Made by a program: the position numbers and the translations under genes
Assembly (NCBI RefSeq): GCF_009497155.1
Contig: NZ_WINI01000011.1
Span: 1-47,653 of the forward strand
Direction: 5' to 3'
Length of the DNA: 47,653 bases
Source: Glaciimonas soli
Lineage (GTDB): Bacteria > Pseudomonadota > Gammaproteobacteria > Burkholderiales > Burkholderiaceae_D
The notes under the pieces: generated by a model
What the model was told of the DNA's origin: nothing
What the model saw: the letters and a program-made list of their open reading frames with translations, nothing else
Databases searched by the model: none
Shown here: one piece after another, positions 1-47,653 of the stretch
How the letters are laid out: each line of letters begins with the position of its first letter
Numbering within the stretch: the stretch's first letter is position 1

Positions 1-50
1 TTCTACCTTCACTTCGCAGCTTACTTCGCGTCGTTTTTTGCAGAGGCCGA

Positions 51-79
51 ACTATAGCAACCCACCTTCAACACCGCAA
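51..79 (-). promoter_or_regulatory. Strong sigma-70-type promoter pointing out of the window
   Basis: Read on the minus strand there is TTGCGG (74-79), a 17-base spacer and TATAGT (51-56). This is followed by a GC-rich discriminator (TCGGCCTC), and upstream by an A/T-rich tract at about 81-115 that could be an UP element. That combination is typical of rRNA, tRNA or ribosomal-protein promoters. The transcript would leave through the left edge, so its product is not visible. The sequence is seen directly; the stable-RNA role is inferred. Confidence 0.5.
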
Positions 80-192
80 GCAATTTTTGAAATATTTTCA
101 ATTTTATTTTATTAGCCTATAGTCTTAGAAAAATTGTCATTGAAATTCACAACATCAGGATGGCATACCTGTCTATCTAAGAGAAAGCGATT

Positions 193-1788
193 ATGTTTAC
201 CAGCCGCTATACAGTGTTCTTCAGTATCGCTCTACTAAGCCTTTTACTAGCCGCACTGGCGGTCACAGGAAAGATCAGTTGGTGGTGGTCGTTAATACCA
301 GCATTACTTACTCTACGTGGCATCTTAGATATACGTCAGAAGAATCACGCCATCTTGCGCAATTACCCTCTGATGGGGCACTTCCGTTTTTTATTTGAAA
401 TGATTCGGCCGGAAATACGTCAGTACTTTTTTGAGGGCGATAATGATGGCGCTCCGTTTACACGTAAAGAACGTAGCCTCGTTTATCAACGTGCGAAAGG
501 CGATGTCGATAGTCGGCCATTTGGCACCGAACTCAACGTAAAACAAACTGGTTACGAGTGGGTGGGGCATTCTTTAGCGCCAACAGTTCTCGCCAATCAC
601 GATTTCCGCGTCACAGTTGGTGCTGAGCGCGCCCAGCCCTATGCGATATCGGTTTTCAACGTCTCGGCTATGAGCTTCGGCGCACTATCGGCCAACGCCA
701 TACGCGCACTTAATAAAGGAGCGCAAAAAGGCGGCTTCTTGCACGATACCGGGGAGGGCTCCATTTCTCCACACCACCGCGAATTTGGCGGCGATCTCAA
801 CTGGCAAGTCGCTTCGGGTTATTTTGGATGTCGTAATGAAGACGGTACTTTCAATCAAGATAAATTTGCCGAACAAGCCAAGTCACCGCAAGTCAAACTG
901 ATTACAGTAAAACTGTCTCAAGGTGCGAAGCCAGGTCACGGCGGTATACTGCCAGCCGCCAAAATCACGCCGGAAATCTCTGCCACACGCGGCGTGCCTA
1001 TGGGGGTCGATTGCGTTTCTCCTGCGACGCACTCTTCATTTAAGACGCCGATAGGGCTACTCGAATTCATCCAAAAACTACGCACATTATCCGGTGACAA
1101 GCCCGTTGGTTTTAAGTTGTGCGTAGGTCACCCATGGGAATTTTTTGGCATAGTTAAGGCGATGCTGGAAACGAATATTCTGCCAGACTTTATTATCGTC
1201 GATGGCTCAGAAGGCGGTACTGGTGCTGCACCTTTGGAGTTCGTTGATCATGTTGGCATGCCATTACAAGAAGGTTTGCTGATGGTGCATAACACGCTAG
1301 TTGGCGCGGGGCTACGTGATCGCATCAAGATCGGCGCCAGCGGTAAAGTCATTACCGCTTTCGATGTCGCCCGTACCATTGCGATTGGTGCGGACTGGTG
1401 TAACTCAGCGCGCGGCTTTATGTTTTCTTTAGGCTGCATTCAGTCGCAAAGCTGCCATACGGATCGCTGCCCAACCGGCGTCGCGACTCAGGATCCGGGG
1501 CGAATGCAAGCATTAGTAGTTCCTGACAAAGCCGAACGTGTTTATCGCTTCCATCAAACTACTCTGCATGCGCTGCAGGAATTAGTCCAGGCGGCAGGGT
1601 TACCGCACACTTCGGCACTGCGCGCGCATCATATCGTACGACGCATCTCTGATCATGAAGTACGATTGATGTCGCAATTATTGAAATATCTGGAACCGGG
1701 CGATCTGCTTAATGGCAATTATCGCTATCAGGTGTACGAGAAGTACTGGCCGATCGCCCGTGCGGATAGTTTTCATCCGGCTTTATAA
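193..1788 (+). CDS. FMN-binding glutamate synthase family protein
   Basis: This 531-residue protein is built from a membrane-anchored N-terminus (hydrophobic segment about residues 8-43) and the FMN/iron-sulfur synthase domain of glutamate synthase large subunits. The iron-sulfur cysteines C415, C421 and C426 are visible in GCIQSQSCHTDRCPTGVATQ, and the flavin-barrel motif VDGSEGGTGAAP precedes them. It lacks the N-terminal glutaminase domain and the C-terminal GXGXG domain of true GltB, so it probably does not make glutamate from glutamine alone. Stand-alone proteins of this type are common in proteobacteria and their reaction is not settled. It is monocistronic and convergent with the ABC transporter gene 7 bases away. 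The ATG at 193 follows a purine-rich GAGAAAG stretch. Confidence 0.88.
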   Translation: MFTSRYTVFFSIALLSLLLAALAVTGKISWWWSLIPALLTLRGILDIRQKNHAILRNYPLMGHFRFLFEMIRPEIRQYFFEGDNDGAPFTRKERSLVYQRAKGDVDSRPFGTELNVKQTGYEWVGHSLAPTVLANHDFRVTVGAERAQPYAISVFNVSAMSFGALSANAIRALNKGAQKGGFLHDTGEGSISPHHREFGGDLNWQVASGYFGCRNEDGTFNQDKFAEQAKSPQVKLITVKLSQGAKPGHGGILPAAKITPEISATRGVPMGVDCVSPATHSSFKTPIGLLEFIQKLRTLSGDKPVGFKLCVGHPWEFFGIVKAMLETNILPDFIIVDGSEGGTGAAPLEFVDHVGMPLQEGLLMVHNTLVGAGLRDRIKIGASGKVITAFDVARTIAIGADWCNSARGFMFSLGCIQSQSCHTDRCPTGVATQDPGRMQALVVPDKAERVYRFHQTTLHALQELVQAAGLPHTSALRAHHIVRRISDHEVRLMSQLLKYLEPGDLLNGNYRYQVYEKYWPIARADSFHPAL

Positions 1789-1795
1789 AGTAACG

Positions 1796-3715
1796 TTAGA
1801 ACCGATTTAAATTAACCAACAAATCAGCATCTTCGGGGCGGCGCACAATAACCGCTCCGCTTCCATCTTTGGCATCAACCGCATCATCATCTTCAGCACC
1901 CAAAAATCCACCACTTTGATGCGCCCATAAACGCGCGTATAAACCGCCGCTGGCCAACAGACTATGATGATCACCTTCTTCAACGATGCGACCTTTGTCC
2001 AACACGATCAATCTATCCATCGCAGCAATCGTCGATAAACGATGGGCAATCGCCACCACGGTTTTGCCTTCCATCAAACGATACAAACTTGCCTGAATGG
2101 CCGACTCAACTTCCGAGTCCAACGCGCTGGTCGCTTCGTCTAACAACAGAATCGGCGCATCTTTCAACATCACGCGTGCAATTGCAATACGCTGGCGCTG
2201 ACCACCTGATAACTTAACACCACGTTCGCCGACATGTGCGTCATATCCTTTGCGGCCCTTTGCATCTTCCAATGTCAAAATGAAATCATGCGCCTCGGCC
2301 CGCTTGGCGGCAGCAATCATTTCCGCATCGCTGGCATCGGGACGTCCATACAAAATATTATCGCGTACTGAGCGATGCAATAACGATGTATCTTGCGTCA
2401 CCATCCCGATTTGTGCGCGCAAGCTATCTTGTGTGACGCGATGAATATCGGCGCCATCAATCAAAATGCGTCCCTTCTCAACGTCATAAAAGCGCAATAA
2501 CAAATTAACGATAGTGGATTTTCCAGAGCCGGAACGTCCAACCAAACCAATTTTTTCTCCAGGTCGTATATGCAGCGACAAATGCTCGATCACCGGACGT
2601 GGTCCGCCATAGGCAAAACTCACATCATCAAAACGCACTTCGCCGTGTTTTACATGCAAAGCAGTGGCATCCGCTATATCTGTCACAGCATGAGGACGCG
2701 ATAAAGTATTAATACCATCCTGTACCGTACCGACCTGCTCGAACAATGATGCCATTTCCCACATCACCCAGTGCGAAATACCATTCAAGCGCAATGCCAT
2801 CGCTGTCGCTGCGGCGACCGCACCAACACCAACCTGACCTTGTGTCCACAGCCACAGAACGACGCCTGCTGTACTCAGAATTAATAGCATGCCGAGAATA
2901 TGATTGGTAATTTCAAAGCCACTCACCAGACGCATTTGCCGCTTCACTGTGACTAAAAATTCATCCATCGCTGTTTTCGCATAAGATGCCTCACGCCCCG
3001 CATGTGAAAATAATTTCACTGTCGCGATATTCGTGTACGCATCGGTAATACGGCCCGTCATCAACGAACGCGCATCCGCTTGCGATTGTGCGACACGGCT
3101 CAGACGTGGCACAAAGTAGCGCAATGCAAAGGCATACAACGCCAACCAGCCCATAAATGGCAACAACATCCAAAAGCTAAAACTGCCGACTACTGTCACC
3201 ATCGTCACAAAGTAAATCAACACGAATACCAGAATATCACCCAATATCATGCAGATATCGCGTACTGCCAGCGCCGTTTGCATGACTTTGGCTGCCACTC
3301 GACCAGCGAATTCATCCTGATAAAAGCCCATGCTTTGACTCAGCATCATTCGATGAAAATTCCAGCGTAATAACATCGGGAAATTGCCTGCCAACGCCTG
3401 CTGCTTAAACATAGACTGCAAAGCCACCACAATCGGGCTGGCCAATAACACCACTGCCAACAACAATAATCCACCACGTTCCTGCGTCCATAGCAGCGAT
3501 GGCTGTACCTTACTTAGCCAATCAACGATGCGCCCCATCATTGAGAACAACATTGCCTCAAAAACGCCAATAACCGCCGTCAATAAAATCATGGCGACAA
3601 TGTAGCGGCGCAGGCCTTTGGTACAAGCCCAGATAAAAGCAGTGAAGCCGCGTGGTGGCGTCTTCAATACAGCATCTGGATAAGGATGCAGCAGTTTTTC
3701 AAACCATCCAAACAT
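1796..3715 (-). CDS. ABC transporter, fused permease and ATPase (exporter type)
   Basis: A half-size exporter of about 639 residues in the MsbA/multidrug (ABCB) family. The N-terminal half carries an ABC type-1 transmembrane domain with about six hydrophobic helices. The C-terminal half is the nucleotide-binding domain, with Walker A GRSGSGKST (about residue 390), signature LSGGQRQR (about 503), Walker B ILLLDEAT and the switch histidine in AHRLST. It would work as a homodimer in the inner membrane, moving a lipid, drug or peptide outward. The substrate cannot be told from sequence. An upstream in-frame ATG at 3751 exists, but the start at 3715 has a GGAG ribosome site at a good distance and starts directly at MFGWFEKLL. 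A structured repeat sits about 35 bases upstream. Confidence 0.87.
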   Translation of the reverse strand: MFGWFEKLLHPYPDAVLKTPPRGFTAFIWACTKGLRRYIVAMILLTAVIGVFEAMLFSMMGRIVDWLSKVQPSLLWTQERGGLLLLAVVLLASPIVVALQSMFKQQALAGNFPMLLRWNFHRMMLSQSMGFYQDEFAGRVAAKVMQTALAVRDICMILGDILVFVLIYFVTMVTVVGSFSFWMLLPFMGWLALYAFALRYFVPRLSRVAQSQADARSLMTGRITDAYTNIATVKLFSHAGREASYAKTAMDEFLVTVKRQMRLVSGFEITNHILGMLLILSTAGVVLWLWTQGQVGVGAVAAATAMALRLNGISHWVMWEMASLFEQVGTVQDGINTLSRPHAVTDIADATALHVKHGEVRFDDVSFAYGGPRPVIEHLSLHIRPGEKIGLVGRSGSGKSTIVNLLLRFYDVEKGRILIDGADIHRVTQDSLRAQIGMVTQDTSLLHRSVRDNILYGRPDASDAEMIAAAKRAEAHDFILTLEDAKGRKGYDAHVGERGVKLSGGQRQRIAIARVMLKDAPILLLDEATSALDSEVESAIQASLYRLMEGKTVVAIAHRLSTIAAMDRLIVLDKGRIVEEGDHHSLLASGGLYARLWAHQSGGFLGAEDDDAVDAKDGSGAVIVRRPEDADLLVNLNRF

Positions 3716-3749
3716 ATGCCTACTCCAGAAAATAAAGTTAAGTGCTTCC

Positions 3750-3832
3750 AAACCATTGTTTAGATTAAGCGTATCGACAAAGACAGTACGGCTGTACGAC
3801 TAGGAGATACGACAACATCTAAACGATGTTTT
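3750..3832. repeat. Structured intergenic element, copy 1
   Basis: A 16-base arm (3750-3765) pairs with 3817-3832 with two mismatches. Inside it, CGTATC (3770-3775) pairs with GATACG (3806-3811). The core between them reads AGACAGTACGGCTGTACGAC followed by TAGGAG, and contains a small GTAC-loop-GTAC hairpin. The same core occurs at 12606-12633 inside an unrelated long stem. It lies between maiA and the ABC transporter gene, both on the minus strand. Function unknown; it may be an RNA structure, a terminator-like element or a non-autonomous mobile repeat. Confidence 0.75.
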
Positions 3833-3925
3833 GGGAACGCTTATTTGGATTCCCGCAAAACAGGCATCAAATTAGACCAGGCATTTTGTGCCCATGCAGG
3901 GAACATAGGAAAGAAGTAATTAATT

Positions 3926-3968
3926 AGCGCCAACAACATCACCCAAGGCATAGCCCTGGGTGTGCGCT
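3926..3968 (-). other. GC-rich hairpin downstream of maiA
   Basis: ACCCAAGGC pairs with GCCCTGGGT around a three-base loop (3941-3961), with an outer AGCGC/GCGCT helix (3926-3930 with 3964-3968). It sits about 50 bases past the maiA stop codon. There is no U-run on either strand, so it is at best a pause or Rho-type 3' end structure. The other bases between 3833 and 4020 show nothing recognisable. Confidence 0.35.
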
Positions 3969-4020
3969 ATATCGTTCGGATACAAAAGACAGTATCCGGT
4001 ACGTTTTGTGTAAGCGCTAT

Positions 4021-4692
4021 TTATGCCTCGGCGTCCGGCTGATTTTCCGGTGCTGCTCTGACAAACGCATCAAGTTGCAGACAATGCGCATAAATACGCA
4101 TCAATGTTGGCATTCCCGACAAATCACATTGTAATCGTTGTGCATTAAATAACTGCGGCACTAAGCAACAATCAGCCATGGTCGGTGTGTCACCATAACA
4201 AAATTTACCGACACGAGTGTCAGCCGCCAACTGCGCTTCCAATGCTGCCAAACCTGTTTCACACCAATGGCGATACCATTTGTTTTTGGCCTCCTCATCC
4301 ACCTTCAATTCGCGTACCAAATAACGTAGCACGCGTAAATTGTTAAGAGGATGAATGTCACAAGCAATCGACAACGCAATATTCCGTACAAAAGCGCGAT
4401 CTATCGGTGCCGACGGCAACAAGGCAACATGTGGATAGATCTCTTCCAGATATTCGATAATGGCAAGTGATTGATTCAAGGTGGAATGACTTGCCATTTT
4501 TCCAACCGCCATATCGTCGATCAACGTTGGCACTACACCATTCGGATTGAGCTGACGATATTCCGGGCTTAACTGTTCGCCGCCATTTTTTAACAAATGT
4601 ACTGGAACGGTTTCGTACGGCAAATCCTTCAGATTCAACGCTATACGCACCCGATAGGCGGCAGAACTACGAAAGTAGCTATAGAGTTTCAT
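4021..4692 (-). CDS. maiA: Maleylacetoacetate / maleylpyruvate isomerase (zeta-class GST)
   Basis: This 223-residue protein has the glutathione S-transferase fold of the zeta class. The N-terminal thioredoxin-like domain starts MKLYSYFRSSAAYRVRIALN, where family members carry an SSCS/SSAS active-site motif binding the glutathione thiol. NPNGVVPTLID and QSLAIIEYLEE are the usual glutathione-binding elements. The C-terminal helical domain has the family signature around ADCCLVPQLFNAQR. It would isomerise the cis double bond of maleylacetoacetate or maleylpyruvate, using glutathione. The FAH-family hydrolase gene lies about 100 bases upstream on the same strand, which fits consecutive steps of tyrosine or gentisate breakdown. 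Which of the two substrates is used cannot be decided here. Confidence 0.85.
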   Translation of the reverse strand: MKLYSYFRSSAAYRVRIALNLKDLPYETVPVHLLKNGGEQLSPEYRQLNPNGVVPTLIDDMAVGKMASHSTLNQSLAIIEYLEEIYPHVALLPSAPIDRAFVRNIALSIACDIHPLNNLRVLRYLVRELKVDEEAKNKWYRHWCETGLAALEAQLAADTRVGKFCYGDTPTMADCCLVPQLFNAQRLQCDLSGMPTLMRIYAHCLQLDAFVRAAPENQPDAEA

Positions 4693-4790
4693 ATCTCCTC
4701 CTATATTTTTTGTATAGTTGCATCAGCGTAGACTATCCAACTGAATTGACTAGTTTTCCTTCTGATCCGAAAAGTCTACTACTAATGCGA

Positions 4791-5477
4791 CTAAACCAGA
4801 CGTACCTTCAGTCCACTCACACCATCAACACTACCCTCAAGCACATCGCCTTTTACCACCGCAGCAACACCCGCTGGCGTGCCGGTAAAAATCAAATCGC
4901 CCGCACGTAATTCGAAGTAGGTAGAAAGATACTCGATAGTTTCTGCAATGCTCCAAATCAATTGGGCAATATCACCTTGTTGTCGCGCCTGACCGTTCAC
5001 GGCAAGTTGAATACTACCGCTGGTTTTAAGATCTGAAGAAGGATGAATCGATGAGATCGGTGCGGAGTAATCAAAACCTTTACCGGTAGACCAAGGGCGG
5101 CCTTGTTTTTTTGCCTCCCCCTGCAAATCACGGCGGGTCATGTCGAGACCAACGGCGTAACCAAAAATATGTTTTGCCGCGTCTGCTGCCAAAATATTTT
5201 TGCCGCCGCTCTTCAGAGCAACGACCAATTCAATTTCATGATGCAAATCTTGTGTGCGCGATGGATAAGGCATTTCGCCGACGCTACCACTTGCCACTGG
5301 CAAAACTGCATCGGCTGGCTTCATAAAAAAGAATGGCGCTTCACGCTCGCTATGGCCCATTTCTTTCGCATGTTCAGCGTAATTACGGCCTACACAGTAA
5401 ATGCGATGCACCGGAAAAAGTGCTTCACTACCTTCAATCGGGACAACTGCTTGCTGTGGGGGAAAGGCGAATTGCAT
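4791..5477 (-). CDS. Fumarylacetoacetate hydrolase family protein (probable fumarylpyruvate hydrolase)
   Basis: A 228-residue FAH-fold hydrolase. The conserved entry motif [16 protein letters not shown] and the metal-binding acidic stretch [11 protein letters not shown] are both present, as is the C-terminal [12 protein letters not shown] loop. At this length it matches the short bacterial acylpyruvate/fumarylpyruvate hydrolases rather than the roughly 420-residue tyrosine-pathway enzyme. Next to maiA it would cleave the isomerised product into fumarate plus pyruvate, which points to the gentisate branch (NagL/NagK-like). Other FAH-family reactions, such as oxaloacetate tautomerisation or decarboxylation, remain possible. 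The start is the ATG at 5477, preceded by CGGAGAC on the minus strand. Confidence 0.83.
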
Positions 5478-5613
5478 AAAAGTCTCCGTTATTAAACTGA
5501 GTGAGACGACTATGTTATCAGTGCGGGAAATTGCTGTAACCAGAAATATGACGTTATTTTTTTAATTTTTTCTTAATAAAACTTGCACAAAACCGGTTAT
5601 CAGCGGCAAAGCA

Positions 5614-6789
5614 TCAAACATCCTCTTTGCCAAAAAATTTCCTTAAGCGTCGCACCGCTTCTTGTAAATTTTCCATCGATGTTGCGTATGACAGGCGAAT
5701 GTAGTTAGGCGCGGTAAAAGCGCCGAAATCCAATCCGGAAACCACACTCACGCCGACTTCCTGCATGATCCCTTTGACCAGATGATCAGCATCATCAGCC
5801 AATGCGCTGCAATCCGCATAAATATAAAAGGCACCATCTGGAATTACCGGCACTTTAAAACCAAGTGCGATCAACTCTGGGACCAAAAAATCGCGACGAC
5901 GTTTAAATTCAGCCTTACGCTCTTCATAAATAGCCAGCGATGCCGGTTCAAAACAAGCCAACGCGGCATGTTGTGCGATAGATGACGCGCAAATGAATAA
6001 GTTTTGCGCCAATTTTTCGATCTGCGGCACCAGTTTTTCCGGCAAAACTAACCAGCCTAATCGCCAGCCTGTCATATTGAAATACTTGGAAAAGCTATTG
6101 ATAACGATCACATCATCACTGAGAGACAAGGCCGAGAACGGTTGAGCATCGTAAGTCAATCCTTGATAGATCTCATCCACAATGGCGAAACCATTTTTCT
6201 CGCGCACAGTAGCAAGAATTTTTGCCAACTCATCTGGCAGAATGGATGTGCCAGTTGGATTTGACGGCGATGCCAACAAAACCCCACGCGTAGCGGCGCT
6301 CCAATGTAAGCGTACCGCCTCGTCGGATAATTGAAAACGTTGCTCAGGCCCGCTGGCAATCATCTGCGCCACACCATCAAACGCCGCAACGAAATGTCGA
6401 TTGCAAGGATAAGATGGATCCGGCATCAACACTTCTGCGCCCTTCTCCACCAACGCCGCACACGCCAACAACAATGCGGCCGATGCTCCAGCCGTGACCA
6501 CGATACGTGACGGCGTAATTTCCAATCCATACACACTTCTGTAGTGATCGGAAATCGCAGCACGCAAAGCGGGCAAACCGGTAGCAGAGGTGTACTGCAT
6601 TTTGCCGTCATTCATAGCCTGCGTCGCCGCGGCAACGACCAATGGCGGCGCAGTAAAATCGGGTTCGCCAATACCCATATGAATAATATGCCGGCCTTGC
6701 TGCTCCAAAGCGGCAGCCATTTTTGCCAATTCCATGACATGGAACGGCGCAATATTGTCGAGGCGAGAAGCGAGGTTGGCTAAATTCAT
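5614..6789 (-). CDS. PLP-dependent aminotransferase, class I (aspartate aminotransferase family)
   Basis: A 391-residue fold-type I aminotransferase. The cofactor lysine is in SFSKYFNMTGWRLGW (about residue 234). The phosphate/ring-binding region ASPSNPTGT and the C-terminal arginine loop NYIRLSYA are also present, as is the N-terminal substrate motif MGIGEPDF. It transfers an amino group between an amino acid and a 2-oxo acid in the cytoplasm. The sequence does not separate aspartate, aromatic or alanine-type specificity. It stands alone between a palindromic repeat upstream and the FAH gene downstream. Confidence 0.85.
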   Translation of the reverse strand: MNLANLASRLDNIAPFHVMELAKMAAALEQQGRHIIHMGIGEPDFTAPPLVVAAATQAMNDGKMQYTSATGLPALRAAISDHYRSVYGLEITPSRIVVTAGASAALLLACAALVEKGAEVLMPDPSYPCNRHFVAAFDGVAQMIASGPEQRFQLSDEAVRLHWSAATRGVLLASPSNPTGTSILPDELAKILATVREKNGFAIVDEIYQGLTYDAQPFSALSLSDDVIVINSFSKYFNMTGWRLGWLVLPEKLVPQIEKLAQNLFICASSIAQHAALACFEPASLAIYEERKAEFKRRRDFLVPELIALGFKVPVIPDGAFYIYADCSALADDADHLVKGIMQEVGVSVVSGLDFGAFTAPNYIRLSYATSMENLQEAVRRLRKFFGKEDV

Positions 6790-6827
6790 AGGGAAATGTA
6801 GTGATAATTTTTGAATAAATAATGTCT

Positions 6828-6937
6828 AATAACCGATTGAAAAATCACCTCGTCATTCCCGCGAACGCGGAAATCCATCTTATGCAACTTGGATCCCCGC
6901 GTTCGCGGGGACGGCGATAATTTTCAAATCGGTTATT
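6828..6937. repeat. Palindromic intergenic repeat with nested CCCGCGAACGCGG arms
   Basis: The outer arms AATAACCGATTGAAAA and its complement (near 6922-6937) enclose two inverted copies of a TCATTCCCGCGAACGCGG-type sequence at about 6852-6875 and 6890-6912. This CCCGCGAACGCGG word is a familiar dispersed repeat of beta- and gammaproteobacterial genomes. The element lies between nusB and the aminotransferase and could serve as a 3' end structure for nusB. There is no clean U-run, so a transposable or REP-type origin is more likely. Confidence 0.65.
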
Positions 6938-6964
6938 TTGAATTAGCTATGCATAAAACGATGC

Positions 6965-7444
6965 TTAAACGCGATGCTTTGCGTTGATCTCTGTCTGCCG
7001 CACTTTCGCAGCAAATTTATCCAGCACACCGTTAACATATTTATGACCATCAATTCCACCAAATGACTTAGTCAATTCAACGGCTTCATTGATCACAACT
7101 TTGTACGGAATTTCCAGATGGTTCTGCAACTCAAATGCACCGATCAATAACGCCGCATGCTCAATAGGCGATAGTTCCGTAATTTTGCGGTCTATCAACG
7201 GTGCCAATTCCGCACGTAGCGACGTTGCATCTTTTACCGCACCAAACAACAAGGCATTGAAATGCTCCACATCGGCTTTATCAAAGCCATGCGCTTCACG
7301 GATGTTGGCATGAATGTCGTGCACATCTTCATTGCTCAGCAACCATTGATATAAACCTTGCAGCGCAAACTCACGCGACCGGTGACGAGGTGTGCGGTTC
7401 TTGCTTGGATTGGCATGGGTAGATTGCGTTTTGTTAGTCATCAT
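6965..7444 (-). CDS. nusB: Transcription antitermination protein NusB
   Basis: A 159-residue all-helical NusB. The conserved N-terminal stretch [18 protein letters not shown] and the C-terminal motif [18 protein letters not shown] followed by KYVNGVLDK are diagnostic. With NusE (S10) it binds the boxA RNA and supports antitermination of rRNA operons. The N-terminus carries a charged extension of about 20 residues before the family core. It lies 11 bases after ribH, in the ribBA-ribH-nusB order common in proteobacteria. Two adjacent ATG codons (7444 and 7441) are possible starts. Confidence 0.95.
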
Positions 7445-7455
7445 TTTTTCCGTTT

Positions 7456-7947
7456 TTACTCTTCTTCGTCACCAGTTGACTCAGCCAATTCTTCCAGTGC
7501 GATAGACAAATTTGCCATTTCCACTGCTACACGCGCGGCATCAACGCCTTTTTCTTTCATGCGTACTTCTGCTTGTTCATCATTCTCAGTCGTCAAGACT
7601 GCATTGGCGATCGGAATACCGAATTCCAAACCGACTTCACTGATGCCGCGACCTGATTCGTTCGAGACTAATTCAAAGTGATAAGTCTCTCCGCGAATCA
7701 CTGCGCCCAATGCCACTAACGCATCAAATTGCATGGTTTCTGCCAATTTTTGCAATGCCAGCGGAATTTCCAACGCGCCAGGAACGGTGACATGCAAGAT
7801 ATCGGCATCGTCTACGCCCAGATGTTGTAATTCGCCTAAACAAGCTGACAATAAACCGTGGCAAACATCTTCATTAAAACGCGCTTGCACAATACCGATA
7901 CGCAAACCTGCACCGTTGAGGTTAGTTTCATAAGTTCCGACTGTCAT
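7456..7947 (-). CDS. ribH: 6,7-dimethyl-8-ribityllumazine synthase
   Basis: The 163-residue lumazine synthase condenses 5-amino-6-ribitylaminouracil with 3,4-dihydroxy-2-butanone 4-phosphate, the penultimate step of riboflavin synthesis. Visible landmarks are [12 protein letters not shown] at the N-terminus, [14 protein letters not shown], and the substrate loop [16 protein letters not shown] with its catalytic histidine. An in-frame ATG at 8001 would add 18 residues without family resemblance. The ATG at 7947 is preceded by AAAGGAAAG, so it was chosen. The C-terminus ends in an acidic tail. It sits between ribBA and nusB and is probably co-transcribed with them. Confidence 0.95.
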
Positions 7948-8062
7948 GGCTTTCCTTTTTGCGCAGCGCGCCTTAGTTACAACATTTTTTACAACAAACA
8001 ATTACAACAAATTATGAATCGTTGCGGGCACGGCTTGCCGCACCCTTACCTTATTTAGACTT

Positions 8063-8116
8063 CTTTCGGAGCGTAGCGACCAGCACAATATTGTGTCGCG
8101 CAATCGGTTCCGAAAG
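8063..8116. other. Two-helix intergenic structure between ribBA and ribH
   Basis: CTTTCGGA (8063-8070) pairs perfectly with TCCGAAAG (8109-8116). Inside, GCGAC (8076-8080) pairs with GTCGC (8095-8099) over a loop containing CACAATATTGTG. It begins eight bases after the ribBA stop codon and lies about 115 bases before ribH. There is no U-run on either side, so it is not a classical terminator. It could be an mRNA-processing or stability structure. Confidence 0.45.
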
Positions 8117-8123
8117 CAGTGCA

Positions 8124-9236
8124 TTAACTATTCGGTTTATTTTGATAGCCAGTTACTTCTAACTCAAAACCCGCCATCGAAGGCATTTTTCTTGGACTTG
8201 CCAGCAACTTCATTTTGCCGACGCCTAAATCTTTCAGAATTTGAGCACCAATACCGTAAGTGCGTAAATCAACCCGCGGAGCCGGTGCTTTAATCCCTTT
8301 ATCGCATGCATCGAGTGCTGAAAACTTATCGAAAATCTGTTCTGCCGATTGCTCGCAATTGAGCAACACCACAACTCCACACGGCGAGGCCGCAATTGCC
8401 TGCAAAGCCGATGCCATATTCCAGGAGTGATTAGTCGCTTCAGTTTCCAACAAATCCAGAACCGATACTGGTTGATGCACACGCACCAGCGTTTCTACAT
8501 CCGCAGTTGGTGTGCCATGCACCAGCGCCAAATGCGCACTGCCGCTAGGCGTATCGCGGTAAGCAATGGTTCTGAAACTGCCTTGTGCAGTTTGGGTGGT
8601 GCGTTCAGCCAAACGCTCAATCACGCTTTCATGCTGGCTTCGATAGTGAATCAAATCGGCAATCGTGCCGACTTTTAAATTATGCTCTTTTGAAAATTCC
8701 AGCAAATCTGGCAAACGTGCCATAGTGCCGTCTTCCTTCAGGATTTCGCAAATCACTGACGCTGGTGTCAAACCTGCCATGTGAGTTAAATCACAGCCCG
8801 CCTCAGTATGACCAGCACGCATCAACACGCCGCCCTTTTTGGCTTTGAGCGGGAAAATATGGCCGGGCTGAACGATGTCGCTCGGCTTAGCATTTTTTGC
8901 TACCGCAACCTGGATAGTGCGGGCACGGTCTGCCGCTGAAATACCGGTTGTAACACCTTCTGCGGCTTCAATCGAGACCGTGAAATTGGTGCCATAAGCG
9001 GTGCCATTACGACTGGTCATCATGCTCAAATCCAGCAAGTCACAACGCTCTTCAGTCAGCGTCAGACAAACCAGGCCACGCGCATGTTTCACCATAAAGT
9101 TGATTGCTTCCGGCGTCACGAAATCGGCGGCCAGGACTAAATCGCCTTCATTTTCTCTATCTTCTTCATCGACCAGTATCACCATACGACCGGCGCGTAA
9201 TTCAGCAATGATTTCTTCGGTTGTTGCAATTGACAT
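8124..9236 (-). CDS. ribBA: RibBA-type protein: active DHBP synthase fused to a degenerate GTP cyclohydrolase II domain
   Basis: This 370-residue protein has two halves. Residues 1-205 are 3,4-dihydroxy-2-butanone 4-phosphate synthase, with the acidic metal loop [11 protein letters not shown] and the [11 protein letters not shown] motif intact. Residues about 210-365 align with GTP cyclohydrolase II, but the zinc-binding cysteines (the CxCG motif of RibA) are absent: the matching stretch reads [17 protein letters not shown]. The second half is therefore probably not a working cyclohydrolase, and a separate ribA is expected elsewhere. Such fusions are common in Burkholderiales. An upstream ATG at 9266 exists, but MSIATTEEI at 9236 matches the family start. 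It begins the ribBA-ribH-nusB group. Confidence 0.92.
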
Positions 9237-9334
9237 GTTTTTGCCTTGAAATAAGAAAACGATCAAGCTTGGGTTAAAGCCATCTCGCCATTTTAATAGA
9301 TTTCATTATTCGATAAATGCCGTCAGAAACCAGA

Positions 9335-10336
9335 TTACGCAGCCAATGGTTGCATTCTTGCCATCGCCTCTAGCAATAATGCCGGATCACCCAAAGCCAG
9401 TTTTTTAGAATCAGACAAAGCCTGTCTGTAACTTCTGGCACCCGGCAATCCCGCCATCAAACCTAACATATGGCGCGTAATACTGTTTAAACGCAGACCT
9501 TTACCATCATTGCCATGCAAGGCCAATTGTTGACGGATATACGGCATCATCGCTTGTAATATTTCTGCGCGCGACTTCGGCGTAATTTCATGATCATCGT
9601 AATATCGCCCATCGAAATCGGCCATCAAATACGGATTATGATAAGCCTCACGACCAAGCATGACACCATCGACATGCTGCAAGTGGAGGTCGATTTCTGC
9701 AGTAGTTTTAATCGCCCCATTGATGATGATTTCCAGCGCAGGAAAATCACGTTTCAATTGATAGGCAAAATCGTATTTCAAAGGCGGTATTTCGCGATTT
9801 TCTTTCGGGCTAAGGCCCTTCAGAATCGCGTTGCGCGCATGAACAATAAACGTCTTGCAACCAGCATCAGCTATCGTTCCAACAAAATCTCTGACGAAGT
9901 CGTAATGCTCAATTTCATCAATGCCGACGCGATGTTTGACGGTGACATCAATATCAACCGCATCGCGCATCGCCTTGACACCGTCAGCCACAAGGTTCGC
10001 TTCAGCCATCAGACAAGCACCGAAGGCACCTTTTTGCACGCGCTCAGATGGGCAACCGCAATTCAAATTGATTTCGTCGTAGCCCCATTGTTCGCCAAGT
10101 TTTGCACTTTTTGCCAGATCAGCAGGTTCGCTGCCGCCGAGTTGTAATGCGACGGGATGCTCTTCATCATTAAAATCCAGATGGCGCGGCACATCACCAT
10201 GCAACAAGGCACCGGTGGTCACCATCTCGGTGTACAGCCAGGTATGGCGCGTGATTTGACGGTGGAACATGCGGCAATGCCGATCTGTCCAATCCATCAT
10301 CGGGGCAACGCTAATTGTTCGTTTGCGATAAGTCAT
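9335..10336 (-). CDS. dusA: tRNA-dihydrouridine synthase A
   Basis: A 333-residue flavoenzyme that reduces uridine 20/20a in the D-loop of tRNA. The FMN-barrel start ISVAPMMDWTDRHCR, the catalytic-cysteine motif NLNCGCPSERVQKGAFGACL (cysteine near residue 94), and KHRVGID all match DusA rather than DusB or DusC, as does the C-terminal RHMLGL region. It lies about 100 bases downstream of ribBA in position, on the same strand. About 210 bases, including the typA terminator, separate it from typA. It is probably its own transcription unit. Confidence 0.93.
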   Translation of the reverse strand: MTYRKRTISVAPMMDWTDRHCRMFHRQITRHTWLYTEMVTTGALLHGDVPRHLDFNDEEHPVALQLGGSEPADLAKSAKLGEQWGYDEINLNCGCPSERVQKGAFGACLMAEANLVADGVKAMRDAVDIDVTVKHRVGIDEIEHYDFVRDFVGTIADAGCKTFIVHARNAILKGLSPKENREIPPLKYDFAYQLKRDFPALEIIINGAIKTTAEIDLHLQHVDGVMLGREAYHNPYLMADFDGRYYDDHEITPKSRAEILQAMMPYIRQQLALHGNDGKGLRLNSITRHMLGLMAGLPGARSYRQALSDSKKLALGDPALLLEAMARMQPLAA

Positions 10337-10433
10337 TTGCAGAAGTTCACACTGAAGTTGAAGCTAAAGTCAAAGCTGGCTATAACAAAATGAAATGGGG
10401 TTTTTCCACATTCATTCTTTACTGAAATGCCAT

Positions 10434-10485
10434 GAAAAAACCCGTCAATATTGCAAAGCACATTGGCCTCACAAGATTGACGGGT
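10434..10485 (-). terminator. Intrinsic terminator of typA
   Basis: On the minus strand, ACCCGTCAAT (10476-10485 region) pairs over a 26-base loop with ATTGACGGGT (10440-10449), followed at once by a run of six T (10435-10440). It begins about 65 bases after the typA stop codon. Confidence 0.8.
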
Positions 10486-10548
10486 CGGTACTACTGAATA
10501 TGTCTAACCTGCGATAGTCATTCGCACGCCAACAACATCAAGCAACAA

Positions 10549-12387
10549 TTATGCGTCGCGCGATGCTTTTTTACGATCGTTTTCTTTCAGGTGACGCTTA
10601 CGCAGACGGATGCTTTTTGGTGTGACTTCAACCAATTCATCATCAGCAATAAACTCTACCGCGTATTCCAATGACATCTCGATTGGCGGTACCAAACGTA
10701 CCGCTTCGTCAGTACCTGATGAACGCACGTTAGTCAATTGCTTACCTTTAATCGGGTTCACAACCAAATCGTTGTCACGTGAGTGAATACCGATGATCAT
10801 GCCTTCATACACTGGATCGTTATGGCTAACAAACATACGACCGCGATCTTGCAATTTCCAAATCGCATAAGCTACAGCAGCGCCATCATCTTGGGAAATC
10901 AGAACACCATTGCGACGCACACCCAAGTCACCGCTCTTGCTGTTATCAACTGGTGCGTAGTCATCGAACACGTGGCTCATCAAACCTGTACCACGGGTTA
11001 ACGTCATGAATTCGCCCTGGAAGCCGATCAGACCACGTGCTGGAATACGGTATTCCAAACGTGTACGGCCTTTACCATCCGATTCCATGTTTTGCAAATC
11101 GCCGCGACGTTTGCCCAACTCTTCCATCACGCCGCCTTGATTTTCTTCTTCAACGTCAACGCTCAGCATTTCAAATGGCTCATTACGTACGCCATTGATT
11201 TCTTTGAATACAACCTGAGGGCGCGACACAGCCAATTCAAAGCCTTCACGACGCATGTTTTCAATCAAAATTGTCAGATGCAACTCACCACGACCTGAAA
11301 CTTTGTATGTTGAATCGTTATCTGGATCTTGCTCAACGCGCAATGCCATATTCGCCCGCAATTCTTTTTCCAGGCGATCTCTGATCTGACGCGTAGTAAC
11401 AAACTTACCTTCGCGGCCTGCCAACGGCGAACTGTTAACCATAAAGTTCATCGACAAAGTCGGCTCATCGATTTTCAACATCGGCAAACCATTTGGTGCA
11501 TCTGGTGCGCAAATCGTGCTACCGATACTCAAATCTTCGATACCGTTAATCAGCACGATATCGCCAGCTTGCGCTTCGTCAACCAAAACGCGATCCAGAC
11601 CCTGGAATGTCAATACTTGGTTAACCTTGGCTTTTTTCGGCGTATCTTCAGGACCATTCATGAAGACCACTTGTTGCAAAGCTTTAACGCGACCAGCAAG
11701 AATACGGCCAACGCCAATTTTTCCGACGTACGATGAGTATTCCAACGAAGTGATTTGCAATTGCAAAGGTGCATCAGGATCATCTTCACGTGCTGGAACG
11801 TGTTCCAGAATAGCGTCAAACAAAGGCTCCATATTTCCTGAGCGAACGTCTTCAGTCAAACCTGCATAACCGCTCAAACCTGATGCGTAAATGATTGGGA
11901 AATCCAATTGCTCATCAGTTGCGCCGAGCTTGTCGAACAATTCAAAAGTCGCGTTCACTGCCCATTCCGGACGTGCATTAGGACGATCAACCTTGTTCAC
12001 GACAACGATAGGTTTCAGGCCTAGCGCCAATGCTTTACGTGTCACGAAACGCGTTTGTGGCATCGGGCCTTCTTGCGCATCAACCAGCAATAGAACACTA
12101 TCAACCATCGACAATACACGTTCCACTTCACCGCCAAAGTCAGCATGGCCCGGGGTGTCAACGATGTTGATGTGCGTGCCTTTGTATTCGACTGCGCAGT
12201 TCTTCGACAAAATCGTGATACCGCGTTCTTTTTCGATATCGTTCGAATCCATCACGCGAGCATCGACTTGTTGGTTGTCGCGGAAAGTACCAGATTGACG
12301 CAATAATTGGTCAACTAGCGTGGTTTTGCCATGGTCAACGTGGGCAATAATGGCGATGTTGCGGATAGCGCGTTTTGAGTTTGACAT
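10549..12387 (-). CDS. typA: Ribosome-associated translational GTPase TypA/BipA
   Basis: The 612-residue GTPase has the elongation-factor G-type layout without domain IV. G1 is [10 protein letters not shown], switch I carries [10 protein letters not shown]3 is [12 protein letters not shown] and G4 is NKVDRP. Then come beta-barrel, EF-G III/V-like and the BipA-specific C-terminal domains ([17 protein letters not shown]). It binds ribosomes and supports 50S assembly and growth under stress or cold. It follows truB on the same strand after a 436-base gap containing a structured repeat, and ends at a clear intrinsic terminator. Confidence 0.97.
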
Positions 12388-12547
12388 ATTAAATATGGAA
12401 GATTGAGGAATTCAGTAATGAACAACGGAACAACGAATGTGGCGAGTGACGGTGTAAATAACGTTACAAATAAGTCGCAACAATATCGTCACACGATGTG
12501 TTGCGCGAAGTTGTCACAATCAAACAAACCTGCCGCTGTTCAAAAAA

Positions 12548-12685
12548 CCCGGGTAATCCGGTAAATAAGTAAGGCCGCATAGCTGTTTTGATTAGGCGCC
12601 CCCGACGCAGACAGTACGCCTGTACGACTAGGAGGGGCAACAATGTATAAACAGCTATGTGGGCTTACTTACAGCGGAATTCGGG
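12548..12685. repeat. Structured intergenic element, copy 2
   Basis: A 23-base arm (12566-12588) pairs with 12649-12671 with about two mismatches. It is extended outward by CCCGGGTAATCCG (12548-12560) with CGGAATTCGGG (12675-12685). Inside, GCCCC (12598-12602) pairs with GGGGC (12634-12638). The core, AGACAGTACGCCTGTACGAC then TAGGAG, matches copy 1 at 3781-3806 with one base change, while both helices have wholly different sequences. It sits between truB and typA, about 160 bases before the typA start. The rest of the 12388-12823 gap shows no gene. Confidence 0.78.
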
Positions 12686-12823
12686 AAGCCGCGCATTATA
12701 GCATGACGCAGTGCAAGAACGTATTTTCGGAATCTAAAAAGCCGTGCAATTTCAATAACTTGCACTGCCGTTTGTTGTAAAAATGTCAGAAGTCTGCGCT
12801 TCTATACCTGCATTATTACGCCA

Positions 12824-13783
12824 TCATGCGGTGGCGATCAAGCGCTCTGGTGCTAAAACACCGTAGTCGTGTAGCTGTGCCGTTCCTAACAATTGTCGCA
12901 CTGGTTCGACATTCGTGTTGCCATCCATTTCCGACAATCGATAAACGCGCACTCGCCCAGCTGACTCAGGGAGCTTCACGCCTTCTTTTTCCAATGTCAG
13001 ACGTTGACCTTGCAAAAACCGCTGCGCTAATCCGTCTGACAAGACTATTTCTGGAAACGACGATAAAAGACTATCTACCGGCGCCAATAATTGCCGTCGC
13101 TCTTCTTCCGGTGTATCTGATAACGTGTCCAGCGTAATGCAGCCAGCTAACGTTAAATGGCCGACTTGGATACGTCGCAACTCTTGTAAGTGTGCACCGC
13201 AACCCAAGGCTGCGCCAATATCCTCACCCAATACCCGAATGTAGGTGCCTTTGCTGCAGGCTACCCGCACACGTAAAAATGGTGCCTGATAGTCTAAAAA
13301 TTCCAGCATATGAATGGTGACGTCGCGTGCTTCGCGTTCTAACGTAATGCCGGCGCGCGCATATTCGTACAGCGGTTTGCCATCACGTTTAAGTGCGGAA
13401 TACATCGGTGGAATCTGTTTGATATCGCCACGAAATCTTGCCAACACGGCAGCTATCTGCTCGGGCGTCACATTGACTTCGCTCGTTGTCAGGACTTCAC
13501 CTTCAGTATCCCCGGTCGCCGTGGTAATGCCGAAATGGATCACCGCCTCATAGGTTTTATCGGACTCTAATAAGTCCTGGGAAAATTTGGTGGCCTCACC
13601 AAAACACAATGGCAATACGCCGGTAGCGAATGGATCAAGCGTACCGGTGTGGCCAGCCTTCGGCGCGTTCAATAATCGCTTGGCTTTAATCAAGGCATCG
13701 TTGCTAGAAAAACCAACTGGTTTATCTAGCAATAAAACACCGTTAAGAGGAATACGAATTTTTTTGGGCGAAGTTGACGCCAT
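12824..13783 (-). CDS. truB: tRNA pseudouridine(55) synthase TruB
   Basis: A 319-residue pseudouridine synthase that converts U55 in the T-loop of tRNAs. The entry motif GVLLLDKPVGFSSNDAL and the catalytic-aspartate motif AGHTGTLDPFATGVLPLC are intact. CSKGTYIRVLGEDIG is the other conserved block, and a C-terminal PUA-like extension follows. It lies 56 bases after rbfA in the usual rbfA-truB order. The base just after the ORF (minus strand) leads into the typA upstream gap. Confidence 0.96.
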   Translation of the reverse strand: MASTSPKKIRIPLNGVLLLDKPVGFSSNDALIKAKRLLNAPKAGHTGTLDPFATGVLPLCFGEATKFSQDLLESDKTYEAVIHFGITTATGDTEGEVLTTSEVNVTPEQIAAVLARFRGDIKQIPPMYSALKRDGKPLYEYARAGITLEREARDVTIHMLEFLDYQAPFLRVRVACSKGTYIRVLGEDIGAALGCGAHLQELRRIQVGHLTLAGCITLDTLSDTPEEERRQLLAPVDSLLSSFPEIVLSDGLAQRFLQGQRLTLEKEGVKLPESAGRVRVYRLSEMDGNTNVEPVRQLLGTAQLHDYGVLAPERLIATA

Positions 13784-13839
13784 AGACTATCTGACTTTTT
13801 GAACGTTGATATGTGAAATGAAACGTGCAACCCAGGGGT

Positions 13840-14229
13840 TTATTCCTGATCGTCGTCCTTAGCGCGGGTGGCATTAGCCTCGTCAATCAGACGTGACATT
13901 TCCTGACCACGCGCTGTGGAGCTATCATGATGAAAATGCAATGTCGGCAATGTATGAATTCTCAAAACGCGGCCGAGTTGATTCCGCAAAAAACCGGCTG
14001 AATTACTCAAAGCATCCAAGGTATTCTTAATCGCTGCAGGATCGTCATTGAGCATAGTGAAAAACACTTTGGCATGCGCATAATCCGGCGTCAATTGCAC
14101 TTCTGTGATCGTTACCATGCCAACCCGCGGGTCTTTTAGTTCAGAAGCAATGATGACAGACAAATCACGCTGGATTTGATCCGCTACGCGCAGACCGCGC
14201 GACGGGATAGATTTGCTATTTTTAGCCAT
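13840..14229 (-). CDS. rbfA: 30S ribosome-binding factor RbfA
   Basis: A 129-residue RbfA, a KH-fold protein that binds the 16S 5' end region and helps mature the 30S subunit, especially in the cold. Landmarks are [42 protein letters not shown] (split here for length) and the C-terminal LHFHHDSS motif. The C-terminal tail is short and charged. It is separated from infB by 184 bases containing an intrinsic terminator, so it may be transcribed partly from its own promoter. Confidence 0.95.
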
Positions 14230-14304
14230 AATTTCATTTCGTTGTATTTTTTACATAATCGGTGAGCACAATGCTTCACCCATCACATAGCTAGAACAGG
14301 TTAC

Positions 14305-14345
14305 ACCAAAAAACAATCGGGCTTAATTATTCAATTAAGCCCGAT
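14305..14345 (-). terminator. Intrinsic terminator between infB and rbfA
   Basis: On the minus strand a perfect 13-base stem, ATCGGGCTTAATT with AATTAAGCCCGAT (14316-14328 and 14333-14345) and a four-base loop, is followed by TGTTTTTTGG. It falls about 70 bases after the infB stop codon, inside what is normally one operon. Two tandem copies of AATTGCTAGTACC (14360-14372 and 14374-14386) lie just upstream of it in the transcript. Confidence 0.82.
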
Positions 14346-14413
14346 CATTACTTGCACTAAATTGCTAGTACCGAATTGCTAGTACCAAGTGTCCTTACTA
14401 AGCTTGCACGCAA

Positions 14414-17344
14414 TTACAGTGTACGAGCGATTTCTTCGACTTCAAACACTTCAAGCTGATCGCCTTCTTTGATGTCGTTGAAGTTCTTCAGTGTCAGACC
14501 GCATTCGAAACCAGCGCGAACTTCTTTTACGTCGTCTTTGAAGCGCTTCAAGGAATCCAATTCGCCTGTCCAGACAATCACGTTGTTGCGTAACAAGCGT
14601 ACCGAAGCACCGCGCTTGACCAAACCTTCGAGTACATAGCAACCTGCAATCGCGCCGACCTTGCTGACCAGCAGTACTTGACGAATTTCGACCAAGCCCA
14701 ATGATTGCTCGCGCTTCTCTGGTGCCAACATGCCGGACATCGCTGCTTTGATTTCGTCTACTGCATCGTAAATAATGCTGTAGTAACGGATATCAACGCC
14801 ATTGGCTTCTGCCAGTTTGCGTGCCTGCGCATCGCCACGAACGTTAAAGCCGATGATGACTGCTTTCGCTGCCACTGCCAGATTGACGTCTGATTCGCTG
14901 ATACCACCAACGCCAGCGTGAACCACTTGCACTCGTACTTCGCCGGTCGACAATTTCTGCAACGATTGAACCAGCGCTTCTTGTGAACCTTGCACATCGG
15001 TCTTGATGATCATAGGCAGGTTTTTGACTTCGCCTTCGCCTATGTTCTCGAACATATTTTCCAGCTTGGCAGCTTGTTGCTTAGCCAGTTTCACGTCACG
15101 GAACTTACCTTGACGGAACAAACCGATTTCACGCGCTTTGCGCTCATCGGCCATGACCATCACTTCTTCACCAGCCACCGGCACTTCGGTCAGGCCTTGA
15201 ATTTCAACTGGAATCGACGGACCAGCTTCGGTGATCGCCTTACCATTTTCATCTGTCATGGCACGAACACGACCATAAGCAGAGCCAGCCAGGACCACAT
15301 CACCGCGCTTCAATGTACCTGATTGCACCAAGATGGTTGCAACCGGACCACGACCTTTATCAAGACGTGCTTCTACTACCAGACCACGTGCTGACGAAGC
15401 CACCGGCGCTTTCAATTCCAGCACTTCGGCTTGCAACAGTACTTGCTCTAGCAAGGCATCAACGCCCATACCCGTTTTGGCCGATACTGCTACGAACGGA
15501 GCATCACCACCATATTCTTCTGGCACAACTTGTTCAGCGATCAATTCCTGCTTGACGCGATCCATGTTAACACCAGGTTTATCCATCTTAGTGACAGCAA
15601 CCACCAGCGGTACGCCAGCAGCTTTTGCATGGGCAATCGCTTCTTTAGTTTGTGGCATCACACCATCATCACCAGCCACCACCAGAATCACGATATCTGT
15701 CGCTTTAGCACCACGTGCACGCATCGCCGTAAAGGCTTCATGACCTGGTGTATCAAGGAAAGTGATCATTCCGCCTGGTGTTTCAACGTGGTATGCACCG
15801 ATGTGCTGGGTAATACCACCAGCTTCACCAGAAGCCACTTTAGAACGACGGATGTAATCCAACAATGAAGTTTTACCATGGTCAACGTGACCCATGACGG
15901 TAACCACTGGTGCGCGTGGAAATTGCTCAACATCTTCCTGCTCTTCGCCATCGACCAATAAAGCCTCTGGATCATCGAGCTTGGCTGCATGTGCCGTGTG
16001 GCCCATTTCTTCGACCAGAATCATTGATGTTTCTTGATCCAGTACCTGATTGATGGTGACCATCTGTCCCAGCTTCATCAAATGCTTGATGACTTCTGAC
16101 GCCTTCACCGACATTTTGTGCGCTAGTTCTGCAACAGTAATGGTTTCAGGAACATAGACGTCCTTGACCACTGCTTCGGTCGGCACCTGGAAATTGCTTT
16201 CATGATCATCTGCTTGCGAATTACCGCGACGACCGCCTTTACCACCACTGCGCCAGCCGTCACGACCAGTACCAGCCGCTGGGCCGCCACGGGTTTTGAT
16301 GCCAGCACCACGTTTTTTACTATCGTCAGACCAAGTCGAGGAAACGTTCGCCGATTTGATCGATTTTTTGTCGACCACGGGTTTTTTCTCGTCTTTTTTC
16401 TCGCCCGGCTTTTTATCAGCTGGTTTATGTAAGGTGCCAGCAGGTGCTTTGGCAGCGGCCACTGGAGCAGCAACCACAGGCTCTGGCGCCTTGATCACGC
16501 GACGTGGCGCGTTCATCATGGCTTTGATCTGCGCTACTTCATCTTGCACTGCTTTACGTGCCAGATCATTGGCGGCAGTTTTTGCCGCAGCTTCTTTGGC
16601 TGTATCGGCGATTTTTTGCTTCGCCTCTTCAGCCGCTACGCGCTTTTTCTCTTCCTGCTCTGCTGCTGCCGCGGCCACATTGGCTGCATCAGCCACTTGT
16701 GCTGGCGTTGGCGCAGGCGTCGCCGCTTTTTCGGCTGCCGGTGCAACTGGTGCTGCTGCCGCAACTACGGCGGCTGCTTCAGCCGCTTTTTTCGCTTCAG
16801 CTTCGGCTTTTTTGGCTTCGATCTCAGCTTTTTGCGCAGCTTTAATTTGCGCTATTTTTTCAGCTTCAAGTTTGGCCAAATGCTCTTGCTTTTCGCGCAA
16901 GTCAGCTTCTTGCTGAGCGATTAACTCAGCTTGACGGCGAGCATCTTCAGCCCGACGAGCAACTTCTGCCTCGTCAACCACCGGTGCTGCAGATTCAGTT
17001 GTGTCGGAAGCGACTGCTGCTGGGCTTGCTACCGCTGGTTCATCACGCTGAACAAAAGTGCGCTTTTTACGCACTTCAACCTGGATAGTGCGTGACTTTC
17101 CAGTAGCATCAGCCTGCTTGATTTCAGTGGTTTCTTTACGCGTCAAAGTGATTTTCTTTTTTTCACTATCGGCGCTAGCGCCGTGTGAACGACGCAGATG
17201 CTCCAGCAGACGATCCTTATCTTCTTTCGATAAAGTATCTTCAGTTGATTCTTTAGTGACACCTGCTGAGCGCAATTGCGTTAATAGCAAATCCGCTGGC
17301 ATCTTCAGCTCGGTGGCAAATTGGGCTACATTGTTACTCGCCAT
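14414..17344 (-). CDS. infB: Translation initiation factor IF-2
   Basis: The 976-residue initiation GTPase brings formyl-Met-tRNA to the 30S subunit and drives subunit joining. Order of domains: IF2N helical module (residues 1-50), a long Ala/Glu/Lys-rich linker (about 120-290), a basic Gly/Arg-rich region (about 330-380), and a second IF2N (about 395-450). The G domain follows, with [14 protein letters not shown] (about 483-496), DTPGHEAF and TKMDKP, then beta-barrels and C1/C2 domains. The Ala-rich linker produces long open frames on the other strand that are not genes. It follows nusA after 51 bases. Confidence 0.97.
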
Positions 17345-17395
17345 TCAGTCCTCTTTTTCTATGTGGCGCGGTAGACGACATGGGAACCTCGCGGA

Positions 17396-18955
17396 TCACT
17401 TGGCTTCCGCAAGGTTCCATGCTTTAGCTTGTAAAGCCTTGGCACGATCATCGTACTTACCATCGATAAGTTTCATCTCATCGTCAGTCACATCTTTAAA
17501 TTCTTCTTTAATCAATTGACGGGCACGCTCTGACGGTAAGGCCAGAATCGCACCGAATTCGTCATAGGCCAAAGCAGCAAACGCAGCCAACGTCTTAACA
17601 CCTGCCAAGCCCAACTTACCAGCCACTACACGGTCCATGCCTTCGAAATTAGCAAGTGCATCTTCCATGCCTTCCATACCTTCTTCAGAAGCAATCGCCT
17701 CTGTTACCAAGGCATCACGTGCACGGGTACGCAATTCATTGACGGTATCTTCATCGAAGGATTCGATGTCCAACATTTCGCTAATTGGCACATAAGCGAT
17801 TTCTTCCAGGCTGGCAAAACCTTCATCTACCAGAATGTCAGCAACTTCCTGATCAACGTCGAGCTTTTCCATGAACAGCGCGCGTGTCGCAGCTGTTTCC
17901 AACGCCGACTTGTCTGCCGATTCTTCCGCTGTCATGATATTGATTTGCCAACCGGTCAACTCAGCTGCCAAGCGTACATTCTGACCACCACGACCAATCG
18001 CGATCGCCAGATTTTCGGCATCAACAACTACATCCATAGCGTGTTTTTCTTCATCCACAACAATGGATGAGACGTTGGCCGGGGCCAATGCGCCGATCAC
18101 AAATTGGGCTGGATCTTCTGACCACAACACGATATCAACACGTTCGCCGCCCAACTCGCCAGTCACGGCTTGCACGCGTGAACCACGCATACCGACGCAA
18201 GTGCCGATAGGATCAATCCGCTTGTCATTAGTAAACACGGCAATCTTGGCGCGCACGCCCGGATCACGAGCAGCTGATTTCACTTCCAGCGTACCTTGTT
18301 CAATTTCCGGCACTTCCAGCTCAAACAATTTCTTGATGAATTCTGGTGCAGTGCGCGACAAAATCACTTGTGGTCCACGGGCATTGCGATCAACGCGCAA
18401 GATATAGGCGCGGACGCGATCGCCAATACGCAGATTTTCTTTAGGAATCGTTTGGTCGCGTGGCAGACGAGCTTCGATCTTGCCGGATTCAACAATCGCG
18501 TCGCCGCGCTCCATCCGTTTGATCGTGCCAGTCACCAGCGAATCGCCACGTTCCAGGAAATCAGCCAGAATCTGCTCACGCTCAGCATCACGGATTTTTT
18601 GCAATACGACTTGCTTAGTATCTTGCGCAAAACGACGGCCGAATTCCACTGACTCGATAGGCTCTTCGATGTAGTCATCGACTTCTACGCCTTCAATCTG
18701 CTCGAGTGCTTCAAATAATAAAATTTCTTGATCTGGCATTTGCAAACCAGCTTCATCGGGCACAACCAACCAACGACGGAAGGATTCGAATTCGCCAGTT
18801 TCTCTGTCGATAGCCACGCGAATATCCACATCGCCTTCATAGCGCTTCTTGGTTGCTTGCCCAAGTGCGTGTTCTAGTGCACCGAACACGACGTCTCGGT
18901 CGACGTTTTTTTCATGCGCGAGCGCATCGACCAACAATAAAATTTCGCGACTCAT
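17396..18955 (-). CDS. nusA: Transcription termination/antitermination factor NusA
   Basis: A 519-residue NusA. The N-terminal RNA-polymerase-binding domain (about 1-130) is followed by S1 (about 135-200), two KH domains (about 205-345, with [20 protein letters not shown] and the second-[15 protein letters not shown]), and two C-terminal acidic repeat domains (about 365-510). It modulates pausing, hairpin termination and antitermination. Its ATG overlaps the rimP stop by four bases (ATGA), a sign of translational coupling. Confidence 0.97.
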
Positions 18956-19458
18956 GCTTTGCGACTCCTAAAATTCACTTGTGGCACCAAGTGTGCCTTG
19001 TCCACGTCAGCCAGCATAAAATCCAGTAATGCTGACGACCCATCGTTTGCTACAAATTCGAGTTTCAAATTTTCACCATCCGGCGCTTGCAAAACACCTT
19101 GGAAAGTTTTCCGGTGCGCTGCGCCTGGCATAGGTAAACGTAATTTGATGATGACTTCCTTACCTACAAAACGCGTATAGTCTGCCAGCTTCTTCAACGG
19201 CCGATCAAGGCCAGGTGACGACACTTCCAAGCGTTCGTAAACCGCATTTTCGACCGTTAATACATGCAGCAATTGATGCGTCACTTTTTCACAATCTTCT
19301 ACGGTGATCGATGCCGGCACACCATCTTCATCTGGCGCAGCATTTTCGGCAGTCAGATCGATATACACACGCAACAAACCACGCGCGGCTTTTTCGAACT
19401 CGACCAACTCGTAGCCCATGCCAACCACGGTTTTTTCTATCAATTCCTGTAGCTGCAA
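18952..19458 (-). CDS. rimP: Ribosome maturation factor RimP
   Basis: A 168-residue RimP required for early 30S maturation. It starts [20 protein letters not shown]. It then shows the central [13 protein letters not shown] motif, which is the family signature, and a C-terminal SH3-like domain. It heads the rimP-nusA-infB cluster. The leader upstream (19459-19570) must hold the operon promoter, but no convincing boxes were picked out. GGAGA lies just before the ATG. Confidence 0.96.
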
Positions 19459-19572
19459 GGAGATTCTCCTAATAATTATTTATGCCTGTACCGACTCTTG
19501 TTTAGCGCTTGTTTCTATCAAGCCAGCGCGTGCTCCGCGCATTTGAAACAAGATGCTTCACAATCGTTGAGC

Positions 19573-19597
19573 AAAAAAAAAATGGGCATCAGCCCAT
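19573..19597 (-). terminator. Intrinsic terminator downstream of rluB
   Basis: On the minus strand ATGGGC-TGAT-GCCCAT is followed by nine T (A-run at 19573-19581). It lies about 220 bases past the rluB stop codon and insulates rimP from rluB transcription. The remainder of 19459-19820 has no visible gene. Confidence 0.75.
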
Positions 19598-19820
19598 CTT
19601 CTTATCGCTTGCATCAAGCTTGTACTGCTTTGGCTTGTCTATGCTCGCATTGCTTCAGACGAAGATTTCACAGACTGATTGTGAAACAACTTCCGTTAAC
19701 TTGCAGATTATAAGCGATTAGCATAGCTATCGCAATGTAGAAACTATCTTTTGTTACGCCAGGCCTGCTTTACATAACAATTTGACAACTCCCTGCAAGG
19801 AACAAAACAACTATTTTTTA

Positions 19821-21770
19821 TCAGCGCGGACGACGACGTCCACCGCTTGGTGCGCCTTGATAGCCGCCTGGCGTTGCAGGACCTCTGCCGCCCGGCCTTG
19901 CTGGACGCGTATTATTTCGACGCTGCTGGCCGGCATCGGGAAAACCTAGCGCAGTTTGCAATGGATCAGGCTGACGACTGCGCTGACCTTGAGGGCGCCC
20001 TCCCGGACCTTGGTTAGGGCCACGCTTTTGCCCCTGACCTTGCTGACCATAACCACCGCCAAAACCTTGGCCCGAATTTTGCCCGAACTTAGATGTTGAG
20101 TTGCCGGCGTAATTACCCCCGGCGCGATTACCATTCGGCTCACGGCTTTGCCCTTGACCTGGCCCAGCACCTCTCGATGGGCGATCTTTACCGCCAGCGC
20201 CCGTTTTCGGCGAGGCAGCTTTCTCCAAGCCGTTGGCAGCCATCATGGCACGCACGTCATTTTCATCCAGCTCTTCCCAGCGACCACGCTTTAAGCCGCG
20301 AGGCAAAGTCATTGCGCCATAACGAGTACGAATCAGTCGCGAAACAGTCAAGCCAATTGCCTCGAACATCCGACGTACCTCACGATTACGACCTTCGCCA
20401 ATCGTGACGCGATACCACTTATTAATACCCTCACCGCCACCATCGGCGATTTTAGAGAACTGCGCCAAACCATCTTCCAGTTCGACACCGGCCAATAATT
20501 TTTGACGCATGCCCTGCTCTAACTCACCCAGAGTACGCACCGCATATTCACGATCGATGTTGTAACGCGGGTGCATTAATTTGTTAGCCAGGTCACCTGA
20601 AGTGGTAAATAGCAACAAACCTTCCGTATTAAAATCGAGACGACCTACTGCCAACCATTTGGCGGCCTTCATGTTCGGCAAACGATCAAACACAGATGGG
20701 CGACCATCCGGATCGTTATGACTGACGATTTCACCCGCTGGTTTGTGATAAACCAGTACCCGCGGAGGACGCGTGGAAACTTTGCGCTGCAACAATTTGC
20801 CGTTAATACGCACTTGATCAGTCGGCAAGATGCGCTGACCTATATGCGCGGGCTCACCATTGACCGATACCCGGCCAGCGATAATCAATTCTTCCATATC
20901 ACGACGCGAACCCAGACCAACGTCAGCCAATACTTTATGCAATTTCGGCGCATCATCATCCGCTGTTAAATCCCGACGCACATTTTTTGGCGCTTGACGG
21001 CTGGTGGCACGACTTTCATCTTCAGTTACCAGACTATCAAAATCTTCTGAGGTAACGAAAGAGAAAACCTCATCCGCAGCGGCAGCAGGCGTTGCTTTCT
21101 GCCCGCCTTTTTGACCGGGGCGACCTTGCTGCTCACCTTGCCGGTTATGCGGTTTTTTATTTTGCTGACGATCGCGCGGATTTACATTATTCGACTTATT
21201 ACCAGTACGACGATCTCTCTCACCCGGCTCACGAACATTTCGCTCGCCACGCGGGATCGCCGCTGCAGCATTACTTTCGCCGCCTTCCGCTTGCACAGGC
21301 ACCGCATCACTTGCAGAGCTTGTCGCTACATCGGCAACTGCCGCTGCAGCAGCTTCTTGCGCGCGCTGAGCCGCACGGTTGCTACGCATCGCACGTGGGC
21401 CACGCACACCACGTCGCACCGGCTTTTCTGCGGATTGTTCAACTGATACCGCCTCATTCGACACTGGCACGAACTCTTGCACCTTGACCGCTTCTGACAC
21501 AACAACCTCAGAACTCACTTCTTTAGGCACCGCTTTTTTGCGCGGAGTACGTGGCGCAGGCTGACTAACTTCTGCATCAACAGCTAATTCGGCGACTTTT
21601 TTTCTCGTTTTTTTGACCGCTGTTGTCGCTGGCGCATCATCACTGATGACCGCAGCCTCTGCCGCCACCTTAGTGGCAACCTTGCGTGGCGCTCTCGGTT
21701 TCTTGACCTTCAACTCGGGTGTTGCTGTCGCGTCGACGGTAGTCGCATCTTTAGAACTAGGTGGATTCAT
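19821..21770 (-). CDS. rluB: 23S rRNA pseudouridine synthase RluB with long disordered tails
   Basis: The catalytic part is RluB: an S4 RNA-binding domain ([20 protein letters not shown], about residue 276) and a RsuA/RluB/E/F-type synthase domain. The catalytic-aspartate motif is [13 protein letters not shown] (about 377) and the C-terminal motif is [12 protein letters not shown]. It would make pseudouridine 2605 (E. coli numbering) in 23S rRNA. At 649 residues it is more than twice the size of E. coli RluB. About 270 N-terminal residues are Ala/Lys/Pro/Val-rich, and about 120 C-terminal residues are Gly/Gln/Arg/Pro-rich. Both tails look disordered and RNA-binding. It follows scpB by ten bases. 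Confidence 0.93.
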
Positions 21771-21780
21771 TATTCAAGTG

Positions 21781-22680
21781 TTAGTTATGCTGACCGGGCG
21801 TAGGGTGAGCTATCGATTCAATATCCATAGCTTCGGATGCAAGGTCATTGGTGGGAATGTCGTTCGGTACAAATGCTACTTCAACAGTTACTTCTTTTAA
21901 TATTGCCTCTGCAGTCTCTGCCAATTCAATGGGGCTATCTTCAACTACTTGCTCAGCCACCAGCGCCATGGGCTCTGAAATTGCTGCAACCTCTATGACT
22001 TCAGTGGAGCTATTGGAGACATTGTCTGGTGGCGCCTCATTCAATTCTACTCCTGCCGCCGGATCAACTGAATTTTGCGCCAGATTAGTGGCCAAATCAG
22101 CCTCAAATGCCTGCAACTCAAGTAACGTGCCTTCGGCCATGTCGTTTTTGGCGACTTGCTGCAACGGCGGCAACTGATCCAACGAAGTCAGTCCAAGATC
22201 ATCCAAAAATTGTTTGGTAGACGCAAATAATGCCGGACGCCCCGGTACGTCTCTATGTCCAATGGCCTCAATCCAGCCGCGCTCTTCGAGCATTTTGATG
22301 GTTTGCGAATTGACAGTTACACCACGAATTTCTTCGATATCGCCACGCGTAACTGGCTGTCGATAGGCAATAATTGCCAATGTTTCTAATGTCGCGCGTG
22401 AATACTTGGGCGGCTTTTCCGGATTCAATCGCTCCAGATAAACTTTCATCTCAGGCCGACTTTGAAAGCGCCAGCCGGTCGATAAACACACCACTTCGAT
22501 ACCCTTATCGGACCATTCGACGCGCAATTCCTCCAGCATCGACTTGATCGTATCCGCATCAACTTCGCTCTCGACATCGTCATAGGCCACATAGAGCTTT
22601 TTTAAGTCGTTAATCGACAAAGGCTCATGAGCACAAAGTAGCGCTGTTTCGAGGACTTTCTTAGCCTCAACAATATCCAT
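21781..22680 (-). CDS. scpB: Segregation and condensation protein ScpB
   Basis: A 299-residue ScpB, the winged-helix partner of Smc-ScpA in chromosome condensation. The paired winged-helix domains span residues 1-170, with [20 protein letters not shown] and [18 protein letters not shown] as family landmarks. Beyond about 190 there is an acidic, Ala/Val/Glu-rich tail of roughly 100 residues that is not in the short ScpB forms. It is encoded just upstream of rluB, the usual scpB-rluB order. Its upstream region (22681-23094) shows no gene. Confidence 0.94.
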
Positions 22681-23094
22681 GTACGGCGTATTAGTTAAAA
22701 TTTTTAAAATTTACAGAAATTGGGCAGAAATGATGCTGAAAAGATGCTTAAAGTAAGTCAACGACAAGTATCTGAAAAATAGGCGATACCTGTGTAGTTT
22801 TATCGTCAATAGAAACGCGTTGATACTGCTGTCCGGTGCCCGCTAGGGTACTGCATTGGGGCAGGAACATCTGACTTTGAGGCGCTAAACACATCAGCGC
22901 GCCATGCCAATTTACTTATCTTTCACATCAAAGTGTTTTGTATTGATGCAAGATATTGCGCGAAGTGTAGCACAAACTGCGGATGGAGAGTGGCTGGTTT
23001 TTATGACTTTTACGCCATGACTTGATTATTTAAGCGACACAGCTTGCGTCGCTTGCTGTGTCGCTTATCATGCAGGAGCAAACCTAAAGCGCGA
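22681..23094. other. Gene-free stretch between scpB and uraH, with a perfect 12-base hairpin
   Basis: No convincing reading frame was seen. The only clear feature is TAAGCGACACAG (23031-23042) pairing perfectly with CTGTGTCGCTTA (23056-23067) over a 13-base loop, about 30 bases past the uraH stop codon. There is no U-run. It may protect the uraH mRNA 3' end. The scpB promoter should lie near 22690-22800 but was not identified. Confidence 0.5.
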
Positions 23095-23448
23095 TCAACT
23101 GCCGCGATAAGTTGAATAAGACCATGGCGATACAACTAATGGTACGTGGTAATTTTGCGACGAATCGGCAATACCGAACGCCAATGTAACTTTATCAACA
23201 AAACGTGGCGCCGGCACATTAACGCCTTGCCCCGCAAAATAGTCACCCGCCGCAAAAATCAATTCATATTGACCAACTAACAAGTCGTCATTTTGCAACA
23301 ACGGCGCATCACAACGGCCATCACTATTTGTTACGGCGTTCTTTAGCAAAATTTTGCCATTAGCCGTGACGCGATACAACTCGATGCTGACACCAACGCC
23401 TGGCTTACCTTGGGTAATATCCAAAACATGCGTACTTAACTTGCCCAT
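23095..23448 (-). CDS. uraH: 5-hydroxyisourate hydrolase (transthyretin-like)
   Basis: A 117-residue transthyretin-fold hydrolase. The two signatures are present: N-terminal STHVLDITQGKPG with its active-site histidine, and the C-terminal YRGS tetrapeptide as the last four residues. It hydrolyses 5-hydroxyisourate, the product of urate oxidation. An in-frame ATG at 23466 would add six residues. The ATG at 23448 begins MGKLSTHVLD as expected, with AGGG about eight bases upstream. That AGGG lies in one arm of a CCCTATG/CATAGGG hairpin (23457-23474). It is divergent from puuE across a palindromic repeat. Confidence 0.93.
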   Translation of the reverse strand: MGKLSTHVLDITQGKPGVGVSIELYRVTANGKILLKNAVTNSDGRCDAPLLQNDDLLVGQYELIFAAGDYFAGQGVNVPAPRFVDKVTLAFGIADSSQNYHVPLVVSPWSYSTYRGS

Positions 23449-23456
23449 TATTTTTT

Positions 23457-23474
23457 CCCTATGCAAACATAGGG
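23457..23474 (-). promoter_or_regulatory. Hairpin covering the uraH ribosome-binding site
   Basis: CCCTATG and CATAGGG form a seven-base stem with a four-base loop. On the uraH transcript the 3' arm contains the AGGG Shine-Dalgarno sequence. If folded, it would hide the site and reduce initiation. Confidence 0.4.
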
Positions 23475-23564
23475 CTTACGCAAAATTGCCCCAGCACGGC
23501 GTGCCGAGCGCGGCCTGTACGACATGCTGGAACGGCGGAGCTGGGGCGATTTTGCGTAAGCCCT
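23471..23564. repeat. 94-base palindromic element between uraH and puuE (MITE-like)
   Basis: The 25-base arms 23471-23495 and 23540-23564 are inverted copies with a single difference (a G-U pair if transcribed). The 44-base centre contains nested GC-rich hairpins and the 11-mer GCCTGTACGAC (23513-23523). That 11-mer also appears in the core of the structured element at 12618-12628. Size and symmetry resemble small non-autonomous mobile repeats. It abuts the uraH ribosome-site hairpin. Confidence 0.75.
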
Positions 23565-23743
23565 AAAACAGTTAAAAACCACCAACGCGCAAATGATATA
23601 CCTCAGAATATAAGTGAATATAAGACGAAACATATATTAATAATGGTGCCGTAACGACATAATCCGATCAAACAAACATTCGCCAAGGCAACAAATAGCA
23701 GGTATTACGCGAATGAGATTCCGAGACAAAGAAAGAAGTTGAT

Positions 23744-24706
23744 ATGAGCAGCCTTAAGCATTCCCCAAGCTATCCTCGCGACCTGATCGGTTATGGTCGT
23801 ACGCCGCCCCATGCGCAATGGCCCAATCAAGCAAGAGTCGCTCTGCAATTCGTACTGAACTACGAAGAAGGCAGCGAAAATTGCGTACTGGATGGCGACG
23901 CTGGTTCTGAAACATTTTTATCTGAAATCATCGGTGCGCAAAGCTTTGCTGCTCGCCATATGAGTATGGAATCGCTGTATGAATATGGTTCGCGTGCCGG
24001 CCTATGGCGCTTGTTGCGCATGTTTGAAGACCGCAAATTGCCATTAACGATCTTTGGTGTTGCGCGCGCGCTACAACGCAACCCCGAGGCTGTCGCCGCA
24101 TTTCAAGAATTAGGGCATGAATTTGCATGCCATGGTTTACGCTGGATTAGCTATCAAAACATCGACGAAGCCACTGAGCGCGCGCACATGGCCCAAGCCG
24201 TTAACATCATTAAAGAGCTGACCGGTAGCGCGCCTAAAGGTTGGTACACAGGTCGTGATTCACCAAATACACGTCGCCTGGTAGTCGAACATGGCGGTTT
24301 TAGTTATGATGCCGACCATTATGGCGATGACCTGCCATTCTGGGAGAGCGTAGAAATTAGTAATGCCAACGGCGAAGTCGTCAGTAAACCGCAATTGATC
24401 GTTCCTTATACCCTGGACACCAATGACATGCGCTTTGCTGCTCCGCAGGGCTTCAATTCTGGCACGCAGTTTTTCGATTACCTTAAAGATGCCTTTGATG
24501 TGCTGTACCAGGAAGGTGATCCACAAGGGTTAAATCAACCAAAAATGTTATCCATTGGCTTGCATTGCCGCGTTGTCGGTCGTCCAGCCCGCGCTGCGGC
24601 ATTAGCGCGCTTTCTGGATTATGTGCAGTCACATGATCGCGTATGGATTACACGCCGGATTGACATTGCAGATCACTGGCGCAAAACGCACCCGTTTTCG
24701 GCATAA
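23744..24706 (+). CDS. puuE: Allantoinase PuuE (polysaccharide-deacetylase fold)
   Basis: This 320-residue protein belongs to the cofactor-light allantoinase group with a NodB-like barrel, not the amidohydrolase type. The start YPRDLIGYGRTPPHAQWPN and the motifs LNYEEGSE, HEFACHGLRWISYQ and GWYTGRDSPNTR are characteristic. It hydrolyses allantoin to allantoate and so follows UraH in urate breakdown, which explains the pairing. The intermediate OHCU decarboxylase gene (uraD) is not in the window. The start ATG has AGAAAGAAG upstream. Confidence 0.93.
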   Translation: MSSLKHSPSYPRDLIGYGRTPPHAQWPNQARVALQFVLNYEEGSENCVLDGDAGSETFLSEIIGAQSFAARHMSMESLYEYGSRAGLWRLLRMFEDRKLPLTIFGVARALQRNPEAVAAFQELGHEFACHGLRWISYQNIDEATERAHMAQAVNIIKELTGSAPKGWYTGRDSPNTRRLVVEHGGFSYDADHYGDDLPFWESVEISNANGEVVSKPQLIVPYTLDTNDMRFAAPQGFNSGTQFFDYLKDAFDVLYQEGDPQGLNQPKMLSIGLHCRVVGRPARAAALARFLDYVQSHDRVWITRRIDIADHWRKTHPFSA

Positions 24707-24866
24707 CGCATTCACTGAATAAGTGTACATAAGTATTAGCACTAGACCGCCACGGCCATAAGCCTGAAACATCTTTTGCCCGCAGTGGCGGCTCCACGAA
24801 TAGCAGTAGATAAACCAAAGAAACACACAAAGAAACACAATTCATAAAACTAGGGAGATACAAGCA

Positions 24867-25991
24867 ATGCAAACTACAAATAATAAATTCAAAGCAGTAA
24901 AACTGGCTGTCGCCGCCCTTATCGGCGGTGCCAGCGCCATAGTAGCCATGCCAGCAATGGCAGACACCAACGTCACAGTCAGCGGCCTGGTCGATACTTA
25001 TGTCGGTTCGCAAAAATACAGTGGCGATAGCGCCGCTTCCAGCATTGTCGGCGCTGGCGGCATGACCACATCATGGTGGGGATTTTCTGGTACTGAAGAT
25101 TTGGGCGATGGCTTACAAGCCAACTTCAAATTGACTTCTTTTTTCCGCTCAAATAACGGCGCAATCGGTCGCTTTGATGGTAACGAAACGATGTTCTCAC
25201 GCGATGCTCACGTCGGTTTATCCGGTGCATTCGGTGCGATTTCCGTAGGTCGCGATCTGGCGCCAAACTTCTTGCCATCTATCCTGTTTAACCCGTTCGG
25301 CGATTCATTCCAGTTCTCACCGTTGATCATGCACATGGACGTGCCGGTATTCAATGCATCCAACTGGGCTAACACCACTGCTGGTGATACCGGATGGAGC
25401 AATGAGCTGATGTACACCACACCTGATTTCAGCGGACTAAAAGCCAACTTGCACTACCAATTTGGCGGCATTGCTGGTCAAACGGGCAAAAACAATATTG
25501 GTGCCAACGTGCTCTACTTCCATGGCCCACTGGCGTTGACCGCGTTTTATCAACGCGTCGACATCAACAACCCATTACCAGGCGAAGTTGGCAACGTACA
25601 ACAAGCTACTGACGGCGAAGGCCCGTTTGCGCCAAGTCAAAAAGCATGGTTTGTCGGTGGTAGCTACGATTTGAACTTTGCCAAACTATTTGCTACTTAT
25701 CAGCAAACCACCAATGATGGCATAGACTGGAAAGATAAAACTCTCCAACTCGGTACCAGCATTCCATTCGGTCACGGCGCGATTTTGGCATCGTGGGCTG
25801 GCACCAAGCGTACTGGCACAGACATTAGCGCACCTTTAGGCGAATCGTCGATCAAACGCAATACCGCAACAGTGGGTTATGACTACAACTTGTCAAAACG
25901 CACGGATGTGTATGCGAATTACATGTACGATAAAATTACTGACGAAAACAGCGGCGGCAGCGTTGGCGTCGGGATTCGTCATCGCTTCTAA
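24867..25991 (+). CDS. Outer-membrane porin, Burkholderiales type
   Basis: A 374-residue trimeric-porin family protein. A signal peptide ends near AMPAMA (about residue 32). The mature protein begins DTNVTVSGLVDTYVG and shows alternating amphipathic strands, with GFSGTEDLGDGLQANFKL and a C-terminal VGIRHRF ending in phenylalanine, as outer-membrane barrels require. It would form a passive channel. The substrate is not clear, although its place beside purine catabolism genes makes a ureide plausible. A good ribosome site (AGGGAG) precedes the ATG, and a strong terminator follows. Confidence 0.92.
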   Translation: MQTTNNKFKAVKLAVAALIGGASAIVAMPAMADTNVTVSGLVDTYVGSQKYSGDSAASSIVGAGGMTTSWWGFSGTEDLGDGLQANFKLTSFFRSNNGAIGRFDGNETMFSRDAHVGLSGAFGAISVGRDLAPNFLPSILFNPFGDSFQFSPLIMHMDVPVFNASNWANTTAGDTGWSNELMYTTPDFSGLKANLHYQFGGIAGQTGKNNIGANVLYFHGPLALTAFYQRVDINNPLPGEVGNVQQATDGEGPFAPSQKAWFVGGSYDLNFAKLFATYQQTTNDGIDWKDKTLQLGTSIPFGHGAILASWAGTKRTGTDISAPLGESSIKRNTATVGYDYNLSKRTDVYANYMYDKITDENSGGSVGVGIRHRF

Positions 25992-26027
25992 TCCGTTTGA
26001 TGGTGTAATGTTCTGATCAAACCCAAG

Positions 26028-26072
26028 AACGCATCTGCCGAACTATATGTTTCGGCAGATGCGTTTTGCTTT
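26028..26072 (+). terminator. Intrinsic terminator of the porin gene
   Basis: AACGCATCTGCCGAA (26028-26042) and TTCGGCAGATGCGTT (26051-26065) form a perfect 15-base stem with an eight-base loop. The tail TTTTGCTTTA includes the last stem T's. The loop contains an ATG (26047) that opens the long version of the next reading frame, so that ATG is unlikely to be used. Confidence 0.85.
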
Positions 26073-26112
26073 ATGCGCATTTTTCATTCTTCTTGCATAT
26101 TATCTACAGCAT

Positions 26113-26874
26113 ATGGCAACCAACAATCAAGATCCACAGCACTCGATTAGCCCAGCCGAATGGCAAGTGCGAAAAGACCTCGCTGCCTGCTATCGTTTGT
26201 GCGCCATCAATGGCTGGGACGATGTGATTTACACGCACATTTCTGCCGCTGTGCCGAACGAACCAGGGCACTTTTTGCTCAATCCATTTGGTTATCGCTT
26301 CGACGAAGTTTGCGCCTCCAATTTAGTCAAAATAGATTTGCAAGGGCGCATCATTGGCGACGCCACTTATCGCGTCAATGTGACAGGCTTTGCCATACAT
26401 GGTGCTGTCCACGCTGCCAAAGCGGATGCCCATTGCGTCATGCATTTACACAATACCAGCGCGATTGCCGTCGGTGCACAAACCGACGGCCTGCTACCAC
26501 TGTCGCAGCATGCTTTACGCTTTTATGAACAATGTGGTTATCACGATTATGAAGGCTTGGCGTTGACGCCAACGGAGCAAACCCGTGTGATAAGCAACTT
26601 GGGCGACTTTCCCGCCATGTTCTTGCGCAACCACGGCAGCCTGGTGTGTGGCCGCACAATTGCAGAAGCTTACGTATTGATGGATACACTCACCAAAGCC
26701 TGCGACATTCAACTCAAAGCGCAATCCGGCAATACGCAGCTAACTATGCCATCAGCAGAAATTTGTCGCAAAACCCGTGATCAATTGCTGGGTGACGGCA
26801 GTCCGGAAGGTGAACTCGAATGGCCAGCCCTGCTGCGCAAATTAGATGCGCTTGATCCCTCATATCAAACTTAA
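26113..26874 (+). CDS. Class II aldolase/adducin family protein
   Basis: A 253-residue protein of the zinc-dependent class II aldolase/adducin fold. It begins with the family helix WQVRKDLAACYRLCAINGWDD. Metal-ligand histidines are seen in MHLHNTSAIAVG and again in FLRNHGSLVCGRT. Family members act on small sugar phosphates or decarboxylate, and this one cannot be assigned a substrate. The in-frame ATG at 26047 lies in the porin terminator loop and would add 22 hydrophobic residues. The ATG at 26113 gives a normal start. A tautomerase gene follows after 41 bases. Confidence 0.85.
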   Translation: MATNNQDPQHSISPAEWQVRKDLAACYRLCAINGWDDVIYTHISAAVPNEPGHFLLNPFGYRFDEVCASNLVKIDLQGRIIGDATYRVNVTGFAIHGAVHAAKADAHCVMHLHNTSAIAVGAQTDGLLPLSQHALRFYEQCGYHDYEGLALTPTEQTRVISNLGDFPAMFLRNHGSLVCGRTIAEAYVLMDTLTKACDIQLKAQSGNTQLTMPSAEICRKTRDQLLGDGSPEGELEWPALLRKLDALDPSYQT

Positions 26875-26915
26875 TTAATCAGGTACATCATCCAACCACA
26901 ATAGGAGAAACACCC

Positions 26916-27098
26916 ATGCCAACATTCAACGTCCAATTATTTGAAGGCCGCACCCCGGAACAAAAACGCGCTTTCGTCCAGGCTATCACCGAAGTCACCT
27001 GCAAAACATTAGATTGTGGGCCGGAATCTGTTGACATCATCATTTCCGAAGTCAAACGTGAGAATTGGGCGACTGCTGGAAAGTTGTGGTCGGAATAA
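26916..27098 (+). CDS. 4-oxalocrotonate tautomerase family enzyme
   Basis: A 60-residue tautomerase. After removal of Met the catalytic proline is N-terminal (PTFNVQLFEGRTPEQKRAF), and the family arginine is in the same stretch. Such enzymes form hexamers and tautomerise 2-hydroxymuconate-like or other keto-enol acids. Coming 41 bases after the class II aldolase, with GGAGA before the ATG, it is probably co-translated with it. Part of its middle (27006-27033) recurs with one change at 44653-44680. Confidence 0.9.
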   Translation: MPTFNVQLFEGRTPEQKRAFVQAITEVTCKTLDCGPESVDIIISEVKRENWATAGKLWSE

Positions 27099-27552
27099 TT
27101 TCCCCTCGATCGCGCCGCCGCTCATTTCATACAATTTGAAACCCATCAGGGCATTGAGGAAATGAGCCGCCCTCCTCAAAACCACATCAAAACACCAAAA
27201 TTTATTACTAAATCGGTTTTAACAAACCATCTTTAGTAAATTAAATATTCCCTTGATTATATTTCTGCGCATCAATACTATTGACCTCCAACTTGGGAAG
27301 TCATTGTCTTAAAAGTTCGCCAAGTCATTAAAAGCGACTGTTTTTTTACCCGTAAAAACAATCCAATCTGTCAGCAATGCACGCATATCTCCACCTACAA
27401 AAAATAGGCTGGAATGAGAATGGTGAACAACACCATGGTGTGGTTTCTCACTCCTCTAAAAACGAGGTGTGTTGCACTTCAATAGCAATTGTCATAACAG
27501 TCATTTAAATCTAGCTGGTTTTATTTTTCTTAAATAATTCGCGGAGGATGAT
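27099..27552. other. Gene-free stretch upstream of the secreted hydrolase
   Basis: No gene was recognised. A compound hairpin lies at 27411-27454: TGAGAA (27415-27420) pairs with TTCTCA (27445-27450), enclosing TGGTG-AACAA-CACCA. It could be a leader structure for the hydrolase gene at 27553, whose ribosome site is GGAGGATG. Confidence 0.5.
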
Positions 27553-29160
27553 ATGCGTCAACTTGCAAATTTACTTGTCATGTTTGTGGTGGCATTGGCC
27601 GTTGTTGCGCCAGTAGCGGCGCAGACACCACCTGGTTCCCTTGTTTCGATCCCAACCATAGATGGCTACCGATTGGGCGCGTACGTCTCGGTTCCCACTG
27701 GTCAGGGTAGTGGCCCATTCCCATTAGTTGTCATGCCCTCCAGCTGGGGACTGAATTTCATTGAGTACATCGGCGAGGCCAATACGTTAGCCAGTAATGG
27801 TTATATTGTCGTCAGCTACAGTTCACGCGGCTTTGATTTAGGGTGCGCCATTTTGCCGCAATGCGGCTATATCGATATCGCTGGGCCTCTCACGGTTGGC
27901 GATGTAAGCACCGTCATCACCTGGGCTCTGGCCCATACCCCTTCCGATCCGAACAAAATTGGCGTCTCGGGTATTTCCTACGGTGCCGGAACCAGTTTGC
28001 TCGCCGCCGAAAACGATACCCGCATCAAGGCGGTAGCTTCAATGAGCACGTGGGCGAGTCTGGAAAATTCGCTCTATGCTAATCAAACCCCGAGTACACA
28101 AGGCATAGGTTTGTTGTCGTTCGCCAGCTATATCGGCAAACCTGGGCCATTGATGCAAACGATCAATCAAAACGTTGCTAAGTTAAATTTTTATGGCGCC
28201 GTACAATCCTTGCTGCCAGTCGCCGCGCAACGCGATCCAATAACAAGTGTCGCCCAACTCAATGCGAATGGCACGGCAGTCTTTGTCGCCAATGCTTTTG
28301 AAGATAGCTTGTTTGTACCCAGCCAATTGGTCAACTTATATAACCAGCTTACTGTACCGAAAATGATGATGTTTTCACATGGCGACCATGCGACCTCTGA
28401 ACTTCTCGGCGCTGTTGGCCTGCCTAACGAAGTCTACGCTGCAGCCAATAGCTGGTTTGATCATTATCTAAAGGGTGTAAATAACGGTATCAATACTCAA
28501 CAGCCGGTGCAGGTCAAATCCCAGACCGGTGTCTGGAAAACCTACGCAAACTGGAATGCAGTACAACAAGGTACAGTTACCTATAATCTGACGCAGCCCA
28601 CTGGTTTTCTTGGCATACTTCCCACGGGTAACTTGTCGTCCGGTAGCGGCGGCAACTGGCAATATGGCATTACTGGCGGCTACCTGACAGCTGCCACTTC
28701 AGGTGTAGTGCTACTCAGCGGGGCTTTGACCGGATATCTGGATTTACCACCCCCCGTCGCATTGAGCTTGGTTAACCGCTCGAATGCAGCCGTCTGGATG
28801 GGGCCGGTCTTTACTCAGACCAAGAATCTTTTAGGGATTCCTTCACTACAGATTACTGTAACTCCTAACAGCAGCCAGTTCACATTAGTTGCTTACCTTT
28901 ACAGCGTCAATCAGGTAACTGGCATCGGTCAGTTGATCACCCAAAAACCGTACACCAACCTCAATGCAACACAGGGAGCACCGCTCGCCATCAAAATGAA
29001 CCTGGAAGCGACCAACTGGGAAATCGATCCCGGTAATCAATTGGCACTCGTTATTGGCACCGCTGATCTACGCTATACCAGCGTCACGCCAGTCGGTAGC
29101 GCCGTCACATTTAGCTCTTCGACCGCGACACCTTCGACGTTATCTGTTTCACTGCAATGA
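27553..29160 (+). CDS. Secreted serine hydrolase, X-Pro dipeptidyl-peptidase (S15)/CocE type
   Basis: A 535-residue exported protein. The signal peptide ends at VAPVAAQ (about residue 24). The alpha/beta-hydrolase domain carries the nucleophile motif GISYGAG (Ser near 142), a likely acid in AFEDSLF (Asp near 251) and a histidine in SHGDHATSE (His near 279). The C-terminal 200 residues form the jelly-roll-like beta domain of the X-Pro dipeptidyl-peptidase/CocE group. It would cleave an ester or Xaa-Pro peptide outside the cytoplasm; the substrate is unknown. A strong GGAGG ribosome site precedes the ATG. It is monocistronic. Confidence 0.85.
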   Translation: MRQLANLLVMFVVALAVVAPVAAQTPPGSLVSIPTIDGYRLGAYVSVPTGQGSGPFPLVVMPSSWGLNFIEYIGEANTLASNGYIVVSYSSRGFDLGCAILPQCGYIDIAGPLTVGDVSTVITWALAHTPSDPNKIGVSGISYGAGTSLLAAENDTRIKAVASMSTWASLENSLYANQTPSTQGIGLLSFASYIGKPGPLMQTINQNVAKLNFYGAVQSLLPVAAQRDPITSVAQLNANGTAVFVANAFEDSLFVPSQLVNLYNQLTVPKMMMFSHGDHATSELLGAVGLPNEVYAAANSWFDHYLKGVNNGINTQQPVQVKSQTGVWKTYANWNAVQQGTVTYNLTQPTGFLGILPTGNLSSGSGGNWQYGITGGYLTAATSGVVLLSGALTGYLDLPPPVALSLVNRSNAAVWMGPVFTQTKNLLGIPSLQITVTPNSSQFTLVAYLYSVNQVTGIGQLITQKPYTNLNATQGAPLAIKMNLEATNWEIDPGNQLALVIGTADLRYTSVTPVGSAVTFSSSTATPSTLSVSLQ

Positions 29161-29659
29161 GACCCAATGAGCGAGCATCATACAAAATTCTGCACTCCTT
29201 AAATAACCTGAATCATTAGTTTTTTGGGGAGTGCGCAGCATGCTGCATTTCAGTTATTGGTGTTGCTGGCTGCATCCCTCCCTCGTGTTGCCCCTCTCAC
29301 CCGCCTAGCGCGATTGAGGGGGAGCAGGTGCTATTCTGGATACGATGATTCCATTAATGGATTACGCCAATCGTATCCCACCATCAACTTCGAGTTCGGT
29401 TCCTGTAATAAATCCACTTTCAACGATATCGCGCCCAGCCATTCTTATGCTCGTGTAGTGAAAGTTAAAGCCGATGGAATCGCCCCAGATACAAACCGCA
29501 GTGCCATTATGACTTTCTTATAGACGGCAACGTTGAAAGCTGGGCATAAATTACTTTTGGCGCAAAAAATGGCGAGACCCCGATCATAAAATCAACATCA
29601 ATGTGCGTCAGCTCAGATAAGTAAGAAAAATCAAAATAATGTGCGCTGGAGTGATCGGC
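29161..29659. other. Gene-poor stretch between two convergent hydrolase genes
   Basis: TGCACTCC (29191-29198) can pair with GGAGTGCGCA (29228-29237) just after the upstream gene. An open stretch at 29224-29523 encodes a 99-residue peptide ending in FGSCNKSTFNDIAPSHSY and similar, without a recognised family or ribosome site. It may be a gene remnant or chance. Nothing else was supported. Confidence 0.4.
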
Positions 29660-29700
29660 TCAAAAGAACAACGCCTTGCGGGCGCGGGCCCACAAGGCGT
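29660..29700 (-). terminator. Intrinsic terminator of the alpha/beta hydrolase gene
   Basis: On the minus strand ACGCCTTG...CAAGGCGT (29671-29700), with an inner GGGC/GCCC helix, is followed by TTGTTCTTTTGAG. It begins about 26 bases after the stop codon. Confidence 0.7.
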
Positions 29701-29725
29701 GATGTCAGCTGGCGTAATGGATATA

Positions 29726-30514
29726 TTACTTCGACGTCGCTGCTTTTTCGATGATTGCAGCCACTGCCGCTGGATGCGACTCGTACACAGCATGGCTACC
29801 AGTCACCTCAGTCACAGTCGCGCCGGCGCGTTTCGCCATCGCGCGCTGGGCATCTGGCGGGATCATTTTGTCGTCTTTAGTCACCAGATACCAACTAGGC
29901 TTGGTGTGCCATGCGGCGTTGGTGACTTCGCCGGCTAACGCTTCCACTCCCCAAGGGACTTGTGCATCAGCCATGAACGCTGCACGCTCTGGTTTCACGT
30001 CGCCTGCAAACGCTGCCGGAAATTTTGCCTTGTCGAGCATCAGGAAACCATTGACTGGCGGAAGGATGGGTGGCACGGGTGCGCCTGGCGCAGGGTTAGC
30101 GATGAGCTTTTGCACCGATTCGCCATTGTCAGCAGCGAAAGCGGCAATGTACACCAAGCGTGTGACCTTAGAGTCATTTCCTGCTTCGGAAATCACTACA
30201 CCACCGTACGAGTGCCCGACCAGAACCACTGGACCTTTTTGGGCATCAATAACAGCCTTGGTGGCAGCCACATCTGCTGCAAGCGTCGTGGTCGGGTTTT
30301 GAACGATGCTCACGTTGTAGCCCTTAGCTTTAAGCAACTTGTAGACGGACTCCCAGCCACCACCGTCAACGAATCCACCGTGAACCAGTACAACATTGTT
30401 GACGCGCTCGGTCGACGCAGCGGAGGCACTTTCGGGCATGACGCCAATGGCTAATGATGCGACACCGAAGATACTCAAGAAAGAAAAAATATTTAAAAGA
30501 CGTTTGGATTTCAT
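29726..30514 (-). CDS. Exported alpha/beta hydrolase
   Basis: A 262-residue protein of the small EstC/salicylate-esterase-like alpha/beta-hydrolase group. A signal peptide (MKSKRLLNIFSFL... to ESASAAS) is followed by VVLVHGGFVDGGGWESV (oxyanion region), the nucleophile elbow VGHSYGG, and a late GSHAVYESHP with the catalytic histidine. Substrate unknown. The frame is open to an ATG at 30583, but the ATG at 30514 has GGAGAT upstream and starts the signal peptide. It lies 86 bases after ohr on the same strand and could belong to the same peroxide-inducible unit. Confidence 0.85.
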   Translation of the reverse strand: MKSKRLLNIFSFLSIFGVASLAIGVMPESASAASTERVNNVVLVHGGFVDGGGWESVYKLLKAKGYNVSIVQNPTTTLAADVAATKAVIDAQKGPVVLVGHSYGGVVISEAGNDSKVTRLVYIAAFAADNGESVQKLIANPAPGAPVPPILPPVNGFLMLDKAKFPAAFAGDVKPERAAFMADAQVPWGVEALAGEVTNAAWHTKPSWYLVTKDDKMIPPDAQRAMAKRAGATVTEVTGSHAVYESHPAAVAAIIEKAATSK

Positions 30515-30600
30515 TTTTAAATCTCCATTACTAAGCTTGGAAAGAAGTGGATCGCCTCTGGACTTCGTTTTATCCTTAGCCAATCACACACTAGTCGTTT

Positions 30601-31026
30601 TCAAATCAATGACAGTGTCACGTCGATGTTGTTACGCGTTGCGTTTGAATAAGGGCAAACAGCGTGTGCCTTGGCGATTAATGCTTCCGCCGCATTTGCA
30701 TCAAGGTCCGGCAAAGAAACTTTCAATTCCACCTCGATACCAAAGCCAGTTTGGATAGCGCCAATTCCGACAGTTGCTTCGACTGCTGTATCAGGATGCA
30801 AGTGAATCTTGTCATGCGCTGCGACAAATTTGATTGCGCTCAGAAAGCATGCAGAATATCCGGCTGCAAACAGCTGCTCAGGATTTGTTCCAGCTTCGCC
30901 AGCACCGCCAAGCTCCTTTGGCGTAGATAATTTGACGTTCAATATTCCGTCCGAAGAAACTGAACGGCCATCGCGCCCTCCTGTGGATTTTGCATTTGTG
31001 CGGTAAAGAACTTTTTCGATCGACAT
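30601..31026 (-). CDS. ohr: Organic hydroperoxide resistance protein (Ohr/OsmC family)
   Basis: A 141-residue thiol peroxidase that reduces organic and lipid hydroperoxides. Both redox cysteines are present: C60 in [15 protein letters not shown] and C124 in [14 protein letters not shown], the Ohr rather than OsmC pattern. The start at 31026 ([13 protein letters not shown]) matches the family and has AAGGAAAT upstream. The frame runs open to 31122 without resemblance. Two operator-like palindromes lie upstream (31151-31166 and 31264-31279), and the MarR-type regulator gene follows 290 bases further up. Confidence 0.94.
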
Positions 31027-31150
31027 GATAATTTCCTTTTCAATTTTCTGGTCGTATCCGACCACTGGTTTAACTACATTTACTACATCAATTTGAACCT
31101 TTGTGACCGATCTATGCGGCACCAGGTTCTCACAAACAATCTACACTATT

Positions 31151-31166
31151 AAATCGCACACTATAT
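31151..31166. promoter_or_regulatory. Probable OhrR operator upstream of ohr
   Basis: AAATCGC-AC-ACTATAT resembles the perfect palindrome AAATAGC-NN-GCTATTT found ahead of ohrR. It lies 125 bases upstream of the ohr start. Confidence 0.5.
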
Positions 31167-31263
31167 AAATACTGGAATTGGCTACCGGGACTTTCTCATC
31201 AAAGATGGAGCCTGCCAGTTGTTTAACGCAGATGCGTCAACGTCATTTAAATAATCAACTATT

Positions 31264-31279
31264 AAATAGCGTACGATAT
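31264..31279. promoter_or_regulatory. Probable OhrR operator between ohr and ohrR
   Basis: AAATAGC-GT-ACGATAT has a perfect left half of the ohrR palindrome and a right half matching at five of seven positions. It lies 37 bases beyond the ohrR stop codon, in the ohr leader. Confidence 0.5.
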
Positions 31280-31316
31280 ATATTAGAAACAACTTCCGCG
31301 AAAATATCCAGCACCC

Positions 31317-31775
31317 TCATTTGAGCAATTCGGATCGCACCGCAACAATCCTATCCTTCAACTCACCCATTTCCTTCGCTTTGTCAGGCGTGCAATTAAA
31401 CGCACAATAAATTGACTCGGGCACCTCTGCAGCCAAACGCCGCAATGCATCTCCAGATTTAGTTAAAGTGATAATCACCTGGCGCTCATCATGCGTTGCA
31501 CGCTCTCTGATAATCAAATCCTGAGCCTCCATGCGTTTCAGCAATGGCGTAAGAGTAGCGGAATCCAAAAACAGACGCTCTCCGATTTCCGATACTGTCA
31601 CTCCATCTTGTTGCCACAACACCATCATCACCAAGTACTGTGGATAGGTAATATCCAGCTTCTTGAGTAGCTTACGGTACAGCTTGGTCATCGCCAGCGA
31701 AGTGGAATACAAAGCAAAGCAAAGCTGCTCGTCCAGAATCGGTGTTGCGATCGTTTTTTCAGATTTGGTGTTCAT
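31317..31775 (-). CDS. ohrR: MarR-family organic-peroxide sensor/repressor OhrR
   Basis: A 152-residue winged-helix repressor. The peroxide-reactive cysteine C19 sits in [11 protein letters not shown], the OhrR position. Further cysteines C124 and C128 near the C-terminus fit the two-cysteine type that forms an intersubunit disulfide. The DNA-binding part [20 protein letters not shown] and the wing with [10 protein letters not shown] are standard. The start at 31775 was preferred over 31811 because the earlier frame start lies in the operator region. Palindromes directly upstream indicate autoregulation along with control of ohr. Confidence 0.93.
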
Positions 31776-31787
31776 GGAATGAATAAT

Positions 31788-31818
31788 ATATAGCGAACTA
31801 CTAAATAGCAAGCTATTT
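31788..31818. promoter_or_regulatory. Two adjacent OhrR operator-like sites upstream of ohrR
   Basis: AAATAGC-AA-GCTATTT (31803-31818) is a perfect 7-2-7 palindrome. ATATAGC-GA-ACTACTA (31788-31803) is a weaker copy directly beside it. They start 13 bases before the ohrR start codon, where bound repressor would block transcription. Confidence 0.6.
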
Positions 31819-32175
31819 TTTAAATTTTGCCGTTTTTTTTCAAAAAGTGCATACGCATTAATCTTTTCTCATTCAAAATAATCATCGAGAGCGCAACCCA
31901 ATGGCTATGGTTGGCAATAATTTTCCTACCAAAATTGATAGCGAAAATAACGGCTAACGTGACTAACTGCGTATGGGATTCTCATGGCTTGCTCTGGTGA
32001 AGATGTGATCACAAGCTATTATTTAAGGTGGAAGCCAAGTCATACCGAAAAATAAAATACCACCGTCAAAGGCCATTTTCCGCCAAACTGGCAGCCTGAA
32101 ATTTAAGGATTTAGCGAAGAAACAGTTTTTATGACATCTTTTAGACGATACGACAAACAAGAACAGAGAGCGATT
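31819..32175. other. Gene-free stretch between ohrR and the pilin-like gene
   Basis: No reading frame with family resemblance and no clear hairpin was seen. It should contain the divergent promoters for ohrR and the pilin-like gene. Confidence 0.4.
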
Positions 32176-32340
32176 ATGAAGAAACAAAAAGGACTGACGA
32201 TTATTCAACTGATGGTTATCTTGATCATTGCCGGCGTCGTTGGATCATGCGTGATCAAGATGATCATCAATAAGCGGTGCGAAGCAAATCCCTCAATACC
32301 GGACTGTCCAGTTACGCAGATTGCATTGCCAAAGAAGTAG
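32176..32340 (+). CDS. Small type IV pilin-like protein (prepilin N-terminal motif only)
   Basis: A 54-residue peptide with the prepilin pattern: a short basic leader MKKQKG, then the hydrophobic helix LTIIQLMVILIIAGVV. Cleavage would be after the glycine at residue 6. The usual glutamate at mature position 5 is replaced by glutamine. The rest is a short tail with two cysteines (RCEANPSIPDC). It is too small to form a pilin globular domain and may be a minor pilin or an inner-membrane peptide. The ATG at 32176 has GAGAG upstream, and an in-frame ATG at 32131 would spoil the leader. No other pilus genes are nearby. Confidence 0.6.
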   Translation: MKKQKGLTIIQLMVILIIAGVVGSCVIKMIINKRCEANPSIPDCPVTQIALPKK

Positions 32341-32462
32341 CGCAAATATAGTCATGTCTAACTTTGGGAACAAAGCAAACCGATACGCATCCCAAGCATA
32401 GAGAGTCGAATGCCTGGTATCCAAGCCAGGCAAAAGATCCTCCCAAATATATAAAATTATTG

Positions 32463-33824
32463 TTATCGTACGCTTTGCGGGATTTTCACCAGAACGACCG
32501 TCCCGCTCTGCAGTGACTGATCTGAAAAATCAATGGTGATTTCCCCGTGGAGTTTATTCACGATGCTCTTTACTATCGACAATCCCAATCCTGATCCAGT
32601 TTGCCCAGTTCCCAGTACACGATAGAAGGAGTCAAATACTCTGCTGCGTTCCGCCACAGGTATACCCGGTCCGTTGTCTTGCACTGTAAGCACAACCCAA
32701 CAGGCATCAGCTTGAATGGCAACTTCAACCTTGCCTTCCGGGCCGGTGTAGCGAATGGCATTATCAACCAGATTGCGCAATAACGTGACTACATCCATTT
32801 CAGTTGCCGGGATGGTGATCGGTGGCACGTCAGTATTTTGCCGAAATTCCAGTTCGATTTTTTTTGCGTCCGCGTAAGGCATCATTTCTTCAAATACACT
32901 TCTTACGACCTGCTGCAATGAGACGGCATGCATTTTCTCGGGCTCGGCCAATTGAGCGCGTGCCATGTTCAATAATTGATCGATCAGGTCATTGGCTCTT
33001 TTCAATCCTCGCTCAAATTCGTTGAGCTTATGATGCGCCTCGTCCGACATGTCTTGTCGCGCTAAATTTTTTGTTTGCAAGGTGAGCGCAGTCAACGGGC
33101 TGCGCAATTCATGCGCGGCATCCGCCACAAACCGTCGTTGCTGATCAAGCGTGATGGCGATTCTTTTCAAGACCGTGTTAATTGCAGAAATAAACGGACG
33201 TAACTCCGCGGGCAATCCCCTATCAGATATTGCCCGGATATCCTCGGCATGACGTGCATTCAATTCTGCCGCCAACCTTGACAAAGGCGCTAGCATCCTG
33301 CGTAACGTCAAGCTCAACAGCAAAATCAAAAAAGGAATTACCACCAAAATACGTTTCAGAGTTTTTCGTCCTGCATGTCGGGCGATCTCGTTCTTGGCTT
33401 CGGTTTTTTGCCCCACCACTAATTTCCCGCCCGTCTGCAGCGTTTGCACAAATACGCGCCACTCAGTCTGTTGAACCCGTATCGTCTGCAATCCGTCGTG
33501 CAGACCATCTGGAAATCTCATCTGGTTGTTTGCAACAGAGTCATGCGATACCGGGCCGATATCTACCAACTGTACAATCACATGGGCATCTGGATCTTCC
33601 AAATCGCCTGGATTATTTGTATCGGGCTGGTTGACGGTGATAAGATTGGCGTTGACCATGGCGGCAATATCGCGCAGGTGATCATCCTGTAATTCATGGG
33701 CGTCATGCAGGGTGGAATAGAATCCGATAGCACCAATTGCGATGGCGGCGACAATCATAGTGACCGCCAATGCCAATGCCAATCTGAACTGCAATGAGTT
33801 TAGTTTTGTTTTGAGATCATCCAT
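32463..33824 (-). CDS. Sensor histidine kinase, QseC/PmrB-like
   Basis: A 453-residue inner-membrane kinase. Transmembrane segments lie at about residues 13-35 and 154-172, with a periplasmic sensor of about 120 residues between. A linker/HAMP-like region follows, then HisKA with the phosphorylated histidine in DAAHELRSPLTAL (about 238). The ATPase domain has N box LRNLVDNAIRYT, G1 DNGPGIP and G2 GSGLGLSIV. Its start overlaps the regulator gene by 25 bases, so they form one unit. The signal sensed is unknown; its position next to a phosphatase gene suggests a link to phosphate-ester supply. Confidence 0.9.
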   Translation of the reverse strand: MDDLKTKLNSLQFRLALALAVTMIVAAIAIGAIGFYSTLHDAHELQDDHLRDIAAMVNANLITVNQPDTNNPGDLEDPDAHVIVQLVDIGPVSHDSVANNQMRFPDGLHDGLQTIRVQQTEWRVFVQTLQTGGKLVVGQKTEAKNEIARHAGRKTLKRILVVIPFLILLLSLTLRRMLAPLSRLAAELNARHAEDIRAISDRGLPAELRPFISAINTVLKRIAITLDQQRRFVADAAHELRSPLTALTLQTKNLARQDMSDEAHHKLNEFERGLKRANDLIDQLLNMARAQLAEPEKMHAVSLQQVVRSVFEEMMPYADAKKIELEFRQNTDVPPITIPATEMDVVTLLRNLVDNAIRYTGPEGKVEVAIQADACWVVLTVQDNGPGIPVAERSRVFDSFYRVLGTGQTGSGLGLSIVKSIVNKLHGEITIDFSDQSLQSGTVVLVKIPQSVR

Positions 33825-34462
33825 CCCAAACCTCTTACATTCTTAATCGATTGCGCGCCCAATTTTTTACGCAGGCCATGAATCAAAAATTCGATGGCAT
33901 TGCTTTCAACTTCCTGATCCCATTGATAGACCCTGTCTTCCAGATCCCGTCGCGACAATATCGCACCGGGTCTGATCAGCAATGCTTCAAGAAGCGCATA
34001 TTCTCGCGCAGATAAACGCACGGCCGCACCATCGACAATTGCTTCACGCGTCGTGAGATTCAGGCTCAAATTCCCGTTTTCCAGCAGAGAGTTGGCATGT
34101 CCGCTTTTGCGCCTGACCACCGCCCTGATCCTGGCCAACAGTTCACCGATCTCGAACGGTTTCAGTACATAATCATCGGCGCCAAGATCGAGTCCGGCGA
34201 TCCGCATCTCAACCGCATCTCGGGCCGAGACAATCAGGACCGGTGTTGCGCTGCCGGATTGGCGCAAGCTGCGCAACACTTCAATGCCATCCATTTTCGG
34301 CAAACCCAAATCCAGCAATATTGCATCATAGTGCTGTGTCTTCGCCGTTAACAGGGCCGATGCGCCATCTGTGACCCAATCTGTCGCATAGTGCATAGTG
34401 CTTAAGGCGTACACCAGCGCTTCGCCTATCATGACATCATCTTCGACTAGCAAGATTCTCAT
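33800..34462 (-). CDS. OmpR-family response regulator, QseB/PmrA-like
   Basis: A 220-residue regulator: receiver domain with acidic pocket E7/D8/D9, phosphorylated D51 in LLDLGLPKMDG and K101-region VLKPFE, then a winged-helix DNA-binding domain ending in RGLGWMISKQN. It lies three bases after the phosphatase gene and overlaps the kinase gene, so phosphatase, regulator and kinase probably share a transcript. Likely targets are its own operon and the YVTN/TonB-receptor promoters. Confidence 0.93.
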   Translation of the reverse strand: MRILLVEDDVMIGEALVYALSTMHYATDWVTDGASALLTAKTQHYDAILLDLGLPKMDGIEVLRSLRQSGSATPVLIVSARDAVEMRIAGLDLGADDYVLKPFEIGELLARIRAVVRRKSGHANSLLENGNLSLNLTTREAIVDGAAVRLSAREYALLEALLIRPGAILSRRDLEDRVYQWDQEVESNAIEFLIHGLRKKLGAQSIKNVRGLGWMISKQN

Positions 34463-34465
34463 GGC

Positions 34466-35728
34466 TTATTTTGCACAATCTTTGGGTAAGATTGCCTTTA
34501 CCTCGCTAACAACATGGCTCAATGCGCAGTTGTCCGAATCTCGACATGCAGCGGGTTGCAATGGAATTTGCCGGGCCGGCGAATCTGACAGGTTGCGTAC
34601 TTGTTCCATGTTTTGATAAAACAAGCGCATGCGCAACAACGTCTTGCCGGTTGTATTTTCGCGCCAACGTTCAAAGGCAATCACAGTTCCCGGTGCAGTG
34701 ACATCGGGTTGATCAGGCATGTGCCAATCCAGCCCGAACACGCCGGCCAGGTTCGACAAATTGGTATCGTGCCCGGCTAATACGATCAAGCGCTGTGCCG
34801 CATTAATCGTCGGCACAGTTGAATTCACGTTATTTTCCGACAAGGCAGCCAAGATAAACTGGGCCAATGCATAGGCACGCCGCGTGGCAATATACGGCGT
34901 GCGGCGCGTTAAATTAGCCGTGTGTTCGTGTATCGATTGCAGCTGTTCGATATCGGCGCGGCTGGCACGTCCAAAGCCAACCTGGGACATCGGCAATCCA
35001 TTTTCGTATTCCAATAGTAGCACTTCAGAGACGGTAGCACCGATCGACAGAGGGCCGGAAATTTTCACTTCTCCTGAGCCTGCAGTGAGTTTGCCAGGCC
35101 CTTCCAGACAGGCTCCCGCACTGCCCTGGCAAGCCTGTGGCGCAAGTATGGCTTGCAACCGTGTTAACGCTGAGCGTGTTTCTGGTGTATCGAGAGGTCC
35201 CTGAGCAAGTATTGCCTGCTGCTCAGCCGCCGGATCGAGCGGGCAAGTCTTTTCGTCTAATCCATGAAACAGCGGATCGGTATGATTAGCTGACCAGCCC
35301 ACAGAAATTGGCTGAGTCGCGTTTCCGCTCAAACCCAGCGCCAGCATTTGACCTGTTGCGCGGGTCCGTTGATCAGCGCTATCAGCCCAAATTAATGTTT
35401 GATCAGCGATGGAACCCAGCGCTGGCAACAATCCCGCACCGACATAGAAATCACGCAAATCACTCCCCATTTTGCGGATTGCCAAACCACCGTGGGGCGT
35501 GAGCTCGCCCGGCGCCGCACCCCACGCGGCGTCGTCAGGCCAGGCTTGATCCGATAACGATGCCATGGCTTGTGCAGATTTGGTCGGCGGACGAACGCCG
35601 TGGCGCATGACTAACACTGCCCGCTCCAGAGTGTATCCGGCTGGTGGAACGACCTGCTCTGCGGCGACGGCATTGATGGCTGACAAACCCAAGACCAATG
35701 CGAAGCTAAATGGGGAAATAACACGCAT
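34466..35728 (-). CDS. Periplasmic histidine acid phosphatase (4-phytase/AppA-type)
   Basis: A 420-residue exported phosphatase. A signal peptide (MRVISPFSFALVL... NAVAAEQ) precedes the nucleophile motif RHGVRPPTK, and the proton-donor HD pair is in VLAGHDTNLSNLAGVF. This two-step histidine phosphatase family includes periplasmic phytases and glucose-1-phosphatases. Several cysteines suggest disulfides. The frame is open up to 36049 inside the preceding gene, but that part has no signal peptide. ATG 35728 or 35737 is the real start: the AGGA box is too close to 35737 and somewhat far from 35728. It begins about five to fourteen bases after the outer-membrane protein gene ends. Confidence 0.9.
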   Translation of the reverse strand: MRVISPFSFALVLGLSAINAVAAEQVVPPAGYTLERAVLVMRHGVRPPTKSAQAMASLSDQAWPDDAAWGAAPGELTPHGGLAIRKMGSDLRDFYVGAGLLPALGSIADQTLIWADSADQRTRATGQMLALGLSGNATQPISVGWSANHTDPLFHGLDEKTCPLDPAAEQQAILAQGPLDTPETRSALTRLQAILAPQACQGSAGACLEGPGKLTAGSGEVKISGPLSIGATVSEVLLLEYENGLPMSQVGFGRASRADIEQLQSIHEHTANLTRRTPYIATRRAYALAQFILAALSENNVNSTVPTINAAQRLIVLAGHDTNLSNLAGVFGLDWHMPDQPDVTAPGTVIAFERWRENTTGKTLLRMRLFYQNMEQVRNLSDSPARQIPLQPAACRDSDNCALSHVVSEVKAILPKDCAK

Positions 35729-35741
35729 TATTTGCATTTTC

Positions 35742-36521
35742 CTATCGAGTAATTTGTATACCGAAATAAAACAGCGCCTGCAGTTGATCTGGTGTTCGCT
35801 TGCCGAACTCTCGCCCAGCCGCAGCCAATATCGCCAACGATTTGGTGAACTGCCAGCTCGCACCCACATTGAGTAAGGTCTGGGTCGAGCCGCCAGCGCC
35901 GTCAGCGCCCTGCGTATAGGTTTCATGAATTTCAAATAAACAATCCACGCCCTTGCCGCATGCATGTCCTGCCGCAAAGCCGGCTTCCCATTGATTCGGA
36001 CCGTTCTGAACAAAGTTACGACCGATCTCGCCATCCAAGTCGAATTCACCGACTTTACCGGATACTTCTATCGGTAAAAAAAATTGGCTACCACTTGGTG
36101 CAATGCCACGATTGATCGATGTCGTCGTGATGCTATGCGCATATTGCGGGTAGGTCGACATCGAAAAACCAGCATCGCCCTCATCAATAAAACGCCATTT
36201 GACACCGTAGTTGGCAAAGCCCGGTCCGGACTTCCATCCGTCACCCGGCTGTTGGACATACGTCCACGGCAGGTCGGCTTTCAGTTGTATGGAGTCACCC
36301 AGTCCATAATTGATATCCACATCAGGTAGCGACACCGTATCACCCTGTACCGTATGCTGGGCGATGGTCGCCAGATTGATTTCCCAGTGCCCATCTCCCG
36401 GCGTATCGGGATCATCGGTCTCCAACGGCGCACCACCTACCGCCCATGCCGATGCAAATGATAACGATAATCCCGTCGCTACAGTAAAACGTAACAAACT
36501 ATTCAAGGTCACTACCTTCAT
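35742..36521 (-). CDS. Outer-membrane protein of the MetA-pathway (phenol degradation) barrel type
   Basis: A 259-residue exported protein. The signal peptide ends near ASAWAVGG. The mature part opens with PLETDDPDTPGDGHWEINLA, characteristic of the Phenol_MetA_deg/transporter family of small outer-membrane barrels, and ends in alternating strands (LFYFGIQITR). The family often accompanies catabolic operons, and its exact role (channel or lipid-exposed barrel) is not settled. It lies 39 bases after the YVTN protein gene and just before the phosphatase gene, so the four appear co-transcribed. Confidence 0.78.
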   Translation of the reverse strand: MKVVTLNSLLRFTVATGLSLSFASAWAVGGAPLETDDPDTPGDGHWEINLATIAQHTVQGDTVSLPDVDINYGLGDSIQLKADLPWTYVQQPGDGWKSGPGFANYGVKWRFIDEGDAGFSMSTYPQYAHSITTTSINRGIAPSGSQFFLPIEVSGKVGEFDLDGEIGRNFVQNGPNQWEAGFAAGHACGKGVDCLFEIHETYTQGADGAGGSTQTLLNVGASWQFTKSLAILAAAGREFGKRTPDQLQALFYFGIQITR

Positions 36522-36560
36522 ACAAACTCTATTCTTTTACCGGTTTTTCTTAAGGATGGT

Positions 36561-37550
36561 TTATTGCTTTTCCAGCACCAGTACGCGGAAAGTATCAGCT
36601 ATACGCTGACGCTTTTCATCGCCAGTCGCAGGTTTGAAATCAGCGGTTGGCAAATACAAACGATGGGCTGCAGGATCAGCTGCGATGGTACGAGCACCGA
36701 ATTGCGTTGGTATCGTTGCTACAGTCTGGAATTTCCCATCCACCAGTCCGACCACCGTCATGTTGCCGTCGGCACCGTTCGCGCTAAATGCATAGCCATC
36801 CATATACGCGACGCCATCGGGATCACTGCCGATTTTTGCTTGACCGATATTTTTACCTGCTGTGCTTGTCACCATCATCAAATTATTCGCACAAACTGAA
36901 TATAAATTCTGCTTTTCATCGATCGTCAGTCCGCTTGGACCGTCACATGGCTTGAGCGAATGGGCTTTGACAAATTTGTTTGTAGTCAGATTAATCGACC
37001 CGATTTGACCTATGTCTTCCAGATTGAAATACACGTTGCCATCAGCACCAACTACAGAAAATTCGGGCTTGCCGGGAACCGCAACAGTTGCCACGACTTT
37101 CAAAGTCTTTGCGTCAATGATGCTGGCACTATTCGACTTGCCGTTGAACGCCACTACTTTCTGGCTGGCTGGCGCATAAACGATGGAATCAGGTTTGGTA
37201 CCGACTTTAATTGAGCCAGTATTTTTTAACGTAGATAAATCAAAAACAGCAACGGCATTGGCAGTGCCATCAGTGATAAAACCTTTGCCGAATTCTTTGG
37301 CGATCGCCACGCCGTGCACGCCTTGCGTATCGCCGATCGTGCCGATCAATTTATCGGTTTGCGTATCGATGACTTCAGTTTGTATTGCATGTGTGACGTA
37401 TAAGCGATGCGCGTCGCTGTCAACATATAAATAATCCCACTTGGCGCCACCACCAATATGGATAGTATCGACAAGTTTATAGTCGGGTGCTGCTGCCATT
37501 GCTGAACCGCAAATGGCTAACGTTAGTACGGTAAGTGCTAATTTCATCAT
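36561..37550 (-). CDS. Exported YVTN/YncE-type beta-propeller protein
   Basis: A 329-residue periplasmic protein with a signal peptide (MMKLALTVLTLAICGSAMAA). Repeated beta-propeller blades follow, such as YLYVDSDAHRLYVTHA, GVHGVAIAKEFGKGFITDG and TKPDSIVYAPASQKVVAF. No catalytic phytase-type calcium-site pattern was recognised, so it is probably a binding or scaffolding propeller rather than a beta-propeller phytase. The start at 37550 is preceded by a GGAAG site; the ATG three codons earlier is less well placed. Directly upstream are a perfect 16-base tandem repeat and the terminator of the TonB-receptor gene, so this gene likely has its own promoter. Confidence 0.85.
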   Translation of the reverse strand: MMKLALTVLTLAICGSAMAAAPDYKLVDTIHIGGGAKWDYLYVDSDAHRLYVTHAIQTEVIDTQTDKLIGTIGDTQGVHGVAIAKEFGKGFITDGTANAVAVFDLSTLKNTGSIKVGTKPDSIVYAPASQKVVAFNGKSNSASIIDAKTLKVVATVAVPGKPEFSVVGADGNVYFNLEDIGQIGSINLTTNKFVKAHSLKPCDGPSGLTIDEKQNLYSVCANNLMMVTSTAGKNIGQAKIGSDPDGVAYMDGYAFSANGADGNMTVVGLVDGKFQTVATIPTQFGARTIAADPAAHRLYLPTADFKPATGDEKRQRIADTFRVLVLEKQ

Positions 37551-37581
37551 TGCTTCCATTGTTTGAATTCAACTGCGTAAA

Positions 37582-37613
37582 GTAAATACAGCCCATGGTA
37601 AATACAGCCCATG
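37582..37613. repeat. Perfect tandem 16-base duplication upstream of the YVTN gene
   Basis: GTAAATACAGCCCATG occurs twice head-to-tail (37582-37597 and 37598-37613), 32 bases before the start codon at 37550. It lies in or near the leader or promoter of the YVTN-OMP-phosphatase-regulator-kinase unit and could hold a regulator binding site, or be a recent slip duplication. Confidence 0.8.
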
Positions 37614-37703
37614 CGTATTCACCGTTTGTTTTTAGCTTACAAAAGCTGCTTATTTTTAAGCTGACCAATCGTAATCCAAAATACTTAGATCACACTTAGC
37701 ATC

Positions 37704-37742
37704 TATAAAAAACAAAACCCATCAATTTGTCGCACTGATGGA
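37704..37742 (-). terminator. Intrinsic terminator of the TonB-dependent receptor gene
   Basis: On the minus strand CCATCA...TGATGGG (37718-37741) is followed by TTTTGTTTTTTATAG. It lies about 40 bases after the receptor stop codon, separating it from the YVTN gene. Confidence 0.7.
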
Positions 37743-37778
37743 TTTTGTATTTGCTGCTTACAACAATAAACAATATGA

Positions 37779-40520
37779 CTAGAGTGTGAAATTCAACCCT
37801 GCCAGGAAGGTGCGCCCGTAGAACTCGCGCTGGATTGGACGATCGGGTGTTCCTTCATAAAATTTCAGCGGTGTATTCGATATATTTTTGGCTGAAAAAT
37901 AGATCGAATAATTACTATTTACTATGTACGTACTACCGAAATCGAACTGCAGACGGGAATCCGCAAACGTATCCGGTGTCGTCGCATTGGCGCCAATCGC
38001 CCACAGACTTGATGACACGTAGTTTGCTCCGAGACGTAATTGCAGTGAGTCGCGTTCATAAAATACTTCGAAGTTGGCATTGTTTCGCGATGTAGAAGGC
38101 AGCATCGACGTTATGCCGGGATGAATTGTCGTTCCTGAATTATTGTAAGTATAGTTTGCGTTGATGCCAAAACCTGACCAGAAATCGGGCAAGCCTTTGA
38201 ATTTTTCCACGCAGTTAACTTCAATACCTCGGGCAAAGCCAGAGTCGGTATTGACCCAGGATGAGACCGCCGTTACGCCGGACAAGCCCGGATATTGTGT
38301 ATTACCGTCCTGGAAAACTTCATTGTAGTTAGTCGCAACGATATAGTTTTTGATCTGCTTGTCAAATACGCCAAATGACAATATCCCTGCGTGCGGCAAA
38401 TACTTTTCAAACGACAGATCAAACGAATTTGCGGTAGTTGGCTTCAAATTCGGATTGCCTGTCGAAATAGTATTGTCCGAGTCGCTGACTACAACCGATG
38501 GGTTAATCTGCTGAAAACCTGGCCGCGCAATCGAGGTAGAAAATGTTGCCCGTAGCAGCGTATCCTTATCCAGTTCATATCGCGCCTGTGCGCTTGGAAA
38601 AAAATTGGTGTAATTACGGCTAGTCGTAACGGGAGTATAGACATCGTTGCCTGCCGCATCGGTTTCGTCAATATTGGCTTCGTATTTGGCATTGGTATTT
38701 TCTACTCGAAGACCAGCGATCACGCCTAGCGGACCTTGCTTCATCTGGTACTGCCAATACGCCGCATTGACATTTTCAGTGCCATGTTGATGCGCCTGCT
38801 CCGCTTGCTGTATATCGCTGGCCAGGGTCGTTTGGTAAGAAGACAGCAGACTATTCACAGTGCCGGTCTGAACCAGCGGCTGGATATTGTACAGCCCGTT
38901 ATACATACTGGTATTGCCGCCCGGCGCAACGCTGGCCAATGGGATTTTTGGAATGCCTGGATAACTGTAAGATGGATTGTCGGAATCGCGTGTTCTGAAG
39001 CGTGTGTCTAATCCGAATTTAATGTTTTCCTGATCAAAAGAACCCCAGCTTACCGGCATTTTTAAGTTTGTGGCGAATGACCATTCCTGATCGGTGGTGA
39101 GCTGGGTTTGGTTAGAATAGGAGCCCAGCACATAATTGGACGGATTTAAATAATTGGCGCCATTTACGCTAAATACAGGCACATTACCCGGCCCCGTATC
39201 ATCGTAGGTAACGGATCCTGTCTTAGAGCCGTAATTGAATTTTGCAACATTATCGTACAGCTGATTGTATGTTCCTTTGGTATAGCCTAAGCGATAATCG
39301 AGTACATCACCATCGAATTTATTTTGTCCACCAACCATGAATACCTGGTCGTCGATTTTTTCTTTTTCAGATGTCACATCCGCCTGAAACGCTTTTTTGC
39401 CGGTAGCGGTATCGGTGATGGAACCATTGGGGTTCACAACTGGATTGCCATCCAGATTAATCACTAAATGGTTGTTTTCTTTTGACTCTGTGTAACCGGA
39501 GTCAAATCCCCGAATGTAATAACTGTTATTGGCATCGGGTTGATATCCCAGATCAAGACCTACCCCATGACGTTCACGATGATATTGGTAACGGCGCATG
39601 TCAATGTCAGGCAATGCCTTGGCCGGTGCAATACCATCATCAATATAAGCATTTTCTACGTCATCAATACCGCGTCTATCCTCATAATAAGCACCGGTAA
39701 ACACGACTGAAAAAGGATGGTCCGAATAACTGGAAATGCCACCGGTGTTTTCGCCGGAACCGCCGAATCGAGTACCCATCGACACAGACAGATCAGTAAT
39801 CCCGGTGCCGCGCAAATTTTCATAACCGCTACCAATATGACCTTCAAAAAACGGCTTGCCATCTAGCGGTGCAGTTTTAGGGCTAATTTCGATAGAGCCG
39901 CCCAATGCCTCTGCATCCTGCTCAGGCAAATTAGTCTTGGTCACTGTAATTGAACCGACCAAGCCATTTGGGATGGCGTCCATGGCTACGGCACGACCAC
40001 TGCCCTGCGGAGAGGAAGGATTCGAAGGCGGCAGACGCATACCGGCAAATGTCGTACTGTTCAGGTCGGAATCAAGACCGCGAATATTAATAAAACGCCC
40101 TTCGCCAGTATCGGTTTCCAACGATATTCCTGGCAAGCGCGCCACGGCTTCCGCCACATTCACATCTGGCAATTTGCGGATTTCATCGGCAGTCAGCATG
40201 TTGATGATATTCGGCGCTTTCTCTTGCGCCTTGATCGCGTTGACAACCGTGGCACGTTGTCCCAATACCATCACTTCTTCTATCGCCGCATCAGGTGACG
40301 CAAAAGTTGCTACCGGCGCTGGCGTTGCCGCTGGCGGTGGAACAGATTCCGCGCTGGTTACAGCGTCATTATCTACAGGCAAAATCGGTTGGCTGAATGC
40401 CGTGTTTACGCAAAATGCGCTGCAAATGATCAATATGCTTTTAGCTAACGGCGTGAGCTTGAAACCGAATCCGCCTGACTTATCGACTGTTTGTGTGATG
40501 ATGTTATGGTTGAATTTCAC
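37779..40520 (-). CDS. TonB-dependent receptor (large, carbohydrate/organophosphate type)
   Basis: A 913-residue outer-membrane transporter. A signal sequence ends near NTAFSQP, and a Pro/Ala-rich spacer leads to a TonB-box-like EEVMVLGQR. The plug domain follows (about residues 100-220, with LPDVNVAEAVARLPGISLE and NIRGLDSDLNSTTF), then a long barrel ending TFLAGLNFTL. This is the Caulobacter-type family used for bulky non-siderophore substrates rather than classical iron-siderophore uptake. It starts 47 bases after a NarL-type regulator gene on the same strand. With the neighbouring phosphatase it fits import of an organic phosphate such as phytate, which is inference. Confidence 0.9.
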   Translation of the reverse strand: MKFNHNIITQTVDKSGGFGFKLTPLAKSILIICSAFCVNTAFSQPILPVDNDAVTSAESVPPPAATPAPVATFASPDAAIEEVMVLGQRATVVNAIKAQEKAPNIINMLTADEIRKLPDVNVAEAVARLPGISLETDTGEGRFINIRGLDSDLNSTTFAGMRLPPSNPSSPQGSGRAVAMDAIPNGLVGSITVTKTNLPEQDAEALGGSIEISPKTAPLDGKPFFEGHIGSGYENLRGTGITDLSVSMGTRFGGSGENTGGISSYSDHPFSVVFTGAYYEDRRGIDDVENAYIDDGIAPAKALPDIDMRRYQYHRERHGVGLDLGYQPDANNSYYIRGFDSGYTESKENNHLVINLDGNPVVNPNGSITDTATGKKAFQADVTSEKEKIDDQVFMVGGQNKFDGDVLDYRLGYTKGTYNQLYDNVAKFNYGSKTGSVTYDDTGPGNVPVFSVNGANYLNPSNYVLGSYSNQTQLTTDQEWSFATNLKMPVSWGSFDQENIKFGLDTRFRTRDSDNPSYSYPGIPKIPLASVAPGGNTSMYNGLYNIQPLVQTGTVNSLLSSYQTTLASDIQQAEQAHQHGTENVNAAYWQYQMKQGPLGVIAGLRVENTNAKYEANIDETDAAGNDVYTPVTTSRNYTNFFPSAQARYELDKDTLLRATFSTSIARPGFQQINPSVVVSDSDNTISTGNPNLKPTTANSFDLSFEKYLPHAGILSFGVFDKQIKNYIVATNYNEVFQDGNTQYPGLSGVTAVSSWVNTDSGFARGIEVNCVEKFKGLPDFWSGFGINANYTYNNSGTTIHPGITSMLPSTSRNNANFEVFYERDSLQLRLGANYVSSSLWAIGANATTPDTFADSRLQFDFGSTYIVNSNYSIYFSAKNISNTPLKFYEGTPDRPIQREFYGRTFLAGLNFTL

Positions 40521-40567
40521 GTGAGTACCTTTAATTGTTTATGACAGCTACGACACCTAAAAAAACA

Positions 40568-41200
40568 TTACGAATCCAGTAATAACCCTGACTTGCGAGC
40601 AATCTGTAACGCTTGCGTCCGACAGTTGGCGCCAAAGGCGCGGAATATCCCGGTCACATGCAACTTGACCGTGACCTCGGCCAAATTCATATGCCGTGCA
40701 ATTTGCTTGTTGCTCATTCCCATGGCCATTACCTGCAACACTTCGTTTTGGCGCATAGTCAAAAACGGCTTCACATGACTGGGGGCCATCGTCTTGGATT
40801 CAGCCAATTCCACATGCGGCATCAGCCATTCCCCTGCCATGGCGCGATGCACCAATGCAGCAATTTCATCTGATGATGCAGATTTGGGAATAAACGTATT
40901 CGCGCCTCGCTTCAACGCCAACTTGTGCAACTCGGTCTGCTCATTCCCGGAGATCACGATCAATACAGCACGCGGAAATTTAGTTCTAAATATCGACACC
41001 GCATCGACGCCTTGAATTTTCGGCAATCCCAAATCAATGCAAATCAATCGGACATCCTGCAGATGGTCGGTCATCAATAAACCTTCTTCTGCACTGGATG
41101 CTTTCAGCACCACGGTATCGGTCAAAATTAAACTCAACGTATCGGAGAGCCCTTCGCGATACAGCGGATGGTCTTCAACTATCAGGGTGTAATGCGTCAT
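40568..41200 (-). CDS. NarL/FixJ-family response regulator
   Basis: A 210-residue regulator: receiver domain with acidic VEDH pocket and phosphorylated D56 in CIDLGLPKIQG, then a LuxR-type helix-turn-helix (LTMRQNEVLQVMAMGMSNKQ, about residues 145-205). It is encoded directly before the TonB-dependent receptor and divergently from the hybrid kinase gene, with 200 bases between. The simplest model is that the hybrid kinase controls this regulator, which switches on the receptor gene. Confidence 0.92.
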   Translation of the reverse strand: MTHYTLIVEDHPLYREGLSDTLSLILTDTVVLKASSAEEGLLMTDHLQDVRLICIDLGLPKIQGVDAVSIFRTKFPRAVLIVISGNEQTELHKLALKRGANTFIPKSASSDEIAALVHRAMAGEWLMPHVELAESKTMAPSHVKPFLTMRQNEVLQVMAMGMSNKQIARHMNLAEVTVKLHVTGIFRAFGANCRTQALQIARKSGLLLDS

Positions 41201-41400
41201 GTCGATTCTTTAAAATGCACTTCGCTCAACTATCTGCACTATGCTCAAGCTTGAATGGCCGCCATGGTAAGGCAACCACCCCGGGCTTGAATCTGTACTT
41301 ACGTATAGGTGTGGTTTATTTCACTTTTCATATCTCTGTCATATTTGCATGTTACTTATAGGCAATAAGAACAAGGGCTTTAGCCGCCCAGCCTAATTCC

Positions 41401-43752
41401 ATGCCTTTCTCTAAAAATTTCAGTCTTCATTTCAGCCTCAATCAAAAGATATTGATCTCTGTCGTTTCGGTGACTTTCATCATGTTTTCGATGGTGTCGG
41501 CCTTGACTGCATTCCATGAGCGCAATCGCATGTTTTCTGCGGCGAATGATGATGCGTCCAACGCAGTGAAAGAAAATGCTTCTGTGATTGCCCGCGGACT
41601 ATGGGAATTTGATAAGGCAACGCTTACCGCCGCATTGAAAGGCATGACGCTAACCAGCACGATTGTTCGGGCGGAGGTAGTGGATAACGACAAAGTCGTT
41701 GCTCAATATTCGCGCGACGCTGGCAAAGGCGTCGCCGATCGGGTCTGGTCAGTTGATTTGATGTCGCCGGACGATGAGAAAAAAATCGGCGCTTTACGGA
41801 TTACGCAATCCTACGACGATCTGCGCGATGTCATGACCGATAACATGATTGCAGTGATCATGTCAGAACTGATCAAGATCGGTGTGCTGGCAGCCATCCT
41901 GTTTATCATCATGCATCAGCTACTGACCCGCCATCTCAAATCGATTGCCCATGCCATCGAGTCGAGCAACAATCAGCAACAAAATGCCATCACGCCGATT
42001 GCTCTGGATCGGCGTGACCGTAGCAAAGATGAGCTGGATATCCTGGTGGATGCGATCAATAGATATCGGCAAGAACGCTCGATTGCCGAAGAGGAATTGC
42101 GCCAGGACATTGCGGTACGCATGCGCATCGAGTCGGCATTGCAAGAGAGCGAGGCGTCACTTTCCTATGCTTTGAAAATTGCACGACTAGGTTATTGGGA
42201 ATACTCCATCGAACGTGACGAATTTACTTTCAACGATCAATATTATTCTTTGCATCGTACTGACGCCCATCAAATTGGCGGCTACCACATGTCGCTGTCC
42301 AAATTTGCAGGTCTCCTGTTGCATCCCGAGGATGCCGAATCCGTGCTGCAGATGCTGCAACAAGCCATTAGCACGACCGATAATCGCTATTTGTCGCAAA
42401 TCGAAACACGGATAGTTTGCACCGATAATCAGATCCGCTGGGTATTGATACGGTTTAAGAACGAATGGCATGCCAGTGGAAAAGTATTGAAATTGTTCGG
42501 GGCCAACCAAGATATTACCGACAGAAAAATTGCCGAACAACAGACCGTGCTTCTTGCCAGACTGAGTGCGCAAAAAGAAGCGGCTGAAATCGCCAACCGC
42601 GCTAAGTCGCGTTTCCTGGCCGCAGCCAGTCATGACTTGCGCCAGCCGATACACGCATTGCATCTATTTCTGGGTACCTTGAAAAATTTGGAATTACCCA
42701 TCCAGGCGCAGCGACCATTAGCGAATGTCTTAAGGTGTACCGAGTCTATCGATGAAATGTTTGTCTCTCTGCTAGATGTCGCGAAATTCGATGCCGGACT
42801 AATTGCGCCGCAGATATCCGATTTTCCTGTCATGACCGTTTTGAACCGCATCCGCCATGAATGCGCGCCGCAAGCCAGCTTCAAGGGTGTGCAACTCCAA
42901 GTGGTACCTAGTTCGGCCTGGATAAAAAGCGACCCGTTAATGGTCGAACGCATATTGCGCAATCTGGTGACCAATGCGATCCGCTACACCTCAACCGGTC
43001 GGATACTGGTCGGTTGCCGCAGGCGTGCTGATCATAAACTGGAACTTGCCGTGTATGACACGGGTGTCGGGATCGCACAGGATCAGCAGGAAAAAATCTT
43101 CGACGAATTTTATAAAGCCGACATCGCCGATTTGAATCAGGCGGGCTTGGGACTGGGGTTGTCTATCGTTGATCAGCTAAGCAAACTCCTGTCCGCGCCA
43201 CTGCGGCTTGCGTCTTCGGAAGGCAAAGGTTCGATGTTTTCAGTGACCTTCACACTATCCCAACTCATCAATGTCGACCATTTATCGATACAGCCTTTGA
43301 ACAACCACGTCGATTTCCAGGGATGTACGATTTTACTGATTGATGACGATGCCTTCATCCTGGAAGCAACACGCGGTCTGCTGGAACAATGGGGTTGCAT
43401 CGTGATCATGGCGGAAGATATAAAAACTGCCATACAGCTTTTAATGCAGGCGCCAACATTACCGAATGCGATGATTTGTGATTATCGTTTGCGCGGCAAA
43501 GAAAACGGCGCCGATGCGGTGACACAGATATGGGAAGAATTTAATACCAATATTCCTGCTCTGCTGATCACAGCCGACACCTCTCCGAAACGCATTACAC
43601 AATTGAAATCCACCGGACTACCGGTTTTGCATAAACCGATACGCGATGATGAATTAAAAGAAGCCCTGGCCCGACTACTGTTCCCGCGTGAGGCGAAAAA
43701 TGACGGATCAGAAATCGAACTGTCACTAAATCGTGCAGAAAACGATGATTAA
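41401..43752 (+). CDS. Hybrid sensor histidine kinase with PAS and C-terminal receiver
   Basis: A 783-residue membrane kinase. Transmembrane segments at about 16-38 and 155-180 flank a periplasmic sensor domain. They are followed by a coiled linker, a PAS domain (about 255-375, YALKIARLGYWEYSIERDE), HisKA with FLAAASHDLRQPIHALHLFL (His near 410), an HATPase domain (YDTGVGIAQDQ, GLGLGLSIVDQL) and a receiver (ILLIDDDAF; phosphorylated Asp near 695 in CDYRLRGKENG). The layout is common for Burkholderiales kinases paired with NarL-type regulators. The downstream periplasmic-binding-protein gene overlaps its 3' end, suggesting that the pair senses a ligand together. Confidence 0.92.
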   Translation: MPFSKNFSLHFSLNQKILISVVSVTFIMFSMVSALTAFHERNRMFSAANDDASNAVKENASVIARGLWEFDKATLTAALKGMTLTSTIVRAEVVDNDKVVAQYSRDAGKGVADRVWSVDLMSPDDEKKIGALRITQSYDDLRDVMTDNMIAVIMSELIKIGVLAAILFIIMHQLLTRHLKSIAHAIESSNNQQQNAITPIALDRRDRSKDELDILVDAINRYRQERSIAEEELRQDIAVRMRIESALQESEASLSYALKIARLGYWEYSIERDEFTFNDQYYSLHRTDAHQIGGYHMSLSKFAGLLLHPEDAESVLQMLQQAISTTDNRYLSQIETRIVCTDNQIRWVLIRFKNEWHASGKVLKLFGANQDITDRKIAEQQTVLLARLSAQKEAAEIANRAKSRFLAAASHDLRQPIHALHLFLGTLKNLELPIQAQRPLANVLRCTESIDEMFVSLLDVAKFDAGLIAPQISDFPVMTVLNRIRHECAPQASFKGVQLQVVPSSAWIKSDPLMVERILRNLVTNAIRYTSTGRILVGCRRRADHKLELAVYDTGVGIAQDQQEKIFDEFYKADIADLNQAGLGLGLSIVDQLSKLLSAPLRLASSEGKGSMFSVTFTLSQLINVDHLSIQPLNNHVDFQGCTILLIDDDAFILEATRGLLEQWGCIVIMAEDIKTAIQLLMQAPTLPNAMICDYRLRGKENGADAVTQIWEEFNTNIPALLITADTSPKRITQLKSTGLPVLHKPIRDDELKEALARLLFPREAKNDGSEIELSLNRAENDD

Positions 43753-44659
43753 CAGACTTTACTTGTCGGCACAGCGTTGCTTGTTGCACCTGCTGCTCCT
43801 GCTGCTCAGTGGTAGCGCGTGCTGCCAAACGACAGTGATATACCCCTCCTCAGCTTCGAGTATCGATATCCGCCACAATGATTTGATCGAACTGCTCTCC
43901 ACTTCACTGGAAAAAACCAAGCGCGAGTACGGCGCATACAGCGTCGGCCCATCCAAATTAAAAATGAATGAAGCACGTTCGCTGGTGGAATTAAAACGGG
44001 GGGATTCTGTTACGGTGGTTTGGAGTCCAACCTCAGAAGAGTTGGAAAAGAAATACATTGCTATCCGCATCCCATTGCGCAAAGGATTGTTAGGATTACG
44101 TATCTCGTTAATCGATAAAAAAAAACAAAGCAGCCTGGAACGAGTTAACACCATTACCGACCTCAAAAAACTCAGTCTGGGCATGGGTATAGGCTGGGTG
44201 GATTTAAGTGTGTTGAAAGCCAATGAGATCAATGTTGTCACTGCCCATTATGATGCGCTATTCACCATGACCGCACACGACCGCTTTGATCTTTTTCCGC
44301 GCGGGATTAACGAGGTGTTTAATGAATATGATCAACGCCGCCAGATTTATCCGAATCTGGCAGTGGAGCAAAATTTATTGATTTACTATCCCTGGCCGTA
44401 TTATTTTTTCGTGAATAAAAATAACCCGCAATTGGCCGAGCGAATTCGACTTGGTCTGGAACGCATGATCGATGACGGCACATTTAACCGGATTTTCATG
44501 AAATACAACGGCGAAGCGATACGACGCGCCAACCTCAGTCACCGACACATCATTCAATTGAAAAACCCATTTTTACCCAGGCAAACCCCGACTGATGCCC
44601 GATATTGGCTTTTCCCTTCACTGATAAAGAGCGATGTGATCAAGCAGACACTACATTAG
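43745..44659 (+). CDS. Periplasmic solute-binding-like protein, probable sensor partner of the hybrid kinase
   Basis: About 304 residues with a signal peptide (MINRLYLSAQRCLLHLL... SGSACCQ), then a fold like family-3 solute-binding proteins. No ABC permease or ATPase genes are nearby, so a sensory rather than transport role is likely. The start lies inside the kinase gene (43733 or 43745), giving a short overlap and probable coupling. The last few residues (after LFPSLIKSD) are coded by a stretch whose stop codon lies within a 28-base match to the tautomerase gene. The native end may therefore have been replaced by recombination. Confidence 0.75.
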   Translation: MINRLYLSAQRCLLHLLLLLLSGSACCQTTVIYPSSASSIDIRHNDLIELLSTSLEKTKREYGAYSVGPSKLKMNEARSLVELKRGDSVTVVWSPTSEELEKKYIAIRIPLRKGLLGLRISLIDKKKQSSLERVNTITDLKKLSLGMGIGWVDLSVLKANEINVVTAHYDALFTMTAHDRFDLFPRGINEVFNEYDQRRQIYPNLAVEQNLLIYYPWPYYFFVNKNNPQLAERIRLGLERMIDDGTFNRIFMKYNGEAIRRANLSHRHIIQLKNPFLPRQTPTDARYWLFPSLIKSDVIKQTLH

Positions 44660-44680
44660 ATTGTGGACCGGAATCTGTTG
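44653..44680 (+). pseudogene. Short fragment matching the middle of the tautomerase gene
   Basis: These 28 bases match 27006-27033 in the 4-oxalocrotonate tautomerase gene with one difference, a synonymous G to A. They would encode TLDCGPESV in the same frame. No homology extends to either side. The fragment supplies the TAG that ends the upstream binding-protein gene. Confidence 0.7.
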
Positions 44681-44736
44681 CGCAATACTACGATAACCAA
44701 TGCTGTAGCAGCGTCCCTTCCACATTAGATAAATGT

Positions 44737-45369
44737 TTAGAGTTTGCTTGTGGGATGCTGTGCCAGCGATACGAATTTGTTCGTAGCGGCATCAAGCGCG
44801 TCTATCGAGCCACTCTCGATATCGTAGACCCATCCGTGAAGTGTTAATCCACCTTGAGCGAGAGCCAAGGCTACTGACGGATGTGTGCGGATATTGTTCA
44901 ACTGTGCAATAACGTTCTCGCGAACCATGCCGTTTATGCGGTCCTTCTCGTTCGCATGGTTCTTAGACTCATTAATCATCCGAGCGGCATCGGCATAGTG
45001 CAGCCAGTGTTTGACCGCCGGCATGTGGTCCAGACATGCGCATGTGGCGATTGCCGTCATGGCGCCGCAATCAGAGTGGCCACAAATGACAATATCCGTT
45101 ACCTTCAGTTGGGCCACCGCATATTCAACCGTTGCGCTGACACCGCCTGGTTCAGGACCGAACGATGGCACGATGTTGCCAGCATTGCGAATCACGAACA
45201 GCTCTCCAGGCTCTCTTTGCGTGACAAGCTCCGGCACCATTCGGCTGTCAGAGCAAGAAATGAATAACGCTTTAGGCGTTTGACCAGTCGCTAGCGTCTT
45301 GAATAGCGCTTTGCGTGCTGGAAAGACGTCCTGCTGAAAGCGGAGAAAACCATTGATAATGTCGCGCAT
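44737..45369 (-). CDS. Beta-class carbonic anhydrase
   Basis: A 210-residue beta-carbonic anhydrase that interconverts CO2 and bicarbonate. The zinc ligands and dyad are in [11 protein letters not shown] and [14 protein letters not shown], and the family start is [17 protein letters not shown]. The frame extends upstream to a GTG at 45435 with a Ser/Asn-rich stretch lacking family resemblance, so the ATG at 45369 was chosen. No strong ribosome site is visible for it. It is convergent with the binding-protein gene and separated from it by the tautomerase fragment. Confidence 0.92.
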
Positions 45370-45673
45370 ATTGAAATTAGAAGCTGATTCCGGAACGCCA
45401 TTATCGCTTGAATTCCTTGAATTTGCCCGCTGCACCGGCCGAATTACTAGCTGCTACAGAGATAAACATGCGTAGAGGTCTTCTCAAATTTTGCATAGAT
45501 CCATGTTCTCAAGATGACTGAATTGCCCAAAAACCTAGCCGGCCAAGACTCTCTGCAAGTTGCAATCCGGCGCTAGTTCCATCGATTGATAGGGTGTCAT
45601 GGGTCGTTTCATATCAAGTGAGTGACGGCGAAGCAATGATTTTCGGAATGGTAATCACAGTGGATTCGCAGTA
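45370..45673. other. Gene-free stretch between carbonic anhydrase and haemagglutinin remnant
   Basis: No gene or clear hairpin was recognised. It should contain the carbonic anhydrase promoter. Confidence 0.4.
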
Positions 45674-46177
45674 TCAAAAATCAGCTGACGCATTGGCATA
45701 GCTATTCAGATAGCGCATCCCGGTCAAATTGGTGACCTGATCGGAAACCAATTTTTCTTCATAGAAGCCGTCACCCAAACGCTTCTCCGTCGTGGCGGGA
45801 TTGATGCCCAGCAGACCCAGCATGTAATCGCTGGAAATGAAATTGCCGTATTGCGTAAAACGCGGGGCGGTGGCGATCAGATACGGCTGATTCGGTTGCG
45901 GATGGACAGAATACAAACCGTTTGTCGGCAACACGGTGTTGACCAGGCCGGCGCGAGCGCCATCGACCACCCGGGCCACACCCGGCACACTGGTGCTGCC
46001 GCTGCCGTTCACGGCGGTCACGCCATTGATGCCGTTCTGGTTCCCGGTGGGCACACCACTGATGGTGTTGTCGGTCGCCAGTCCCAGTGGCGCGATGCCG
46101 TCGCCCAATCCCAGTGAGGCCGCGCTTGAGGTGTACTGTTGCAGTCTTCTGATGAACTCAAATTTAGGCGCTTCGCC
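45674..46177 (-). pseudogene. Fragment of a filamentous haemagglutinin (two-partner-secretion adhesin)
   Basis: A 168-codon open stretch with no credible start. Its translated middle reads YLIATAPRFTQYGNFISSDY, then LGLLGINPATTEKRLGDGFY and KLVSDQVTNLTG. This is a well-known conserved block in the C-terminal half of FhaB/haemagglutinin-repeat exoproteins of thousands of residues. Both ends are cut: an in-frame stop precedes it at 46178-46180, and a TGA ends it at 45674. No transporter partner gene (FhaC type) is near. It is most likely debris left by insertion or deletion events at the adjoining repeat cluster. Confidence 0.8.
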
Positions 46178-46193
46178 TTATTTCCCAGATTCA

Positions 46194-46353
46194 TTTGTAG
46201 ACAAATTTACCTGACAAGGTTGCTGGATATTGGGTGTAGATGAATTTGCTTTACAGATGCGATAGCTCTCCGAATTTAACAGGATATTTGTACATATTTT
46301 TTGACAAGTGCTCGTGTAAACAAATTTACCGTTAGTTTGTAGACGAATTTACC
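46194..46353 (+). repeat. Cluster of four 18-base direct repeats (transposon-end-like)
   Basis: Copies at 46194-46211, 46233-46250, 46313-46330 and 46336-46353 share TTTGTAGACRAATTTACC, with the second copy the most diverged. All point the same way. Arrays of short same-direction repeats near one end are typical binding sites of large DDE transposases (Mu/Tn7/TniA-like families). No transposase gene is present. A haemagglutinin fragment ends at one side. Confidence 0.65.
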
Positions 46354-46654
46354 GAGGTATACGACCTTGCCGCGTGGGATATCGTGGAGCATGCATCAAT
46401 GCTGGGGATTCCGCCATAAGGCTCAGCCGGCAAGGCTTACGCAGCAAGCATCTTCATGCGGAAGCACTGCTTGTACTCCCTAAGTGTTTGAGTTTCCTAC
46501 TCTTCCACGATATAATCCCAAGCTCACGAGTGCCATAAAATGCCCACAGAAAATGCCTCAGATTTGCTGGAGCAGGACCAAAACGTGTGTTTATGCGAAT
46601 AGCCGTGCGAACTGCTAGCCTTCCTGCTTTTTTTCGATTTTGATTGCACTGCAT
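46354..46654. other. Remainder of scarred junction before the DUF3348 gene
   Basis: GGGATATCGTGGA (about 46376-46388) and TCCACGATATAATCCC (about 46504-46519) form an imperfect inverted pair. Between them a minus-strand frame encodes EYKQCFRMKMLAA followed by a stop (ending about 46439), which could be the first residues of a lost transposase. No complete gene was found. Confidence 0.35.
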
Positions 46655-47401
46655 ATGACGCGAGTATCACTGCGTACAAATTTCCACAGTTCAAAATTAA
46701 TTCGTTGTCTCGCTGACTTGGCCATTGTGGATGCTGCCGAGCCCGAGAATGCGTTTGCGGAAAAACTAGGCCTGTGGATTCATTTTACCGACGCGATCAC
46801 CCTGTCTGCTGTGCACAGCGACAGCATTGCGAGTCCGCCGAAAATGCAGTACGAAGTGCAATTTTCCCTGGGTGCTGCGATCGGTATCGAATTCCACCGG
46901 ATACAGACTAGCTTGATCAATTCGATCATGAAAAGTTGCTCTCTTAACTTGGACAAGACGCACATAGAACTGCCGATGGACCTTGCCATGGCTTACGCAC
47001 CGTATCGTCGGTTCTATGATACGCATCAACGGGACATGGAATTGCGCATTCAGCCCCTGCGGGTCAATGTCCGGGAAGCGCTTGCAAAGGTGTCGCCAAG
47101 GCTCAAAAAGCTTGCCGACCTGGACGCGGCGCTCGAAGGAATACTGCGCGATCGCGAGAGTAAATTGCTCTCGAAGGTGCCGGTGCTTCTTAAAAAACGT
47201 TTCGAGCAATTGTACAAAACACATCAGCAGATGCTGGTTGATACTCAGCAGGCAGACAACTCTGCCAGTTGGACGCAAGCCGGAGCCTGGCTGGCGCGTT
47301 TTTCCAATGACATGCAAATGCTGCTGCTGGCCGAAATGGAGCTTCGCTTACAACCGGCGATGGGACTCATCGAAGCATTCAATAACAAAGATACGCAATG
47401 A
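46655..47401 (+). CDS. DUF3348 family protein
   Basis: A 248-residue, mostly helical cytoplasmic-looking protein with no signal peptide, recognised as the DUF3348 family of Burkholderiales. Its function is unknown. The start ATG at 46655 (MTRVSLRTNFHSSKLIRCL) was preferred over a TTG five codons earlier. The stop overlaps the next start (ATGA), and genes of these two families regularly occur together with an OmpA-like gene, suggesting an envelope-linked complex. That context is from general knowledge; only two genes are in view. Confidence 0.8.
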   Translation: MTRVSLRTNFHSSKLIRCLADLAIVDAAEPENAFAEKLGLWIHFTDAITLSAVHSDSIASPPKMQYEVQFSLGAAIGIEFHRIQTSLINSIMKSCSLNLDKTHIELPMDLAMAYAPYRRFYDTHQRDMELRIQPLRVNVREALAKVSPRLKKLADLDAALEGILRDRESKLLSKVPVLLKKRFEQLYKTHQQMLVDTQQADNSASWTQAGAWLARFSNDMQMLLLAEMELRLQPAMGLIEAFNNKDTQ

Positions 47402-47653
47402 ATAAACATTTATTTACAGTCGCCTTCTTCTTGGGCGCACTTGGAGTCGTTTGGATCGGAGTCGGATTTATCCACTCCAGTTTTCTGGCGCTGGCGATGA
47501 CGACTGTCATTGGCGTAGTCTATGCGTTCGGAGCGTTCGAACTACGTCAGTTTCGTCAGGCGACATCCACATTGGCGGCCGCGCTGGCGGCGATTCCTGA
47601 AAACCTGCCGGCTCTCGGCGGCTGGCTCGACCACGTGCATAATTCACTACAAA
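47398..47653 (+). CDS. DUF802-type membrane protein (partial, runs off the window)
   Basis: The first 85 residues are visible. Two hydrophobic helices (HLFTVAFFLGALGVVWIGVG and SFLALAMTTVIGVVYAFGAF) are followed by a charged helix ELRQFRQATSTLAAAL. This matches the start of the DUF802 membrane proteins that follow DUF3348, which resemble MotA/ExbB-type membrane proteins in layout. The start ATG overlaps the DUF3348 stop codon by four bases. The 3' part is outside the window. Confidence 0.75.
   Translation, partial: MNKHLFTVAFFLGALGVVWIGVGFIHSSFLALAMTTVIGVVYAFGAFELRQFRQATSTLAAALAAIPENLPALGGWLDHVHNSLQ

Follow-up and report, generated by a model that had tools for sequence, protein, structure and literature searches.

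The window, by which we mean the whole analysed stretch of 47,653 nucleotides of Glaciimonas soli contig NZ_WINI01000011.1, carries two full hairpin structures in the intergenic regions upstream of minus-strand genes for an ABC transporter and for TypA/BipA, and a decayed third one further along. A pattern search of the window matched a 20-base core exactly on the plus strand at 3781-3800 and 12609-12628, with TAGGAG directly after it in both elements (3801-3806 in element A and 12629-12634 in element B). With up to three mismatches allowed, the core pattern gave these two matches against 0.01 expected, and none of 100 shuffles held two. The two-copy core of the preliminary description is thereby borne out, and the inner helices and long outer stems were found as described there; the limits it had given, 3750-3832 and 12548-12685, are corrected to 3739-3843 and 12566-12671. 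The features are as follows.

3739-3843, plus strand: element A, a complete hairpin of 105 bases that begins and ends with TA (R1 101.4 bits, E 1.1e-22; R2 72.1 bits)
3781-3806, plus strand: conserved core of element A, exact pattern match
3770-3775 with partner 3806-3811, plus strand: inner helix CGTATC/GATACG of element A, from the fold
12566-12671, plus strand: element B, a complete hairpin of 106 bases that begins and ends with TA (R1 111.8 bits, E 2.6e-25; R2 80.3 bits)
12609-12634, plus strand: conserved core of element B, exact pattern match
12598-12602 with 12634-12638, plus strand: inner helix GCCCC/GGGGC of element B, from sequence and fold
12566-12588, plus strand: left arm of element B, one side of the 23-nt inverted repeat I10 (91% complementary)
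12649-12671, plus strand: right arm of element B, inverted repeat I10
23469-23566, plus strand: element C, a degenerate third copy (R1 48.3 bits, E 2.2e-9; R2 28.4 bits, E 6.8e-5)

The fold of element A has an energy of -39.5 kcal/mol, and the RNA folds of the two full copies give z = -6.84 and -6.54 against shuffles. The outer stems do pair as had been claimed, but they are not wholly unrelated to each other: both elements start with TAAGT and end with CTTA, and their arms (TAAGTGCTTCC... and TAAGTAAGGCC...) are parts of a graded arm set within one family. Element C, overlooked when two copies were counted in the window, has an eroded core, and its arms belong to the TAGGRCTTACGCAAAA subfamily; it is missing from the listing of the whole-genome search. 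An insertion sequence bounded by TAGGRCTTACGCAAAA arms was considered and rejected, as the only pair of such arms with a spacing of about 0.8 kb (L296, the sole pair read, with both elements decayed) encloses an ordinary gene and no transposase.

The family is dispersed over at least 77 distinct places in the window's genome at E ≤ 1e-3, with a best E of 2.5e-25 (model rows included). Copy numbers throughout are lower bounds, with 150 candidates scored in this genome, 39 in each relative genome and 11 in each genome of the phylum sample. In its general plan the element ends in TA and has an outer stem that is long, with arms that change in sequence but remain complementary. The inner helix is short, and unpaired stretches that are conserved lie around a GTAC/GTAC tip, roughly CNAGGCG-nnn-CGACGCAGRCAGTACG-NNN-GTACGGCAAGG-nGnnn-CAACRACG. 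By the end fit of the model, 29 of 70 copies have TA at both ends and 9 of 70 have CA/TA.

The copy at the typA site is an insertion at a TA-like site, because all four congeners have an empty site there, at 12565/12672. They read GGTAAA-TG-CAGCGG or near variants where the window has GGTAAA-[TA...TA]-CAGCGG, and the block conserved in all four starts at 12672, immediately beyond the right edge of element B. The exact target duplication is presumptive, since the congeners carry TG where the element has TA, and the length difference at this site is not wholly due to the element, because 12423-12565 also differs from the congeners (143 versus about 70 bases). No model match was found in the eight congener loci over the two sites, of which the typA site is the one where the junction is clean.

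No match to Rfam was obtained at the gathering score in the window and related loci, and at E up to 10 there were only two snoRNA matches, far under the cut-off. The earlier statement that no named family applies therefore holds for Rfam but not for the literature, since the elements share their core with the Correia repeat-enclosed element of Neisseria. The core model R2 was built from 42 rows, none of them labelled Neisseria (L043, L048 and L066 are from further families in the same order). In N. gonorrhoeae CP119142 it matches 67 places (E ≤ 1e-3), the best of them with an E of 1.1e-12. One gonococcal element and one in genome G204 bear the printed Correia landmarks, TCAGGACAA and ends of AACAAAAA or AAATTTAAA, along with the short form of 104-108 bases and the TA target, as given in PMC2649163. 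Correia elements are called unique to Neisseria in the papers, yet copies of the family lie in the window's genome, in at least 37 of 100 genomes of relatives (from one copy to dozens), in at least 29 of 398 genomes of a phylum sample, and in Clostridia bins, where the best E is 3.0e-16. Row L245 of R2 is this Clostridia element itself, while four further places in the same genome are independent. Nine plasmid records gave a match, including two gonococcal chromosomes that had been deposited as plasmids, and none of the phage records searched did. In the open library, we found no report of a Correia-type element outside Neisseria, leaving out the Polaromonas MITE cited in PMC10969869, and nothing relevant on Oxalobacteraceae repeats, on REP sequences in Janthinobacterium or on MITEs in Herbaspirillum. 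Two papers that name both Correia and Burkholderia concern the meningococcus by their titles, and the titles listed for the letters of the core are unrelated. That unrelated palindromes came by chance or convergence to hold a common core, for which only its shortness speaks, has a negligible probability against the best E values in the window's genome, the gonococcus and the Clostridia bin.

Pairing is kept while sequence changes, as the preliminary description had proposed from two copies. Two-sided changes occur in 27 of 35 pairs among 55 copies, and the covariation of 0.461, against 0.186 after shuffling, was reached in none of 500 shuffles. Mismatches in the stem on the core strand are G-U rather than A-C by 165 to 85 (116 of 127 copies), by 144 to 62 when the stem count includes parts of the inner loops, and by 34 to 9 in 22 of the 25 copies that were picked by the core alone and deduplicated. 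The excess is not significant in the 16 copies of this genome with the strictest core score (≥24/28; 20 to 11, p 0.15), nor in 11 copies taken from the core pattern alone (14 to 9), and a narrow-window count of the outer stem (G-U 7, A-C 6, 42 copies) was dropped since most of the stem was clipped. The excess fits selection on a folded single strand, either RNA or DNA; a regulatory RNA is not demonstrated by it.

An RNA family acting in cis, or a small RNA family, held by selection at each site and spread only secondarily, would account for the strong covariation and for the G-U excess (165/85 and 34/9), and also for the element being found at the same intergenic place in six genomes of one family, where the adjoining gene reads as pstB. 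We nevertheless consider it unlikely. The typA site is empty in all four congeners, and recent copies sit in unrelated flanks (L015 and L019 are 95.3% identical, with flanks at 58% and 48% in global alignment). Among the 68 copies with callable neighbours, both adjacent genes are opposite in direction to the core in 34, share its direction in 17 and differ from each other in 17, so that a place upstream of minus-strand genes, which is correct for both full copies in the window, is not a rule of the family. A simple consensus scan gave no sigma-70-like site in either intergenic region, although this is weak evidence.

In the window's genome the elements are strongly polar, with 70 of 74 copies having their core on the C-rich strand. 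The 74 are those of the at least 77 places that lie on contigs with sampled GC skew (20 kb stretches; three places on C26 were left out), and in other genomes a place was given the sign of the sample closest to it. Gene direction was rejected as the cause of this polarity, because 59% of the genes lie on the minus strand in negative-skew samples, against a polarity of 95% for the elements, and because the polarity persists where genes run the opposite way (69 of 70 loci were taken in; L141 overlaps the stretch of L031 and was omitted). A KOPS-like polar motif, whose orientation along the replichore is selected, would be in line with this polarity and with the weak bias in the same direction in two other genomes (34 of 48 together, p 0.0055). 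It is very improbable, however, given that the gonococcus is unbiased (34 of 67), that presence among relatives is patchy with widely varying copy number, that the typA locus has empty sites, and that 105 bases is too long, KOPS-kind motifs being far shorter.

The polarity is also what one would look for in a transposon that, like REP/RAYT or IS200, is mobilised as single-stranded DNA by a Y1 transposase acting at the replication fork, as are the hairpin with conserved unpaired bases and the one Y1 gene of the window's genome. Of the 37 genomes with copies, 11 nevertheless lack the Y1 domain (PF01797, E ≤ 1e-5), among them all four congeners, which have at least 6 to 25 copies; G011, one of these 11 genomes, has a completeness of only 73%. 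The target is TA, and the core strand is the C-rich one, which under the common interpretation of GC skew would not be the template of the lagging strand. Such a transposon is accordingly a very remote candidate, and Y1 was rejected as the mobiliser. An IS630-type transposase within this genome was likewise rejected, as a search with DDE_3 found none at E ≤ 1e-5; a trans-acting enzyme may have been lost. These searches gave no candidate for the mobilising enzyme.

Between selection on RNA structure and a repeat family, the two readings offered at the outset, the dispersed places and the empty typA site bear out the repeat family, with compensatory pairing retained and a regulatory RNA not shown. 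We therefore regard both structures, with a probability of roughly 0.85, as insertions of a mobile hairpin of the Correia type, a miniature inverted-repeat element that is non-autonomous. Such an element would be moved by an enzyme supplied in trans, which would recognise the core-sense strand in single-stranded, folded form, and the strand polarity may reflect insertion or survival linked to the replication fork. A transcript crossing the element could fold into a hairpin cleavable by RNase III, by analogy with the binding and cutting of Correia transcripts published for Neisseria (PMC2649163). The enzyme that moves Correia elements is given as unknown in the accessible text of the same source.

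For decades, work on Correia elements has treated them as a peculiarity of Neisseria that alters the expression of nearby genes. With relatives in genera that are harmless and simple to handle, such as Janthinobacterium and Herbaspirillum, the mechanism can be tested outside pathogens, and a comparison of hosts can point to the missing mobilising enzyme. Any account of how such elements move is newly constrained in two ways, by the replication-strand polarity and by the G-U excess. A family description for annotating intergenic DNA in many genomes is in addition provided by the core model. One might go further and suppose, with more doubt than confidence, that Correia is one host-adapted branch of an old cross-phylum hairpin family, which moves or survives through a core-sense single strand tied to the replication fork, its core being recognised and its arms replaceable as long as pairing is kept. 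If so, most of the family would escape the customary description by the 26-base ends.

The elements can be compared to REP and REPIN sequences with their RAYT in being short, dispersed, intergenic palindromes with a possible single-strand link; they differ in the absence of a Y1 transposase from part of the genomes with copies and in their TA ends, and REP sequences have about one third of their length. With ERIC and other bacterial MITEs, as far as these are covered in the available part of the review PMC10969869, they share a non-autonomous, hairpin-forming and intergenic nature, and differ in the core. The differences from Correia elements (CREE, NEMIS) lie in the host family, in the strand polarity of the window's genome, which the gonococcus lacks, in the 26-base arms TATAGTGGATTAA..., which are replaced here by inverted repeats of other, drifting sequence, and in the IHF-bearing long form of 153-157 bases (PMC2649163), which was not seen among the matches listed. 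The core and internal loops are the same, as are the TA ends (the published target is TA, with CA sites also reported), the hairpin pairing and the intergenic, multicopy and non-coding nature, and the lengths of 105 and 106 bases fall within the 104-108 bases of the short Correia form (PMC2649163).

A pattern search of the window returned exact matches to the conserved core at two places, beyond chance expectation, which bears out the two-copy core of the preliminary description. That each copy belongs to a structured element is likewise upheld: two hairpins, elements A and B, emerge consistently from the folds, the inverted repeats and the fitted models. The hairpins of the window are:

3739-3843: element A, hairpin
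12566-12671: element B, hairpin at the typA site
23469-23566: element C, degenerate third copy identified from model fits, with arms TAGGGCTTACGCAAAA

The arms of element C recur in the genome at 90 places with at most 2 mismatches, against 7 for the reversed pattern. A second, different palindromic repeat, CGTCATTCCCGCG...CGCGGGGACG, at about 6804-6958, has several dozen genome matches and resembles the neisserial dRS3 repeat, and a direct repeat of 28 bases (96% identity) occurs at 27006-27033 and 44653-44680, with 17.6 kb between the copies.

Comparison of the window DNA with four other species of the genus showed that in all four the shared block starts at 12672, the first base past element B. 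The alignment exhibits an empty site at this element, the congeners reading GGTAAATGCAGCGG or GGAAAATGCAACGG and the window GGTAAA, TA...TA, CAGCGG. A model search of eight congener loci spanning the insertion places of elements A and B found no copy; at the former, divergence from the congeners is too high to place the junction. The best reading of the element is a non-autonomous hairpin which inserts at TA and is moved in trans.

Using the family consensus as query, blastn returned nine records of the plasmid collection, two of which are gonococcal chromosomes with 32 places each. The gonococcal element that was read starts with TATAGTGGATTAACAAAAATCAGGACAAGG, ends with TTTTTGTTAATCCACTATA and contains the landmark TCAGGACAA; ends and landmark match those printed for the Correia element in the available text of PMC2649163. 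The core model R2 (42 rows, none labelled Neisseria) detected 67 places in the gonococcal chromosome, and as the available literature text gives an average of 127 Correia elements per gonococcal genome, it recovers approximately half of them.

In the window's genome the core pattern with up to 3 mismatches occurs at 11 places (10 forward, 1 reverse; reversed control pattern, 1), and an alignment of 10 of these has two-sided changes in 17/35 predicted pairs. The hairpin model R1, built from copies in this genome, gave at least 120 rows at E ≤ 1, with at least 77 distinct places at E ≤ 1e-3 among the matches listed. The compensatory helices proposed earlier held across 54 loci, whose 55 matches at E ≤ 5e-10 show two-sided changes in 27/35 pairs, pairing in 91.4% of cells and a covariation score of 0.461, a value favoured by the method since the alignment had been fitted to the structure. 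Shuffles gave 0.186 (sd 0.007; 0/500 reached 0.461) and slid versions at most 0.089. The most similar copies (95.3%) have unrelated flanks.

Among the matches listed for this genome, 70 of 74 places carry the core on the strand whose GC skew is negative, a polarity that stands out even when set against the 59% coding-length bias (p = 5e-12), and where both neighbouring genes are co-directional with the core, 16/17 places still agree with the skew. One closed genome from the family gave agreement at 15/21 places (p = 0.08) and a congener at 19/27 (p = 0.05); pooled, 34/48 (p = 0.0055), with the tandem copies in these counts not being independent. The gonococcus exhibits no strand bias (34/67 places agree); inversion of Correia elements there is published, as cited in the available text of PMC10969869, and could have erased the polarity.

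Outer-stem mismatches on the core strand are G-U in 165 cases and A-C in 85 (116 of 127 copies). Because the structure model could bias this count, it was repeated with copies selected solely for their core letters, giving 93 against 36 (72 of 76) and, with similar arms removed, 34 against 9 (22 of 25); in smaller subsets the excess was not significant. Such an excess would be expected from RNA and from single-strand DNA alike. Mutation bias may also be its source, although, in the genome of the window, the position of the core on the C-rich strand would be expected to act in the opposite direction.

R1 found the family in 37/100 relatives (E ≤ 1e-3), and R2 in 29/398 genomes sampled from the phylum (E ≤ 1e-5): the window's own, 2 from the same family, 10 from the order's other families, 10 from the class and 6 from a single more distant family. 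A scan of 84,980 named species genomes with the strict core pattern yielded 73 stretches, mainly in Janthinobacterium (49), Herbaspirillum (9) and one Burkholderiaceae bin (5), with 2 in Solimicrobium, 2 in Clostridia bins, and single stretches in Glaciimonas, Undibacterium, Herminiimonas, a Comamonadaceae bin, an uncultured beta bin and Oxalobacteraceae CAVE-383. The window elements share arms with Glaciimonas immobilis, on which ground the window's genus is probably Glaciimonas or close to it. Of the two Clostridia bins, one carries 5 places at E ≤ 1e-3 and the other 1 partial; of 147 genomes surrounding the former, 4, that bin included, have places at E ≤ 1e-5. As these genomes are bins, wrong assignment of the sequences is possible.

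Four same-orientation copies spaced by 217-228 bases were observed in Janthinobacterium sp. 344 (locus L194, 5957-6657), and further tandem pairs in loci L221, L243, L250 and L251. In six genomes from one family of the class (L270, L273, L277, L278, L279 and L287, at about 1500-1600) a Correia-type hairpin directly follows the same gene, whose translated end we take to be PstB, the following gene presumably being PhoU; this hairpin could be an old copy retained for a function.

The analysis demonstrates insertion, pairing and family relation. A putative trans-acting enzyme, none found so far, would move the hairpin into TA sites; the unpaired core bases, which are kept across genera and into Clostridia, look like the recognised part, and the arms would be required just to pair. 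The element would most likely act on its host as Correia elements do, by placing a hairpin within transcripts that cross it.
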